From: Bacteroidales bacterium
Lineage (GTDB): Bacteria; Bacteroidota; Bacteroidia; Bacteroidales; UBA1402
Reading direction: 5' to 3'
Length of the DNA: 64,000 nucleotides
Assembly (NCBI GenBank): GCA_017464285.1
Contig: JAFUDT010000004.1
Location: 1 to 64,000 of the forward strand
Part shown: one piece after another, positions 1 through 64,000 of the stretch
How positions within the stretch are numbered: position 1 is the stretch's first letter
Layout of the letters: each line of letters begins with the position of its first letter
Notes under the pieces: model-generated
The model's input: only the letters and a program-made list of their open reading frames with translations
What the model was told of the DNA's origin: nothing
Database searches by the model: none
Made by a program: the position numbers and the translations under genes

Positions 1-423
1 CTGTATGTTGCCGAAGTTGAGCATGTAGAGCGTGTAGGCGCGTACCTCGTAGTAGCCCGAGGCATATTCGCTCTTGAGGACGAACTGTCCGTGGCAGCGT
101 CCGTCCTCAGAGATCTTGAGCACCCTGGTGTCCACGACGGTGCCCTCTCGGGTGATGAGCTGGACGTGCAGCACGCGGCTCAGGGGCGTGGCCCGGTGGT
201 CGGGCGCCGTGACCACGTAGGCGGCGAACCACAGGGTGTCGCCGATGTAGTAGGCCGTGTTGTCGAAATGGAGATAGACCTTCTCCTGGGGCAGGATGCG
301 GTTGAAGGTGCCGATGTTCTGCACGAACTGCGACAGACGCTCGGAGGCCGACCCAGCGGCAAAAGCCTGCACTGGCATAACGGCCAGCAGTACTGTCACC
401 CAGAGAATGATTCGAGACTTCAT
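1..423 (-). CDS. Exported MG2-like surface protein, N-terminal fragment (cut by window edge)
   Basis: An open frame runs leftward from ATG at 423-421 to the window edge, giving 141 residues with no stop. The first ~23 residues are a signal peptide (basic MKSR, hydrophobic core, then AFAAG). The body aligns by eye with the N-terminus of the next gene upstream: both carry LPQEKVYLHFDN-like, AAYVV-like, LSRVL and YEVRAYT-Y-MLNFG blocks. These are typical of the macroglobulin-type (MG2) domain found in large exported Bacteroidota proteins. The gap to the neighbour is 60 bp and holds a -7 box, so the two may be separately transcribed or read through. The role is unknown; a cell-envelope location is inferred from the signal peptide. 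Confidence 0.8.
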   Translation of the reverse strand, partial: MKSRIILWVTVLLAVMPVQAFAAGSASERLSQFVQNIGTFNRILPQEKVYLHFDNTAYYIGDTLWFAAYVVTAPDHRATPLSRVLHVQLITREGTVVDTRVLKISEDGRCHGQFVLKSEYASGYYEVRAYTLYMLNFGNIQ

Positions 424-465
424 CTGACAGAAGTGTCTAGTGTAATAAGCGGATATATTTCTGTT

Positions 466-473
466 CAAAGATA
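466..473 (-). promoter_or_regulatory. -7 box of a Bacteroidota promoter
   Basis: On the minus strand this reads TATCTTTG, a match to TAnnTTTG, 43 bp before the ATG at 423. I find no clear TTTG at the right spacing upstream, where the end of the neighbouring gene lies, so this is a half-supported promoter. Confidence 0.45.
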
Positions 474-483
474 CGAAAATAAT

Positions 484-3462
484 TTACTGTTTGAGCACCA
501 CAGGCCGGCCGTCTGGGGTGAGGCCTTCGGCATCGAGGGAGAGGAAACGGCCGCTGCTGCTGTTGAAGAACTCAACGCAGACCTGTCCCTTCTCGTCGGT
601 TTTCAGGTCGGGATTCCAGTAAAGCGTGCGTCGATGGTCGGGGGGCAGCTGCTCCAGCCGTTTGCCCCGATAGTCGGGCGACACGAAATCCCGACTGTAG
701 GAAAAGCCTTTGACCAGCGTTCGACGCTGACCGACGACGGAAGGTATGACTATGGCCGGCTCGTCTTTCCCACGCGGAATGAACACGGCGACACAGTCCG
801 GACGACGGTCGTTCTGGACAATTCCGCCACGGTCTTTGACGTCAGGTATTCCTTCCAGTTCGTCAGCCTTTTTTTCTTCCTCCTCCCTGGCCTTTTCATC
901 GTATTTGGCAAAGTTTCTTACCTTGAAACGCGAAGGTTTGCGGTTGATCTTGATGCCCCAACCTTCATGTTGGGGTCTATATAGCAAGTCGCGGTCAACC
1001 TGTGAGACCTGGGCCTTCCCTTGCGGAAGCCAGAATGTCTGCAACATTTCCGGATCTGAGCGGATCACAATCTCCTTCATGTCACTGATTTTGTCACGAT
1101 AGCGATAGGTCTGCCAGTATAGTTTTCCCTCAGGTATTTCTGTATCGGAGGTATAACGGGTGGCAAACACTGTATTGAATATGTTGGGCGGGAAGTTGTA
1201 GCGGTCCATGATGCTCATGACCAGCGTGTCGGGATGACGGACAATCACTCCGGGACGTATCCTGTACATGTCGTACATATATTCCAGTTCCTCGGAAATG
1301 TCATAGTGTCGCAAGGAATACTGGTGCTGTATGTGCCGGCGACGGTTCTTGCGGGTGATGGAGACCTCCGGCAGAGAAAACTGCATCAGGGAATCCCGTA
1401 TCTGATACATCTGAGCACTGACGCGCATCTCCATATTATCATCGGGCAGGTTCAGTTCATAGTAGGATATAGGGCGCGGTGTTGGGGAAAACCAGCGGTT
1501 GAGTGTCAGCATGTGGGAACCGTAAAAGGAATAGTCCGACAGAGACAGCGATACATAGGCCTCTCCGTAAAAGGGAGTCAATTGCAGTGCATAGTTGCCT
1601 AGTCCGTTACTTTGCAGACGACCGATGTAGCGTGTAGTGTCTGTATTGTAAAAGACATAACTTACATCTGCGTTCCTGAGTCTGGGCTTCCGGAGTCGTT
1701 CTACGTTGTAGATGCTGCCGTCCACCATCAGTCCCTTTTCGATGGGTTGCGTCCAGCCTTCCTCCTTGTAGCGCAGGTTCATGTTCTCCCACTGGTATCG
1801 GCACCAGCCGCGCGTGAGCATGAGCAGGTCCAGGTGCAGCCGGTGCAGGCGGTCGTCTTTCTCGAAGTAGTAGGCCGCCTGCTTGATGTAGCCGTGCAGC
1901 TCGGAGGAGAGCAGCATCCACGTGTAGCAGTCTTCTGTATAGTAGGTCATGTCGTCTGTCTCGCGGTCCCTGACCGAGAGCGACAGGGAGGCTTCCAAAG
2001 GCCGTCCCTCTGCGTCGGAGCACTGCAGCCGGAGACGTTGCAGGGCATAGGGCTCCATGGGGATCTCCCTTCCTGACCGCGCAGTGTCACTTCGGACAAT
2101 GTAAATTCTCGTATCGGTCTTCCTCGAGGCGTCCTTCTCCTGCCGGACGAAAAGGCAGCGCTGGGCCAGGGCCCGGCCCTCGCGGTCGAAGACCGACACC
2201 GTGTTCACCCCCTCGGGCATCCACTCGCGGGCCACGGGCAGACGCGTCAGGCCTCGGGCCCTGACCACGAAGAAACGGTAGATCTGCCCCCGGCAGGAGA
2301 GCGCCACGGCCACCAGCGAGTCGGTGAACATCTCTCCCGGCACATAATGGCAGATGACGTCCAGGCTGTCGCCCCGGTAGGGCTCCTCCACGGCCAGGGC
2401 GCAGCCCGACTCGTAGCTTTCGGGCAGGGGAAAACGGTACTCCTTGCCGCCGTAGCGCACACGGGCCGTGTATTTCTCACCCGTGCTGAGCAGGCTAAAG
2501 TCGCCCGTCCCGTCGATGACGGGTGTCAGATGCGCCACCTGGCCTCCGCGGGCGTCATAGACGGCTCCGCTCAGGTTCAGCCCGCGGCCCTCCCGGTTGG
2601 AGACCGTGAAGGCCACGCGCTGACGGGCCCCCTTGACCAGCACCCCTCCCTCGGGAAAGAACTCCACGGTGATCGGGTCGGGCTCCTTCGCGCGCCGTTC
2701 CTCATCGAAGGCCTCATCGGCCGGCACCAGGCTGCGGCGTTTCTTGGGATCCCAGCGCGGCAGGGGTTCATAGTAATACTGTTCGCGCGCCTTCTTCGAG
2801 GGCGGTATCAGATAGGACAGCAGCGAGTACTGTCCGGCATGGCGGTAGGTATGCGAACGGTTGCGGCGAGACAGGTCACGGTCCATGATGGTCCGCTCGC
2901 CGTAGTCTCCGTCCCTGACGGCACGATAGACGGGAAAGACGCGGGAGAAGACGGCGTCCTCACCGAAATTGAGCATGTAGCGCGTGTAGGCCCTCACCTC
3001 GAAGTAGCCCGGCAGGTAGAGTGAGTCCAGGTGGAAATCGCCGTGGCACTGTCCGTTTTCAACGGGCAGCTTGCGGGTCTCGAGCACGGCTCCTTCGGGA
3101 GAGAGCAGCTCCACGTAGAGCACCCGGCTCAACAAGCTCGGCCGGTTGTCCGAGGAGCGCACCACATAGGCCTTGAACCAGATGGTCTCTTCCAGAAAGT
3201 ACGAGGTGTTGTCGAAATGCAGGAAGACCTTCTCCTGCGGATAGAGTTCGTTGAAGCGGTTGATGTCGTTGAAGAACAAGGCCATGCGCGTCTCCATGTC
3301 GAGTGTGTCGTTCCAGCCGGGCGGCACATAGCTCTCCATGAGCGGCTCCTCCCCTTCCTTGAGGCGGTGCCACCAGCCGGTCAGAATGTTCCTTCCGTGC
3401 AGCTCCAGCACGGATACGAGCATCAGACAGCAACAAAGGTATCGATTATGCATATTAACCAA
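484..3462 (-). CDS. Large exported MG2-domain protein, paralogue of the downstream gene
   Basis: A 992-residue protein with a hydrophobic N-terminus (about residues 8-21) read as a signal peptide; its start could also be the ATG at 3453. Residues ~60-170 match the 141-residue fragment encoded at 1-423, so the two are tandem paralogues. The rest looks like repeated beta-sandwich segments (EFFPEGG, then a linker rich in charged residues), and around residue 700 a stretch SLPEVSITRKNRR resembles the connector before a degenerate TonB plug-like segment. The C-terminus (LYWNPDLKTDEKGQ, then EFFNSSS) is the usual end of this Bacteroidota family. Function is unknown; envelope or surface location is inferred. 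It has its own good promoter at 3512-3482. Confidence 0.85.
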   Translation of the reverse strand: MVNMHNRYLCCCLMLVSVLELHGRNILTGWWHRLKEGEEPLMESYVPPGWNDTLDMETRMALFFNDINRFNELYPQEKVFLHFDNTSYFLEETIWFKAYVVRSSDNRPSLLSRVLYVELLSPEGAVLETRKLPVENGQCHGDFHLDSLYLPGYFEVRAYTRYMLNFGEDAVFSRVFPVYRAVRDGDYGERTIMDRDLSRRNRSHTYRHAGQYSLLSYLIPPSKKAREQYYYEPLPRWDPKKRRSLVPADEAFDEERRAKEPDPITVEFFPEGGVLVKGARQRVAFTVSNREGRGLNLSGAVYDARGGQVAHLTPVIDGTGDFSLLSTGEKYTARVRYGGKEYRFPLPESYESGCALAVEEPYRGDSLDVICHYVPGEMFTDSLVAVALSCRGQIYRFFVVRARGLTRLPVAREWMPEGVNTVSVFDREGRALAQRCLFVRQEKDASRKTDTRIYIVRSDTARSGREIPMEPYALQRLRLQCSDAEGRPLEASLSLSVRDRETDDMTYYTEDCYTWMLLSSELHGYIKQAAYYFEKDDRLHRLHLDLLMLTRGWCRYQWENMNLRYKEEGWTQPIEKGLMVDGSIYNVERLRKPRLRNADVSYVFYNTDTTRYIGRLQSNGLGNYALQLTPFYGEAYVSLSLSDYSFYGSHMLTLNRWFSPTPRPISYYELNLPDDNMEMRVSAQMYQIRDSLMQFSLPEVSITRKNRRRHIQHQYSLRHYDISEELEYMYDMYRIRPGVIVRHPDTLVMSIMDRYNFPPNIFNTVFATRYTSDTEIPEGKLYWQTYRYRDKISDMKEIVIRSDPEMLQTFWLPQGKAQVSQVDRDLLYRPQHEGWGIKINRKPSRFKVRNFAKYDEKAREEEEKKADELEGIPDVKDRGGIVQNDRRPDCVAVFIPRGKDEPAIVIPSVVGQRRTLVKGFSYSRDFVSPDYRGKRLEQLPPDHRRTLYWNPDLKTDEKGQVCVEFFNSSSGRFLSLDAEGLTPDGRPVVLKQ

Positions 3463-3481
3463 ATTCCCGTTTTCGGTTTGC

Positions 3482-3512
3482 CAAAGATAGCAAGCGGAAA
3501 AGGAAATACAAA
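3482..3512 (-). promoter_or_regulatory. Promoter of the 992-residue MG2 protein gene
   Basis: Minus strand: TTTG at 3512-3509, 19-bp spacer, TATCTTTG at 3489-3482. This fits the Bacteroidota primary sigma consensus at both boxes. The -7 box ends 19 nt before the ATG at 3462, implying a short leader. Confidence 0.75.
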
Positions 3513-3663
3513 AAAACTTTTGCCATTATTACCAAAATAAAGGCACGCCATTATCACAAGTGAAGATACGTTCCTCCATTCCCTTCTGCAGGTTTTTTCT
3601 TGATTTTTCCATACCTCGCATGGGATAGTTTTATGGCTTAAAAACTTTTCTGTGTCAAAAGTG

Positions 3664-3695
3664 TTTGCGAATGGAATCGCTTTGTATTATTTTTG
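3664..3695 (+). promoter_or_regulatory. Promoter of the EF-hand membrane protein gene
   Basis: TTTG at 3664-3667, 20-bp spacer, TATTTTTG at 3688-3695, a full match to TTTG-N19/20-TAnnTTTG. Transcription should begin near 3702, leaving a leader of about 84 nt before the ATG at 3786. The rest of the 323-bp gap (3463-3785) shows no gene. Confidence 0.8.
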
Positions 3696-3785
3696 TTCCC
3701 GGTCGTTAAGAGGGAATGATGTTGTGCAGTGCATGACTATTGCTTTGACTGGCCGAAAAAGGAAAACATTCAAATTTGATATGGT

Positions 3786-6053
3786 ATGGCAGTAAAAGAG
3801 AATTACAAATGGAATTTTACCACTTTGGGTGGTGCAACGCGTGTGAACATCACTTCGGGTGAGGATATCGCACACCTGGGCGAACTCGACCAGAAACTGT
3901 GGACGGTCTTGAGCTGTCCGGTCAAGGGGCTGGAATTCGATGAGAAGACGCTGGCCATGATTGATACCGATCATGACGGCAGCATCCGTGTCAACGAAGT
4001 CATGGCCGTAGCCAAATGGCTGACGACAGTGCTCAGTGACAAGGATATACTCTTAAAGCAGCAGGACAGCTTACCTTTGACGGCCTTCAACCAAGAGGAT
4101 TCGGAAGGGCTGAAACTCTATCAGTCTGCCAAACAGATTCTTGCCAACCTTGGCCTGGAAAAAGACAGCATCTCTGTTGCCGATACGGCCGACAGTCTGG
4201 CTATTTTTGCCAAGACCCGGTTCAACGGTGACGGTATCATCACCCCTGATTCCACCGACGACGAGGCCCTGAAAACGCTGATAGGCCAGATTATCGCCAC
4301 CATCGGCTCTGAAACCGACCGTAGCGGCGCAGCCGGTATCAATGCCGACCAGATAGCCCGGTTCTATGAGGCCTGTGCTGCCTATGCTGCCTGGAAGGGC
4401 GCAGAAGAGAGTGACAAGGCGACCATCCTCCCCTACGGCGAGAATACCGAAGCTGCCTATGCTGCCTGCATGGCGCTGAAGGACAAGATTGCCGACTATT
4501 TCATGCGTTGTAAGCTGGTATCCTTCAATCAGGACTTCAGCTCGGCCCTGGATCTTTCTGTGGGCAAGGTAGAAAGCATTAGCGGCAACGACCTTTCCAA
4601 CAGTCAGGACGAAATAGCCTCTTATCCTCTGGCCCGTATCGGTCACGGATCCGAACTGCCCTTTACCGGGATCAATCCTGCTTGGCAGGGAGCCTTTGAG
4701 CAGTTGAAGACGCTGGTGCTGGACGTGACCTTCCCCAAGCGCAAATCCATCTCTGAATCCGAATGGCAGGGCATCCTTTCAGGTTTCGATGCCTATGTCG
4801 CCTGGAAAGGGGCCAAGGCCGGCGAGGCGGTCGAATCTTTGGGACTGGAGGTCGTGAAAGACATCCTGGCCAAGGACCAGAAAGCCGCATTGCTGTCGCT
4901 CATCGAACAGGATCTGGCCCTGGCCGAGGAAGCTGGAGCCATCGAGTCGGTTGACAAACTGTTGCACTTCAGCCGCGATTTCTACGGCCTGCTCAGAAAC
5001 TATGTCGCCATGAACGATTTCTATGACAGCTACAAGGGCGAGACCAAGGCTGTCTTCCAGGCTGGACGCCTGTACATCGACCAGCGTAGCTGCGATCTGT
5101 GCATCAAGGTGAGCGACATGGGCAAGCACGGAGACATGGCCGGTCTGAGCGGTATGTATATCCTTTACTGCACCTGCACCTCCAAGGTGAAGGGCCAGAC
5201 CATGACCATTGCCGCCGTTCTGACAGACGGAGATGTGGACGACCTGAGGGTCGGCAAGAATGCCGTATTTTACGATCGCGACGGACTGGACTGGGATGCC
5301 ACCATCACCAAGATCATCGACAACCCGATCAGTGTCCGTCAGGCTTTCTGGTCGCCTTATAAGAAGCTTGGTCGCTGGTTCTCGGAGAAAATCAACAAGA
5401 TGGCAGCCGACAAGGAGAGCAAGGCTTCGGCCGACCTCATCGCCAAGGCGGATTCCACCTCTATTCCGGCAGACGGTAAACCGGCCACTGCAGACAGCAA
5501 GAAACAAGCTTTCGACATCGCCAAGTTTGCCGGTATCTTTGCTGCCATCGGCATGGCTGTCGGCTATATTGCCAGTGCGCTGCTCGGTTTGGCCAAAGGG
5601 GTTGCCTCCCTGCCCTGGTGGAGTATCTTCATCATCATCGCTGCCATTATCCTGATCATATCCGGACCGTCGATGTTCAGCGCCTGGCTCAAGCTGCGCC
5701 GGCGTAACCTGGCACCGGTGCTCAATGCCAACGGCTGGGCCATCAACTCCAAGATTCTGGTCAGGACGCGCTTCGGTGCAACGTTGACTTCTCTGGCCAA
5801 ATATCCGAAAATCCCCGGCAACGATCCTTTCGAGACCAAGAAATCGACCATCAGAAGAAGATGGATTATCGGAATCTTGCTGACGCTGATCGTCGCTTTC
5901 GGCGTGCTCTACTTCACCGACTCCCTGACACGCATAGGTTTGCCTTTCCATAAGCAAAAGGCTGTTGCAGAACAGGTGGAAGCAGTACCTCAGGCGGAGG
6001 AAAGTGCTGCAGAAGCTGCTCCTGTCGTCGAAACGGAACCGGTTGCCGAATAG
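3786..6053 (+). CDS. EF-hand-containing membrane protein of unknown function
   Basis: 755 residues. A canonical EF-hand loop lies at residues 60-71 (D60, D62, D64, G65, S66, I67, E71). A second, degenerate loop (FNGDGIIT), lacking the first acidic ligand, follows about 75 residues later. The long middle is soluble and alpha-rich. Three membrane segments lie at the C-terminus: about 581-604, 612-632 and 693-710; the tail is acidic and alanine-rich. There is no signal peptide, so the large N-terminal part is probably cytoplasmic with a C-terminal anchor. It stands alone between a strong promoter and a terminator. I recognise it only as a conserved Bacteroidota hypothetical; calcium-dependent behaviour is inference from the loop. 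Confidence 0.85.
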   Translation: MAVKENYKWNFTTLGGATRVNITSGEDIAHLGELDQKLWTVLSCPVKGLEFDEKTLAMIDTDHDGSIRVNEVMAVAKWLTTVLSDKDILLKQQDSLPLTAFNQEDSEGLKLYQSAKQILANLGLEKDSISVADTADSLAIFAKTRFNGDGIITPDSTDDEALKTLIGQIIATIGSETDRSGAAGINADQIARFYEACAAYAAWKGAEESDKATILPYGENTEAAYAACMALKDKIADYFMRCKLVSFNQDFSSALDLSVGKVESISGNDLSNSQDEIASYPLARIGHGSELPFTGINPAWQGAFEQLKTLVLDVTFPKRKSISESEWQGILSGFDAYVAWKGAKAGEAVESLGLEVVKDILAKDQKAALLSLIEQDLALAEEAGAIESVDKLLHFSRDFYGLLRNYVAMNDFYDSYKGETKAVFQAGRLYIDQRSCDLCIKVSDMGKHGDMAGLSGMYILYCTCTSKVKGQTMTIAAVLTDGDVDDLRVGKNAVFYDRDGLDWDATITKIIDNPISVRQAFWSPYKKLGRWFSEKINKMAADKESKASADLIAKADSTSIPADGKPATADSKKQAFDIAKFAGIFAAIGMAVGYIASALLGLAKGVASLPWWSIFIIIAAIILIISGPSMFSAWLKLRRRNLAPVLNANGWAINSKILVRTRFGATLTSLAKYPKIPGNDPFETKKSTIRRRWIIGILLTLIVAFGVLYFTDSLTRIGLPFHKQKAVAEQVEAVPQAEESAAEAAPVVETEPVAE

Positions 6054-6076
6054 GCTGAGGCAATAGCCGTGTAAAC

Positions 6077-6122
6077 AAGCGGCCTCCCCTGGCAGTTTCC
6101 TGCATGGGGAGGCCGCTTTTGT
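6077..6122. terminator. Bidirectional intrinsic terminator
   Basis: A perfect 13-bp stem (AAGCGGCCTCCCC with its complement), with a further 4-bp GCAG/CTGC stem inside, followed by a T run on the plus strand and preceded by A-rich sequence that gives U-like residues on the minus strand. It sits between convergent genes ending at 6053 and 6158 and can serve both. Confidence 0.85.
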
Positions 6123-6157
6123 AGCTTAGACCCAGATATTCTTACTTTTACGAATGC

Positions 6158-6742
6158 CTATTTCTGAGGATGTTCTTTGAGCCATTCGGCCGCTAGGCAC
6201 ACCTGGTCGTACCACTCCTGTCCGAAGCGTCGGATGAGCGGTTCCTTGAGGAAACGGTAGACAGGCAGGTCCAGTTGCCGCCCGCATTCAACAGCTCCCC
6301 GGCAGACATCCCAGTACTGGTAGTTGACGGCTGTCTTGCCCGAGGCCAGCTTTTGCAGCCGGATAGGGTAAAGATGGCAGGAAACAGGCTTCATGAAGCT
6401 GGTTTTGCCGGCCCGCCAGGCTTTTTCCAGGGCGCAATAGCAAATGCCTTTCTCATCATAGCAGGTGAAGACACAGTCTTTGCCGTTGATGATCGAGGTG
6501 ACACTTTCGCCGTCCCGGTCCCGGTAGGAAACACCTTGCCGGTTGATCAGCGCCCGGGCCTGTAGCGACAGGTCTTCCCAAACCGCCGGCAGGGCCTGTT
6601 GGATCTGCGGGATTTCCTCTTCGAGCAGCGGGGCACCGGCTTCGCCCTCCACGCAGCAGTAGCCCTTGCAGCGGCTCAGGTCGCAGCAGAACCTCTTGTC
6701 AAAGACATCCAGGCTGATGAGCGTGTCGTCTATCTCTATCAC
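6158..6742 (-). CDS. DUF3109 family cysteine-rich protein
   Basis: 194 residues matching DUF3109: the N-terminus carries the cluster CCDLSRCKGYCC (about residues 19-30), with further cysteines in CVFTCYDEKGICYCAL and CHLYPIR. The arrangement suggests metal or Fe-S binding, but the function is not established. The gene starts one base after gpmI ends, so it is very probably the last gene of the OmpA-lipoprotein/gpmI/DUF3109 transcript, which ends at the hairpin at 6077-6122. Confidence 0.85.
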   Translation of the reverse strand: MIEIDDTLISLDVFDKRFCCDLSRCKGYCCVEGEAGAPLLEEEIPQIQQALPAVWEDLSLQARALINRQGVSYRDRDGESVTSIINGKDCVFTCYDEKGICYCALEKAWRAGKTSFMKPVSCHLYPIRLQKLASGKTAVNYQYWDVCRGAVECGRQLDLPVYRFLKEPLIRRFGQEWYDQVCLAAEWLKEHPQK

Positions 6743-6743
6743 C

Positions 6744-8270
6744 TTAGTCCTGAATCAGGTTCTTGCCCGTCATTTCGGCCGGCTGGCTGATACCCATGAT
6801 GTGGCAGAGCGAGGGTGCCACATCGGCCAGAATGCCGTCCGACACCTTGGCCGTCTTGTTCGTGGTGACATACACGAAGGGCACCGGATTGAGCGAATGG
6901 GCTGTATTGGGACTTCCGTCTTCGTTAATCGCATTGTCTGCATTGCCATGGTCGGCGATGATGATCACTTCATAATGATGAGCCTTGGCAGCTTCCACCA
7001 CCTTGTTGACATTGGCATCGACGGCGATGACAGCTTTTTCGATGGCATGATAGACTCCGGTATGTCCGACCATGTCGCCGTTGGCATAGTTGACGGCAAT
7101 GAAGTCGTACTTTTCTGTCTCGATGGCTTGCTTGAGAGCATCTCCTACCTCATTGACGCTCATTTCCGGCTTCAGGTCGTAGGTGGCCACCTTGGGAGAA
7201 GGAATGAGAATGCGGTCTTCGTTGTCGAACTCTTTCTCTCTTCCTCCCGAAAAGAAGAAGGTCACATGGGCATACTTCTCGGTTTCTGCGATGCGTAGCT
7301 GGCGCAGACCGTTGGCGGCGACGATTTCACCCAGGGTGTTCTCGACATTTTCTTTGTTGAACAGGATGTGAAGACCCTGGAAGGTGGCATCGTAGGGGGT
7401 CATGCAGCAGTAGTGCAGCGGCAGCGTGTGCATCCCGGCTTCCGGCATGTCTTGCTGGGTCAGCACGATGGTCAGCTCCTTGGCACGGTCGTTGCGGAAG
7501 TTGAAGAAAATGACGGCGTCTCCGGCCTGGATGGTGGCTATCGGACGACCCTGGGCATCGACATGGCAGACAGGTTTGACGAACTCATCGGTAACGCCTT
7601 CATCATAGGATTCCTGCATGGCCTGGACCATGTCGGTAGAGGCCTTGCCCTTGCCGTCCACCAGCAGGTCGTAGGCTGCCTTGATGCGTTCCCAGCGTTT
7701 GTCCCGGTCCATGGCATAGTAGCGGCCAATGATCGAGGCAATGGCTCCGCCGTTTTCGGAGAGTTTCTCCTCCAGGGCACGGATAAAGCCGATGCCGCTG
7801 TGAGGATCGGTATCGCGACCGTCCATGAAGCAGTGGACATAGGATTTTTCTATGCCGTAGATTTTGGAAATTTCCGTCAATTTGAACAGATGGTCCAGAG
7901 AACTGTGTACGCCGCCGTCGGAGACCAGGCCGAGAAAATGAATCTGTTTGCCGTTGTCCTTGGCATATTGATAGACGGCTTTGATTTCCGGATTCTCCAG
8001 TATGCTGTTGTCGCGGCAGGCGATATTGATTTTCACCAGGTCCTGGTAGACCACGCGACCGGCTCCGATATTCAGGTGCCCCACTTCCGAGTTGCCCATC
8101 TGTCCGTCGGGCAGGCCGACATTTTCGCCCGAGGCCTGAAGCTGGGAATGCGGGTAGGTTTTGAGCAGACTGTCCCAATAGGGAGTCGGAGTGTTATAGA
8201 TGACATCTGCTTTTCCATGTTTGCCGATACCCCATCCGTCGAGGATCATCAGCATTGCTTTTTTCTTCAT
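6744..8270 (-). CDS. gpmI: 2,3-bisphosphoglycerate-independent phosphoglycerate mutase
   Basis: 508 residues, normal length for the manganese-dependent iPGM of the alkaline phosphatase superfamily, which interconverts 3- and 2-phosphoglycerate in glycolysis and gluconeogenesis. The N-terminus has the metal motif DGWG (residues 11-14), and the phosphorylated serine is S61 in [10 protein letters not shown]. Later IIADHGNAD and the His in [10 protein letters not shown] supply further metal ligands. It is transcribed between the OmpA-like lipoprotein gene (11 bp upstream) and the DUF3109 gene (1 bp downstream). The start ATG at 8270 places the conserved DGWGIG at the usual distance. Confidence 0.96.
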
Positions 8271-8281
8271 AATAGCTTTAT

Positions 8282-8920
8282 TTATAATGATTTGATTTGT
8301 TTCTTGGCTTTGGCTGTCATTTTCTTGTTGGCCACAATGGCGATTTCCATGCGCCGGTTCAGCTGCCGTCCTTCCGCCGTTTCATTGGTGATGACCGGGA
8401 CCATGGCTCCCTTGCCCTGTGTGAAGATATGCCTGATGCCGGCCTTGCGAAAGGTCTTCCGTATTTTCTTGGCCCTTTTCTCCGACAGGGACAGCGATAT
8501 GTAGTCCGAACCGTTGTTGTCCGTATGGACATAGAGATAGAGTTGTGTCTCCGGGAAATCGCGCAGGCACTCTCTGAGATCTGTGACAACGGGCAGGAAC
8601 TGTTCGCGGACATCGCTTTTGCCGCTCTTGAAAACCATGTCGGAAGGAAAAACAATGAGCACCCCTTCATCGGGCTGCCGGACCATTATCTGCTCATCGT
8701 CCAGCGTCTGCAGGATTTTGTCCCGCAGCAGCGACATCTCTTTCTTGACGGCGGCACCGGCTTCTCCACCCACCTTGGCGTCAATAATGTATTCGACTAC
8801 CGTGTTTTTGAAAAGATCGTCAATGTCCCTGTCAAAGATTTCATTGGTGATTTCCTTGGGGACGGTGCAGCCGCCAAGCAGCAGCAGCAGGACAATCAAA
8901 GCGGATAAAAGCCTGTTCAT
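8282..8920 (-). CDS. OmpA-family lipoprotein
   Basis: 212 residues. Residues 1-18 form a lipoprotein signal with lipobox LGGC (Cys18). Residues ~100-205 are an OmpA-like peptidoglycan-binding domain: FKSGKSDV, then [20 protein letters not shown], then GKGAMVP, then [16 protein letters not shown]. The expected place is the outer membrane, facing the periplasm and contacting peptidoglycan. It is the first gene of a three-gene minus-strand unit with gpmI. What links an envelope lipoprotein to a glycolytic enzyme is not evident; the pairing may be simply shared transcription. Confidence 0.9.
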
Positions 8921-8940
8921 ACAGTCTTGCCATTGGACTG

Positions 8941-8948
8941 CAAAAGTA
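8941..8948 (-). promoter_or_regulatory. -7 box for the OmpA lipoprotein-gpmI-DUF3109 unit
   Basis: Minus strand reads TACTTTTG, a TAnnTTTG match ending 20 nt before the ATG at 8920. The -33 region (around 8970) has only a T-rich approximation. Confidence 0.55.
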
Positions 8949-8999
8949 ATACAAGTCGGCCGATTTTCTTCGAAAAGGAGAAAAAATACGCTGAGGGAA

Positions 9000-9029
9000 T
9001 TGTGTTTACAATAATAATATATATCTTTG
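9000..9029 (+). promoter_or_regulatory. Promoter of the rimP-nusA-infB-suf run
   Basis: TTG at 9000-9002, 19-bp spacer, TATCTTTG at 9022-9029. The leader to the rimP ATG (9093) is about 57 nt. I find no comparable promoter in the short gaps between later genes up to 19617. Confidence 0.65.
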
Positions 9030-9092
9030 CGGCCGTAACGATGTGTCGGGGGGACGGATGTTCCTCCTTTTTTTATCCGAAAGAGGGCTTAA

Positions 9093-9560
9093 ATGATTAG
9101 CAGAGAGACTGTTTTTCAGCTTGTTGAAAGCTGGACCGAGGCCAGAGGCTTTTTCCCCGTCGATGTCACCGTGGGGCAGGATAACCTTATTTGCGTCGAA
9201 ATAGAGGCGGACAGAGGCTCTGTCCAGATTGACGATTGCGCCGACCTGAGTCGCTATATCGAAGAGCATCTGGACAGGGATAAAGAAGATTATTCCCTGG
9301 AAGTCTCCTCGGCAGGTATCGGTCAGCCTTTCAAGGTGCACCGGCAGTTTTTGAAACATGTGGGCAAGGATGTGGATGTCTGCCTCAAGGACGGTCGCAA
9401 ACTGACCGGAATACTCAGCCGGGCCGGCGAGGAAGATTTCTCCGTTACGGTGCCCCGCAAAGTCAGGCCCGAGGGAGCCAAACGTCCGGTGATGAAGGAA
9501 ATCGACGAGATCTATCGCTATGACCAGACGGCCTGGGTCAGGTACCGTCTTGTTTTCTGA
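9093..9560 (+). CDS. rimP: Ribosome maturation factor RimP
   Basis: 155 residues, usual RimP size. The N-terminal domain contains VEIEADRGSVQIDDCADLSR and then YSLEVSSAGIGQPFK, the family hallmark (normally LEVSSPGLDRPL); the second domain carries KDGRKLTGILS. RimP binds the 30S subunit during maturation. It precedes nusA and infB as in most bacteria, which supports the call. The ATG at 9093 is the first in-frame start after the promoter and leader. Confidence 0.94.
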   Translation: MISRETVFQLVESWTEARGFFPVDVTVGQDNLICVEIEADRGSVQIDDCADLSRYIEEHLDRDKEDYSLEVSSAGIGQPFKVHRQFLKHVGKDVDVCLKDGRKLTGILSRAGEEDFSVTVPRKVRPEGAKRPVMKEIDEIYRYDQTAWVRYRLVF

Positions 9561-9608
9561 TTTCGCAATATCAAGAATATCAAAGAAATAATCATAACAA
9601 AAACAACA

Positions 9609-10880
9609 ATGGCAAAAAAAGCAGTAACAGAAGAACGCATCAATCTGGTGGAGATCTTTTCAGATTTCAAGGAGTCCAAAAACATCGATCGCTCGACGAT
9701 GATCAACGTAATTGTGGATTCGTTCCGCAGTGTCATCGCCAAGATGTACGGAACAGACGAGCACTACGATGTCATTATCAATCCTGACAACGGAGACTTT
9801 GAGATCTGGCACAACAAGGTGATTGTACAGGACGAAGAACTGACCGATCCCGACAATCAGATTTCCCTGACCGAGGCCCGGAAAATCGACGAAGATTACG
9901 AAGTCGGCGAAGAAGTGACCAACAAGGTGCATTTCAGCGAGTTCGGCCGGCGTGCCATTCTGAATCTGCGCCAGACCCTGGCTTCCAAGATCATGGAACT
10001 GCAGAAGGAAAACCTCTACAACCGTTTTTCCGAATGTATCGGCCAGCTGGTCAGCGCGGAGGTTTACCAGATCTGGAAAAAGGAAATACTGCTGCTCGAC
10101 GACGAAAACAATGAGATGTTGCTGCCCAAGAGCGAGCAGATTCCGTCGGACTACTATCGCAAAGGAGAAACTGTCCGGGCCGTCATCGAGCGGGTGGACA
10201 ATAAGAACAACAATCCCAAGATCATTCTGTCGAGAACCTCTCCCGCTTTCCTGGAGCGTCTTTTTGAACTGGAAGTTCCTGAGATCCATGACGGCCTGAT
10301 TACCATCAAGCGCGTGGCCCGCATCCCGGGCGAACGGGCCAAGATTGCCGTCGAGTCGTATGACGACCGGATTGATCCGGTGGGAGCCTGTGTGGGTGTC
10401 AAGGGAGCCCGTATTCACGGAATCGTCCGCGAGCTGAGAAACGAGAACATCGATGTCATCAACTATACTCCGAACACCAGTCTGTTTATCCAGCGGGCCC
10501 TCAGTCCTGCCAAGATTTCTTCTATCCGACTGGACGACGATGCCCGCCAGGCTTCTGTCTGGCTTCGCCCCGAGGAGGTATCCCTGGCTATCGGCAAGAA
10601 CGGTATGAATATTCGTCTGGCCAGTATGCTGACAGGCTACACTATCGATGTCTTCCGTGAAACCGATGATGTGGAGGAAGATGACATCTATCTGGACGAA
10701 TTCAAGGATGAAATCGACGAATGGGTCATCAATGCCCTGAAGGCAATCGGCTGCGACACGGCTCGCAACGTGCTGGCCCTTCCGCGCGAGACACTGATCG
10801 AAAAGGCCGATCTGGAAGAATCCACTGTGGACGAGGTCCTGGCCATCTTGAAAGCCGAGTTTGACGAATCAGAAAATTAA
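9609..10880 (+). CDS. nusA: Transcription termination/antitermination factor NusA
   Basis: 423 residues. The N-terminal RNA-polymerase-binding domain is followed by an S1 domain, then two KH domains with the marks [19 protein letters not shown] and [14 protein letters not shown] short acidic C-terminal segment with helix-hairpin-helix character ends the protein. NusA controls pausing, termination and antitermination of RNA polymerase. It lies 48 bp after rimP and 4 bp before infB. Confidence 0.96.
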
Positions 10881-10884
10881 TCAT

Positions 10885-13818
10885 ATGCCGGTCAGATTAC
10901 AGAAAGTAGCAAAAGAAGTTAATGTCGGAGTTTCCCGTCTGGCGGAATTCCTGCGTAAAAAGAACATCATGGTGGAGGATGACCCCAACACCAAGGTGAC
11001 TGATGAGGCCTACGAGCTCTTGTGGAAAGAGTTCGGTCATGGCGAAATGCCGAAACGTGAAGAAAAGACTGCTCCTGTCGTCGAGAAACCGAAGGAAGAG
11101 GAGGTGAAACCCCTTGAGCCGGAGCCTGCCAAAGAGGAGGAGCTTACTCCTGTCGAGGAGCCGGAGCGCCCTCATTTTAAAGTACTCGGCAAAATAGACG
11201 AAGCCAGCCTTTCGCCCTCGAAAAAGAACAAGAAGGAAAAAGCCGCTCCTGCCGAAGAGGAGGAGCAGCCGACCAAGTCGGCCCCACTTCAGCAGGAAGC
11301 AGACATACCGCAGCCCGAAGCCCAGGGAGACCAGGTTGCTGCACCTTTCCAGGAGGTTCCCATCGAGGATCCTGTCAAGCCGGAGCCGACGCCGCAGCCT
11401 GTACCTCAGGCAGAAGTCACCGAAGTCGCTACAGAGCCTGAGCCGGAAGAAGCGTCTGACAAATCTGAAGACAAGGCTCCTGAAACAGTCTCGCAGGAAG
11501 CTGAAAAGACGGAGCCCCAAGAACCGGAGATATTCTCCCTGAGCCACAAACTGACAACCAACATCAAGGTGGTTTCAACCATAGACCTGGATGCCATCAA
11601 CCAGTTTACCCGTCCCAAAAAGAAGAGTAAGCAGGAGAAGCAGAAAGAACAGGAGGAACGTCGTCAGCGCGAACTGGCTGAAAAGAAACAGCGCGCCGAG
11701 GCGGCCAAGTCGGGACGTCCGGACTCCGGCTCCGAAGCAGCAGGAGCCTCCGGAGACGCAGAAAAGAACCAGCCCAAGAAAAAGAGAAGCCGCATACGCG
11801 ACGGCAAGATCCGTATCGAGAGTAACAGCGAATTCTCCTCGGGCAGCTATGGCAGTGAACGGTTGCGGGATGCCGGCAAGTCGGGCAGGCACGGCAAAAA
11901 GCCGGTGTTGAAGAGCGAGGTAAGCGACGAGGATGTATCGCGCCAGATCAAGGAAACTCTTGCCCGCCTGAGTTCCAAGCCCAAGAAGGGAGTCAAGTAC
12001 CGTAAGGAAAAACGTGAGGCTGTCTCCTTGCGTCAGCAGGAGATGGAAGAGCGCGAGGCGCTTGAGTCGAACATTATCAAGATAACCGAGTTTGTGACGG
12101 TCAACGACCTGGCCAGCATGATGAATGTACCGGTTGTACAGGTTATATCCAAATGTATGGAAATGGGTCAGATGGTGTCCATCAACCAGCGGCTGGATGC
12201 CGAGACTATCAATATCGTGGCCGACGAATTCGGATTCACCACCGAGTATGTCAGTGCCGAAGTCATGCAGGCAATCCATGAAGACGAGGACAAGGAGGAA
12301 GATCTGGTACCGCGTCCGCCTATTATCACGGTCATGGGGCATGTCGACCACGGCAAGACCTCTCTGCTTGACTATATCCGCAATGCCAACGTGATAGCCG
12401 GCGAAGCAGGCGGTATTACGCAGCACATCGGTGCTTACAGTGTGACACTGGACGACGGCCGGGAAATCACCTTCCTCGACACTCCAGGCCACGAAGCCTT
12501 TACGGCCATGCGTGCCCGCGGTGCCAAACTGACGGATATCGCCATCATTATCGTGGCTGCTGACGACAACGTCATGCCGCAGACCGTGGAAGCCATCAAC
12601 CATGCTTCCAACGCCGGTGTGCCGATAGTTTTCGCCATCAACAAGATAGACAAGCCGACGGCCGACCCCGAGCGTATCAAGCAGGAACTGGCCGAAATGA
12701 ACTATCTGGTCGAAGACTGGGGAGGTAAATACCAGTCGCAGGATATCTCCGCCAAAAAGGGATTGAATGTCAAAGAGTTGCTTGACAAGGTCCTGCTTGA
12801 GGCCGAACTGCTTGACTTAAAAGCCAATCCCAACCGGCGGGCAGTGGGCAGCATCATCGAATCCTCTTTGGACAAAGGACGGGGCTACATTGCCACCGTG
12901 CTGGTGCAGAACGGAACCTTGAAAATCGGTGACATCATGGTGGCCGGTATCTATCACGGTCGTGTCAAAGCCATGTTCAACGAGCGCGGCCAGAAAATCG
13001 AAACGGCTCATCCCGGCCAGCCTGCCCTGATCCTGGGTCTGAACGGAGCTCCGCAGGCCGGTGATAACTTCAATGTGTTGGAAACAGAGCAGGAAGCCCG
13101 CGAAGTGGCCTCCAAACGCGAGCAACTGCAGCGCGAACAGGGCCTGCGGACGGGCAAGATTCTCACCTTGGCCGAAATCGGCCGCCGTATTGCCGTGGGT
13201 AATTTCCGGGAACTGAACATCATCGTCAAGGGCGATGTGGACGGTTCGGTCGAGGCGCTGTCGGATTCCCTCATAGAACTGAGTACCGAGCAGATACAGG
13301 TCAATATCATTCACAAGGCCGTCGGTCAGATCTCCGAATCGGATGTGACGCTGGCCTCTGCCTCGGACGCCATCATTGTCGGCTTCCAGGTGCGTCCTTC
13401 GCTGCCCGCCCGCCGCATGGCCGAACACGAAGGGGTGGACATCCGCTTGTATTCTGTCATCTATGCCGCCATCGAAGAAGTCAAAGCGGCTATGGAAGGT
13501 CTGCTTTCTCCTGAAATCAAGGAAGAGATCCTGGGTTCGGCAGAAGTGCGCGAGATCTTCAAAATCTCCAAAGTCGGCACGGTGGCCGGCTGTATGGTCA
13601 AGGACGGCAAAATCAAGCGCGGCTGCAAGGTGCGCCTCATCCGTGACGGTATTGTCATCTACACCGGAGATCTGGATTCCCTCAAACGCTTCAAGGACGA
13701 TGCCAAGGAAGTGACCGTCGGCTTTGAGTGCGGTATGAGCATAGTCGGCTACAACGACATCAAGGTGGGCGACTACATTGAGTCGTTCGAGGAACATGAG
13801 GTAAAGCAGTCGCTCTAA
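10885..13818 (+). CDS. infB: Translation initiation factor IF-2
   Basis: 977 residues from the ATG at 10885. That start gives the conserved N-terminus [14 protein letters not shown] and leaves 4 bp after nusA; a TTG at 10861 in frame would overlap nusA and is not needed. The N-terminal ~390 residues hold an IF2N-type helical domain plus a long Glu/Pro/Lys-rich linker. The GTPase domain follows: GHVDHGKT (near residue 485), [12 protein letters not shown]. The beta-barrel and C-terminal fMet-tRNA-binding domains complete it. IF-2 places initiator tRNA on the 30S subunit. Confidence 0.96.
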
Positions 13819-13822
13819 AAAG

Positions 13823-14374
13823 ATGAATGTCATAGACATCGTGGCGATTATTATTGCGGTCATCGCCCTGATCGGCGGATGCCGCAGAGGGCTGGTCAGA
13901 GCCGTCGGCAGTCTGGTGGCCCTCATCGGCAGCATCCTGATAGCCAAAAGGAGCTACGCGCAGGTCTGTCCTTGGCTGAGCGGCTTGCTGGACCAGGCCG
14001 ATCCCCGGGTCGTTCAGGTGTTGTCTTTCGTAGTGATAATGCTCCTGGTCTATGTGCTGCTATCCTTGGTGGTCGGTCTGCTGGACAAACTTGTCAAGGC
14101 GGTTTTCCTGGGATGGCTCAACCGGCTGCTGGGCGGTGTCCTGTCTTTTTTGATCAGTTTCTTTGTGCTCAGCATTTTGCTCAATGTCTATGAAGTCATA
14201 GACAAGCGACATGTGCTGATTGACGAGCAAACCATAGAAGGTTCCCTTTCCTACGATACCGTACTGCATCTGGCTCCCTCTTTGTGGCCGATGCTCGGGT
14301 TCGACTCTTTCTCCTGGCCGGAACTGCCCCAGGCAAGACAGCAGGAAGATCAGAGCGGGACTATGGAACTGTAA
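13823..14374 (+). CDS. CvpA-family membrane protein
   Basis: 183 residues with four predicted membrane helices within the first ~120 residues, the topology of the CvpA/colicin-V-production family. The start MNVIDIVAIIIAVIALIGGCRRG has the Gly-Arg-rich turn typical of the family. The soluble C-terminal tail is short. It sits 4 bp after infB and 6 bp before sufB, so it bridges the translation genes and the Suf genes. The molecular role of CvpA proteins is not settled; they have been tied to envelope homeostasis. Confidence 0.85.
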   Translation: MNVIDIVAIIIAVIALIGGCRRGLVRAVGSLVALIGSILIAKRSYAQVCPWLSGLLDQADPRVVQVLSFVVIMLLVYVLLSLVVGLLDKLVKAVFLGWLNRLLGGVLSFLISFFVLSILLNVYEVIDKRHVLIDEQTIEGSLSYDTVLHLAPSLWPMLGFDSFSWPELPQARQQEDQSGTMEL

Positions 14375-14380
14375 AAGCAA

Positions 14381-15841
14381 ATGGAAATGGAGAAATCCTC
14401 GGATAAACATATTATCGAAGAAGTCACAGCCGGCGAATACAAGTACGGCTTTACTTCCGATATTGCCACGGAGGTGATTCCCAAAGGGTTGAACGAAGAG
14501 GTGATACGCCTGATTTCGGCCAAAAAGGAAGAACCCGGCTGGCTGCTTGATTTTCGTCTGAAAGCCTTCCGCTACTGGCAAACGCTGCAGATGCCCCACT
14601 GGGCCCATCTGGATATTCCCGAGATAGATTACCAGGATATTGTCTATTATGCCGCCCCCCGCAAGGAACATCCCCGGCAGGAAGGCGAACTCGATCCCGA
14701 ACTGGTCAGGACCTTCGACAAGCTGGGCATTCCGCTTGAGGAGCGGGAGATGCTTGCCGGCGGCGGTACTGCCGTCGATGCCGTCATGGACAGTGTCTCG
14801 GTCAAGACCACGCAGCAGGAAGCGCTGTCCAAACTGGGCATTATTTTCTGCTCCTTCAGCGAGGCGGTGCGCGAACACCCCGATCTGGTCAGGAAATATC
14901 TGGGCACCGTTGTCCCTTACCGCGACAACTTTTTCGCCGCCCTGAACTGCGCTGTTTTCAGCGACGGATCGTTTGTCTATATCCCCAAGGGAGTACGCTG
15001 CCCGATGGAGCTTTCCACCTATTTTCGCATCAATGCGCTCAATACCGGACAGTTCGAGCGCACACTCATCGTGGCCGACGACGATAGCTACGTGAGCTAT
15101 CTGGAAGGCTGTACAGCTCCCATCCGGGATAACAGCCAGCTGCATGCCGCCATTGTCGAGATTGTCGTGCACGACCGGGCCGAAGTCAAGTATTCGACCG
15201 TCCAGAACTGGTATCCGGGCGACAGGGAGGGCCGGGGAGGCATCTATAATTTTGTCACCAAACGTTGCCTGTGCAAAGGAGTTGCCTCGAAAATCTCCTG
15301 GACACAGGTAGAAACGGGCTCGGCCATCACCTGGAAATATCCCTCCTGCGTGCTGGCCGGAGACCACAGTGTAGGCGAGTTCTACTCGGTGGCCGTCACC
15401 AATAACCGTCAGCAGGCCGACACCGGCACGAAGATGATACATCTGGGCAGTCACAGTCGCAGCACGATCGTTTCGAAAGGAATTTCCGCAGGCCGTAGCC
15501 AGAACAGCTACCGCGGCCTGGTCCGGGTCGCGGCGGACGCTGTCCAGGTACGCAACCATTCCCAGTGTGACAGCCTGCTGCTGGGCGACCGCTGTGGAGC
15601 ACACACTTTTCCCTATTTGGACATTAATAACGAAACAGCAATGGTGGAGCACGAGGCGACCACCTCCAAAATAAACGAAGAGCAACTCTTCTATTGCAAT
15701 CAGCGAGGCATTTCGACCGAGCAGGCCGTCGGTCTGATTGTGAACGGCTATGCCAAAGAGGTGTTGAACAAATTGCCGATGGAATTTGCCGTCGAGGCCC
15801 AAAAGCTCCTGCAAGTGTCTTTGGAGGGCAGTGTCGGATAA
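14381..15841 (+). CDS. sufB: Fe-S cluster assembly scaffold SufB
   Basis: 486 residues, full length for SufB. Diagnostic segments include YKYGFTSDI near the start, [31 protein letters not shown] and [19 protein letters not shown], the last carrying the conserved cysteine and histidine region. SufB forms the SufBC2D complex that builds Fe-S clusters on a beta-helix core. The downstream genes sufC, sufD, sufS and sufE follow without gaps over 16 bp, giving a complete SUF system. Confidence 0.97.
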
Positions 15842-15857
15842 TTAAAGAGACGAGATT

Positions 15858-16613
15858 ATGTTATTAGAAATCAAGAATCTTCACGCCAATATCGGAGACA
15901 AAGAAATCCTTAAGGGCATTGACCTGAAAATCAACGAAGGGGAAATCCATGCCATCATGGGGCCGAACGGATCGGGCAAAAGCACGCTGTCGGCAGTGCT
16001 GACAGGCAACCCTGCCTATACGGTGACCCGGGGCGAAGTTTATTTCAAAGGGAAAAACCTGTTGGAAATGCCCCCCGAGATACGCTCCCGCGAGGGACTC
16101 TTCCTGAGTTTCCAGTATCCGGTGGAGATCCCGGGAGTCAGCATGGTCAATTTCATGCGGGCGGCGGTCAACGAACATCGCAGTTACCGCGGAGAAAAGG
16201 CCCTGAACGCCTCGGAATTCCTCAAGCTGATGCGGGAAAAGCGGGCCTTGGTGGAGATGGACAACAAACTGGCCAACCGCAGTGTCAACGAGGGATTTTC
16301 CGGCGGTGAAAAAAAACGTAACGAGATTTTTCAGATGGCCATGCTTGACCCGGTGCTTTCCATCCTGGACGAAACTGACAGCGGCTTGGATATCGATGCC
16401 CTGAGAATCGTTGCCGAAGGTGTGAACCGAATACATACCCCTCAAAAGGCCTGCGTGGTCATCACCCACTATCAGCGTCTGCTGGACTACATCCGGCCGG
16501 ACATTGTCCATGTGCTCTATCAGGGTCGCATTGTCAAAACGGACGATTTCTCACTGGCTGTCCGGCTCGAGAAGGAGGGTTACGACTGGATCAAACAGGA
16601 ACTGGGAGAATAA
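15858..16613 (+). CDS. sufC: Fe-S assembly ATPase SufC
   Basis: 251 residues, ABC-type ATPase. Walker A GPNGSGKST (about residues 35-43), signature VNEGFSGGEKKRNEI, Walker B LSILDETDSGLDIDALRIV, and the switch histidine in VVITHYQRLLDYI are all present. SufC powers conformational change in the SufBCD scaffold rather than membrane transport; no membrane partner is encoded nearby. The stop is separated from the sufD ATG by a single base. Confidence 0.97.
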   Translation: MLLEIKNLHANIGDKEILKGIDLKINEGEIHAIMGPNGSGKSTLSAVLTGNPAYTVTRGEVYFKGKNLLEMPPEIRSREGLFLSFQYPVEIPGVSMVNFMRAAVNEHRSYRGEKALNASEFLKLMREKRALVEMDNKLANRSVNEGFSGGEKKRNEIFQMAMLDPVLSILDETDSGLDIDALRIVAEGVNRIHTPQKACVVITHYQRLLDYIRPDIVHVLYQGRIVKTDDFSLAVRLEKEGYDWIKQELGE

Positions 16614-16614
16614 G

Positions 16615-17955
16615 ATGGAGACACTGGAAACATATCGTCGCTTGTATGAAAACTATCGCGAAGTCCTGCGGGCCGGTTCCGCCCCGCTGATGGATGCCTG
16701 TCGCGACCAGGCTGCAGCCTGTTGGCTGCAGGCCGGTTTCCCTTCCACAAAGTCGGAGTCCTATCGGCATTGCGATCTGAAGGAGGCCCTTTCCATAGAT
16801 TACGGAATGAATCTATATCGGTTGGGTGTCCCGGCTCATCCCGGCGATGTTTTCCGCTGCGATGTCCCTACGCTGTCAACACAGCTGTTTTTCATCGTCA
16901 ACGACCTGTACTATCCCGGCAAGCAACCCGTGCAGCTGCCCGAAGGTGTCCTTTGCGGCAGCCTGACCACCTTGATGCGCGAGCATGCCGGGCGTCTGCG
17001 TCCCTACTATGACCAGTTGCGGTGTCAGGGCACTGATGCCATGGCGGCTATGAACACGGCCTTCTGCCAGGACGGTTTCTTGCTGTTCGTCCCCCGTGGC
17101 GTAGTTGTCGACAAACCCATTCAGCTCATACAGATGTTTCAGGGGGAAATCGACATCATGGCTACCCGCCGTCTGCTGGTAGTGCTCGAAGAGGGAGCCT
17201 CGGCCACCCTGATCGTCTGTGACCATGCTATCTCGCAGAGCCGGTATTTTTCCAATCAGGTGGCAGAAATATATGTAGGCAAAAACGCCGGTCTTTCCTA
17301 TTACGAAATGGAGATGACCCACGATAGGACTTGCCGGGTGGCCAATACCTTTATCCGTCAGGACGAGGGCGCGCGTTTCGTCACTCAGCAGTCGGGCCTG
17401 GAGAATGGCCTTACCCGGAACAACCTTTCTCTGACCTTCGTCGGCCGTCATGCCTCGGCCTCCTTGTCTGGACTGACCCTTGTCAGCCGTCGTCAGAAGA
17501 CCGACAATCATGTCCTGGTCGATCATGCCGCTCCCGACTGCCAGAGCGACCAGTTGTATAAATATGTGCTGGACGACGAGGCCCGGGCCGTTTTCGGCGG
17601 GCGTGTGCTGGTGCGGCCCGATGCACAGCGGACGCAGGCCAGTCAGTTGAGTGCCGGACTGTGCAATACCGATAAGGTCAGCATGCTGGCCCAGCCTCAG
17701 TTGGAGATCTATGCCGACGATGTGAAATGCGGCCATGGATCGGCCACGGGCCAGATCGACGAGAATGCTCTTTTTTATATGAGACAGCGCGGACTGAGCG
17801 AAGAAGAGGCCCGTATGTTTCTGAAATATGCCTTCGCCTCGCAGGTAATCGACCGCATCGAGTTGGAGCCCTTGAAGGACCGTATGCGTATGCTGGTGGG
17901 CAAGCGTTTCCGGGGCGAACTGGCCAAGTGCATCGACTGCAAAATTTGTCCTTAG
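16615..17955 (+). CDS. sufD: Fe-S assembly protein SufD
   Basis: 446 residues from the ATG at 16615, one base after the sufC stop. An upstream in-frame ATG at 16504 would lie deep within sufC and is rejected. The C-terminal half shows the shared SufB/SufD beta-helix pattern, and the region HGSATGQIDENALFYMRQRGLSEEEAR is diagnostic. SufD pairs with SufB in the scaffold complex and helps iron acquisition. The protein ends with KCIDCKICP, a three-cysteine tail. Confidence 0.93.
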   Translation: METLETYRRLYENYREVLRAGSAPLMDACRDQAAACWLQAGFPSTKSESYRHCDLKEALSIDYGMNLYRLGVPAHPGDVFRCDVPTLSTQLFFIVNDLYYPGKQPVQLPEGVLCGSLTTLMREHAGRLRPYYDQLRCQGTDAMAAMNTAFCQDGFLLFVPRGVVVDKPIQLIQMFQGEIDIMATRRLLVVLEEGASATLIVCDHAISQSRYFSNQVAEIYVGKNAGLSYYEMEMTHDRTCRVANTFIRQDEGARFVTQQSGLENGLTRNNLSLTFVGRHASASLSGLTLVSRRQKTDNHVLVDHAAPDCQSDQLYKYVLDDEARAVFGGRVLVRPDAQRTQASQLSAGLCNTDKVSMLAQPQLEIYADDVKCGHGSATGQIDENALFYMRQRGLSEEEARMFLKYAFASQVIDRIELEPLKDRMRMLVGKRFRGELAKCIDCKICP

Positions 17956-17964
17956 AAGTAAAGT

Positions 17965-19179
<1,215 letters not shown>

Positions 19180-19188
19180 AGTATCGCT

Positions 19189-19617
19189 ATGATGACTGTC
19201 AATGAAGTGCAGGAGGATATCATCGCCTCCTTTGCCGAACTGGAAGACTGGATGGACAAGTATCAGCTGCTCATCGACATGGGCAACGATCTGAAGCCGC
19301 TTGACGAACAATACAAAAAACCACAATACTTGATTGAAGGCTGCCAGAGCCGGGTCTGGCTTTATGCCCGCTTTGACAGAGAGAGCGGCCGGGTCTTCTA
19401 CGAAGCGGAGAGCGATACGGTGATAGTCAAGGGACTGGTCTTTCTGCTGCTTAAAGTATTATCCGGCCGTACGCCGGACGAAATTCTGGGTGCCGACCTT
19501 TTCTTCATTGAGCAAATCGGACTCAAAGAACACCTTTCGCCGACCCGTTCCAACGGTCTGCTGTCGATGGTCAGGCAGATACGCTCTTACGCGCAGGTCT
19601 TCAAGCTGAAGGCCTAA
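19189..19617 (+). CDS. sufE: Sulfur acceptor protein SufE
   Basis: 142 residues. Cys52 in IEGCQSRVW is the sulfur-accepting residue; VKGLVFLLLKVLSGRTPDEI is the usual central region. It takes persulfide from SufS and delivers it to SufB. The first two codons are both ATG, so the start may be 19189 or 19192. It is the last gene of the plus-strand run, and its stop codon overlaps the stop of the convergent DedA gene. No hairpin terminator is visible at the junction. Confidence 0.94.
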   Translation: MMTVNEVQEDIIASFAELEDWMDKYQLLIDMGNDLKPLDEQYKKPQYLIEGCQSRVWLYARFDRESGRVFYEAESDTVIVKGLVFLLLKVLSGRTPDEILGADLFFIEQIGLKEHLSPTRSNGLLSMVRQIRSYAQVFKLKA

Positions 19618-20273
19618 GCCCTGTCCTCTTCCAGGGCGGTATCCTTTTTTTTGTGCCGCAGACCCTGCCAGACAAAATAGGCGACTATCAGTATGCCGAT
19701 TCCCAGAAATCCGTAGCCGATTTCATGGCTGTAGCGGTTGACCGTGTCCATGAGCTGGTCTTTGGGCAGTATCCGATAGAAATAGTAGCCCAGACCGGCC
19801 AGCACGGCATTCCAGATGCCGGCTCCTATGGCTGTATATAGCAGGAAGACCGACAGCTTCATGCGGGCCAGTCCGGCCGGAATGGAAATCAGTTGCCGGA
19901 CCACAGGAATGAGCCGTCCAATCAGGGTAGATACGATACCGTGTTTACGGAAGAACTCCTCGGCCCTTTCTATTTTTTCACCGCTGAGCAGCAGCATGTG
20001 TCCCAGCCGGCTGTCGGCGAACTTGTAAATCAGCGGCCGGCCGATCCAAAGCGAGAGGTAATAGTTGACAAGCGCGCCCAGGCAGGCTCCTACCGTAGCG
20101 AAAACAATCACCAGAAATATGTTCAGCTCACCGGCAGCCGCGTTGTAGGCGGCCGGTGCGACGACGATTTCCGAAGGGAAGGGGATGAAAGAGCTCTCAA
20201 GGGCCATCAGCAGTGTCACCGTCCAATAGTTCAGGTGGTCCAGGCACCATTGGATAAAAGCAAGCGATTCCAT
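19614..20273 (-). CDS. DedA-family inner-membrane protein
   Basis: 219 residues with multiple hydrophobic segments. MALESSFIPFPSEIVVAPAAY is the classic DedA/VTT N-terminal motif, and a GRLIPVVRQLISIPAGLARM-type segment is the conserved amphipathic arginine region. DedA proteins are proposed lipid (undecaprenyl phosphate or phospholipid) flippases needed for envelope health; which lipid this one moves is unknown. It follows the SIMPL gene by 9 bp on the same strand. Confidence 0.92.
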   Translation of the reverse strand: MESLAFIQWCLDHLNYWTVTLLMALESSFIPFPSEIVVAPAAYNAAAGELNIFLVIVFATVGACLGALVNYYLSLWIGRPLIYKFADSRLGHMLLLSGEKIERAEEFFRKHGIVSTLIGRLIPVVRQLISIPAGLARMKLSVFLLYTAIGAGIWNAVLAGLGYYFYRILPKDQLMDTVNRYSHEIGYGFLGIGILIVAYFVWQGLRHKKKDTALEEDRA

Positions 20274-20282
20274 AGTGCAGAC

Positions 20283-20990
20283 TTATTCTTTCCCTTTTTC
20301 CAGCAAATCAAAACGGGCCATGACCGAGTAGTTTAGCTCGATCTTCTCAAATTCAAGTTCCGGAGCATCTTCTTCCAGGACAGCCTCATCCATGGTCACC
20401 ATGGCACGGCTCTTCATGGCCAGGTTGTAGCGGACAGGGGAATTGTTGTATTCTACGATGTTGAGGGCTGCCCCGACGCTCTGCCCGATGGCGGCGGCCA
20501 TTTCCTGGGCCTTGGTCTTGGCATTGACAATAGCTTTTTTCTTGACTTCCATCTTGAGGCTTTCAATCTGTGAGTGGTCGGTCTTCACAATCGACAGATT
20601 GGAGATACCGACGGCCTCCAGGCGCTGGAACACCTTGCCGGCCAAGTTGGCGGTCCCTACTTTGAGCTGGTATTCCTTGCTGGTGCGAATGGCACTGCTC
20701 TTGATCCAGTAGTGGCGGAAATTGCTGGCCATGTCGCTCACCGAAAGCTGTTTTTCGATATCGATGCCGAGGGCTTTCAGCTCTCTGACCATGTTCCTTT
20801 CAAGTACCTCTACCTTCACCTTTTGCTTGTCGGTTTCCTGCAGCAGGATGCGGATATAGATCTCATCGGGGACGACCAGCATTTTGGCTTCGCCCTGCAC
20901 TTCGATGTAGGGACGGTCGAGATAGTTCTTTTCCTGTGCGGAAAGACTGAGTGCGCAGAGGCACAGCAGGAAGGCAGTCAGATGTTTCAT
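20283..20990 (-). CDS. Exported SIMPL-domain (DUF541) protein
   Basis: 235 residues. A signal peptide (MKHLTAFLLCLCALSLSAQ, cleavage probably after SLSA) precedes a SIMPL/DUF541 domain: IEVQGEAKMLVVPDEIYIRI at the start, then KAIVNAKTKAQEMAAAIGQSVGAALNI in the central helix, and the C-terminal VMARFDL. The usual location is the periplasm or outer-membrane face. The biochemical role is not known. It is the first gene of a two-gene unit with DedA. Confidence 0.9.
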   Translation of the reverse strand: MKHLTAFLLCLCALSLSAQEKNYLDRPYIEVQGEAKMLVVPDEIYIRILLQETDKQKVKVEVLERNMVRELKALGIDIEKQLSVSDMASNFRHYWIKSSAIRTSKEYQLKVGTANLAGKVFQRLEAVGISNLSIVKTDHSQIESLKMEVKKKAIVNAKTKAQEMAAAIGQSVGAALNIVEYNNSPVRYNLAMKSRAMVTMDEAVLEEDAPELEFEKIELNYSVMARFDLLEKGKE

Positions 20991-21015
20991 ATCATTTTAT
21001 TTTGGTCATGAGCGG

Positions 21016-21023
21016 CAAAAGTA
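21016..21023 (-). promoter_or_regulatory. -7 box for SIMPL-DedA genes
   Basis: Minus strand reads TACTTTTG, ending 26 nt before the ATG at 20990. No TTTG lies at the right distance; that position falls in GCGC sequence beside the divergent -7 box of pnp. Confidence 0.55.
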
Positions 21024-21035
21024 ATTATTTTTCCG

Positions 21036-21043
21036 TACTTTTG
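21036..21043 (+). promoter_or_regulatory. -7 box for pnp
   Basis: Reads TACTTTTG, 60 nt before the pnp ATG at 21104. The expected -33 position near 21012 is GCGG rather than TTTG and lies next to the opposing -7 box. Confidence 0.55.
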
Positions 21044-21103
21044 CGCGATTTTTGAAAGTTATAAATTATTTGGGGTAAAGTGCCCCGCAGAAAAGAAAGT
21101 TTT

Positions 21104-23380
21104 ATGCAAGCTCCATTTGTCAAGACCATTGACTTGGGTGATGGCAGAACCATTACCCTGGAAAACGGAAAGCTGGCCAAGCAGGCCGACGGTTCCGTGA
21201 TGTTGCGAATGAACAACATTGTTCTGCTCGCAACCGTATGTTCGGCCCAAGAGGTCACTCCCGGAACGGATTTCATGCCGCTGACCGTTGAGTACAAAGA
21301 AAAATTCGCCGCTGCCGGCCGTTTTCCCGGCGGCTTTACCCGTAGAGAAGGCCGTGCCTCGGATTATGAAATCCTGACCTCGCGTCTGGTGGACCGTGCC
21401 CTTCGGCCGCTGTTCCCCGACAACTATCATGCCGACACCATCGTACAGGTGACCCTGTATTCGGCCGACGACAACTGCGACGGCGACATGCCCGATGCTC
21501 TGGCCGGTCTGGCAGCCTCGGCAGCTCTGGCCTGCTCGGATATTCCCTTTAACGGTCCTATCTCCGAAGTCCGTGTGGCCCGTATCGACGGCCAGTTCAA
21601 GATTAACCCGACTTCGGCCGAACTTCGTACCGCCGACATGGACATCATGGTCGGTGCTACCATCGACAACATCATGATGGTCGAAGGCGAGATGCAGGAG
21701 GTTCAGGAAGCCGATCTGCTCGAAGCCCTCAAGGTGGCTCATCAGGCCATCAAGGTGCAGTGCCAGGCTCAGATCGAGCTGGCCGAAATGGCCGGTAAGA
21801 CCGTCAAGCGTGAGTACTGCCACGAAGTGAACGACGAGGACCTGCGCCGCGACGTTCGCGAGAAAACCTATGCCAAGGCCTATGCCTGTGCCGCTTCCTG
21901 CAATACCGACAAGCATTCCCGCGAAGCCAACTTCAAAGCCATCATGGACGAGTACCTCTCCACCATGACCGAAGAGGAACAGGAAGAAAAAGCCGAAATG
22001 GTGGGTCGCTATTACCACGATGTAGAGCGCGATGCCATGCGCCGTTGCGTGCTGGACGAAGGCAAGCGTCTGGACGGCCGCAAGACCAACGAGATCCGTC
22101 CCATCTGGTGCGAAGTCGATCCGCTGCCCGGTTGCCACGGTTCGGCCATCTTCACCCGCGGCGAAACCCAGTCGCTGAGTTCTGTCACGCTGGGCACCAA
22201 ACTCGACGAGAAGATTGTCGATGATGTCCTGAACCAGACCCCCGAGCGTTTCCTGCTCCATTATAATTTCCCGCCTTTCTCGACGGGTGAGGCCCGTGCT
22301 CCGCGTGGTGTCGGCCGTCGTGAGATCGGTCACGGCCATCTGGCCTGGCGTGCGCTGAAGGCCATGCTGCCCAAGGATTATCCCTACGTATTGCGCGTGG
22401 TTTCCGATATTCTGGAATCGAACGGCTCCTCTTCGATGGCCACCGTCTGTGCCGGCTGTCTGGCCCTGATGGATGCCGGTGTGCCTCTCAGGAAGCCGGT
22501 GGCCGGTATCGCCATGGGTCTGATCAGTGAAAACAAAGGGACCAACTATCGCGTCCTGTCCGATATCCTGGGTGATGAAGACCACCTGGGCGACATGGAC
22601 TTCAAGGTGACCGGTACCCGCGACGGTATCACCGCCACCCAGATGGATATCAAGGTGGACGGTCTTTCGTACGAGATTCTGGAGAAGGCTCTGAATCAGG
22701 CCCGCGAAGGTCGTCTGCACATTCTGGACAAGATTACTGAAACCCTGCCCGCTCCGCGTCCCGACCTCAAGCCCAATGCTCCGCGTCTGGAAGTCATCTT
22801 CATCCCGAAGGAATTCATCGGTGCAGTCATCGGCCCTGGCGGCAAGATTATCCAGGGTATGCAGGAGGAGACAGGTGCTACGATTACCATCGAGGAAATC
22901 GACGGACAGGGTCGTGTCGAGATTGCCGCCGTCAACAAGGCTTCGATTGATGCCGCCCTGGCCAAGATCAATGCCATCGTGGCCATTCCCGAAGTGGGCA
23001 AGGTCTATCAGGGCAAGGTGCGCTCCATCATGCCTTATGGCGCCTTCGTGGAGTTCCTGCCTGGCAAGGACGGCTTGCTCCACATTTCCGAAATAGAGTG
23101 GAAGCGTCTGGAGACCGTCGAGGAGTCCGGCCTGAAGGAAGGCGACGAAATCGAGGTCAAGCTGCTCGACATCGATGCCAAGACGGGCAAGTTCAAACTC
23201 TCCCGCAAGGTGCTGCTCGAGAAGCCCGAAGGTTATGTCGAGCCCGCCGAACGCGAACGTCGTCCGCGTCCTGAGCGCGGTGACCGCCCCGACCGAGGCG
23301 AACGTCGTCCCCACGGCGAGCGTGGTGACCGTCGTCCCCGTGGTGAAAACAACGGTGAATCCCAGCCTGTTGCCGAATAA
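21104..23380 (+). CDS. pnp: Polyribonucleotide nucleotidyltransferase (PNPase)
   Basis: 758 residues from the ATG at 21104, which gives the expected [20 protein letters not shown] start; a GTG at 21080 in frame is less likely. Two RNase PH domains ([11 protein letters not shown] and [15 protein letters not shown]) flank a helical region, followed by a KH domain with [17 protein letters not shown] and an S1 domain near residue 640. PNPase degrades RNA 3' to 5' by phosphorolysis. The last ~45 residues are rich in Arg, Gly and Pro ([12 protein letters not shown] and similar), a disordered RNA-binding type tail. A terminator follows 24 bp after the stop. Confidence 0.97.
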
Positions 23381-23403
23381 TCGACAGATTGAGTGATATT
23401 TGT

Positions 23404-23436
23404 AAAGAGGGTGACCCTAAGTCATCCTCTTTTTTA
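23404..23436 (+). terminator. Intrinsic terminator after pnp
   Basis: Stem AAGAGGGTGAC with GTCATCCTCTT (one G-U wobble), short loop, then a run of six or more T. Confidence 0.85.
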
Positions 23437-23700
23437 GTGAGCCACCGAAGTCTCACAAAAAACCCTTCGCCGCTCCCTGTCCCTCCAACCTGCCGCCACC
23501 TGCCGACTCGTAGAGCCGTGGCCTGCGGTGAAAGGGCAGCACCCTACGCAGCACAGCCACCGTGGTGTACCACTGGGTCTCCCTGTCCAATATGTTTGGA
23601 ATGCTCACGAGTGTTAAATCACATTAATGTCATCGTTATTTATTGTAAAGGCTGTTTGATTCCATATCTGCGCAGGATATTTTTGCCCAAAACGAAAGGT

Positions 23701-23856
23701 ATGTTTGCAAAATATCCGTCTCGGTATATTCATGTCCTGCTGACAGCGTTTCTTTTGCTGTGCTTTGCTGGTAGCCTTTTTGCCGCCGGAAGCTATAGGC
23801 ACTACCTTCCCGGCGGCTCAGTGATGGTGGAGACCGTCTCACCTGGCAGTACTTAA
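23701..23856 (+). CDS. Possible 51-residue exported peptide, doubtful or decayed
   Basis: ATG at 23701 opens 51 codons: a basic start, a convincing hydrophobic signal core (HVLLTAFLLLCFAGSLFAAG), then about 22 residues ending at TAA. Past this stop the same frame continues with another stop 13 codons later and then a further open stretch of about 30 codons, which could be a decayed longer gene. The codon usage is unlike the flanking genes, and there is no clear promoter. It is as likely to be chance or a pseudogene fragment as a real small secreted peptide. Confidence 0.25.
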   Translation: MFAKYPSRYIHVLLTAFLLLCFAGSLFAAGSYRHYLPGGSVMVETVSPGST

Positions 23857-23918
23857 CCTGTCGGCAAAGATTCTCCAGCCTTGGCTGAATAAAACCTGAA
23901 CGTTTTGGGGTCATTCTT

Positions 23919-24028
23919 CTACCTTACTACTATCTTACCACAAAGAACCTTCAAAGAAGGCACAAAGAAGGTACGGCCGAATTTGGTTGTCAGATTACAG
24001 TCTTACGACTGAACCCGGTTGACGGGTT
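23919..24028. repeat. Array of five 11-bp units followed by two abutting hairpins
   Basis: Five consecutive 11-bp units run from 23919 to 23973: two of one type (CTACCTTACTA, CTATCTTACCA) and three of another (CAAAGAACCTT, CAAAGAAGGCA, CAAAGAAGGTA). CCTTC-AAA-GAAGG at 23948-23960 is also a perfect small inverted repeat. Then come two directly adjacent perfect stem-loops: CAGTC-TTAC-GACTG at 23998-24011 and AACCCG-GTTGA-CGGGTT at 24012-24028. All of this lies upstream of the -33 box at 24053, so it is not in the leader of the DUF2007 gene. Confidence 0.6.
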
Positions 24029-24052
24029 AATGACAGTGAAAGCCTAGCCCGA

Positions 24053-24084
24053 TTTGGAAATATGAAAAGGAAATCATACCTTTG
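24053..24084 (+). promoter_or_regulatory. Promoter of the DUF2007 gene
   Basis: TTTG at 24053-24056, 20-bp spacer, TACCTTTG at 24077-24084. Both boxes match the Bacteroidota consensus. The ATG at 24126 follows after a leader of about 35 nt. Confidence 0.8.
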
Positions 24085-24125
24085 ACAATCTTGTATCTGC
24101 CGCTATAACAGAAAATAAAAAGAGA

Positions 24126-24368
24126 ATGAACGAGAAAGAAAGGACTTGTGTGCTGGCCGAATATGGCTCTTTGGGCGAAGCGGCTGTGATCAAAGGTCTG
24201 CTGGAGGCCAACGGGATAGACAGTTTCATCTCCGACAGGGGAGCCAACAGTCTATGGCCTGTAGGGACTTCCAGTGTCATCAGTGTCCGGCTGAATATTC
24301 TGGAAAAGGACCTGGAAAAAGCAAAGGCGGTTTTGGCCGCCGCCGAAACCGCAGAGAATTCCGATTAA
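24126..24368 (+). CDS. DUF2007 domain protein (putative signal-transducing)
   Basis: 80 residues, a single DUF2007 domain: VLAEYGSLGEAAVIKGLLEANGI, then SDRGANSLWPVG, then ISVRLNILEKDLEKAKAVL. The domain has a ferredoxin-like fold related to P-II proteins and is often called putative signal-transducing, but no ligand or partner is established. It is monocistronic from a strong promoter and converges on the DEAD-box helicase gene with 28 bp between the stops. Confidence 0.85.
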   Translation: MNEKERTCVLAEYGSLGEAAVIKGLLEANGIDSFISDRGANSLWPVGTSSVISVRLNILEKDLEKAKAVLAAAETAENSD

Positions 24369-24396
24369 AAAAGGGAAAGGGCTGTCAAGGCCGGGG

Positions 24397-25815
24397 TCAG
24401 TCGGCGTTTTGTCCGGAATCCGGCTTGGATCCGTGCCTGTGGTGACGGTGGCGGTGTCTCTTCCCTGTTTGTGGAGCTGCCGTCTCGGTCCTGGCCGTAG
24501 AGCCCGTGGCCTCCTGAGCCGGTCGCGGTTGCTTTTGTGGGGTTTCCCGGCGCTGCGGTTTCGGGGAACTGCCCGAATGCTGTTGGGGACGTTTTTTGTC
24601 TTTGCGCTGCGAACGCCCGTCTCCTTTTGGGGAACCTTTCCCTCTTCGCCGGTATTTTTCGGGATGATGTTCGGGTGTTTCCCCTAACTCTGCGGGGACG
24701 GCCCCTTTGTCGATTTCTTTTTCCAGGAACTGCTCGATCTGGGCAAAGCGATACTGGTCGTCCTCGGAGACGAAGGTCACGCCGCTGCCTTTTTCACCGG
24801 CACGGGCGGTGCGGCCGATGCGATGCACATAGTCTTCCGGGTCGTGAGGCACATCGTAGTTGATGACCATGGTGATGTCGTCGATGTCGATGCCGCGCGA
24901 GACAATGTCGGTGGCCACCAGGACGTTGGTCTGTCCGCTCTTGAACTGGTACATCACCTGGTCGCGCTGAGCCTGGTCCAGGTCGGAGTGCATGTCGATC
25001 ACCTGAAGACCTTTCTGACGCAGGATGCGATAGACTTCCTTGACCTTGATTTTGGACGAGGCGAAAATCAGCACTTTCTCGGTCGGTTTCAGATCGGCGA
25101 GCAGGTGCTGGACCAGGGTGGGTTTCTGTTTCTCGTAGCAGATATAGGCTGTCTGGCTGATGTTCTCGTTGGGTTTGGACACGGCCAGCCTCACTTCGAC
25201 GGGATTGACCAGGATCTTTTTGGCCAGCTCGCGGATCTTGGGCGGCATGGTGGCCGAAAAGAGCATGTTCTGCCGGCGTTTGGGCAGCTCGGCGATGACT
25301 TGCAGGATGTCGTCGATAAAGCCCATGTCGAGCATACGGTCGGCCTCGTCCAGCACGAAATGGTTCACATGGGTCAGATCTATGAGTCCGAGCTTGATAT
25401 AGGAGAGCAGCCGGCCGGGCGTGGCAATGATGATGTCGGCACCGGCATCCAGGCCTTTTTTCTGCTGGGCCCAGACCAGGCCGTCGTTACCCCCGTAGAT
25501 AGCTACGGAAGACACAGGCAGATAGTAGGCAAAGCCCTCGACCTGCTGGTCGATCTGCTGGGCCAGCTCCCGGGTGGGCACCATGATGACGGCATGGATG
25601 GCCGGATCGGCAGGCTGGTCCAGGAGCAGATGGTTGAGGATAGGCAGCAGGTAGGCGGCGGTTTTGCCTGTGCCCGTCTGGGCGCAGCCGATCAGATCGT
25701 GTCCTTCGAGCAACAGGGGTATGGCTTGTTCCTGGATGGGCGTGCATTGGCGGAAGTTCATGTCCCAGAGTCCGTCGAGAATGTCGTCTTCCAAATCGAG
25801 TTCTTCAAAAGTCAT
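24397..25815 (-). CDS. DEAD-box RNA helicase (RhlE-like)
   Basis: 472 residues. Motifs in order: Q motif CTPIQEQAIP, Walker A AQTGTGKT, PTRELA, LDEADRMLDMGF (DEAD), SAT in LFSATMPP, and HRIGRTARAGEKG in the second RecA domain. The last ~90 residues are a basic, low-complexity tail rich in Lys, Arg, His and Gln, typical of RhlE-type helicases that act on rRNA or mRNA. It is transcribed away from carB with its own -7 box at 25900-25893, so it is probably not part of the carAB transcript. Confidence 0.94.
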   Translation of the reverse strand: MTFEELDLEDDILDGLWDMNFRQCTPIQEQAIPLLLEGHDLIGCAQTGTGKTAAYLLPILNHLLLDQPADPAIHAVIMVPTRELAQQIDQQVEGFAYYLPVSSVAIYGGNDGLVWAQQKKGLDAGADIIIATPGRLLSYIKLGLIDLTHVNHFVLDEADRMLDMGFIDDILQVIAELPKRRQNMLFSATMPPKIRELAKKILVNPVEVRLAVSKPNENISQTAYICYEKQKPTLVQHLLADLKPTEKVLIFASSKIKVKEVYRILRQKGLQVIDMHSDLDQAQRDQVMYQFKSGQTNVLVATDIVSRGIDIDDITMVINYDVPHDPEDYVHRIGRTARAGEKGSGVTFVSEDDQYRFAQIEQFLEKEIDKGAVPAELGETPEHHPEKYRRRGKGSPKGDGRSQRKDKKRPQQHSGSSPKPQRRETPQKQPRPAQEATGSTARTETAAPQTGKRHRHRHHRHGSKPDSGQNAD

Positions 25816-25892
25816 GCGGCAGAGGTTATGGGGAAGGCTTTTGGCTCTTTCCCCGACAGGGAGAGCCTTGCTCCGTGTTCTTATTCTGGCCG

Positions 25893-25900
25893 CAAAGTTA
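25893..25900 (-). promoter_or_regulatory. -7 box for the DEAD-box helicase gene
   Basis: Minus strand reads TAACTTTG (TAnnTTTG) in the 109-bp gap after carB. The -33 box is not clear. Start codon at 25815, so the leader would be about 70 nt. Confidence 0.5.
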
Positions 25901-25924
25901 AAGAAAATAAGTCAATCAGCCTAA

Positions 25925-27622
25925 TTACGGGTAAGACAAATACAGGTAATTGGTCTGGGCCGGGTACTCTGCCGCCAGCGTATCAATCTGATTGACAATG
26001 GGAAGAATGCCCAGTTCTTTCCGCCACTGGCGGACAAGGAGCACCGCCTGCTCCATCTTCATATATTCTTCCATGCCCAACGCCCGGGCTATCTGGAAAT
26101 CGGAGAAACCATAGACTTTGGCCTCGTGCAGAATCTCGATAAAAAGGGGATCCTCAATATATTCGAGAGCTCCTTCTTCGCCCGGATCACTTGCCAGCCG
26201 GGCAATCTGTCGGAACTCCTGCAGACGGAAGTCTATGTCCACAATGTGTTTCAACTTTTGCAGAAACCAACAGTCTATTCTTGTGAGCTGATGTATTTGT
26301 TCGACCGTATAGCCAAGCTGCAAGGCTTTTGAGATAACGAAAACGCGGATGTCTGTGGGATCATGCAGCGCAGAGGGGATATCCTTTATTCCCAGGTCGT
26401 GGTTCTCTACAAACCCGTGCATCCCCTGACAGGTCATTCGCAGCGCTTTCTGCAGCACTTCTTCAAAATTGCGACCGATGGCCATCACTTCGCCGACGCT
26501 CTTCATGGAGGAGCCCAGCATACGTTCCACGCCGGGAAATTTTGTCAGATCCCAGCGGGGAATCTTGCAGACGACATAGTCAAGAGCCGGTTCAAAAAAG
26601 GCTGAAGTGGTTTTTGTCACGGCATTTTTCAGTTCAAAAAGTCCATAGCCCAGTCCGAGTTTGGCGGCCACAAAGGCCAGGGGATAGCCGGTGGCTTTCG
26701 AGGCCAGTGCCGACGAGCGCGACAGGCGTGCATTCACCTCGATGACACGGTAGTCATCGGACATGGGATCAAGGGCATACTGGACATTGCACTCTCCGAC
26801 GATGCCGAGATGCCGGATGATCTTGATGGCCAGGGCTCGCAGTTGGTGGTATTCATGGTTGCTGAGCGTCTGCGAGGGAGCCACTACAATAGACTCTCCT
26901 GTATGGATTCCCAGAGGATCGAGGTTCTCCATGTTACAGACAGTGATACAGTTGCCGTAGCGGTCGCAGACCACTTCATATTCTATTTCTTTCCATCCCT
27001 TCAGGCTTTTTTCCACCAGTACCTGATCGGAGAACGAGAAGGCCTCTTCGGCTTGTCTTTCCAGTTCTTCCTGATTGTCACAGAATCCGGATCCGAGTCC
27101 GCCGAGCGCATAGGCGGCGCGAAGGATGACCGGAAAACCCAGTTCCCCGGCGGCCTGATGCACTTCTTCTGTCGAGCCGCAGGCGACACTCTCGATGGTT
27201 TTTATATGGATTTCGTCCAGCCGCTTTACAAAAAGATCCCGGTCTTCAGTGTCCATGATGGCTTGCACGGGCGTGCCCAGCACCTGCACTCCGTATTTTT
27301 CCAGTACTCCGCTTTGGAAAAGCTCCACACCGCAGTTCAGGGCCGTCTGCCCTCCGAAAGACAGCAGGATTCCGTCGGGACGCTCTTTTTCGATGACACG
27401 CTCGACGAATTTGGGTTGCACGGGAAGGAAATATATCTTGTCGGCCACTCCCGCGGAGGTTTGTACCGTGGCGATATTGGGATTGATGAGTACGGTTTCG
27501 ATCCCTTCTTCCTTCAAGGCTTTCAGTGCCTGTGAACCGCTGTAGTCAAATTCGCCGGCCTGGCCGATTTTAAGGGCGCCGCTGCCCAGCAGCAATACTT
27601 TTTGGATGGGATGGACTGTCAT
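25925..27622 (-). CDS. carB: Carbamoyl-phosphate synthase large subunit, N-terminal half only
   Basis: 565 residues from the ATG at 27622, which overlaps the carA stop in an ATGA arrangement; an ATG at 27658 further inside carA is less likely. The start [20 protein letters not shown], then [38 protein letters not shown] and [17 protein letters not shown] are the carboxyphosphate ATP-grasp domain, followed by the helical oligomerisation domain ([11 protein letters not shown]). The protein stops at [11 protein letters not shown], the junction where a normal ~1070-residue CarB enters its second ATP-grasp domain. The carbamoyl-phosphate-forming half and the allosteric domain are absent; only 109 bp separate the stop from the next gene. 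All visible N-half motifs look intact, so this is not obvious decay. Confidence 0.9.
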
Positions 27623-28719
27623 AGGCTGTGGTTTTTGTAGGCTTGCAGATATTGACAAAAAACATCAAACAGGAATTCCGTATCGACCGGGCCGGAGCAG
27701 GCTTCCGGATGGAACTGTGCCGACAGCCACGGATGATGTCTGTGCCGGATGCCTTCGTTCGATCCGTCGTTCATGTTGACAAACAAGGGCTCCCAATCTT
27801 CGGGCAGGGTCGAGCTGTCCACGGCATAGCCGTGATTCTGGGAGGTAATAAAACACCGGGTGCTGCCAACCTGCTGTACAGGCTGGTTGTGGCTACGGTG
27901 TCCGTATTTCAGTTTGTAGGTCTTGGCTCCTGCCGCCTTGGCCAGCAGCTGGTTGCCCAGGCAGATGCCCATGCATGGCTTCACGACGGGCTGTTGCAGG
28001 AATGTCCTGATATGCTCGACGGTCTCCCGACAGATTTCGGGGTCTCCCGGCCCGTTGGTCAGGAACAGGCCGTCGAAGTCGAGAAGGTTGAAATCGTAGT
28101 CCCAGGGTACACGCACCACCTCAATACCGCGTCGGAGCAGGCAACGGACAATATTGGCCTTTACACCGCAGTCCACCAGAACTACCCGAAACAAAGTCTT
28201 ACCGGCAGGGGTATAGCGGACAACTTCGCGGCAACTGACCCGCTCCACCCAGTTGGTGCTGCCATAGTCTTCGAACTGCATTGTCTGCTCTTCCCGGAAG
28301 ACGATTCTTCCAGTCATGACTCCCTGCTCGCGCAAGTGCAAGGTCAACCGGCGGGTATCAATGCCCGTCAGGGCGGGAATCTGCTCTCTTTGCAGCCATG
28401 AGGCCAGGGATTCCCGGGCGTTCCAATGGGAATAGGCTCGGCTGTAGTCGGAGACAATCAAGGCGGCGGGATGAATGCGGTCGCTCTCCGTGAAAACCGG
28501 CAGTCCGTCGGCTCCGTTGTCGACCGGAGGGACCCCGTAATTGCCGATAAGCGGATAGGTCATGACCAGTATCTGCCCGGCATAGCTGGGGTCTGTCAGA
28601 CTTTCAGGATAACCTGTCATGGCAGTATTGAAGACTACCTCCCCACTGATGTTCTTTTGAAATCCGAACGACTGGCCGACATAGCGGCTGCCGTCGTCAA
28701 GTATCAATACTGCATCCAT
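27619..28719 (-). CDS. carA: Carbamoyl-phosphate synthase small (glutaminase) subunit
   Basis: 366 residues. The N-terminal CPSase_sm domain ([21 protein letters not shown]) is followed by a class I glutamine amidotransferase domain with nucleophile Cys253 in [11 protein letters not shown], then [11 protein letters not shown], and the His-Glu pair in [10 protein letters not shown]. It releases ammonia from glutamine for the large subunit. It starts 3 bp after asnB ends and overlaps the half-length carB by 4 bp, so translation of the two is coupled. The glutaminase triad is complete, which argues that the complex is used. Confidence 0.96.
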
Positions 28720-28722
28720 TTC

Positions 28723-30408
28723 TCAATATGCTTGTTCGTGAATCCCTTTTATGGCGCGACCGCTCGGATCGTTCATGTTCTTGAAGGCCGCATCCCACTG
28801 TAGGGCGACGGCCGTGGAGCAGGCAACGCTGGCTTCCTGGTTGACACTGCGTGCGGCAGAGTCGCTGGGGAAATGCTCGGCAAAAACAGAGCGATAGTAG
28901 TATTCTTCCTTGTTGAGCGGCGGGTTGACGGGAAAGCGCTCGGCGGCATGGGCCATCTGCTCGTCGCTGACAGCCTGGGCTGTCATCTGTTTGAGGGTAT
29001 CGATCCAACTGTAGCCCACCCCGTCGCTGAACTGCTCTTTCTGTCGCCAGGCGATTTCGGCAGGCAACATGTCGGCAAAGGCTTCGCGGACGATCTTCTT
29101 TTCGATTGTAAAATCGGCCGATCCGGGTGTCTTCGGCCCGCACATCTTCGCCTCCGGGTTGAGGCGCATGGCAACATCGAGAAACTCCTTGTCGAGGAAG
29201 GGGACACGTCCTTCGACTCCCCAGGCCGAAAGACTTTTGTTGGCGCGGAGGCAGTCGTAGAGGTAGAGTTTGCTCAGTTTGCGAAGGGTCTCTTCGTGGA
29301 AGGCCTTGGCATCTGGGGCTTTATGAAAATACAAATATCCGCCGAACACTTCGTCGGCTCCTTCTCCGCTGAGCACCATCTTGATGCCCGTCGATTTGAT
29401 GACCCGGGCCAGCAGATACATTGGTGTGGAGGCCCGGACGGTGGTGACATCGTAGGTCTCGATGAAATAAATGACATCACGGAGGGCATCGAGACCTTCC
29501 TGGAGAGTATAGTTGATTTCGTGGTGGACGGTTCCGATATGATCGGCTACGAGCCGGGCCTTGGCCAGATCCGGAGCCCCTTTCAGTCCCACGGCAAAGG
29601 AGTGCAGACGGGGCCAGTAGGCTTTGGTCCGGGAGTTGTCTTCGATACGCATCTCCGAGTATTTTTCTGCAATGGCGGAAATCACCGAAGAATCGAGTCC
29701 TCCGCTGAGCAGTACACCGTAGGGCACGTCGCTCATCAGCTGGCGCTTTACGGCTGCCTCAAGGGCCTGGCGGACTGCTGTCACAGAGGCCGGGTTGTCT
29801 TTGACGGCCTCGTATTGCATCCAGTCGCGGCGGTAATACCTCTTCATGCCTGGTTCTTTGCTCCAAAAATAATGTCCGGGCAGAAAAGGTTCATAGCGTT
29901 CACATTGTCCTTCGAGCGACTTCAGTTCGGAGGCCACATAGACTGTGCCGTCCGGGTCGTAACCGATATACAGGGGAATTACCCCGATGGGATCCCGGGC
30001 AATCAAAAACCCGTCCCGCTGCTCATCATAAAGGACAAAGGCAAAAATGCCGCTGATGTCTTCGAGAAAGGCAATGCCTTTTTCCCGATACAGAGCCAGG
30101 ATCACCTCACAGTCCGATCCTGTCTGAAATTCGTACCGGCCGGCAAAACGACGTCGGATTTCCTGGTGGTTGTAGATTTCGCCGTTCACTGCCAGCACTT
30201 GTCTGCGGTCGGATGAAAACAAGGGCTGTCCACCGCTTTCGGGATCGACGATGCTGAGCCGTTCGTGTGCGAGAATGGCAGAACCGCCGCACCAGATGCC
30301 ACTCCAATCAGGGCCCCGATGACGGATCTTCTGACTCATCTGCAAGGCTTTCCGACGTAGGTCGGGCGTTTGCTCCTTCACATTCAGGATGGCTGTTATT
30401 CCACACAT
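28723..30408 (-). CDS. asnB: Asparagine synthetase B (glutamine-hydrolysing)
   Basis: 561 residues. Cys2 (MCGITAILN) is the N-terminal nucleophile of a class II amidotransferase; RHRGPDWSG and the NGEIYNH motif follow. The synthetase domain has the PP-loop LLSGGLDSSVISA and later GEGADEVFGGY. The enzyme makes asparagine from aspartate, ATP and glutamine nitrogen. Spacing is 9 bp to purF upstream and 3 bp to carA downstream, so it belongs to the pyrG-purF-asnB-carA-carB unit. Confidence 0.96.
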   Translation of the reverse strand: MCGITAILNVKEQTPDLRRKALQMSQKIRHRGPDWSGIWCGGSAILAHERLSIVDPESGGQPLFSSDRRQVLAVNGEIYNHQEIRRRFAGRYEFQTGSDCEVILALYREKGIAFLEDISGIFAFVLYDEQRDGFLIARDPIGVIPLYIGYDPDGTVYVASELKSLEGQCERYEPFLPGHYFWSKEPGMKRYYRRDWMQYEAVKDNPASVTAVRQALEAAVKRQLMSDVPYGVLLSGGLDSSVISAIAEKYSEMRIEDNSRTKAYWPRLHSFAVGLKGAPDLAKARLVADHIGTVHHEINYTLQEGLDALRDVIYFIETYDVTTVRASTPMYLLARVIKSTGIKMVLSGEGADEVFGGYLYFHKAPDAKAFHEETLRKLSKLYLYDCLRANKSLSAWGVEGRVPFLDKEFLDVAMRLNPEAKMCGPKTPGSADFTIEKKIVREAFADMLPAEIAWRQKEQFSDGVGYSWIDTLKQMTAQAVSDEQMAHAAERFPVNPPLNKEEYYYRSVFAEHFPSDSAARSVNQEASVACSTAVALQWDAAFKNMNDPSGRAIKGIHEQAY

Positions 30409-30417
30409 ATTCAGAGA

Positions 30418-32148
30418 TTATTTCAAGACGGTTTCTACATAGCTGACAAAGGCCTGATTGACCATGCGTGTGCCGCCCGGCGTGGGAAACTTGCCGGTAA
30501 AATACCAGTCGCCGGGATGATTCGGGCAGGCCTCGTGCAGTCCTTCGATACTCTGAAACACCAGTTCGACGGGCGACAGCATTCCTTGTGGCCGAAGCAT
30601 CTCCACAATTTTCAGGTTGATTTCTTCGACTGAGAAGGGGGCATAGATGGCACGGACATGGTTTTCGGAGTCCGGTTCTGTCTTGCACAGGCGGTAGGTG
30701 TCATCAATCAAGGCCTGCATGTTCCGTTGCCTGATGAGGGCGACGGCGGCGCGGAAGGCGCAGAGTTCCTCGAGCCGCGACATGTCGATGCCATAATAGT
30801 CCGGATAGCGGATCTGCGGTGAACTGGACACGATTACGATTTTCCTGGGGTGAAGGCGGTCGAGGATTTTCAGGATGCTTTCTTTCAGCGTGGTGCCCCG
30901 CACGATGGAATCGTCGATGATGACCAGGTTATCCTGACCGTCCCGTACACTGCCGTAGGAGACATCATAGACATGGGCTGCCAGGTCGTTGCGTGCGTTG
31001 CCTTCGGTGATGAAGGTCCGCAGTTTGATGTCTTTCCACACCACTTTCTCGATGCGGACATCATGATGGAGTTTTCGTACGCCGTCGGTCATACCGTAGA
31101 AAGCGACTTCGGCTGTATTGGGGATATAGGAGAAGACGGTATTGTCCACGTCGCCGTCGATAGCCTTCATGATGGCCGGCATCAGCTGCTCTCCCAAACG
31201 CTTGCGCTCCTGGTATATATCCCGGTCGGATCCGCGGCTGAAATAGATTCGTTCGAAGGAACAGGCAGCATAGTTCTGTCGGGGCAGGATCTGCTCCAAA
31301 AGGCTGTGTCCGTTCTTGTGGACAACCAGCGCCTGCCCCGGTTGCAGTTCGGAAATATCTTCAGCTGCAAGATCGAAGGTGGTCTGAATGACGGGACGTT
31401 CGCTGGCCAGGACGATGATTTCCTCGTCTTGGTAGTAGAAGGCCGGACGGATGCCCCAGGGGTCGCGCATGGCGAACATCTCCCCCGAGCCTGTCAGACC
31501 GCACATCACGTATCCGCCGTCGAAATGGCTCATGGAGGTCCGCAGTACGTTGGCTATCTGTAGATTGTCTTCTATGTATTCTGTGATGTCAGAACCCTCC
31601 ATCCCTTTGTCTTTAGCCTCTTGAAAGAGTCGCTCCACTTCGCGGTCGAGACGGTGCCCCATCAGTTCCAAGGTGATGAAAGAATCCCCGTTGAGGCGGG
31701 GTGACTGGCCTTGCCGGGTGAGCAATTGGAACACTTCTTCGATGTTGGTCATGTTGAAGTTGCCACAGAGGCAGAGATTTTTGGCCCGCCAGTTGTTGCG
31801 GCGCAAAAAGGGATGAACGTAGTTCAGCCCGCTTTTCCCTGTCGTGGAATAGCGCAAGTGTCCCAAATAGAGTTGTCCCGCGAAGGAATCGTCGATTTGC
31901 CGGAAAATATCGGCAATAGCCTCCTTCCCTTCAGCTCTTCGTCGGTGCATATATTCCTCTCCGGCCGGAGCGTCAAGATTGACACAGGCCATGCCGGCTC
32001 CTTCCTGGCCGCGGTTGTGCTGTTTCTCCATCATCAGGTAGAGTTTGTTCACCCCGTACTTCCACGAGCCGTACTTTTCCTGGTAATATGCCAGGGGTTT
32101 GAGCAGGCGGATCAGAACCACGCCGCATTCATGCTTTAGCTGTTCCAT
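30418..32148 (-). CDS. purF: Amidophosphoribosyltransferase-family protein (PurF-like)
   Basis: 576 residues from the ATG at 32148; a longer frame to 32280 would overlap pyrG by 150 bp and adds an unconserved extension. The class II glutaminase nucleophile is Cys8 (MEQLKHECGVV), so a seven-residue propeptide would have to be removed. NRGQEGAGMACV and GHLRYSTTGKSG are glutaminase motifs. The phosphoribosyltransferase domain has the PRPP loop VIIDDSIVRGTTLKESI. PurF makes phosphoribosylamine, the first step of purine synthesis. It is about 100 residues longer than standard PurF, so it may be a Bacteroidota variant or paralogue with a divergent role. It overlaps pyrG by 20 bp. Confidence 0.88.
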   Translation of the reverse strand: MEQLKHECGVVLIRLLKPLAYYQEKYGSWKYGVNKLYLMMEKQHNRGQEGAGMACVNLDAPAGEEYMHRRRAEGKEAIADIFRQIDDSFAGQLYLGHLRYSTTGKSGLNYVHPFLRRNNWRAKNLCLCGNFNMTNIEEVFQLLTRQGQSPRLNGDSFITLELMGHRLDREVERLFQEAKDKGMEGSDITEYIEDNLQIANVLRTSMSHFDGGYVMCGLTGSGEMFAMRDPWGIRPAFYYQDEEIIVLASERPVIQTTFDLAAEDISELQPGQALVVHKNGHSLLEQILPRQNYAACSFERIYFSRGSDRDIYQERKRLGEQLMPAIMKAIDGDVDNTVFSYIPNTAEVAFYGMTDGVRKLHHDVRIEKVVWKDIKLRTFITEGNARNDLAAHVYDVSYGSVRDGQDNLVIIDDSIVRGTTLKESILKILDRLHPRKIVIVSSSPQIRYPDYYGIDMSRLEELCAFRAAVALIRQRNMQALIDDTYRLCKTEPDSENHVRAIYAPFSVEEINLKIVEMLRPQGMLSPVELVFQSIEGLHEACPNHPGDWYFTGKFPTPGGTRMVNQAFVSYVETVLK

Positions 32149-33742
32149 GGGTACAAGCCTTGATGAAATCAATAAACAAGGGATGGGGTAGCAGCACTGT
32201 CGAGGAATATTCCGGATGGAACTGGGTGCCGATATACCATTGCAACTGCGGTATTTCCACAATTTCCACCAGATTGGCAACTGGATTGATGCCCACGCAT
32301 TTCATGCCGTGTGACTCGAATTCCGTCTGGTAGGTGTTGTTGAATTCGTAACGGTGACGATGACGTTCTTTGATGAGTTCTTCCCGGCCATAAGCTTCCC
32401 AGGCCTTGCTTCCCCTGACAAGTTCGCATTCGTAGCTCCCCAGTCGCATGGTACCGCCCAGTTGCGTGATGTTCTTCTGCTCTTCCATGATGTCGATGAC
32501 ATTGTGTGGAGTCTGGTCGTCCATTTCGAGGCTGTTGGCATCGGTATAGCCCAATACGTTGCGGGCAAATTCGACGACCATCATCTGCATGCCCAGGCAG
32601 ATGCCGAAGGTGGGGACATCGTGGGTGCGTCCGTATTTCGCCGCGATGATTTTGCCCTCTGTGCCACGTTTGCCGAATCCCGGGCAGATGACCAGACCGG
32701 CCATATCCTTGAGTTTCTGAGCTACGTTCTGAGAAGTGATTTCTGCACTGTTGATGAAGTGAAGTCTTGTCTTCACATCATTGTAGATGCCTGCCAGATT
32801 CAGGCTTTCGCGGATGCTCTTGTAAGCATCTTGCAGGTCGTATTTGCCTACCAGCGCCACATGCACCTCGCGTGTAGCTCGCCGCTGCTTGTTGAGAAAC
32901 TCGTGCCAGGCTTTCATAGCTGGTGTTTCTCCCACCGGGATGCCGATTTTGCGCAGGATGGCGGCATCAAGTCCTTGTTGCTGCATGCTGACGGGGACTT
33001 CGTAGATGCTGGGCATATCTTCGCTTTGCACGACACATTCGAGATCCACATTACAGAACGATGCAACCTTCATGCGCAGCGCATTGTCAAGGTGGCGCTC
33101 TGTACGAAGTACCAGAATGTCAGGCTGGATACCCATGCCCTGCAGTTCCTTGACCGAGTGCTGCGTGGGTTTCGTCTTCAGCTCGTCGGCGGCTTTCAGG
33201 TAGGGCACATAGGTCAGATGCACACAAACAGCGTCGCGTCCCAGCTGCCAGCGCAACTGCCGGATGGCTTCCATGAACGGAGCGCTTTCGATGTCGCCAA
33301 TCGTGCCGCCCACCTCCGTGATGACAAAGTCGAGCTGTTCGTCTTTTTCGTTTTCTCTGAGCATCCTCCGCTTGATTTCATCAGTAATATGCGGTACCAC
33401 CTGAATGGTCTTGCCCAGGTAGTCGCCGTGCCGCTCCCGGTCGATGACGGTTTTGTAGATACGTCCCGTGGTGATGGAGTTGTTGGCGGAAGTATGTATT
33501 CCCGTAAAGCGTTCGTAGTGTCCCAGGTCGAGATCGGTTTCCATACCATCGACGGTCACATAGCATTCGCCGTGCTCATAGGGGTTCAGTGTCCCCGGGT
33601 CGATGTTGATGTAGGGATCGAACTTCTGGATAGTGACCTGGTAGCCACGCGCCTGCAGCAGCTTGCCGATGCTGGCCGAGATGATGCCCTTACCCAGCGA
33701 GGAAACCACGCCGCCGGTCACAAATATGTGTTTCGTATTCAT
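32129..33742 (-). CDS. pyrG: CTP synthase
   Basis: 537 residues, standard length. The N-terminal amidoligase domain begins HIFVTGGVVSSLGKGIISAS and contains KFDPYINIDPGTLNPYEHGE; the class I glutaminase domain has Cys in FGICLGMQMMVVEFARN and the His-Glu pair in GTQFHPEY. PyrG converts UTP to CTP with glutamine nitrogen. It is the first gene of the minus-strand amidotransferase operon; the next gene overlaps its end by 20 bp, suggesting coupled translation. Confidence 0.97.
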   Translation of the reverse strand: MNTKHIFVTGGVVSSLGKGIISASIGKLLQARGYQVTIQKFDPYINIDPGTLNPYEHGECYVTVDGMETDLDLGHYERFTGIHTSANNSITTGRIYKTVIDRERHGDYLGKTIQVVPHITDEIKRRMLRENEKDEQLDFVITEVGGTIGDIESAPFMEAIRQLRWQLGRDAVCVHLTYVPYLKAADELKTKPTQHSVKELQGMGIQPDILVLRTERHLDNALRMKVASFCNVDLECVVQSEDMPSIYEVPVSMQQQGLDAAILRKIGIPVGETPAMKAWHEFLNKQRRATREVHVALVGKYDLQDAYKSIRESLNLAGIYNDVKTRLHFINSAEITSQNVAQKLKDMAGLVICPGFGKRGTEGKIIAAKYGRTHDVPTFGICLGMQMMVVEFARNVLGYTDANSLEMDDQTPHNVIDIMEEQKNITQLGGTMRLGSYECELVRGSKAWEAYGREELIKERHRHRYEFNNTYQTEFESHGMKCVGINPVANLVEIVEIPQLQWYIGTQFHPEYSSTVLLPHPLFIDFIKACTHGTAKA

Positions 33743-33959
33743 ACCTTAGCTTGTTGTCACAACCTGTTTGCGGGGACAAAGTTGACATAATTGGAAAAAC
33801 GAAACCGTCCTGGCTGTCGTTTTTTGTTTTGAATGCGTTTTGAGGGTGCTATTCCGTAGCTGTTTTAGCAGGATGGATGACAATTTGGAATTAAAAAGCC
33901 AAGAATGGCGCCGAATTGTTATTTTCGGGAAAATAGGGGGAAGAGATTGCCTGTTCTCT

Positions 33960-33991
33960 TTTTTTTCTTTTGTCCGGGCTCTTTACCTTTG
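33960..33991 (+). promoter_or_regulatory. Promoter of dapF-dapL
   Basis: TTTT at 33960-33963 (one mismatch to TTTG), 20-bp spacer, TACCTTTG at 33984-33991, followed 26 nt later by the ATG at 34018. It also rules out the in-frame ATG at 33970, which would lie inside the promoter. Confidence 0.65.
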
Positions 33992-34017
33992 CCGGAAAAC
34001 GGAAAGACACATACAGT

Positions 34018-34830
34018 ATGGCAGGTACGGTTCAGTTCACGAAAATGCACGGGGCGGGCAACGATTATATCTATGTCAATACGCTCCAGAACAAACTGTC
34101 TGATCCGGGAAAGGCGGCGGTCGTCTGGAGCGATCGTCATAAAGGCATCGGCAGCGACGGGCTTGTCCTGATCGGCAGTTCTTCTGTTTCCGGTGCTGAT
34201 TTTTCGATGCGGATTTTCAATGCAGACGGCTCGGAAGCGATGATGTGCGGAAATGCCTCCCGCTGTGTGGGGAAATACCTGTATGAAAGAGGGCTGACAA
34301 GAAAGACGCAAATCCGCCTGTCCACGCTGTCGGGCATCAGAGTGCTCAGCCTGGACGTACAACAGGAAAAGGTGAGGCAGGTAACAGTTGACATGGGTGT
34401 GCCCGTGTTTGAAGACTCCGGGCAGTTCCGCTTGCCGCAGGATCCCGGTCTGGGTACTTTCGTTTCGATGGGGAATCCGCACTATGTGGTTTTTACGGAC
34501 CACCTGAGTCGGGCCGCCTCCCTCGGGAGAGAACTCGAACGCCATCCCGCTTTTCCCGCTCGCTGTAATATCGAGTTTGCCCGTATTGAACGTGCAGAGA
34601 GCATCCGGACACGTGTCTGGGAACGAGGTAGCGGGTTGACGATGGCTTGCGGTACCGGTGCCTGTGCGACGGCCGTCGCTGCGGCCATTACGGGAAGAGC
34701 CGGGCGGCGAAGCAGTATAGTCATGGACGGAGGAACACTTGACATCGAATGGCGGGAGAGCGACGGGCATGTCTATATGACCGGCCCTGCCGATTTTGTC
34801 TTCGATGGCGAGGCCCGGCTTCCCGAATAG
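34018..34830 (+). CDS. dapF: Diaminopimelate epimerase
   Basis: 270 residues from the ATG at 34018. [14 protein letters not shown] at the N-terminus, the first catalytic cysteine Cys77 in [13 protein letters not shown], and the second in [13 protein letters not shown] are all present. It converts LL- to meso-diaminopimelate for lysine and peptidoglycan synthesis. dapL follows after 35 bp, so the pair supplies the two last steps before meso-DAP. The start is fixed by the -7 box just upstream. Confidence 0.96.
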
Positions 34831-34865
34831 GCACTTGGATGAAATCACCATAAAACCAGAAAGAA

Positions 34866-36098
34866 ATGGCATTAGTCAATGAACACTTCCTCAAGATTCC
34901 GAACAATTATCTGTTTGCCGATGTCGCCAAGAAGGTGAATGTTTTCAGAGCGACCCATCCCAAGGCCGATGTCATCAGCCTGGGAGTGGGAGATGTCACA
35001 CAACCGCTCGCTCCGGCCGTGGTTGAAGCGATACACAAGGCCGCCGACGAGCTTTCAACCCCGCAAGGCTTCCGGGGCTATGGGCCGGAGCAGGGCTATG
35101 ACTTTTTGCGCGAGGCCATTCTCAAGCACGACTTTTTATCCAGAGGCATACACCTGGAAAAGGACGAGATTTTTGTCAATGACGGAGCGAAAAGCGATAC
35201 GGGCAACATCCAGGAGCTTATACGTTGGGATAACTCCGTGGGAGTGACGGATCCGATCTATCCGGTGTATATAGACTCAAATGCCATGATAGGACGTGCA
35301 GGCACCAAAGACGAGAACGGCCGCTGGTCGAATGTGATATATCTGCCTTGCACAGCGGAGAACAAATTCATCCCCAGGATTCCCGACCGGCGTGTGGATG
35401 TCATCTATCTTTGCTATCCCAATAACCCGACCGGCATGGTCCTTTCCAGAGAGGAGCTGCGAAAATGGGTCAATTATGCCCTGCACAATGATGCCCTGAT
35501 TTTTTTCGATGCTGCATACGAGGCATATATACAAAGCGAAGATATTCCGCACAGTATCTATGAAATAAAAGGAGCCCGAAAATGTGCCATTGAATTTCAC
35601 AGCTATTCCAAAACAGCCGGTTTTACGGGGGTGAGATGCGGATATACCGTTGTCCCCAAGGAGGTGACCGCCTCTACGCTTGACGGCCGTGACATACAGC
35701 TGAATACTTTATGGAACCGCCGGCAATGTACGAAATTCAACGGAGCCAGCTATATCAGCCAGCGGGCGGCAGAGGCTATCTATACACCGGAAGGTCGCAG
35801 GCAGACAAAGGCAACAATAGACTATTATATGCAAAATGCCCGGCAGATCCTGAGCGTGCTGAGGAATTTGGGGCTGGAGTGCTATGGAGGTGAACATGCT
35901 CCTTATGTCTGGGTGAAAACGCCTTCGGATGTCGATTCATGGACCTTTTTCAGGCAAATGCTCTACGGGGCGCACGTAGTATGTACTCCGGGCGTCGGAT
36001 TCGGACCGAGCGGGGAGGGCTATGTCAGATTTACCGCTTTCGGTAGCCGGGAACATACCGAGGAAGCTTTGCGGCGCCTCAAGGACTGGCTGAAATAG
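34866..36098 (+). CDS. dapL: LL-diaminopimelate aminotransferase
   Basis: 410 residues. MALVNEHFLKIPNNYLFADVAKKV is the characteristic DapL start; the PLP lysine lies in FHSYSKTAGFTGVRCGY and the substrate region includes LGVGDVTQPL and YPNNPTGM. The enzyme makes LL-DAP directly from tetrahydrodipicolinate with glutamate as nitrogen donor, bypassing the succinylase and acetylase routes. Its demand for glutamate fits its place between the glutamine cluster arms. It converges on lrp with 5 bp between stops. Confidence 0.96.
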   Translation: MALVNEHFLKIPNNYLFADVAKKVNVFRATHPKADVISLGVGDVTQPLAPAVVEAIHKAADELSTPQGFRGYGPEQGYDFLREAILKHDFLSRGIHLEKDEIFVNDGAKSDTGNIQELIRWDNSVGVTDPIYPVYIDSNAMIGRAGTKDENGRWSNVIYLPCTAENKFIPRIPDRRVDVIYLCYPNNPTGMVLSREELRKWVNYALHNDALIFFDAAYEAYIQSEDIPHSIYEIKGARKCAIEFHSYSKTAGFTGVRCGYTVVPKEVTASTLDGRDIQLNTLWNRRQCTKFNGASYISQRAAEAIYTPEGRRQTKATIDYYMQNARQILSVLRNLGLECYGGEHAPYVWVKTPSDVDSWTFFRQMLYGAHVVCTPGVGFGPSGEGYVRFTAFGSREHTEEALRRLKDWLK

Positions 36099-36103
36099 GA
36101 ATC

Positions 36104-36592
36104 CTATTTTTGCTCTTCTTTAGCCGGAGGCATGTCCAGGACGGGTAGCTGTCGGTCGATAGGTGTGCAGAGTGAGATGACGGAATCGGAGCAGGTGAGC
36201 CCCAGAGGCTGCAGTTTGTCATGGATAATGGCCAGCAGGTGGAGGCGGTCTGTTGCATAGACTTTGACCAGAAAGTCGTAGGCTCCGGTTGTATAATGGC
36301 ATTCCACGACTTCGGGGACGGATTTGATATTGTCAACGACTTCATCGGCCGATTCGGCTCTGTTCAGCTTCAGCCCGATGAAGGCACAGAGATCGAAGCC
36401 TGTTTTCTCCGGGTCAATGATATACCGGGTCCCTTTCAGCACTCCTAAGTGAGTCAGTTTCTGGATGCGCTGATGGATGGCAGCGCCGCTCACGCCGCAC
36501 TCTCTGGCTACTTCGAGAAATGGAATGCGTGCATCGTCAGAGATGAGCTTTATTATCTGACAATCCAGTTTGTCAAGTTCTGGGCGAATCAT
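36104..36592 (-). CDS. Lrp/AsnC-family transcriptional regulator
   Basis: 162 residues from the ATG at 36592. An in-frame ATG at 36619 is excluded because the -7 box TACCTTTG (36614-36607) lies between it and 36592. The N-terminal helix-turn-helix is LDCQIIKLISDDARIPFLEVARECGVSGAAIHQRI; the C-terminal RAM domain has VVECHYTTGAYDFLVKVYA, the amino-acid-binding pattern. Lrp proteins sense amino acids and often control nitrogen genes; in E. coli Lrp activates gltBD. Being divergent from gltB, this one is a good candidate regulator of gltBD, which is inference. Confidence 0.92.
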   Translation of the reverse strand: MIRPELDKLDCQIIKLISDDARIPFLEVARECGVSGAAIHQRIQKLTHLGVLKGTRYIIDPEKTGFDLCAFIGLKLNRAESADEVVDNIKSVPEVVECHYTTGAYDFLVKVYATDRLHLLAIIHDKLQPLGLTCSDSVISLCTPIDRQLPVLDMPPAKEEQK

Positions 36593-36606
36593 CTTTTTTT
36601 TTGTCG

Positions 36607-36614
36607 CAAAGGTA
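36607..36614 (-). promoter_or_regulatory. -7 box of the lrp promoter
   Basis: Minus strand TACCTTTG, a perfect TAnnTTTG. A CTTG at 36640-36637 is a possible -33 at slightly long spacing (22 bp). The ATG at 36592 follows 14 nt after the -7 box. Confidence 0.65.
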
Positions 36615-36710
36615 GTCATTTCTGTTTCTTCGGAAACAAGGATTGTCGTTATTCTTTTCTGTCTGCTTACATTTTAAATGAATAATGCCCGGATTGCTTA
36701 CAGATTGTTC

Positions 36711-36732
36711 TAATTCGAAAAAAGCAGAATTA
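36711..36732. promoter_or_regulatory. Inverted repeat between lrp and gltB, possible operator
   Basis: TAATTC at 36711-36716 and GAATTA at 36727-36732 form a perfect 6-bp inverted repeat with a 10-bp A-rich spacer, the size and symmetry expected for an Lrp-type site. It lies 71 bp before the proposed gltB start. Confidence 0.4.
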
Positions 36733-36802
36733 AAAGCCTCCGGGCCGGCTGGTCTTGAGGCGAAAACGATATTATTTTGCATTCCGAATCTATGAAAATA
36801 TA

Positions 36803-39800
36803 ATGATAAACAGGGAAATGACGAAGAGACAAAACTCCCGGATCCAAGGGAATTCCCTTTACCAGCCGGCATACGAACACGATGCGTGCGGCGTGGGTAT
36901 GGTGGTGAACATTCACGGCGGAAAGAGTCACCATCTGGTGGACAATGCGCTGAAGGTACTGGAAAACATGGAGCATCGCGGTGCCGAGACGCGCGACAAG
37001 ACGGGTGACGGTGCAGGTATTATGGTGCAGATTCCGCATGAATTTATTCTCTTGCAAGGGATTCCGGTGCCGGAAAAGGGGAAGTACGGCACCGGACTGG
37101 TGTTCCTGCCGAAAGAGGAAAAGGCACAGCAGGAAATCCTGAGCGTAATGATCGAGGAGATTGAACGTGAGGGGCTGACACTGATGCATCTGAGGACTGT
37201 TCCCACTAATCCGGAGGTCCTGGGTGCGGCGGCCCGGGAAGTGGAGCCTGCCATCAGGCAATTGTTCGTGACAGGGGTGACAGACGAAAAAGCCGTAACA
37301 CTCGACCGCACACTATACAAAATAAGGAAGAGGATAGAAAACAGAATCTCCCAAAGTTCAATGCAGAATGACCGGCTGTCGGATTTTTACATCTGTTCCT
37401 TATCAAGCAAGAACATTATCTACAAAGGTATGTTGACCAGCGGGCAGCTACGTCGTTATTTCCCTGATCTCTCCAACGAGTATTTTACCAGTGGTCTGGC
37501 CCTTGTACACTCGCGTTTTTCGACGAATACCTTTCCCCAGTGGAAACTGGCGCAGCCTTTTCGTCTGCTGGCTCATAACGGCGAGATCAACACCATTCGC
37601 GGCAATCGCGGCTGGATGAAGGCCCGTGAAAGCGTGCTCGGCAGCGAGGCCTTGGGCGACATCAGGGACATACGACCGGTTGTCCAGGAAGGCATGAGCG
37701 ACTCTGCCAGCCTTGACAATGTATTTGAATTCCTGATGATGAGCGGACTGTCCTTGCCTCAGGCAATAGCGATTCTGGTGCCGGAAAGTTTCAATGACAA
37801 AAATCCGATCAGCGAAGATCTGAAGGCTTTCTACGAGTATCATTCCATCCTGATGGAGCCTTGGGACGGGCCGGCCGCACTGCTTTTCAGCGACGGACGC
37901 TATGCGGGCGGAATGCTCGACAGAAACGGCCTGCGCCCCAGCCGTTACACGATTACCAAAGGAGGTATGATGGTTGTGGCCTCAGAGGTGGGTGTGATGG
38001 ATTTCGAGCCTGGCGATGTGGTGAGCAAGGGACGCCTGCAACCGGGCAAGATACTGCTTGTCGATACACAGGAAGGGAAAATCTATTTTGACGGGGAGAT
38101 CAAGGAACAACTTGCCAAGGCCTATCCCTACCGGGAGTGGCTCAGTGAGAACCGTGTACAGTTGGAGAAACTGAAAAGCGGCCGGCATGTGGATAACAGC
38201 GTGACAGGCTTTGGGCAGAAACTCATCGCCTTCGGTTTCGGGCAGGAAGATATTGACAGGACGATCATCCCCATGGCAACAGCCGCCCAGGAGCCTGTCG
38301 CCGCGATGGGCAACGATACGCCGCTGGCCGTTATCAGTGACCGTCCACAGGTGTTGTTCAATTATTTCCGTCAGCAGTTCGCGCAGGTGACCAACCCCGC
38401 CATCGACCCGATCCGTGAGGAACTGGTGATGAGCCTGACCGAGTATATCGGTGCCGTGGGCACCAATATACTCACGCCGGATGCGAGCAACTGCAAAATG
38501 GTCCGCCTGCCCCAGCCGGTGTTGACGAATACGCAGCTGGACATCCTCTGCAACATCCGGTACAAAGGATTCAAGACTCAGAAACTGTCCATGCTTTTCG
38601 ATGGCAGACAAGGCGAGGATGGGTTGCGCAAAGCGCTCGACGACCTTTGCCATGCGGCGGAGACCTCGGTAGACGAGGGGGTGAACTATATTATCCTATC
38701 CGATCGCGACATCGACGGGCAGCATGCTGCCATACCTTCGTTGCTGGCTGTTTCGGCGGTTCACCACTATCTGATTGATGTGGGCAAACGCGTACAGACC
38801 GCATTGATTGTAGAAAGCGGCGAGATTTTCGAGACGATGCATGCGGCCTTGCTGCTGGGCTACGGTGCCAGTGCGCTCTGTCCGTATATGACGTTCGCCG
38901 TTCTCGACAGTCTTGTCAGAGAGCACAGGATACAGGAAGAGTATGCCACAGCCGAGAAAAATTACATCAAAGCCGTGGACAAAGGGTTGAAGAAAATCAT
39001 GTCGAAGATGGGTATTTCGACCATCCGCTCATACCGAGGTGCGAAGATTTTCGAAAGTATCGGGCTGAGCGAGGAACTGCTGAGCCGGTACTTCGGCACA
39101 GATGTGAGCACGATTGGCGGCATAGGTCTGAAAGAAATAGCCCGGGAAGCTGTCAAGATGCACGACAACGCCTTCTCGGCAGGAATCGACGCGTCCATGC
39201 TGAAAAACCACGGGCAGTTTTCCTGGCGCAAAGACGGCATCCTCCATGCTTGGAACCCCGAGACTATTGCCGGTCTGCAGATAGCCACCAGGCTGGGCAG
39301 CTATCAGAAATACAAGGAATGGGAATCTTCGGTGAACGGTAAGGACAGACCGATATTCCTTCGTGATTTCTTAGCCTGGAAAAAAGCGGCCCAACCCTTG
39401 CCCATCGATCTGGTTGAGCCTGTCGATGCGATTGTGAAGCATTTTGTAACAGGAGCCATGAGTTTCGGAGCCCTGAGTATCGAGGCCCATGAGGCGCTGG
39501 CCTTGGCCATGAACCAACTGGGGACTCGAAGCAATACGGGCGAAGGCGGTGAAGACAGTGCCCGCTATCACACCGCCGTGGACGGGGTTTCGTTGTCAAG
39601 CAAAACCAAGCAGGTGGCCAGTGGCCGTTTCGGCGTAACAGCCGAATATCTGGTGAATGCCGAGGAAATACAGATCAAAGTGGCACAGGGGGCGAAACCC
39701 GGAGAAGGCGGGCAGCTGCCCGGCTTCAAGGTCAACGAAATCATTGCCAAAACGCGGAACGCCATCCCGGGAATCTCGCTCATCTCCCCGCCGCCTCATC

Positions 39801-41350
39801 ATGATATCTATAGCATCGAAGATCTGGCCCAGCTCATATTCGACCTGAAAAATATCAATCCTACAGCAGCCGTCAGTGTAAAGCTTGTGGCCGAAAGCGG
39901 TGTGGGAACCATCGCTGCAGGTGTGGCCAAAGCCAAGGCCGATCTCATTGTCATCAGCGGAGCCGAGGGGGGTACGGGAGCATCGCCGGCTTCTTCCATG
40001 CGTTTTGCCGGCATCTCTCCTGAGATCGGTTTGTCCGAGGCACAGCAGACGCTCGTCATCAACGGTCTGCGCGGGCAGGTCCGTCTGCAGACCGACGGCC
40101 AGCTGAAGACCGCCAGAGATGTCATCATCATGGCTATGCTGGGTGCCGACGAGTTCTCCTTCGGCACGTTGCCGCTGATCGTTCTGGGCTGTGTCATGAT
40201 GCGTCAGTGCAACACCAACACTTGTCCGATGGGCGTGGCAACGCAGGATCCCGAACTGCGCCGGCACTTTGAGGGCCATGCCCGGTATGTGGTGAACTAT
40301 TTTTCCTTTCTCGCCGAGCGGGTGCGTGAATATCTCAGCGAAATCGGTGTCCGGAGCCTCAAGGAAATCATCGGCCATACGGATCTTATCGAGATAAATA
40401 CGGCCAATGCCACAGACAAGCAGCGGACCATCGATTTCGGCCGGCTGCTTCACAGGCCTGCGACAGACCTGCCCCTTTGCTGGGACGGAGGCGAGTATAC
40501 GAAAGTGACGGGCGTAAAGGATGAGGAGATCATCCGGGCTGCGCAGAAGGCTATCGACTGCCAGGAAGAAGTGACCCTCGATTACACGATTCGTAATACC
40601 GACCGTGCCGTAGCCACGATGCTCTCCGGTGTTATTGCAAGGAAATACGGCCAACAGGGACTGCCTGACGACACTGTCAACATCAAGTTCAAAGGTTCCG
40701 CTGGTCAGTCGTTCGGGGCTTTTTCCGTCCGCGGTCTCAACCTGAAACTTGAAGGAGAGTGCAACGACTACTTCGGCAAGGGACTGAGCGGCGGACGCAT
40801 CAGCATACTTCCTCCACAAAGGGCTGGTGCCGGTTTCCGGGCCGAAGAGAATATCATCGCCGGCAATACCGGCCTCTATGGTGCCACCAGCGGAGAACTC
40901 TACATCAACGGGAAAGTGGGTGAGCGTTTTGCCGTACGTAATTCCGGGGCTACCGCCGTCATTGAAGGAGCGGGCGACCACTGTTGTGAGTATATGACCG
41001 GAGGCCGTGTGGTGGTGCTTGGCGAGACAGGCCGGAATTTCGCTGCCGGCATGTCGGGCGGCGTGGCCTATGTATATGACCCTGGACATACCTTCGACTA
41101 CTTCTGCAACATGGACATGGTGGAACTATCGCTCGTCGAGGACAGTGTCAGCCGCAAGGAGTTGCTGGAGCTCATCCGTCAGCATTACCTCCACACTGGC
41201 TCTGCCTTGGCCGGGCGCATGCTTGACGACTGGCACCGCTATGTCGAGGACTTTATCCAGGTGGTCCCCATCGAGTACAAGCGTGTGCTTGAAGAGGAAA
41301 AGATGGCTCGGCTGCACGAGAAAATAGCCGACATACAGAGAGACTACTAA
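36803..41350 (+). CDS. gltB: Glutamate synthase, large subunit
   Basis: About 1515 residues. The start is taken at ATG 36803; ATG 36818 is equally possible. The class II glutaminase nucleophile is Cys29 in [10 protein letters not shown], so a short propeptide must be removed. [16 protein letters not shown] and [21 protein letters not shown] are glutaminase motifs. The FMN-binding synthase domain has [17 protein letters not shown]-type sequence and [13 protein letters not shown]. The 3Fe-4S cysteines are C1130, C1136 and C1141 (C-x5-C-x4-C). The beta-helix domain ends the protein. It makes two glutamates from glutamine and 2-oxoglutarate. gltD follows after 11 bp. Confidence 0.96.
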   Translation: [1515 protein letters not shown]

Positions 41351-41361
41351 AACGCGATAAA

Positions 41362-42726
41362 ATGGGAAATCCGAAAGCATTTTTAGAGATACACCGTCAG
41401 GAAGCAGGCTATCGTCCGGTTCATGACAGAATTCACGATTTCGGCGAAGTGGAGCAGACGCTCAACACAAACCAGCGGCGCCAGCAGGCTTCGCGCTGCA
41501 TGGATTGCGGCGTCCCCTTCTGCCACTGGGCCTGCCCCTTGGGCAACAAGGCTCCTGAATGGAACGATGCCTTGTATAAAGGAGACTGGGAACATGCCTA
41601 TCGACTATTGAACAGCACCAACCCTTTCCCGGAGTTCACCGGCCGCATCTGTCCGGCTCTTTGCGAAAAAGCCTGTGTGCTGAACCGCTTCAACCACGAA
41701 CCGACCACCAATCGCGAGGACGAGGCCGCCATCACTGAGGCCGCCTTCCGTGAAGGCTATATTCAGCCTCGCACCGACATTGTGCGAAACGGCAAGAAGG
41801 TGGCCGTTGTCGGCTCCGGCCCTGCGGGACTGGCAGCTGCCAACGACCTTAATCTGAGAGGATATACTGTTACAGTATTTGAGAAGAATGAGGACGCCGG
41901 CGGTCTTCTGCGCTACGGTATCCCCAATTTCAAGCTCAACAAGGCCATTATCGACCGTCGTCTTCGTCTGCTAGAAACTGAAGGGATAGCGTTCAAGTAC
42001 GGTTGCGAGATTTCTCCCGACACAGACGTGCCGGCTCTTAGCACCGGATACGATGCTGTTGTCATTGCCACAGGAACACCCGAGGCCCGCGACATGAAGA
42101 TTCCGGGCCGGGAACTGAAAGGAGTCCACTTTGCGCTCGAACTGCTTTCCCAGCAGAACAGGGTGCTGGCAGGCAGAGAGTTCTCCCGGGAAGAGCGCGT
42201 TACGGCCAAAGGCAAGGATGTCCTTGTCATCGGCGGAGGTGACACCGGTTCCGACTGTATCGGTACGGCTCATCGTCAGGGTTGCAAAACGGTTACCCAG
42301 ATTGAAATCATGCCCCGTCCTGTTGAAGGGCCCGAAGATCCTCAGAATCCCTGGCCTGCCTGGCCGCGCACCCTTAAAACTACTTCTTCACATGAAGAGG
42401 GCTGTCTCCGGCGCTGGAATATCAATACGCTTGAATTCCTCGGCGAGAACGGTCAGCTCACGGGGGTGCGTGTACAGGAAATAGACTGGCAGCCGAATCC
42501 TGCCGGAGGCCGGCCAGTCATGGTGGAGAAAGGCCGTCCGGAAGTCATCAAGGCCGAACTGGTATTGCTGGCCATGGGTTTCCTCAAGCCTGAGCATCCC
42601 GGTTATCCGTCCAACGTTTTCCTTTGTGGAGATGCCGCCAACGGGGCTTCCCTCGTTGTCCGCGCCCTGGCCGGCGGTCGCGATACGGCCGCGAAGGTGG
42701 ATCATTATCTGAGGAGTGGATCGTGA
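41362..42726 (+). CDS. gltD: Glutamate synthase, small subunit
   Basis: 454 residues. Two cysteine clusters near the N-terminus (SRCMDCGVPFCHWACPLGN and ICPALCEKACVL) bind Fe-S centres. An FAD motif VVGSGPAGLAAANDL and an NAD(P)H motif VIGGGDTGSDCIG follow. It passes electrons from NADPH to GltB. The C-terminal VFLCGDAANGASLVVRAL is the second FAD contact. A strong terminator lies 23 bp after the stop, so gltBD is its own transcript and the glnK group begins separately. Confidence 0.96.
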   Translation: MGNPKAFLEIHRQEAGYRPVHDRIHDFGEVEQTLNTNQRRQQASRCMDCGVPFCHWACPLGNKAPEWNDALYKGDWEHAYRLLNSTNPFPEFTGRICPALCEKACVLNRFNHEPTTNREDEAAITEAAFREGYIQPRTDIVRNGKKVAVVGSGPAGLAAANDLNLRGYTVTVFEKNEDAGGLLRYGIPNFKLNKAIIDRRLRLLETEGIAFKYGCEISPDTDVPALSTGYDAVVIATGTPEARDMKIPGRELKGVHFALELLSQQNRVLAGREFSREERVTAKGKDVLVIGGGDTGSDCIGTAHRQGCKTVTQIEIMPRPVEGPEDPQNPWPAWPRTLKTTSSHEEGCLRRWNINTLEFLGENGQLTGVRVQEIDWQPNPAGGRPVMVEKGRPEVIKAELVLLAMGFLKPEHPGYPSNVFLCGDAANGASLVVRALAGGRDTAAKVDHYLRSGS

Positions 42727-42749
42727 GACAGACCATGTTCAATCCCAGG

Positions 42750-42784
42750 GCCGACATTTACAAGAATGTCGGTCTTTTTTTTTC
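42750..42784 (+). terminator. Intrinsic terminator after gltD
   Basis: Stem CCGACATT / AATGTCGG with a short loop, then nine or more T. Confidence 0.88.
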
Positions 42785-42892
42785 TGTATTTTTTGCCGGG
42801 ATATCAGTTTGAAAGAAGAATACTGCCTATTTGTTGCAATTTGTCAGCTAGCGAAAAATCGTAAGTCAAAAGTCGGGAAGCCGGATGGTTGT

Positions 42893-42944
42893 ACTGTGAA
42901 TTCGCAGTAATCTTGCAGTCGAATTCAACAATGTCACAGTGACA
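42893..42944. promoter_or_regulatory. Cluster of palindromes upstream of glnK-amtB, probable operators
   Basis: Three symmetric sites in 52 bp: ACTGTGAATTCGCAGT at 42893-42908 (7 of 8 pairs), GTCGAATTCAAC at 42918-42929 (5 of 6 pairs), and TGTCACAGTGACA at 42932-42944 (6-bp arms, perfect). The first two are both centred on GAATTC with centres 23 bp apart, about two helical turns. TGAATTCG and CGAATTCA are also mutual inverted repeats. No TTTG/TAnnTTTG promoter is clear here, so the glnK promoter may be activator-dependent. Confidence 0.5.
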
Positions 42945-42978
42945 GTCAGTATTAATCAATTAACGAAATGATTCAGGT

Positions 42979-43326
42979 ATGAAGAAGATTGAAGCAATTA
43001 TCCGCAAGACCAAATTTGAAGAGGTCAAGGAGGCGCTGCTGCGGTCGGACATAGACTGGTTCGAGTATCATAACGTCCATGGTATCGGACAGAGCCGTCA
43101 GGAGCGTATCTACCGTGGTGTGCAGTACTCGACCGATGTCATCGAGCGTGTGGCACTGACCATCGTCTGCCGTGACCAGTTTGTGGAACCGACGGTGAAA
43201 GTCATTCTTGAGGTAGCCCATACGGGTGAGATCGGTGACGGGAGAATCTTTGTGAGCGAGATGATCGACACTTGGTCGATCCGCACGGGTGAAAACGGAG
43301 ATACGGTGCTGAGAGACAAGAAATAA
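42979..43326 (+). CDS. P-II nitrogen regulatory protein (GlnK/GlnB)
   Basis: 115 residues. MKKIEAIIRKTKFEEVKEAL is the P-II N-terminus and TGEIGDGRIFV is the second P-II signature. The T-loop reads GIGQSRQERIYRGVQY; Tyr50 is the equivalent of the uridylylated Tyr51, and the loop is one residue shorter than in E. coli GlnK (compared from memory). The usual Gln39 that helps bind 2-oxoglutarate is not in place; a Gln is one position earlier. P-II proteins sense ATP/ADP and 2-oxoglutarate and gate AmtB. amtB follows after 33 bp. Confidence 0.94.
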   Translation: MKKIEAIIRKTKFEEVKEALLRSDIDWFEYHNVHGIGQSRQERIYRGVQYSTDVIERVALTIVCRDQFVEPTVKVILEVAHTGEIGDGRIFVSEMIDTWSIRTGENGDTVLRDKK

Positions 43327-43359
43327 AGGGAAACACAACAACACAAAAAAGATTGGATT

Positions 43360-44613
43360 ATGAACGAAATAGGAATTTCACTCGATACAGTGTGGATGCT
43401 GTTGGCGGCCATGCTGGTTTTCTGGATGCAACCGGGATTTGCACTGTGTGAGGCCGGTTTTACGCGAAGCAAGAACACAGCCAACATCCTGATGAAGAAT
43501 TTTGTCGATTTCATGTTTGGCTCGCTCTTGTTCTTCTTTCTTGGCTTCGGCTTTATGTTCGGCAGCGAAGGAGCCGGATTTATCGGCAAGCCCAATTGGG
43601 GCGATCTTTCTTTTTATAAAGGGGATCTGCCCGTAGAAGGCTTCCTGATTTTCGAGACAGTCTTCTGTGCCACCAGTGCCACGATTGTCAGCGGTGCCAT
43701 GGCCGAGCGTACCAAGTTCTCCATGTACCTCGTCTACAGTGCCTGTATCTCACTGTTTATCTATCCCGTCGAAGGGCATTGGACATGGGGTGGAGGCTGG
43801 CTGTGCAACGACGCGGCAGACAGTTTTATGATGCTCACCTTCGGCGATGTGTTCCACGATTTTGCCGGATCGGCCATCGTGCACAGCGTAGGTGGCGTGC
43901 TGGCACTGATCGGGGCTATGGCGCTCGGTCCTCGCATCGGGAAATATGCCGCCGACGGCAAGAGCCGTGCCATCCCCGGTCACAACCTGACACTGGCCTC
44001 GCTGGGTGTATTTATTCTCTGGCTCGGATGGTTCGGCTTCAACCCTGGTTCACAGTTGGCGGCCAGTGGTGAGGTGAACCGCACCGCCATTTCACATGTG
44101 TTCCTGACCACCAACCTTGCCGCTGTTGCCGGTGGTACGGCTACCATGTTTGTCACATGGATGAAATATGGCAAGCCTTCGCTCTCGCTCACTCTGAACG
44201 GCGTGCTGGCCGGCCTGGTCGGCATTACGGCGGGCTGTGACCTGGTGTCGCCGACAGGAGCTGTTGTCATCGGTCTTGTTTGTGGCATAATACTGGTGTT
44301 TGCCATCGAGTTCATCGACCGCCGTCTGCACATCGACGATCCCGTCGGTGCCAGTAGCGTACATGGTGTCTGTGGTATTCTGGGCACATTGATGACAGGT
44401 CTGCTGTCAACTTCCAACGGAGCCCTGTACGGGCACGGCTGGGGGTTCTTCGGTGCCGAATGTTTCGGCATCCTGGTCATCGATCTCTGGGCTGCCGTCT
44501 GCGGACTGGTCCTGTTTTACGGCATTAGGAAACTGTTCGGCTTGCGTGTGGACAAGCGAATTGAAGAAGAAGGACTTGATGTCTACGAACATGGTGAGAT
44601 GTGTTACAACTAA
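43360..44613 (+). CDS. amtB: Ammonium transporter AmtB
   Basis: 417 residues with about 11 membrane helices. The pore twin histidines are His175 (DFAGSAIVHSVGG) and His335 (DDPVGASSVHGVCGILGT). TIVSGAMAERTKF and LGWFGFNPGSQLA are family signatures. The cytoplasmic tail (ELFGLRVDKRIEEEGLDVYEHGEMCYN-like end) is short, as in Amt proteins regulated by GlnK. It sits between the P-II gene (33 bp upstream) and an outer-membrane protein gene (23 bp downstream), forming a three-gene ammonium-uptake unit. Confidence 0.96.
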   Translation: MNEIGISLDTVWMLLAAMLVFWMQPGFALCEAGFTRSKNTANILMKNFVDFMFGSLLFFFLGFGFMFGSEGAGFIGKPNWGDLSFYKGDLPVEGFLIFETVFCATSATIVSGAMAERTKFSMYLVYSACISLFIYPVEGHWTWGGGWLCNDAADSFMMLTFGDVFHDFAGSAIVHSVGGVLALIGAMALGPRIGKYAADGKSRAIPGHNLTLASLGVFILWLGWFGFNPGSQLAASGEVNRTAISHVFLTTNLAAVAGGTATMFVTWMKYGKPSLSLTLNGVLAGLVGITAGCDLVSPTGAVVIGLVCGIILVFAIEFIDRRLHIDDPVGASSVHGVCGILGTLMTGLLSTSNGALYGHGWGFFGAECFGILVIDLWAAVCGLVLFYGIRKLFGLRVDKRIEEEGLDVYEHGEMCYN

Positions 44614-44636
44614 GTTTCCGTAAGAAAGAATCAGAT

Positions 44637-45341
44637 ATGAAAAAGATTTTTTTAACGGCAGTGGCTCTGCTTGTGGGCATGAGCTTGTTTGCCCAGGAGA
44701 AACCGGCAACGACGGTAAGCGGTGACCTTGTAAGCGGTTATATCTGGCGCGGCCAGGACTTGGGCGGTGTATCACTGCAACCGGCATTAGGACTGGCTTA
44801 TAAAGATCTGTCGCTGAAGGCCTGGGGCAGTGTTCCCCTGACCGACCCTACCGATACAAAGGAGTTCGACCTGGCTGTCTCCTATACTGTCGGCTGTCTG
44901 AACATCGGTTTCACCGACTACTGGTTCAGCAGGGGCCTTGACCCCGGCGGCCGATATTTCAAATACGATGCCCACGGCACTAACCATGTTTTTGAGGCCG
45001 GCATCGGCTACGACTTCGGTCGGGTATGGCTACAGTGGTACACCAACTTTGCCGGCAATGACGGTTTGAACAGGGACGGAAAGCGTGCCTACAGCAGCTA
45101 TGTCGAACTGAACCTTCCATTCCGTCTGCATGATGCCGAGTGGACGGCCACAGTCGGTGCGGTGCCTTATGCGACAGACTTTTACGGTGCGGATGGCTTT
45201 GCTGTCACCAACCTTGCCCTGAAGGCGGCGAAAGCCGTCAAAGTCACGGATTTGTTCTCCATCCCTGTCTTTGCACAGCTGACAGCCAATCCCCGTTCGC
45301 AGAAAGCCTATCTGGTGTTCGGCTTTACGCTGCAACCATAG
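44637..45341 (+). CDS. Outer-membrane beta-barrel protein in the ammonium operon
   Basis: 234 residues from the ATG at 44637; an ATG at 44601 lies inside amtB and would disrupt the signal peptide. Signal peptide MKKIFLTAVALLVGMSLFA, cleaved before QEKP. The mature part is alternating hydrophobic/polar and aromatic-rich (SGYIWRGQDLGGVSLQP, LNIGFTDYWFS, VWLQWYTNFAGND) and ends in an aromatic residue region VFGFTLQP, as in beta-barrels. It resembles the TorF-like putative porins. Its place directly after amtB suggests a channel for ammonium or another small nitrogen compound; that is inference. Confidence 0.8.
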   Translation: MKKIFLTAVALLVGMSLFAQEKPATTVSGDLVSGYIWRGQDLGGVSLQPALGLAYKDLSLKAWGSVPLTDPTDTKEFDLAVSYTVGCLNIGFTDYWFSRGLDPGGRYFKYDAHGTNHVFEAGIGYDFGRVWLQWYTNFAGNDGLNRDGKRAYSSYVELNLPFRLHDAEWTATVGAVPYATDFYGADGFAVTNLALKAAKAVKVTDLFSIPVFAQLTANPRSQKAYLVFGFTLQP

Positions 45342-45528
45342 GAGATGATGACAAAGCAGTAAGTTTTAGACTTAAATTTATAACAGAATGATACTATATT
45401 CCACATTTTCTATTCAGAACGAAAGTGATGCGGCGTTTTAACGAACAAAACAAAAGAACGTTCCCGGTCATTCTGTCAAAACATTGTAACTATGCACCCG
45501 GAAACAAGGACTTTAAAAAAAACAGATC

Positions 45529-47745
<2,217 letters not shown>

Positions 47746-47765
47746 TAATCGTTGTGATTATGATT

Positions 47766-47803
47766 GGAGGAGGGGTCTGGCTGCGGTCAGGCTCCTCTTT
47801 TAT
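47766..47803 (+). terminator. Intrinsic terminator after glnA
   Basis: GAGGAG at 47767-47772 pairs with CTCCTC at 47792-47797, with CTG/CAG pairing inside, followed by TTTTAT. Confidence 0.75.
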
Positions 47804-47833
47804 TCTTCCTTGCCTGCATAATCATGCGCCCTG

Positions 47834-47865
47834 TTTGGCCATGATGCCAAAAATAAATACCTTTG
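47834..47865 (+). promoter_or_regulatory. Promoter of the M16 peptidase gene
   Basis: TTTG at 47834-47837, 20-bp spacer, TACCTTTG at 47858-47865. It overlaps an in-frame ATG at 47863, which therefore cannot be the start; the ATG at 47899 fits. Confidence 0.8.
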
Positions 47866-47898
47866 GCAGTTGAAACAACAGAAAAGACAATTGAAACT

Positions 47899-50802
47899 AT
47901 GAAAAGACTTTCTTACGGGCTGCTGGCGGCCCTGATGCTTCTGGCATTGAATGCCTGCTGCAACCGCTCCTACGAGACGGTCGAGAACGATCCCCTCAAT
48001 GCGCGCATCTATACCCTTGACAACGGACTGAAGGTCTATATGACGGTCAACAAGAACGAGCCGCGCATCCAGACCTACATCGCCGTACGGGCCGGCGGCA
48101 AGAACGACCCGGCCGAAACCACCGGCCTGGCCCATTATTTCGAGCACCTGATGTTCAAGGGTACCAAGCAGTTCGGCACCATGGACTACGAGAAGGAAAA
48201 ACCCATGCTCGATGAGATCGAGGCCCTGTTCGAAGTCTATCGCACCAAAACTGACGAAGCCGAACGTCAGGCCATCTACCATCAGATAGACAGTGTTTCC
48301 TACGAGGCCTCCAAACTGTTCATCCCCAACGAATACGACAAGCTGATGACGGCTATCGGCGCGACGGGGACCAATGCCTATACGGGCTACGACATGACCG
48401 TCTATACCGAGGATATCCCCTCCAATCAGGTCGAGAACTGGGCCAAAATCCAGGCCGACCGTTTTGAGAATGTCGTCATCCGCGGATTCCACACGGAACT
48501 GGAAACGGTCTATGAGGAGAAAAACCGCTCCCTGACGAGCGACAGCCGCAAAGTCTACGAACGGCTGCTCACGTCGCTCTTCCCCCATCATCCCTACGGC
48601 CAGCAGACAGTGCTGGGGACTCAGGAAAACCTGAAGAATCCCTCGATAACCAATATCAAGCATTTCTACGACATCTATTATGTGCCCAACAATATGGCCA
48701 TCTGTCTGTCAGGCGACTTTGATCCCGATCGGATGATCAAGGTCATCAGGAAATATTTCGGTCACCTCAAGGCCTCTGACAACATTCCTCAGTTGAGTTA
48801 CGAGCCCGAGACCCCTGCCGCCGAGCCGATAGTCTCCGAAGTCTATGGACTGGAGGCCGAGAATGTGACCATTGGCTGGCGTTTCCCGGGTCTGAGCAGC
48901 AGTGAATACGACATGCTGTCGCTCATCGACGGTATCATTGCCAACGGCAAGGCCGGCCTGTTCGACCTGCACCTGAACCAGCAGCAGAAGGTTTTGGGTG
49001 CCGGTTGCGGCATCTACGATATGGCCGACTACAGCGCCTTTCTGGTGCAGGGCCATCCCAAGCAGGGACAGACGCTCGACGAGGTCAAGGATCTGATGCT
49101 GGCCGAAATTGCCGACTTGAAGGCCGGCAAGTTCGACGATTTCCTGCTGGAGGCCACCGTCAACAATTTCAAGCTCCAGCAGATGCAGCGCATGGAAAGC
49201 AATGCCGGTCGGGCCGACATGTTTGTCAGCGCTTTCATTAACGGTGTGAACTGGAAGGACGAGGTGGCCCGCCTGGAGCGCCTGAACCGCATCACCAAGG
49301 AAGAGCTGGTCAAGTTTGCCAACGAGTGGCTCAATGAGGGCTATGCTCTCATTTACAAGCGTCAGGGGGTGGATGTAAACGAAAAAAAGATCTCCAAGCC
49401 GGAAATTACCCCGATTCTGACCAACCGGGATGCCTCGAGCCAGTTCCTGCAGGATATTCTCGCCTCCAGCGTGAAGCCCGTCGAACCTGTCTTTGTCGAT
49501 TTCGACAAGGATATGGCACAGTTCAAGGCCCAGTCGAATATTCCCGTGCTGTCTGTCCGGAACAAGGAGAACGACCTGTTCCGTCTGACCTATCATTTCG
49601 ATATGGGAATGAACAACTGCAAGCTCCTGAACCTGGCCTTCGATTATCTGGAATATCTGGGCACCAGCCGCTACACGGCCCAGCAGATCCAGCAGGAACT
49701 CTACAAGCTGGCCTGCAACTGGCAAATGTCCGCCTCGACCGAGGAAGCCAATATCTCTGTCAGCGGCCTGGCCGAGAAAATGCCTGAGGTGCTTGCCCTG
49801 CTGGAAGACCTGCTGACCGATGCCCAGGTCAATCCGACGGCTTTTGACAATATGATCAGCGATGTCATCAAGTCGCGTCGGGATGCCAAACTCAGCCAGG
49901 GCCAGGTCTTCAACCGGCTGCGCAACTACCTGAACTACGGACCCAAGTCACCCGCGACCAACGTCTTGTCCGACAAGGAACTCTCCCAGCTGCGTCCCGA
50001 GGATCTGCTCTCTGTGGTCAAGTCGCTGAAGAGCTACAAGCACCGTGTCCTGTACTACGGTCCCCTGAGCCAGGAGGAACTGCTGGCCCAGATCGCCGAC
50101 AAGCATGTGGTGCCCGCCGTCCTGAACGATTATCCCGAGGCCGAAGAGTTCCCCCTGGTCAAGGTGGACCAGAGCCGGGTCTTTTTTGCTCCTTACAACG
50201 CCAAGCAGCTGTATATGGCCTCTTCTTCCAATCTGGGCGAGCCCTATGAGATTGGAAAAGAACCCCTCAGGGAGATGTACAACGATTATTTCGGCGGAGG
50301 CATGAACAGTATCGTCTTCCAGGAAATGCGTGAAGCCCGCGGCCTGGCCTATTCGGCAGGGGCCTCCTATGCTTCGCTGGGCAAGGCCGACAAGCCTTAC
50401 ACGATGGTTACGGTCATCGGCACCCAGACCGACAAGATGAAGGACGCACTGGAGGCTTTCCACGAAATCCTGAACAACATGCCCGAGTCGCAGGCGGCTT
50501 TCCGTCTGGCCAAGGAAGGCATGGATGCCCGTCTGCGTACTGAGCGTGTGACCCGTTATGCCATCCTGAACTATTACCTGAGGATGGAGGACCTGAAACT
50601 CGACTACGACATCAATAAATACCTGTTCGAGAAAATTCAGGACATCACCCTGGAGGATGTCAAGGCCTTCCAGGAGCAGACCATCAAGGGCCGTCCCTAT
50701 TTCTACGGTGTACTGGGCGATGAGAACGATGTCGATTTCAAGGTGCTGGAACAATATGGTCCGGTGACCAGACTCAGTCTGGAAACGCTGTTCGGCTACT
50801 AA
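47899..50802 (+). CDS. M16-family zinc metallopeptidase, lipoprotein
   Basis: 967 residues from ATG 47899. Residues 1-20 are a lipoprotein signal ending ALNAC (Cys20). Two tandem M16 halves follow. The inverted zinc motif HxxEH is at His79, Glu82 and His83 (GLAHYFEHLMFKGT), with the downstream glutamate in ETVYEEKNRS. The second half lacks an HxxEH, as in pitrilysin-like proteins where it serves as the closing half. It is expected to act in the periplasm or on the outer membrane on small peptides. It has its own promoter and ends at a strong bidirectional terminator. Confidence 0.92.
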   Translation: MKRLSYGLLAALMLLALNACCNRSYETVENDPLNARIYTLDNGLKVYMTVNKNEPRIQTYIAVRAGGKNDPAETTGLAHYFEHLMFKGTKQFGTMDYEKEKPMLDEIEALFEVYRTKTDEAERQAIYHQIDSVSYEASKLFIPNEYDKLMTAIGATGTNAYTGYDMTVYTEDIPSNQVENWAKIQADRFENVVIRGFHTELETVYEEKNRSLTSDSRKVYERLLTSLFPHHPYGQQTVLGTQENLKNPSITNIKHFYDIYYVPNNMAICLSGDFDPDRMIKVIRKYFGHLKASDNIPQLSYEPETPAAEPIVSEVYGLEAENVTIGWRFPGLSSSEYDMLSLIDGIIANGKAGLFDLHLNQQQKVLGAGCGIYDMADYSAFLVQGHPKQGQTLDEVKDLMLAEIADLKAGKFDDFLLEATVNNFKLQQMQRMESNAGRADMFVSAFINGVNWKDEVARLERLNRITKEELVKFANEWLNEGYALIYKRQGVDVNEKKISKPEITPILTNRDASSQFLQDILASSVKPVEPVFVDFDKDMAQFKAQSNIPVLSVRNKENDLFRLTYHFDMGMNNCKLLNLAFDYLEYLGTSRYTAQQIQQELYKLACNWQMSASTEEANISVSGLAEKMPEVLALLEDLLTDAQVNPTAFDNMISDVIKSRRDAKLSQGQVFNRLRNYLNYGPKSPATNVLSDKELSQLRPEDLLSVVKSLKSYKHRVLYYGPLSQEELLAQIADKHVVPAVLNDYPEAEEFPLVKVDQSRVFFAPYNAKQLYMASSSNLGEPYEIGKEPLREMYNDYFGGGMNSIVFQEMREARGLAYSAGASYASLGKADKPYTMVTVIGTQTDKMKDALEAFHEILNNMPESQAAFRLAKEGMDARLRTERVTRYAILNYYLRMEDLKLDYDINKYLFEKIQDITLEDVKAFQEQTIKGRPYFYGVLGDENDVDFKVLEQYGPVTRLSLETLFGY

Positions 50803-50819
50803 ACAACGTTGTCATATAA

Positions 50820-50858
50820 AAGAGCGGGCGGCCTGCAAAATACGGGCCGCCCGCTCTT
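50820..50858. terminator. Bidirectional intrinsic terminator between M16 gene and guaA
   Basis: A perfect 14-bp stem (AAGAGCGGGCGGCC and its complement), 11-nt loop, T run on the plus side and A run (U in minus transcript) on the other. Confidence 0.9.
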
Positions 50859-50884
50859 TTTATCGTTTTGGCAGGGATTCTTGC

Positions 50885-52408
50885 TCACTCCCACTCGATG
50901 GTGGCGGGGGGTTTGGAACTGATGTCGTAGGCTACACGGTTTACTCCCTTGACCTTGTTGATGATCTCGTTCGACATCTTGGCCAGAAAGTCGTAGGGCA
51001 GGCGGGCCCAGTCGGCAGTCATGGCATCCGATGAGGTGACGGCCCGCAGGACGACGGCCTGTTCGTAGGTGCGTTCATCGCCCATTACTCCCACTGATTG
51101 CACAGGCAGCAGGATGACGCCTGCCTGCCAGACTTGGTCGTAGAGATTCCAGTCGCGCAGGCCTTGGATGAAGATATCGTCGGCATCCTGCAGAATGCGG
51201 ACTTTTTCGGGGGTGATGTCGCTCAGTATCCTCACACCCAGGCCCGGGCCTGGGAAGGGATGGCGGCCGATCAGGCGCTCGGGCATGCCCAGTTGCCGGC
51301 CCACGCGGCGTACTTCGTCCTTGAAGAGCCATTTGAGCGGCTCGCAGAGTTTCAGGTTCATCTCCCGGGGCAGTCCACCTACGTTGTGGTGGCTTTTGAT
51401 GACTTTGCCGGTAATGTTGAGCGACTCGATCCGGTCGGGGTAGATGGTACCTTGGGCCAGCCAGCGGGCTCCGGTCACTTGGCGGGCCTCTGCGTCAAAA
51501 ACCTCGATGAAATCGCGTCCGATGATTTTACGCTTGGCTTCGGGTTCGGTCACGCCCTGCAGGTCGCGGAAGAACTTCTCGCTGGCATCGACCCCGATCA
51601 CATTCAGTCCTAAGCCCTCATAGTCGTGCATGACGTTTTTGAATTCGTTTTTGCGAAGCATGCCGTGATCGACGAAGATGCAGGTCAATTGCCGGCCGAC
51701 GGCCCGGTGCAGCAGCACGGCGGCCACGGAAGAGTCCACTCCGCCGCTCAGGCCCAGGATGACCTGATCCTGGCCGATCTGGGCTTTCAGTTCGGCCACG
51801 GTGGTATCGACAAAGGCGGCGGCGCTCCAGTCCTGATGGCTGCCGCAGATATCGACCACAAAGTTCTTGAGCAACAGCGAACCTTGCAGGGAATGGACTA
51901 CTTCGGGATGGAACTGGACGCCCCACAGCGGCTCGTCGGGAGCCTGGAATGCTGCGTTGCAGACACTGTCGGTCGAGGCGATGGTCTTGAAGCCGGCCGG
52001 TAGGGACGTAATCGTGTCGCCGTGGCTCATCCATATCTGCGAGTGCTCGTCAAATCCTTTGAACAGCGGGTTGTGTATATCGACATACTGCAAGTTGGCC
52101 CGGCCGTATTCCCGGCTGCCGGCAGGCTCGACCCGGCCGCCCAGGCTGTAGCTGATGAGTTGGGCTCCGTAGCAGATTCCCAGGACGGGATATTTCCCGC
52201 GCAGCTCGTCAAGGTCGATGTGAAAAGCATCTTTGTCATAGACACTCAGCGGCGAGCCGCTCAGGATAACGCCGATAATGGAGGGATCGTCCTTGGGGAA
52301 CTTATTATAGGGCAGAATTTCACAGAAGGTGTCCAGCTCTCTGACACGCCGTCCGATGAGCTGGGTGGTTTGCGATCCGAAGTCGAGGATAATGATTTTT
52401 TCTTGCAT
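50885..52408 (-). CDS. guaA: GMP synthase (glutamine-hydrolysing)
   Basis: 507 residues. N-terminal class I glutaminase with Cys79 in [13 protein letters not shown] and the His-Glu pair in [11 protein letters not shown]; then an ATP-pyrophosphatase with [21 protein letters not shown]; then the dimerisation domain ending in PPATIEWE. It aminates XMP to GMP. It follows the LysM glucosaminidase gene by 9 bp, so the two may be cotranscribed, and ends at the bidirectional terminator at 50820-50858. It is a further glutamine amidotransferase near the nitrogen cluster. Confidence 0.97.
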
Positions 52409-52417
52409 AAAAAGGTA

Positions 52418-53563
52418 CTATCGGAGATTAAGGGTTTGTCCGGTGACGACGCTTTCTCCCGATTTCATGCCGTTGAGCCGGTAGAGAGCCGCCATGTCGA
52501 TGGCATAGCGTTGCGAGATGCTGTGCATGCTTTCACCTTCCCGCACGACATGGGATTCTTCGTCTCCTTCCCAGGTCTGGCCCTTTTTGTTCAGGTAGAG
52601 GATGTCGCCGATCTGGATCTCGTAGCCCTTGGGCAGGTCGTTGATTTTTCTCAGGCGGGAGGGAGAAATGTTGAATTCATCGGCCAGATTGTTGTAGTTG
52701 TCGCCATATTGGGCTACGATGTAGGGCACGCTGCCACGGTAAAGGATGGTGTGGCTCGGCACGGCGGTGATTTTCTCTGTCATCGGCTGCCGGGTGGCGG
52801 CCAGGTAGCTGTAGTCCTTGGCCCGGCGGGCCAGCTGGTCGCGCTTGAGCGCAGCGGGCTTCTCGACGGTACGGCCTTGCCTTCTGGTGCGTGTCCTGGT
52901 CTTGCGCGGTTCCGATGCGGCCTGGCCGGTCGCCTTGCTGTCCGATACCCGGCCTGCGGCATAGTCGTTGACGACATAGAGGTCCTCCTGCTTTTCTTCG
53001 CCGGAAAGCGCGTCCCACTCTTCGATCAGTTTTTTCGCTTTCTTATGGTTGCCGGCAGTGCGGTCGTAATAGTCCAGGTCGTAGTCTTCGATGATCTTGA
53101 TGAGTTTCTGGGCATACTGTCTGTCGGTGGCATAGCCGGCCTGCCGGAGTCCGTGGGCCCAGGCTTTGTAGTCTTTGGTGTCCAGTTCAAAGAGAAAATC
53201 GTAGCGCGGGCGGGTCACCAGAAACAGCGAATGGTCGGTATAGGAGTCCAGGACCGTCTTGTACTTGCGGAAGCAGCTCATCTCGCCGTCGTCCCAGCTC
53301 GAATAGGAGGGTCCGTCCCAGTTGTTGTGGCATTTGATTCCGAAGTGGTTGTTGCTGTTGCGGGCCAGTTCGCTGTTGCCGGCATTGGATTCCAGCAGCC
53401 CCTGGGCCAGGGTAATGCTCGATGGAATGCCGTATTTGACCTGCTGGATCATAGCGTCGGTCGCATACTTGTGTATATAGTCTTCGTAGGGTTTCAGCCG
53501 GATGCCCGCCCGGCAGAGCCCGATACTGAGCAACATTACCTGGAGAAGGAGGATTTTTTTCAT
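52418..53563 (-). CDS. Exported glucosaminidase with LysM repeats
   Basis: 381 residues. Signal peptide (MKKILLLQVMLLSIGLCRAG), then a GH73-type mannosyl-glycoprotein endo-beta-N-acetylglucosaminidase domain: PSSITLAQGLLESNAGNSELARNSNNHFGIK (the Glu in LLES is the likely catalytic acid) and SYTDHSLFL. A basic linker follows (about residues 190-265), then two LysM modules: YIVAQYGDNYNNLADEFNIS and HVVREGESMHSISQRYAID. The expected role is peptidoglycan hydrolysis during growth or division. It begins only 36 bp from the divergent cdd start. Confidence 0.93.
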   Translation of the reverse strand: MKKILLLQVMLLSIGLCRAGIRLKPYEDYIHKYATDAMIQQVKYGIPSSITLAQGLLESNAGNSELARNSNNHFGIKCHNNWDGPSYSSWDDGEMSCFRKYKTVLDSYTDHSLFLVTRPRYDFLFELDTKDYKAWAHGLRQAGYATDRQYAQKLIKIIEDYDLDYYDRTAGNHKKAKKLIEEWDALSGEEKQEDLYVVNDYAAGRVSDSKATGQAASEPRKTRTRTRRQGRTVEKPAALKRDQLARRAKDYSYLAATRQPMTEKITAVPSHTILYRGSVPYIVAQYGDNYNNLADEFNISPSRLRKINDLPKGYEIQIGDILYLNKKGQTWEGDEESHVVREGESMHSISQRYAIDMAALYRLNGMKSGESVVTGQTLNLR

Positions 53564-53571
53564 GAAAGTAT

Positions 53572-53579
53572 TATTTTTG
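53572..53579 (+). promoter_or_regulatory. -7 box for cdd
   Basis: TATTTTTG, a TAnnTTTG match, 20 nt before the cdd ATG at 53600. The -33 region would fall at the first codons of the divergent glucosaminidase gene and has only a T run. Confidence 0.55.
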
Positions 53580-53599
53580 TTTGCTCAAAACCTGTTGCT

Positions 53600-54124
53600 A
53601 TGAGAAAGGTGGAAATTGCTGCAAAGATAACATATTGTTCGATAGAAGAGTTGTCCGCAGCCCAAAAACAACTGGTCGGTCAGGCAAAAAAAGCCTGCGA
53701 CCTGGCCTATGCTCCCTATTCGGATTTTGCGGTCGGTGCCGCCCTCCAGCTCGACAACGGCGAAATCGTCCTGGGAGCCAACCAGGAGAATGCGGCCTAC
53801 CCTTCTGGTCTGTGCGCCGAGCGGGTGGCACTGTTCGCGGCCGCTGCACGTTATCCCCAGGCGGTTCCGGTACGCCTGGCCGTCGCGGCCAAAAGACTTG
53901 CTCCGGCAAGGGACATGGCCGTCCCCGCGCAGGCCGTCTGCAGCCGAAGGGAGAGTCATGGCTTTACCTTGCGTCCGGTAACGCCCTGCGGGGCCTGCCG
54001 GCAAGTGCTCTCAGAGGCGGAACGGCGCTATGGCCGCTCCATGGAACTCTTGCTCTTCGGAGAGGAAGAAACGGCCGTCATCAGCTCGGGTGCCGACCTG
54101 CTGCCCTTGTCATTCAATTTGTAG
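53600..54124 (+). CDS. cdd: Cytidine deaminase
   Basis: 174 residues from ATG 53600. The much longer frame that extends upstream to 52022 is antisense to the glucosaminidase and guaA and is rejected. Zinc ligands and proton shuttle: Cys72 and Glu74 in SGLCAERVALFA, Cys130 and Cys133 in TPCGACRQVLSE. It deaminates cytidine and deoxycytidine in pyrimidine salvage. At 174 residues it is longer than the ~130-residue minimal enzyme because of an inserted loop between the two motifs. It converges on the DUF4270 gene. Confidence 0.95.
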   Translation: MRKVEIAAKITYCSIEELSAAQKQLVGQAKKACDLAYAPYSDFAVGAALQLDNGEIVLGANQENAAYPSGLCAERVALFAAAARYPQAVPVRLAVAAKRLAPARDMAVPAQAVCSRRESHGFTLRPVTPCGACRQVLSEAERRYGRSMELLLFGEEETAVISSGADLLPLSFNL

Positions 54125-54136
54125 CAGCTGTCCTGA

Positions 54137-55516
54137 CTACCTGTTCAAGGAAGGTTTGTCGCTGTGGACCAGTTCCAGCTTCATGGGAATGCCGGGATGG
54201 GCGGCACTGCGTATTTTCACTGCCGAGGGTCTGTAGTCGGGCAGGAGATAGAGAGAGGTCTTGTCTGTGTTCTGTACAAGCGTGACAGGTACCAGCAACA
54301 TCTTGTCGTAGGGAGTGAATTCCTCGGTGGCGCCCAGGTCTCCGTCGGCCTGGCGGATGAGTTTCTGCAGATAGGTGCTCAGGTCGAAGACAAAACAAGT
54401 GTCGCTTGTGCTGTAGGTGGCCGAGAAGGAGTACAGATCGTCGGGCAGGCTGTAGCCGGCAAAGAAGCTGTGGATGTCCTCCTCTCTGAGCAGTAGCAGC
54501 CGGGAGGGCGGATCCATGCCCCACTCGCTGTCGTCGAGTTCCGCGGCCGATACTTTCAGCCGGGCATAGTTGATGTTCTTATGGCTCAGCCTGCCGGTGA
54601 TGTCGCCCACGGGCAGGGTGATTTTCGTAAACATGCCGGCCGGGGCGTAGAGATAGTTGAGGCTGTCATCGGCACTGACGGGCAGATAGGCCGTCAGGTC
54701 GGGATGGGTATAGCGATTGACTTGCTTGACTTCTCCGGTGACGGGGAAATACGTTGCCGAGACGGTATCGACCAGGACTCCTGAGGAATTCTTCAGGCGG
54801 TAGTCGTAGCAGAACTCCAGCTCGATGTGGCTGATATAGACGATGGCTCCGTTGCCATAGGTCGTGGAGACGTACAGTCCGTTGAAATACTCGATGAAAT
54901 GGCGGACATCGCTGAAAGCCCCGGGATGATTGACACTGTCCCGGCTGTCCAGGTAGAACTGCTGTCCGAAAACGCTGTCCAGGGGGATGCGGACACAGTA
55001 GTCGTACTGGGAGGTCCATCGGTTGTCGGCCGTGGCGGGTGTAAAGGTGACACTGCCCAGCTTTTTCTGCCTGTCGCAGTAGTCTGCGACATTGATATTG
55101 GTATAATAGGCCTGGTCCAGGTCGAGCGGGCCGGTGAGCTGCCAGACGCTGGCTTCGAGCAGTGAAGCATTGTTGCCGAAGCAGTCGTCAAAATAAAGGT
55201 ACAGAAAAACCGAGTCGATGTTGTTGTCCGGGATTTCCGGGAAAGAGAAGGCAGGCGGGCAGTAGAACTGGGCCATGAAATCGGCCTTGGTGGTGCCGAA
55301 ACAGGCATCGGTGTATTCTCCGAGAACAGCCACGGAATTTTTCTGGAGGATGGAATCCACCACCACCGTCTGTGAATTCAGCTGGAAAGTAGCGGTATCG
55401 GTCAGGACCAGGTCCTGGCCAGGCTGTATGCTTTGGCCGATGCTTTCTCCGTCGGTACAGGAATAACCGCCCAGCAGGGCCAGCGCCAATACGGCAAGAT
55501 AGAAAGAATGCCTCAT
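54137..55516 (-). CDS. DUF4270 family lipoprotein
   Basis: 459 residues from ATG 55516; a longer frame to 55648 would run into the upstream gene and destroy the signal. Lipoprotein signal with Cys20 (LLGGYSC). The mature part begins SIGQSIQPGQDLVLTDT and shows DUF4270 features: SVAVLGEYTDACFGTTKADFMAQFY and NNIDSVFLYLYFD. The fold is beta-rich and the role unknown; surface or periplasmic lipoprotein. Its ATG overlaps the stop of the GT5 gene in a TAATG arrangement, so the two are translationally coupled. Confidence 0.88.
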   Translation of the reverse strand: MRHSFYLAVLALALLGGYSCTDGESIGQSIQPGQDLVLTDTATFQLNSQTVVVDSILQKNSVAVLGEYTDACFGTTKADFMAQFYCPPAFSFPEIPDNNIDSVFLYLYFDDCFGNNASLLEASVWQLTGPLDLDQAYYTNINVADYCDRQKKLGSVTFTPATADNRWTSQYDYCVRIPLDSVFGQQFYLDSRDSVNHPGAFSDVRHFIEYFNGLYVSTTYGNGAIVYISHIELEFCYDYRLKNSSGVLVDTVSATYFPVTGEVKQVNRYTHPDLTAYLPVSADDSLNYLYAPAGMFTKITLPVGDITGRLSHKNINYARLKVSAAELDDSEWGMDPPSRLLLLREEDIHSFFAGYSLPDDLYSFSATYSTSDTCFVFDLSTYLQKLIRQADGDLGATEEFTPYDKMLLVPVTLVQNTDKTSLYLLPDYRPSAVKIRSAAHPGIPMKLELVHSDKPSLNR

Positions 55517-56328
55517 TATTTCAGCTCTGTCAGCGTTTGATAAAAGTCGTAGTAATTCTGGTAGTCGTTTTCTTCGCTGCTTGTGATGACGGGCTTGTCG
55601 AGCTTGTTGACAAAGGTAAGCAGATTCCGGTTCAGCTGGTCGGAACACAGGATGATGCCGTCCGAATACTGGACTGCCAGTTTCATCATGGACAGATAGC
55701 CGGGTTTCTTGCCCAGCAGGGCGAAGTCGGCAGCCTGCAGCTCATCGATGAGCACTTTGTTGTTGAGATCCTGTTTGAAAAACTGTTTGAAGTCGTCGTG
55801 ATAGAGCGAATAGACGATTTTGGCATTTTTGAAATAGGGGTCGTCGGCAAAGGCCTTTTTGAGGTACAAGGGAACAAAGGCCGACATCCAGCCATGACAG
55901 TGGATGACATCGGGGATCCAGCGCAGTTTGCGGACGGTCTCGATGACACCGCGGGCATAGAATATACTCCGCTCGCCATTGTCGGGGAACTCCTTGCCCT
56001 CGGCGTCGGCCACCGTAAAGCGGCGGTGGAAGAAATCGTCGTTGTCGATGAAGTAAACCTGCATGCGGGCGGACTGTATGCTGGCCACCTTGATGATGAG
56101 CGGGTGGTCGTTGTCGTCGATGATGATGTTCATTCCAGACAGCCGGATGACTTCATGCAACTGGTTGCGTCGTTCGTTGATACAACCGAATTTCGGCATG
56201 AAGGTCCTGATTTCACAACCCTTCTCCTGAATGGCCTGAGGCATGCGGCGGCAGATGCCGGATATTTCATTTTCAGGTAGATATGGGGTGATTTCTTGGC
56301 ATATGTACAAGACTTTTGCTGCACTCAT
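55516..56328 (-). CDS. Glycogen/starch synthase catalytic-domain protein, short form
   Basis: 270 residues. Similar to the N-terminal Rossmann domain of GT5 glycogen synthase: VLYICQEITPYLPENEISGICRRMPQAI, then VIHCHGWMSAFVPLYLK. A usual GlgA has ~480 residues with a second nucleotide-sugar-binding domain; that half is missing. The ADP-glucose motif KxGGL after the start is replaced by NEISG. It is therefore probably not a normal glycogen synthase. Short forms of this kind are seen in Bacteroidota. It has its own -7 box and is coupled to the DUF4270 gene. Confidence 0.8.
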   Translation of the reverse strand: MSAAKVLYICQEITPYLPENEISGICRRMPQAIQEKGCEIRTFMPKFGCINERRNQLHEVIRLSGMNIIIDDNDHPLIIKVASIQSARMQVYFIDNDDFFHRRFTVADAEGKEFPDNGERSIFYARGVIETVRKLRWIPDVIHCHGWMSAFVPLYLKKAFADDPYFKNAKIVYSLYHDDFKQFFKQDLNNKVLIDELQAADFALLGKKPGYLSMMKLAVQYSDGIILCSDQLNRNLLTFVNKLDKPVITSSEENDYQNYYDFYQTLTELK

Positions 56329-56362
56329 AGCTGTCGATATTATGGTTTTCCGTCTTTTCGTG

Positions 56363-56370
56363 CAAAGATA
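56363..56370 (-). promoter_or_regulatory. -7 box for the GT5-DUF4270 pair
   Basis: Minus strand TATCTTTG, 34 nt before the ATG at 56328. A CTTG about 22 bp upstream could be an off-spaced -33. Confidence 0.55.
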
Positions 56371-56454
56371 ATAAAATAAAACAGACCACTTGCAAGATGT
56401 CGGAGGATTATTTTTTTAAATGACAAGAAATTAGTTTTTTTGCAGCCTGAAACA

Positions 56455-56476
56455 GGGGGCTTTGGACAAAGTCCCC
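56455..56476 (+). promoter_or_regulatory. Hairpin in the panC leader
   Basis: GGGGGCTTTG pairs with CAAAGTCCCC (one G-U), a compact stem 34 bp before the panC ATG. No T run follows, so it is not a normal terminator; it could affect panC translation or mRNA stability. Confidence 0.4.
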
Positions 56477-56510
56477 AAAAGAGGAATATATTGATAAAAA
56501 TCAGTAAGTT

Positions 56511-57362
56511 ATGGAGATTGTAAAAACCAAGTCTGAATTAAAGGAGAAACTGGATGCCTGCCGTGGCCGCCACCAGAGCATCGGCCTGGTCCCGACCATG
56601 GGGGCCCTGCATGCCGGACATATTTCTCTGGTGAAGCGCTGCGTGGCTGAAAATGACATCTGTGTGGTCAGTGTTTTTGTCAACCCGACCCAGTTCAACG
56701 ACAAAAGCGATCTGGCTGCCTATCCGCGCACGCCGGACCAGGATGCCGCCATGCTCCGGGAGGCCGGCTGCAGCTACATGTTCCTGCCCGAGGTGGAGGA
56801 AATGTACCCGGAGCCCGATACGCGCGAGTTTCATTTCGGAGCCTTGGAGCAGGTCATGGAAGGGCCCTATCGTCCCGGACATTTCAACGGGGTCGCCCAG
56901 ATTGTCAGCAAGCTGTTCTATGCCGTGGAGCCCGACCGGGCCTATTTCGGCGAAAAAGACTTCCAGCAGATCGCCGTCATCCGCAGTATGGTGTCCCAGC
57001 TGCAACTGCCCCTTGAAATAGTCTCCTGTCCTATCGTCAGGGAACCGGACGGACTGGCCATGAGCAGCCGCAACCAGCGCCTGAACGCCGAAGAACGAAA
57101 AAAAGCCGTATTAATATCCAGATATTTGTCCGAAAGCCTTACTTTTGCAGCTGAAAACTCTCTGGCAGCGACCAAAGCCTATGTCGAACGGAAAATCGGC
57201 AGCGAGAAGCTGTTCCGTCTGGACTACTACGAAATCGTGGACGGAATCACCTTGCAGCCGCTCAAAAACTGGGAAGACAGCGACTATGCGGTAGGCTGCA
57301 TCGCTGTTTACTGCGGCCCTGTCAGACTGATAGACAACATTATCTACAAGTCATGCAAATAG
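56511..57362 (+). CDS. panC: Pantothenate synthetase
   Basis: 283 residues. [19 protein letters not shown] holds the HxGH nucleotide-binding motif; [19 protein letters not shown], then [19 protein letters not shown] and [14 protein letters not shown], and the KMSKS-like MSSRNQRLN follow. It joins pantoate and beta-alanine. The panD start overlaps the end of panC by 10 bp, so both enzymes for pantothenate from aspartate and pantoate are made together. Confidence 0.97.
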
Positions 57363-57703
57363 AGATACTCAAATCGAAAATCCATTGTGTTCATGTGACG
57401 CAGGCCAACCTGGACTATGTCGGCAGCATCACCATCGACCAGGATCTGATGGATGCCGCCAACATCCTTCCCTACGAGAAGGTGCAGGTGGTGAACAAAA
57501 ACAACGGAGAACGCATGGAAACCTATGCCATTCCCGGGCAGCGGGGATCGGGAGTCATCTGCCTGAACGGTGCGGCTGCCCGCAAGGCCATGCCCGGTGA
57601 CATTGTCATCATCATCTCTTATGCCTTGATGGATTTCGAGGATGCCCGTCGTTTTTCGCCTGCGGTCATTTTCCCCGATACGGCTACCAACAAACTGGTA
57701 TAG
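57353..57703 (+). CDS. panD: Aspartate 1-decarboxylase proenzyme
   Basis: 116 residues. Gly24-Ser25 ([10 protein letters not shown]) is the self-cleavage site that creates the pyruvoyl group. [22 protein letters not shown] and [16 protein letters not shown] are the family core. It supplies beta-alanine to PanC. The start overlaps panC in a different frame; the M23 peptidase gene begins 12 bp after the stop. Confidence 0.97.
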
Positions 57704-57715
57704 GCTTCTTCTGCC

Positions 57716-59452
57716 ATGAGTCGGAGGATGCTTGTGCGGACATTGTCGGCCCTGATGCTGTTTCAGACAGCCGTCAGGGCCGATAAGGCTTTCTCTTCCC
57801 CTCGTCGCCCCGCCTGGCGGGTGACCGACTCGATACGGCCGTCCGATTTTCAGCCTCCTCTGGACATCCCCCTTCTGCTGAGTGCCAATTTCGGAGAACT
57901 GAGGAAAAACCATTTTCATACCGGGCTGGACATCAAGACCCAGGGCGTGACAGGCAAGACTGTCCGCGCCGTGGCCGACGGCTGGGTCTCCCGTCTGGCG
58001 GTAAGCCGCTATGGCTACGGCAAGGCTGTCTACATCGACCATCCCAACGGCTACACTTCGGTCTATGGGCATCTGGAATCCTTTGCACCGCGGCTGGATT
58101 CGGTCGTGCGGGAGGCTCAATACAACGGCCGTTCCTATGTCCAGAACCTGTTTTTTGAACCCGGGGAGCTTCCCGTCAGCCGCGGCCAGGCCCTGGCGCT
58201 GAGCGGCAACACCGGCAGCTCGGGCGGACCTCATCTGCATTTCGAGATACGGGAGACGGAGAGCGAAGAGCCGATGGATCCGCTGCTGTGGTTTTCCGAC
58301 AGAATCGTTGACGATGTGAAGCCAAGGGTGCAGGCCCTGGCCGTGTATGCCCCGGCGGGCGAAGGAGTGCTTTCCAATGGTCAGGACAAGCAGATTGTCG
58401 CAGTGAATACGGGCCAGACTCCTCTGCTCCCGGCTGTCTGGGGGCGGATAGGACTGGGGCTGAAAGCCTACGACTATATGAGCGGCACCATCAATGTCTA
58501 TGGTGTTTGCCGCTTGCAGCTTTTTGTCGATGAAAAGGAGGTATTCTCTCAGGAGCTCAATCGTTTTTCCTTCGATGAATCGCGTTATGTGAACGCGCTG
58601 ACCGACTACGCCGAGTGGGCGCTGCACAATTCCTGGATCATGAAATCCTTCAGGCTTCCTTTTAACGAGTTGGATGTCTATCCCTCCGTTCTGGATGACG
58701 GCTACGTGACTGTCGAAGAGGAACGCCCCTATCCTTGTCGCTATGTCCTGAGCGACCGGCACGGCAACACGACGGTCGTCGATTTTGTCCTGGAGGGCAG
58801 GAAGATGGAAATTCCTCCGGTGGATACGACGCTTTTGTGTTTCTCCCCCCAGTATGACAACCGGTTTGTCACCCCTTGTCTGCGCCTGTCCCTGCCCCGC
58901 GCCTCACTCTATGAACCTCTGTATTTCCGCTACCGCCAGCAGCCCTCTTCTGAGGCCTCCGATATTTTTGAACTGCATGATTTGCCGGCCCCCGTCCACA
59001 CCAGCCTCTCTCTTGAACTGGCAGTCATGCGCGACCATCTGGCCGACAAGGGACAGTACTTTCTGGCCCATCTCAACCAGAGAGGCCGCTGGGAGTTCGT
59101 ACCGGCTGTCTATGACGACGGCTGGATGCGGGCCGAAGTCCGCGAGCTGGGCTCCTATACGGTGCTGACCGACACGGTGGCGCCAAAAATAATCTTGCCC
59201 TCTATTGACAATGTTCTGAAAAATGTTTTAATTCGCATCGGTATCCGCGACGATGAAACCGACATTGCCGGGTATGAATGCCTGATAGACGGGAACTGGG
59301 CCCTGTTTGAGGACGATTACAAGAACGCATCCATCTTCTACCGTCCCGACGGCAGAGCCCTTCGCCGCAGCGAAAAGCCGCACCGCCTGAGCGTGAAGGT
59401 CTGGGATGTCTGCGGCAATGTCGCCAGCAAGGAGTGGCAATTCAATTATTAA
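57716..59452 (+). CDS. Exported M23 (LytM-type) peptidase
   Basis: 578 residues. An N-terminal signal-like stretch (about residues 5-22) precedes an M23 domain: His68 and Asp72 in NHFHTGLDIKT, and His173/His175 in GGPHLHFEIRE, all zinc ligands or catalytic residues, so the enzyme looks active. The remaining ~390 residues are beta-rich repeats of unknown role, probably substrate or partner binding. It is expected to cut peptidoglycan cross-links in the periplasm. It lies 12 bp after panD and 10 bp before the phosphohexomutase gene. Confidence 0.9.
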   Translation: MSRRMLVRTLSALMLFQTAVRADKAFSSPRRPAWRVTDSIRPSDFQPPLDIPLLLSANFGELRKNHFHTGLDIKTQGVTGKTVRAVADGWVSRLAVSRYGYGKAVYIDHPNGYTSVYGHLESFAPRLDSVVREAQYNGRSYVQNLFFEPGELPVSRGQALALSGNTGSSGGPHLHFEIRETESEEPMDPLLWFSDRIVDDVKPRVQALAVYAPAGEGVLSNGQDKQIVAVNTGQTPLLPAVWGRIGLGLKAYDYMSGTINVYGVCRLQLFVDEKEVFSQELNRFSFDESRYVNALTDYAEWALHNSWIMKSFRLPFNELDVYPSVLDDGYVTVEEERPYPCRYVLSDRHGNTTVVDFVLEGRKMEIPPVDTTLLCFSPQYDNRFVTPCLRLSLPRASLYEPLYFRYRQQPSSEASDIFELHDLPAPVHTSLSLELAVMRDHLADKGQYFLAHLNQRGRWEFVPAVYDDGWMRAEVRELGSYTVLTDTVAPKIILPSIDNVLKNVLIRIGIRDDETDIAGYECLIDGNWALFEDDYKNASIFYRPDGRALRRSEKPHRLSVKVWDVCGNVASKEWQFNY

Positions 59453-59462
59453 AACTACGTAT

Positions 59463-61211
59463 ATGGAAAACAAGGAATTGATTCAACAAGTCACCGCCAA
59501 GGCGAAAGTCTGGCTGGGCAGTGCCTATGACCCGCAGACCCGGTCCGATGTGCAGCGCATGCTCGACAGTGAAGACAAGACAGAGCTGATAGAAAGTTTC
59601 TACAAAGACCTGGAATTCGGTACGGGCGGACTGCGCGGCATCATGGGCTCCGGCACCAACCGCATGAACCGCTACACGGTGGGAGCTGCCACCCAGGGCC
59701 TGGCCAATTACTTGAAAAAAAGTTTTGCCTCGAAAAAGGAAATCCGTGTCGCCATCGGCCATGACTGCCGCAACAACAGCCGTCTGTTCGCCGAAATCTC
59801 CGCCGATATCTTTTCTGCCAACGGCATCCACGTCTATTTGTTCGAGAGCCTGCGTCCGACCCCGGAAATGTCCTTTGCCATCCGTCATCTGGGCTGCCAG
59901 AGCGGAATCATCCTGACGGCCTCGCACAACCCTAAGGAATACAACGGCTACAAGGCCTATTGGGACGACGGCGGTCAGGTGGTGGCCCCGCATGACAGGA
60001 ACATCATTGCCGAGGTCAACGCCATCAGCCGTGTGGAAGACATCAGGTTCGAGGGCGACAAAAGCCTGATAACCATCATTGGCGAGGAAGTGGACAAGGT
60101 GTATATCGACAAAATCAGACAGCTCTCGCTTTCTCCTCAGGCGATAGCCCGCCACAAGGACCTTAAGATTGTCTATACCCCCATCCACGGCACGGGTGTC
60201 AAAGTCATTCCGCGCTGCCTGCAGACCCTGGGTTTCAACAATGTCATTTCCGTCCCTGAGCAGAATGTCATCAGCGGCGATTTCCCGACGGTAGTCTCTC
60301 CCAATCCCGAAGAACCGGCCGCCATGTCGATGGCCATTGCCAAAGCCAGGGAAGTGGATGCCGACATTGTGATGGCCTCCGATCCCGATGCGGACCGTCT
60401 GGGTATTGCCGTTAAAAACGACAAGAATGAGTGGATCCTGGTCAGCGGCAATCAGAACGCCCTGCTTATCACCAGCTACCTGCTGCGCCGCTGGAAAGAA
60501 CTCGGCAAGCTCAATGGCAAACAGTACATGGTCAAGACCATCGTTACCACCGAGCTGCTCAAGGATATCGCAGATCACTACGGAGTCGAGCTCTTTGACG
60601 TATATACCGGTTTCAAGTGGATAGCCTCGGTCATGCTGCAGATGGAAGGGAAAAAGGAATTCATCTGCGGCGGTGAGGAAAGCTACGGCTTCCTGGTCGA
60701 GGATTTTGTCCGCGACAAAGACGCCGTGTCCGCGGCTGCCATGATCGCCGAGGTGCTGGCCGACGCCAGGGACAAGGGCAAGACTCTCTATGAGCAGCTG
60801 CTGGATCTCTACCTCGAATTCGGTTACTCCAGGGAAAAGGGTATCTCCATCGTCCGCAAGGGTAAGAGCGGCGCTGAGGAGATCCAGGCCATGATGGACA
60901 ATTTCCGGGCTCATCCGGTCAAGGAGCTGGCCGGATCGCCTGTAGTGCTTATCAAAGACTTCAAGACCTTGAAAGCCTGCAAGCCTCAGACGGGCGAAGT
61001 CTGGGATCTGGATATGCCGGAACCCTCCAATGTGCTGCAGTATTTCACCGAAGACAAGACCAAGGTTTCGGTCCGTCCTTCGGGAACAGAGCCGAAAATC
61101 AAGTTCTACATGGAAGTCCGTACCGGGATGAAAAGCCGGGCTGATTATGAAAAGGCCTGCGCTGCGGCCGATGCCAAGATCGAGACTATCAAGAAGTCGC
61201 TGGGCATCTGA
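59463..61211 (+). CDS. Phosphoglucomutase/phosphomannomutase
   Basis: 582 residues from ATG 59463; an in-frame ATG at 59406 lies inside the M23 gene. GTGGLRGIMGSGTNRMN near the N-terminus, the phosphoserine loop LTASHNPKEYNGYKAYW, the metal loop ASDPDADRLGIA, GGEESYGFLVEDFVRDKD for sugar binding, and RPSGTEPKIKFYMEV for phosphate binding give a complete alpha-D-phosphohexomutase. The length matches the PgcA-like group acting on glucose 1,6-phosphate. It supplies glucose-1-phosphate for envelope or glycogen pathways. A terminator follows the stop. Confidence 0.94.
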   Translation: MENKELIQQVTAKAKVWLGSAYDPQTRSDVQRMLDSEDKTELIESFYKDLEFGTGGLRGIMGSGTNRMNRYTVGAATQGLANYLKKSFASKKEIRVAIGHDCRNNSRLFAEISADIFSANGIHVYLFESLRPTPEMSFAIRHLGCQSGIILTASHNPKEYNGYKAYWDDGGQVVAPHDRNIIAEVNAISRVEDIRFEGDKSLITIIGEEVDKVYIDKIRQLSLSPQAIARHKDLKIVYTPIHGTGVKVIPRCLQTLGFNNVISVPEQNVISGDFPTVVSPNPEEPAAMSMAIAKAREVDADIVMASDPDADRLGIAVKNDKNEWILVSGNQNALLITSYLLRRWKELGKLNGKQYMVKTIVTTELLKDIADHYGVELFDVYTGFKWIASVMLQMEGKKEFICGGEESYGFLVEDFVRDKDAVSAAAMIAEVLADARDKGKTLYEQLLDLYLEFGYSREKGISIVRKGKSGAEEIQAMMDNFRAHPVKELAGSPVVLIKDFKTLKACKPQTGEVWDLDMPEPSNVLQYFTEDKTKVSVRPSGTEPKIKFYMEVRTGMKSRADYEKACAAADAKIETIKKSLGI

Positions 61212-61232
61212 GCCTGGTCCGGAATTAGCGAC

Positions 61233-61266
61233 AAAGCCCCGGGAGTGCAGACCTCCGGGGCTTTTC
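61233..61266 (+). terminator. Intrinsic terminator after the phosphohexomutase gene
   Basis: AAAGCCCCGG pairs with CCGGGGCTTT, with GAG/CTC extending it past a bulge; a TTTT run follows. Confidence 0.85.
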
Positions 61267-61285
61267 TTGTATAGGAATCAGAGAC

Positions 61286-62257
61286 TTATCTGTTGTCTTC
61301 CTTGTTCAGATAGGCAATGATGGCTTTTCGGTACTTGATGAGCAGGATGAAGCCCAGTCCGAGCAGGATACCCAGCAGTCCGTACTTGATCATCTCCATT
61401 TTCAGAGAGCGCATCTGGCCTTCATAGACGATGGGGGTCGTGGAGCTGATCGGGCCGTAGGACAGGTTTTTCATACGTATTTCATGGGCGGTGATGTGGC
61501 TCATCAGTGTGGATTTTTCCCTGGTGAGCGACTGTATCCGGCTTTCGCTGGCATAGGTCTGCTCGTTGTTAGGCTCGTTCTTCTTGACGATGGTGGGGAC
61601 AAGCCGGTTTTCCTGGAACATGACATTCTGCAGAGAGTCGATCCTGTGCAGCTCGTCGTTGAGGACACTGATCCAGCGTTTTTCGTTGTCCATGTTGATT
61701 TTCCAGGGATCGTAGAGGACAAAGGAACTGTTCATCTTGTCAAGCAAGGCCTGGCGGACGACAGGCACTGCACTTTCCGTGCGGGAAATGACCTCGACAT
61801 AGAACTGGGTGATGGACCAGGTGTAGACCAGCGAGTCAGTGCGGAACCGCTCTTTGTAGTCGATGATGTCGATGGTGGAGTTGCGGTCTATGTCAACCAC
61901 GTAGTAGGGAGTGATGCTGACGATCTGACTGGCTGTCTGGGCATCGATATTGAGAAACTTGTCCAGATCCCTGCCGCAGTGTCTGCCGACTTCCCTGACC
62001 TGTTCGATGGCATAATAGGGTTGTTTGCAGAAAGAATTCAGACCGAAGCCCGACCGGAAGGGATTATGCTGGCGGACCGACCAGTAGCCCCAGGCCAGAC
62101 CGGCCAGCAAAAACAGCAGCATGATCCACTTTTTCTGGTAGCAGGTCCTCAGGCACCAGCCCAGGATGTTTATGCCGCCCATGAAAACTTTTTTACAAGC
62201 TTGCCAGCCCAGTGAAAGCACGTCCACCAGGTTGAGTTCTTTTTTCTTTTCTTCCAT
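61286..62257 (-). CDS. Wzz-like chain-length-determinant family protein
   Basis: 323 residues from ATG 62257; the -7 box at 62283-62276 rules out the ATG at 62278. Two membrane helices, about residues 45-62 (WIMLLFLLAGLAWGYWS) and 293-312 (YGLLGILLGLGFILLIKY), flank a ~230-residue periplasmic domain with coiled-coil character near SLTREKSTLMSHI. This is the Wzz/polysaccharide co-polymerase topology, without a kinase domain. It could set chain length of O-antigen or capsule, but no polysaccharide genes are next to it in this window. Confidence 0.75.
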   Translation of the reverse strand: MEEKKKELNLVDVLSLGWQACKKVFMGGINILGWCLRTCYQKKWIMLLFLLAGLAWGYWSVRQHNPFRSGFGLNSFCKQPYYAIEQVREVGRHCGRDLDKFLNIDAQTASQIVSITPYYVVDIDRNSTIDIIDYKERFRTDSLVYTWSITQFYVEVISRTESAVPVVRQALLDKMNSSFVLYDPWKINMDNEKRWISVLNDELHRIDSLQNVMFQENRLVPTIVKKNEPNNEQTYASESRIQSLTREKSTLMSHITAHEIRMKNLSYGPISSTTPIVYEGQMRSLKMEMIKYGLLGILLGLGFILLIKYRKAIIAYLNKEDNR

Positions 62258-62275
62258 AGTTTGCAGTTTGGGGAG

Positions 62276-62307
62276 CAAATATAATGCAAGTCAGCCCTAA
62301 ACACAAA
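62276..62307 (-). promoter_or_regulatory. Promoter of the Wzz-like gene
   Basis: Minus strand: TTTG at 62307-62304, 20-bp spacer, TATATTTG at 62283-62276. Both boxes fit the consensus. The ATG at 62257 follows 18 nt after the -7 box. Confidence 0.78.
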
Positions 62308-62325
62308 AAAATGTATGTCTTTGTT

Positions 62326-62355
62326 TTTGAAATTGAATAAATAATCGTACTTTCG
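62326..62355 (+). promoter_or_regulatory. Possible promoter of the debranching-enzyme gene
   Basis: TTTG at 62326-62329, 18-bp spacer, TACTTTCG at 62348-62355 (one mismatch to TAnnTTTG). The ATG at 62392 follows 36 nt later. Confidence 0.5.
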
Positions 62356-62391
62356 TCATCATATAATCAATAGGTAATCAAAAGGCGAGGT

Positions 62392-64000
62392 ATGAGTTAT
62401 CTGAAATTTGACAAAGCACTGATGGTAAACCTGCAGCAGTCTCTGACCAAGGAGATGTTGCAGGCCAACAAGTCGGGTGCCTACAGCTATTCCACGATAG
62501 TGGACTGTAACACCCGTAAATACAATGGCCTGCTGGTCGTTCCCCTGTCGCAGTTCGGCGGCCGTAACCATGTCCTGATCTCTTCCCTGGATGCCACGGT
62601 TATCCAGCACGGTGCCGAATTCAACCTGGGGCTGCACAAATATCCGGGCGACCACTACAGTCCCAAGGGTCACAAGTATATCCGTCAGTTCGAATGCGAC
62701 GACATCCCTACCACCATCTACCGTGTGGGCGGTGTCATCCTGGCGCGCGAAAAACTTTTCATGTCTTTCGAGAACAGGATACTGATCCGTTATACCCTGC
62801 TGGAGGCCCATTCTCCTACGCGGTTGCGGTTCAAGCCCTTCCTGGCTTTCCGGGACACCAATGTCCTCTGTCACGAAAACTCCCAGATCGACAAATCCTA
62901 CCAGGAGGTGCCCAACGGCATCAAGATGTGTCTGTATCCCGGCTATCCGGAGCTCTATATGCAGTTTTCGTCCAAGAATGAGTTCAGCTACACGCCGGAC
63001 TGGTACCGCAATATCGAATACATGAAGGAGCAGGAACGCGGCTATGAGTATCAGGAGGACCTTTTTGTCCCGGGTACGTTCGAGATGCCTATCAGAAAGG
63101 GGCAGAGCATTGTCTTTGCCGCCGGCCTGTCGCCCATGTCTCCTGCCGGCATGAGAAAGGTTTTCAACGATGAAAAGGCCATGCGCAAGCCGCGCACCAG
63201 TTTCACCAACTGCCTGAAGTCGGCTGCGTATCAGTTTTACAATAAGCAGAAAGACGGACAGCGTTATCTGCTGGCCGGCTATCCCTGGTTTGAATGCCGG
63301 GCCCGTGACATGTTTGTCTCCCTGCCCGGCTGTACGCTGTCGGCCGAGGATCCCGGCCTGTTCGACGCCATTATGGAAACGGCCGGAAAGGGTCTCCGGA
63401 ATTACATGGAGGGCAGGCCGCTCGACTGCGACATTACCGAAATAGATGCTCCCGACGTGCCGCTGTGGATGATTTGGGCCATTCAGCAGTACGGCAAGGA
63501 TCAGGGCCGTGAAGCAGCCGTGGAGAAATACGGGCAGCTGGTGCTTGACACGGTGGACTACCTCGTCAACCAGCGTCATGCCAACCTCTTTGTCCACGAC
63601 AACGGCCTGGTCTATACCTATGGCAAGGACAAGCCTGTGAGCTGGATGAACTCCACCATGTACGGCCGTCCGCTTTTGCCGCGCAGCGGCTATCTGGTCG
63701 AATTCAACGCCTTGTGGTACAATGCCCTGCGTTTTGCCGCCGACATCGCCCGCGACAAGAAGCTGGATTTCGTCGCCGACAATCTTGAAAGCCTGGCGGC
63801 CAAGGCCGGCATGTCGTTTGTCAGTGTCTTCAGAAACGGCTACGGCTATCTCTACGACTATGTGGACGGCGACTATGTCGACTGGAGCGTCCGTCCGAAC
63901 CAGATATTTGCCGCCTCGCTCGACTATTCTCCGCTGGACAAGATGCAGAAAAAACAGGTGCTGGATATCGTGACCAAAGAACTGCTCACCCCTAAGGGCC
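62392..64000 (+). CDS. Glycogen-debranching (amylo-alpha-1,6-glucosidase-type) enzyme, truncated by window edge
   Basis: 536 residues visible, no stop before the edge. The N-terminal glycogen-debranching domain begins MSYLKFDKALMVNLQQSLTKEMLQANKSGAYSYSTIVDCNTRKYNGLLV-like (residues 1-50), with the start ATG at 62392. The (alpha/alpha)6 catalytic domain begins about residue 290: GYPWFECRARDMFVSLPG, then DAPDVPLWMIWAIQQYG and RPNQIFAASL. The family removes branches in glycogen-like polymers. The window ends inside the catalytic domain. Together with the nearby mutase and the GT5 gene it hints at glucan metabolism in this region. Confidence 0.88.
   Translation, partial: MSYLKFDKALMVNLQQSLTKEMLQANKSGAYSYSTIVDCNTRKYNGLLVVPLSQFGGRNHVLISSLDATVIQHGAEFNLGLHKYPGDHYSPKGHKYIRQFECDDIPTTIYRVGGVILAREKLFMSFENRILIRYTLLEAHSPTRLRFKPFLAFRDTNVLCHENSQIDKSYQEVPNGIKMCLYPGYPELYMQFSSKNEFSYTPDWYRNIEYMKEQERGYEYQEDLFVPGTFEMPIRKGQSIVFAAGLSPMSPAGMRKVFNDEKAMRKPRTSFTNCLKSAAYQFYNKQKDGQRYLLAGYPWFECRARDMFVSLPGCTLSAEDPGLFDAIMETAGKGLRNYMEGRPLDCDITEIDAPDVPLWMIWAIQQYGKDQGREAAVEKYGQLVLDTVDYLVNQRHANLFVHDNGLVYTYGKDKPVSWMNSTMYGRPLLPRSGYLVEFNALWYNALRFAADIARDKKLDFVADNLESLAAKAGMSFVSVFRNGYGYLYDYVDGDYVDWSVRPNQIFAASLDYSPLDKMQKKQVLDIVTKELLTPKG

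Follow-up and report, generated by a model that had tools for sequence, protein, structure and literature searches.

BrickBuilt of Porphyromonas gingivalis is the closest described element to the one reported here, and the two are alike in anatomy and behaviour without being the same family. As far as the excerpted description goes (PMC4596501), both occur in Bacteroidales, are intergenic, have no coding function and are multi-copy (19 copies of BrickBuilt, 6 here). In both a tandem minisatellite is flanked, by leader and tail in BrickBuilt and by arms here, and both vary in unit number and in presence or absence, which for BrickBuilt was reported between strains. They differ in the unit, which is 23 bp in BrickBuilt and 11 bp here, and in the 12-bp terminal inverted repeats like those of IS5-family elements and the target duplications at some copies described for BrickBuilt, neither of which was seen here. 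Leader and tail ends of BrickBuilt are of the GAGACCTTYGCA type, from which the ends of our copy C19b (see below) differ by eye, and an association with Rhs-type genes is found here, whereas none is mentioned for BrickBuilt in the excerpt of PMC4596501. Direct TAACTGA repeats of Beggiatoaceae, Cyanobacteria and some Bacteroidetes (excerpt of PMC4679880) are likewise short, intergenic, spread over scattered lineages and mostly located ahead of genes, and their author suggested a role in regulation or rearrangement; they differ in their 7-bp unit, in lying mostly within several bases of start codons in the main species, and in that the excerpt describes no arms. Among the papers listed in a search of the open-licence PMC literature, none was seen to describe the present element.

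The window analysed here is the whole stretch of 64,000 nucleotides, positions 1-64000 of contig C19 of a 2.37-Mb draft genome (G000, 83.5% complete). The element lies in the gap between pnp (21080-23380) and the gene of an 80-aa DUF2007 protein (24126-24368, + strand; PF09413, 39.3 bits at a cut-off of 25.7), and a DEAD-box helicase gene is also among its neighbours. Five 11-bp units (2 + 3) in register, followed by two abutting hairpins, had been described in the original prediction and were present exactly as stated. The core element (23903-24028, + strand, as are all features of the gap given below) comprises a left arm, an 11-bp array and a right arm. Two 11-mers, CTACCTTACTA (23919) and CTATCTTACCA (23930), make up the left arm at 23919-23940; they are followed in the same register by an array of three CAAWGAASSYW units at 23941-23973, namely CAAAGAACCTT (23941), CAAAGAAGGCA (23952) and CAAAGAAGGTA (23963). 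The right arm or hairpin module (23974-24031) contains stem-loop 1 (23998-24011; 5-bp stem, TTAC loop), which begins 25 bp past the array end, and, without any gap, stem-loop 2 (24012-24028; 6-bp stem, GTTGA loop). Further downstream, TTTG and TACCTTTG at a spacing of 20 bp (24053-24084) form a pair that resembles a promoter of the Bacteroidetes type and would belong to the next gene. The proposed location of the element upstream of the next transcript fits this promoter-like pair; as the array ends about 80 bp ahead of it, the element need not be transcribed.

Two consecutive CAAWGAASSYW units were matched twice in the window, compared with a mean of 0.09 in 100 shuffles, none of which reached two, although this comparison is not blind since the pattern was derived from the window units themselves. 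The array was neither listed by Tandem Repeats Finder at score 30 nor flagged by a lag-11 autocorrelation scan, because its three units offer too little repetition and vary too much. Independent evidence for the array is its multiplicity. As detailed below, we consider it likely that the window feature represents a copy of an interspersed minisatellite element which is lineage-restricted, works in a BrickBuilt-like manner and is partly associated with Rhs-type genes.

Abutting hairpin pairs of such strength numbered three in the window, while 20 shuffles averaged 1.25 when no gap was allowed and 2.8 with gaps of 0-2. When the two stems were compared over three homologous copies, stem 1 was paired in all three with two one-sided G-U changes, whereas stem 2 retained its outer four pairs and lost the inner two of six in two copies, and no compensatory change was detected in either. 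With a chance frequency and no covariation, the hairpins were rejected as the main feature; we conclude that they are not what is conserved, and that the right arm, about 55 bp in length, only happens to fold into two small hairpins. An untranslated RNA, which had also been suggested, is not borne out by these data either. That both hairpins are part of a small or leader RNA appears very improbable: the + strand of the window copy does fold better than its shuffles (z -2.75, 1/200), but the homologous copy C19b folds like shuffled sequence (z 0.06), stem 2 is broken without compensation, the promoter-like pair lies downstream of the hairpins, and Rfam gave nothing in the window at the gathering score and nothing up to E 1 in 23380-24200. 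A low folding energy was also calculated for the stretch at C10 (z -3.27), owing to units of opposite sense within its array. The statement that the structure is not a terminator was confirmed, with no intrinsic terminator (G+C-rich stem followed by a T run) on the + strand and one weak site on the - strand, which corresponds to the chance rate.

Searched as DNA against G000, 23880-24060 had seven matches at five places, window included, and the unit pattern gave 20 matches at six places in G000, compared with none for the reversed-pattern control. These six arrays (C19:23941; C19:267948-267987, termed C19b; C1:824-863; C10:60869-60941; C20:119490-119573; C7:71376-71437) are spread over five contigs and contain 3, 4, 4, 7, 8 and 5 units, respectively, as listed by hand. 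The C7 array starts 17 bp before the end of a Fic-domain ORF. The window core aligns with C19:267889-268024 (81% over 137 bp, E 9e-28), and both 11-mers of the left arm immediately precede the array at C19b too, as they do with one base changed at C1, while C10 retains the second in part. The right arm was found at only three places in G000, the window, C19b and C10, where it is inverted and left of the array; 42 of its 58 window bases are invariant among the three copies, and in the remaining array copies the DNA right of the array is partly or wholly different. Of the classes considered in the original prediction, the end of a multi-copy intergenic element is thus the one that agrees with the data, with six loci in G000, two in one relative and arms in common. 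An iteron array was rejected, as the neighbours (pnp, DUF2007 and the helicase) include no replication initiation gene and the copies are distributed over five contigs. REP palindromes are sequences of 20-40 bp with a GTAG or CGTC tag at one end and a high copy number (excerpt of PMC3733652); assignment to this class was rejected, too, because of the three places of the right arm and because no such tag was seen by eye directly beside the stems. A phage or plasmid origin was likewise dismissed: 23660-24060 had no match in phages or plasmids, and the two-unit pattern had no exact match in viral_contigs.

Arrays were present in two of 13 family genomes, G000 and G004 of the same genus, the latter being the only one with arrays among five same-genus relatives (all drafts). 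G004 showed 13 pattern matches at two places (control 0). At C19b the element is contained in 162 bp of G000 (C19:267857-268018) that are absent from G002. The DNA on either side (C19:267197-267856 and C19:268019-268199) aligns to contiguous DNA in this sibling species (C158:30800-31459 and C158:31460-31643), which represents a near-clean empty site, and tRNA-Phe and tRNA-Pro flank the gap in G000, G002 and G004. A gain in G000 is the simpler reading, and loss in G002 is also possible. The flanks of the junction are A/T-rich and its position is ambiguous by several bases; within this limit on the exact ends, neither a terminal inverted repeat nor a clear target duplication was seen by eye for the 162-bp insert. 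G004 carries at the same junction a different insert of about 1.1 kb (C72:33867-34975) with the start of an Rhs-family gene (66% over 144-161 bp, promoter region included). To the known repeats of Bacteroidales this adds a compact one, an interspersed minisatellite of 11-bp units for which there is both a near-clean empty site and, in a sibling species, the start of an Rhs-type gene at that junction.

A difference in whole units was observed at the Peptidase C1 locus, where the array is common to G000 (C20) and G004 (C59), the two versions being one 11-bp unit and some bases apart. Comparison of G000:C20:119200-119490 with G004:C59 revealed near-identity of the DNA between array and start codon and of the first codons, while the 2.5-kb locus is about 80% identical overall and the DNA upstream is unrelated except for about 40 bp. 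Recent exchange could account for this near-identity, as could strong constraint, in which case the site might have a regulatory role. A G002 contig matching the 5' part of the Peptidase C1 gene had no array upstream, and for the C7 array no orthologous site was found within the genus. Between pnp and DUF2007, where the window has the element, both G002 and G004 lack an array and instead encode a protein of 518-532 aa, which in G004 matches GH43.

The gap in the window of G000 also contains, upstream of the array, a module A (23436-23530) and a truncated 5' end of an Rhs-type gene (23701-23856), of which the first 51 codons remain and end in a stop. The 51-aa piece has a signal-peptide-like start by eye and gave no family match itself, but homologous DNA was found at C10:60130-60367 (91% over 238 bp), C1:564 and C7:85071/87970, and the C7 homologue (L092:3121-4605) matches Rhs_assc_core TIGR03696 with 61 bits. 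Module A recurs at C1:383-478 (85.6% over 97 bp, E 4e-20), upstream of a CAAWGAASSYW-type array. The window and C1 agree in all three modules and in their order and are thus copies of one compound; at C10 a longer Rhs-type fragment precedes the array. Arrays thus co-occur with Rhs-type gene remnants at three sites, and in three of five G000 places with Rhs-type gene-start DNA an array follows within about 190 bp downstream, which by our own arithmetic is very unlikely to be due to chance even when the window and C1 are counted once. From these three sites, and from the tRNA-Phe/tRNA-Pro junction with an array in G000 and an Rhs-type gene start in G004, it could be argued that the Rhs-type cassette either includes array and right arm as an integral portion at its 3' end or favours them for landing, solitary arrays being what gene loss left behind. 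We regard this as possible but doubtful, since the two Rhs-type genes of the C7 cluster (C7:85121-88507) have no array, G002 has Rhs-type DNA and no arrays, the right arm at C10 is inverted and on the opposite side of the array, and the single compound at the window and C1 leaves few independent cases. Should the connection with Rhs cassettes prove right, it would offer a handle on the gain and loss of Rhs genes. The genes of the C7 cluster (L092) have signal-peptide-like starts with small genes between them and are perhaps toxin-immunity pairs. Another repeat, of about 150 bp (CACTTACGCAGTACCATAGACCGGGTTTA...), is present in two to three tandem copies (89% alike) at the contig end at the start of C1 (L041:4-368); the idea that these are pieces of 5S rRNA was not borne out, with only weak and implausible Rfam matches.

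Returning to the minisatellite element, its architecture would be a left arm of two 11-mers, an 11-bp minisatellite of the CAAWGAACCYW type with a unit number that varies between copies, and a right arm some 55 bp long. Insertions of a unit of about 110-165 bp may have dispersed it, either by itself or along with an Rhs-type cassette (the three modules that the window and C1 share in order suggest the latter), and its unit number may change by slippage or unequal recombination. Such an element would be mostly passive in intergenic gaps, with at most a secondary effect on nearby promoters, and its appearance is that of a mobile or relict repeat more than of a regulatory switch. Points against this reading are the arrays at C20 and C7:71376, which have no Rhs remnant beside them, the array-less Rhs cluster of C7, the restriction of arrays to one of five same-genus relatives, and the ends of the C19b insert, where no terminal inverted repeat or clear target duplication was seen by eye. 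With one unit array at several loci and a variable unit number it falls into the loose class of interspersed minisatellites. It is also multi-copy, short, non-coding and present or absent between relatives, as MITEs are, and was not filed as a MITE because no terminal inverted repeats were seen by eye.

In an order-level scan, matches were obtained in two of 393 genomes, G000 itself and G349 (a single match with two mismatches). An exact scan of the genome_contigs collection led to 13 stretches, ten from Paludibacter sp. STB_57, two from RGIG3412 (G004) and one from Eubacterium, which was set aside as it is only two units long. Paludibacter sp. STB_57 has an 11-bp unit of its own, CAATGAACCCT, with 91 matches (control 0) at 29 places counted by hand (L047-L058, L095-L124). 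Ten of these loci were inspected and are located between ORFs, with L051 overlapping the start of a long ORF. These elements have the 11-bp unit and the multiple copies in common with the window element, but they are palindromic, with a central AGGTTTACCT that has inverted units on its left and direct units on its right, and have other, conserved arms; the two are not known to be homologous.

The strict phase of the units would also suit a helically phased operator, occupied cooperatively by a protein on one face of the helix, once per turn, so as to tune the following promoter. The 11-bp phase is exact, and among 47 units from eight arrays positions 2, 3 and 7 are invariant and 1, 5 and 6 nearly so, with variation mostly at 4 and 8-11, although this profile is biased, as the arrays were found by the same CAAWGAASSYW pattern and the units picked by hand. 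The window array ends 80 bp ahead of the promoter-like pair, and at the Peptidase C1 gene the array and the DNA after it are kept in two species. The unit strand points at the start of a downstream gene or tRNA in five of the six G000 arrays, but in only six of ten Paludibacter loci by longest-ORF calls, and this bias was therefore dropped as evidence for regulation. Furthermore, the genes downstream of the G000 arrays (DUF2007, homoserine O-succinyltransferase, tRNA-Pro/serS and Peptidase C1) have no common theme, and arrays are missing ahead of the orthologous DUF2007 and homoserine O-succinyltransferase genes in G002 and G004. An operator function is thus unlikely; if the 11-bp phase is nevertheless selected, it would point to an undescribed DNA-binding protein.

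A wider generalisation, to which we give slightly less credence still, would be that arrays of one helical turn (11 bp) are a recurrent intergenic class in Bacteroidia, with different units arising in unrelated genera because an abundant DNA-binding protein or a recombination process favours an exact phase of 11 bp, and used by Rhs-type cassettes as docking or exit sites. When 395 Bacteroidia genomes were scanned at period 11, AACC occurred five times at 11-bp spacing in 10 of them, compared with five for the reversed control, at most a mild excess. Arrays of 11-bp units with different sequences were also seen in other Bacteroidia (L180, L183, L188 and L189), some of them just before a start codon or a promoter-like motif.
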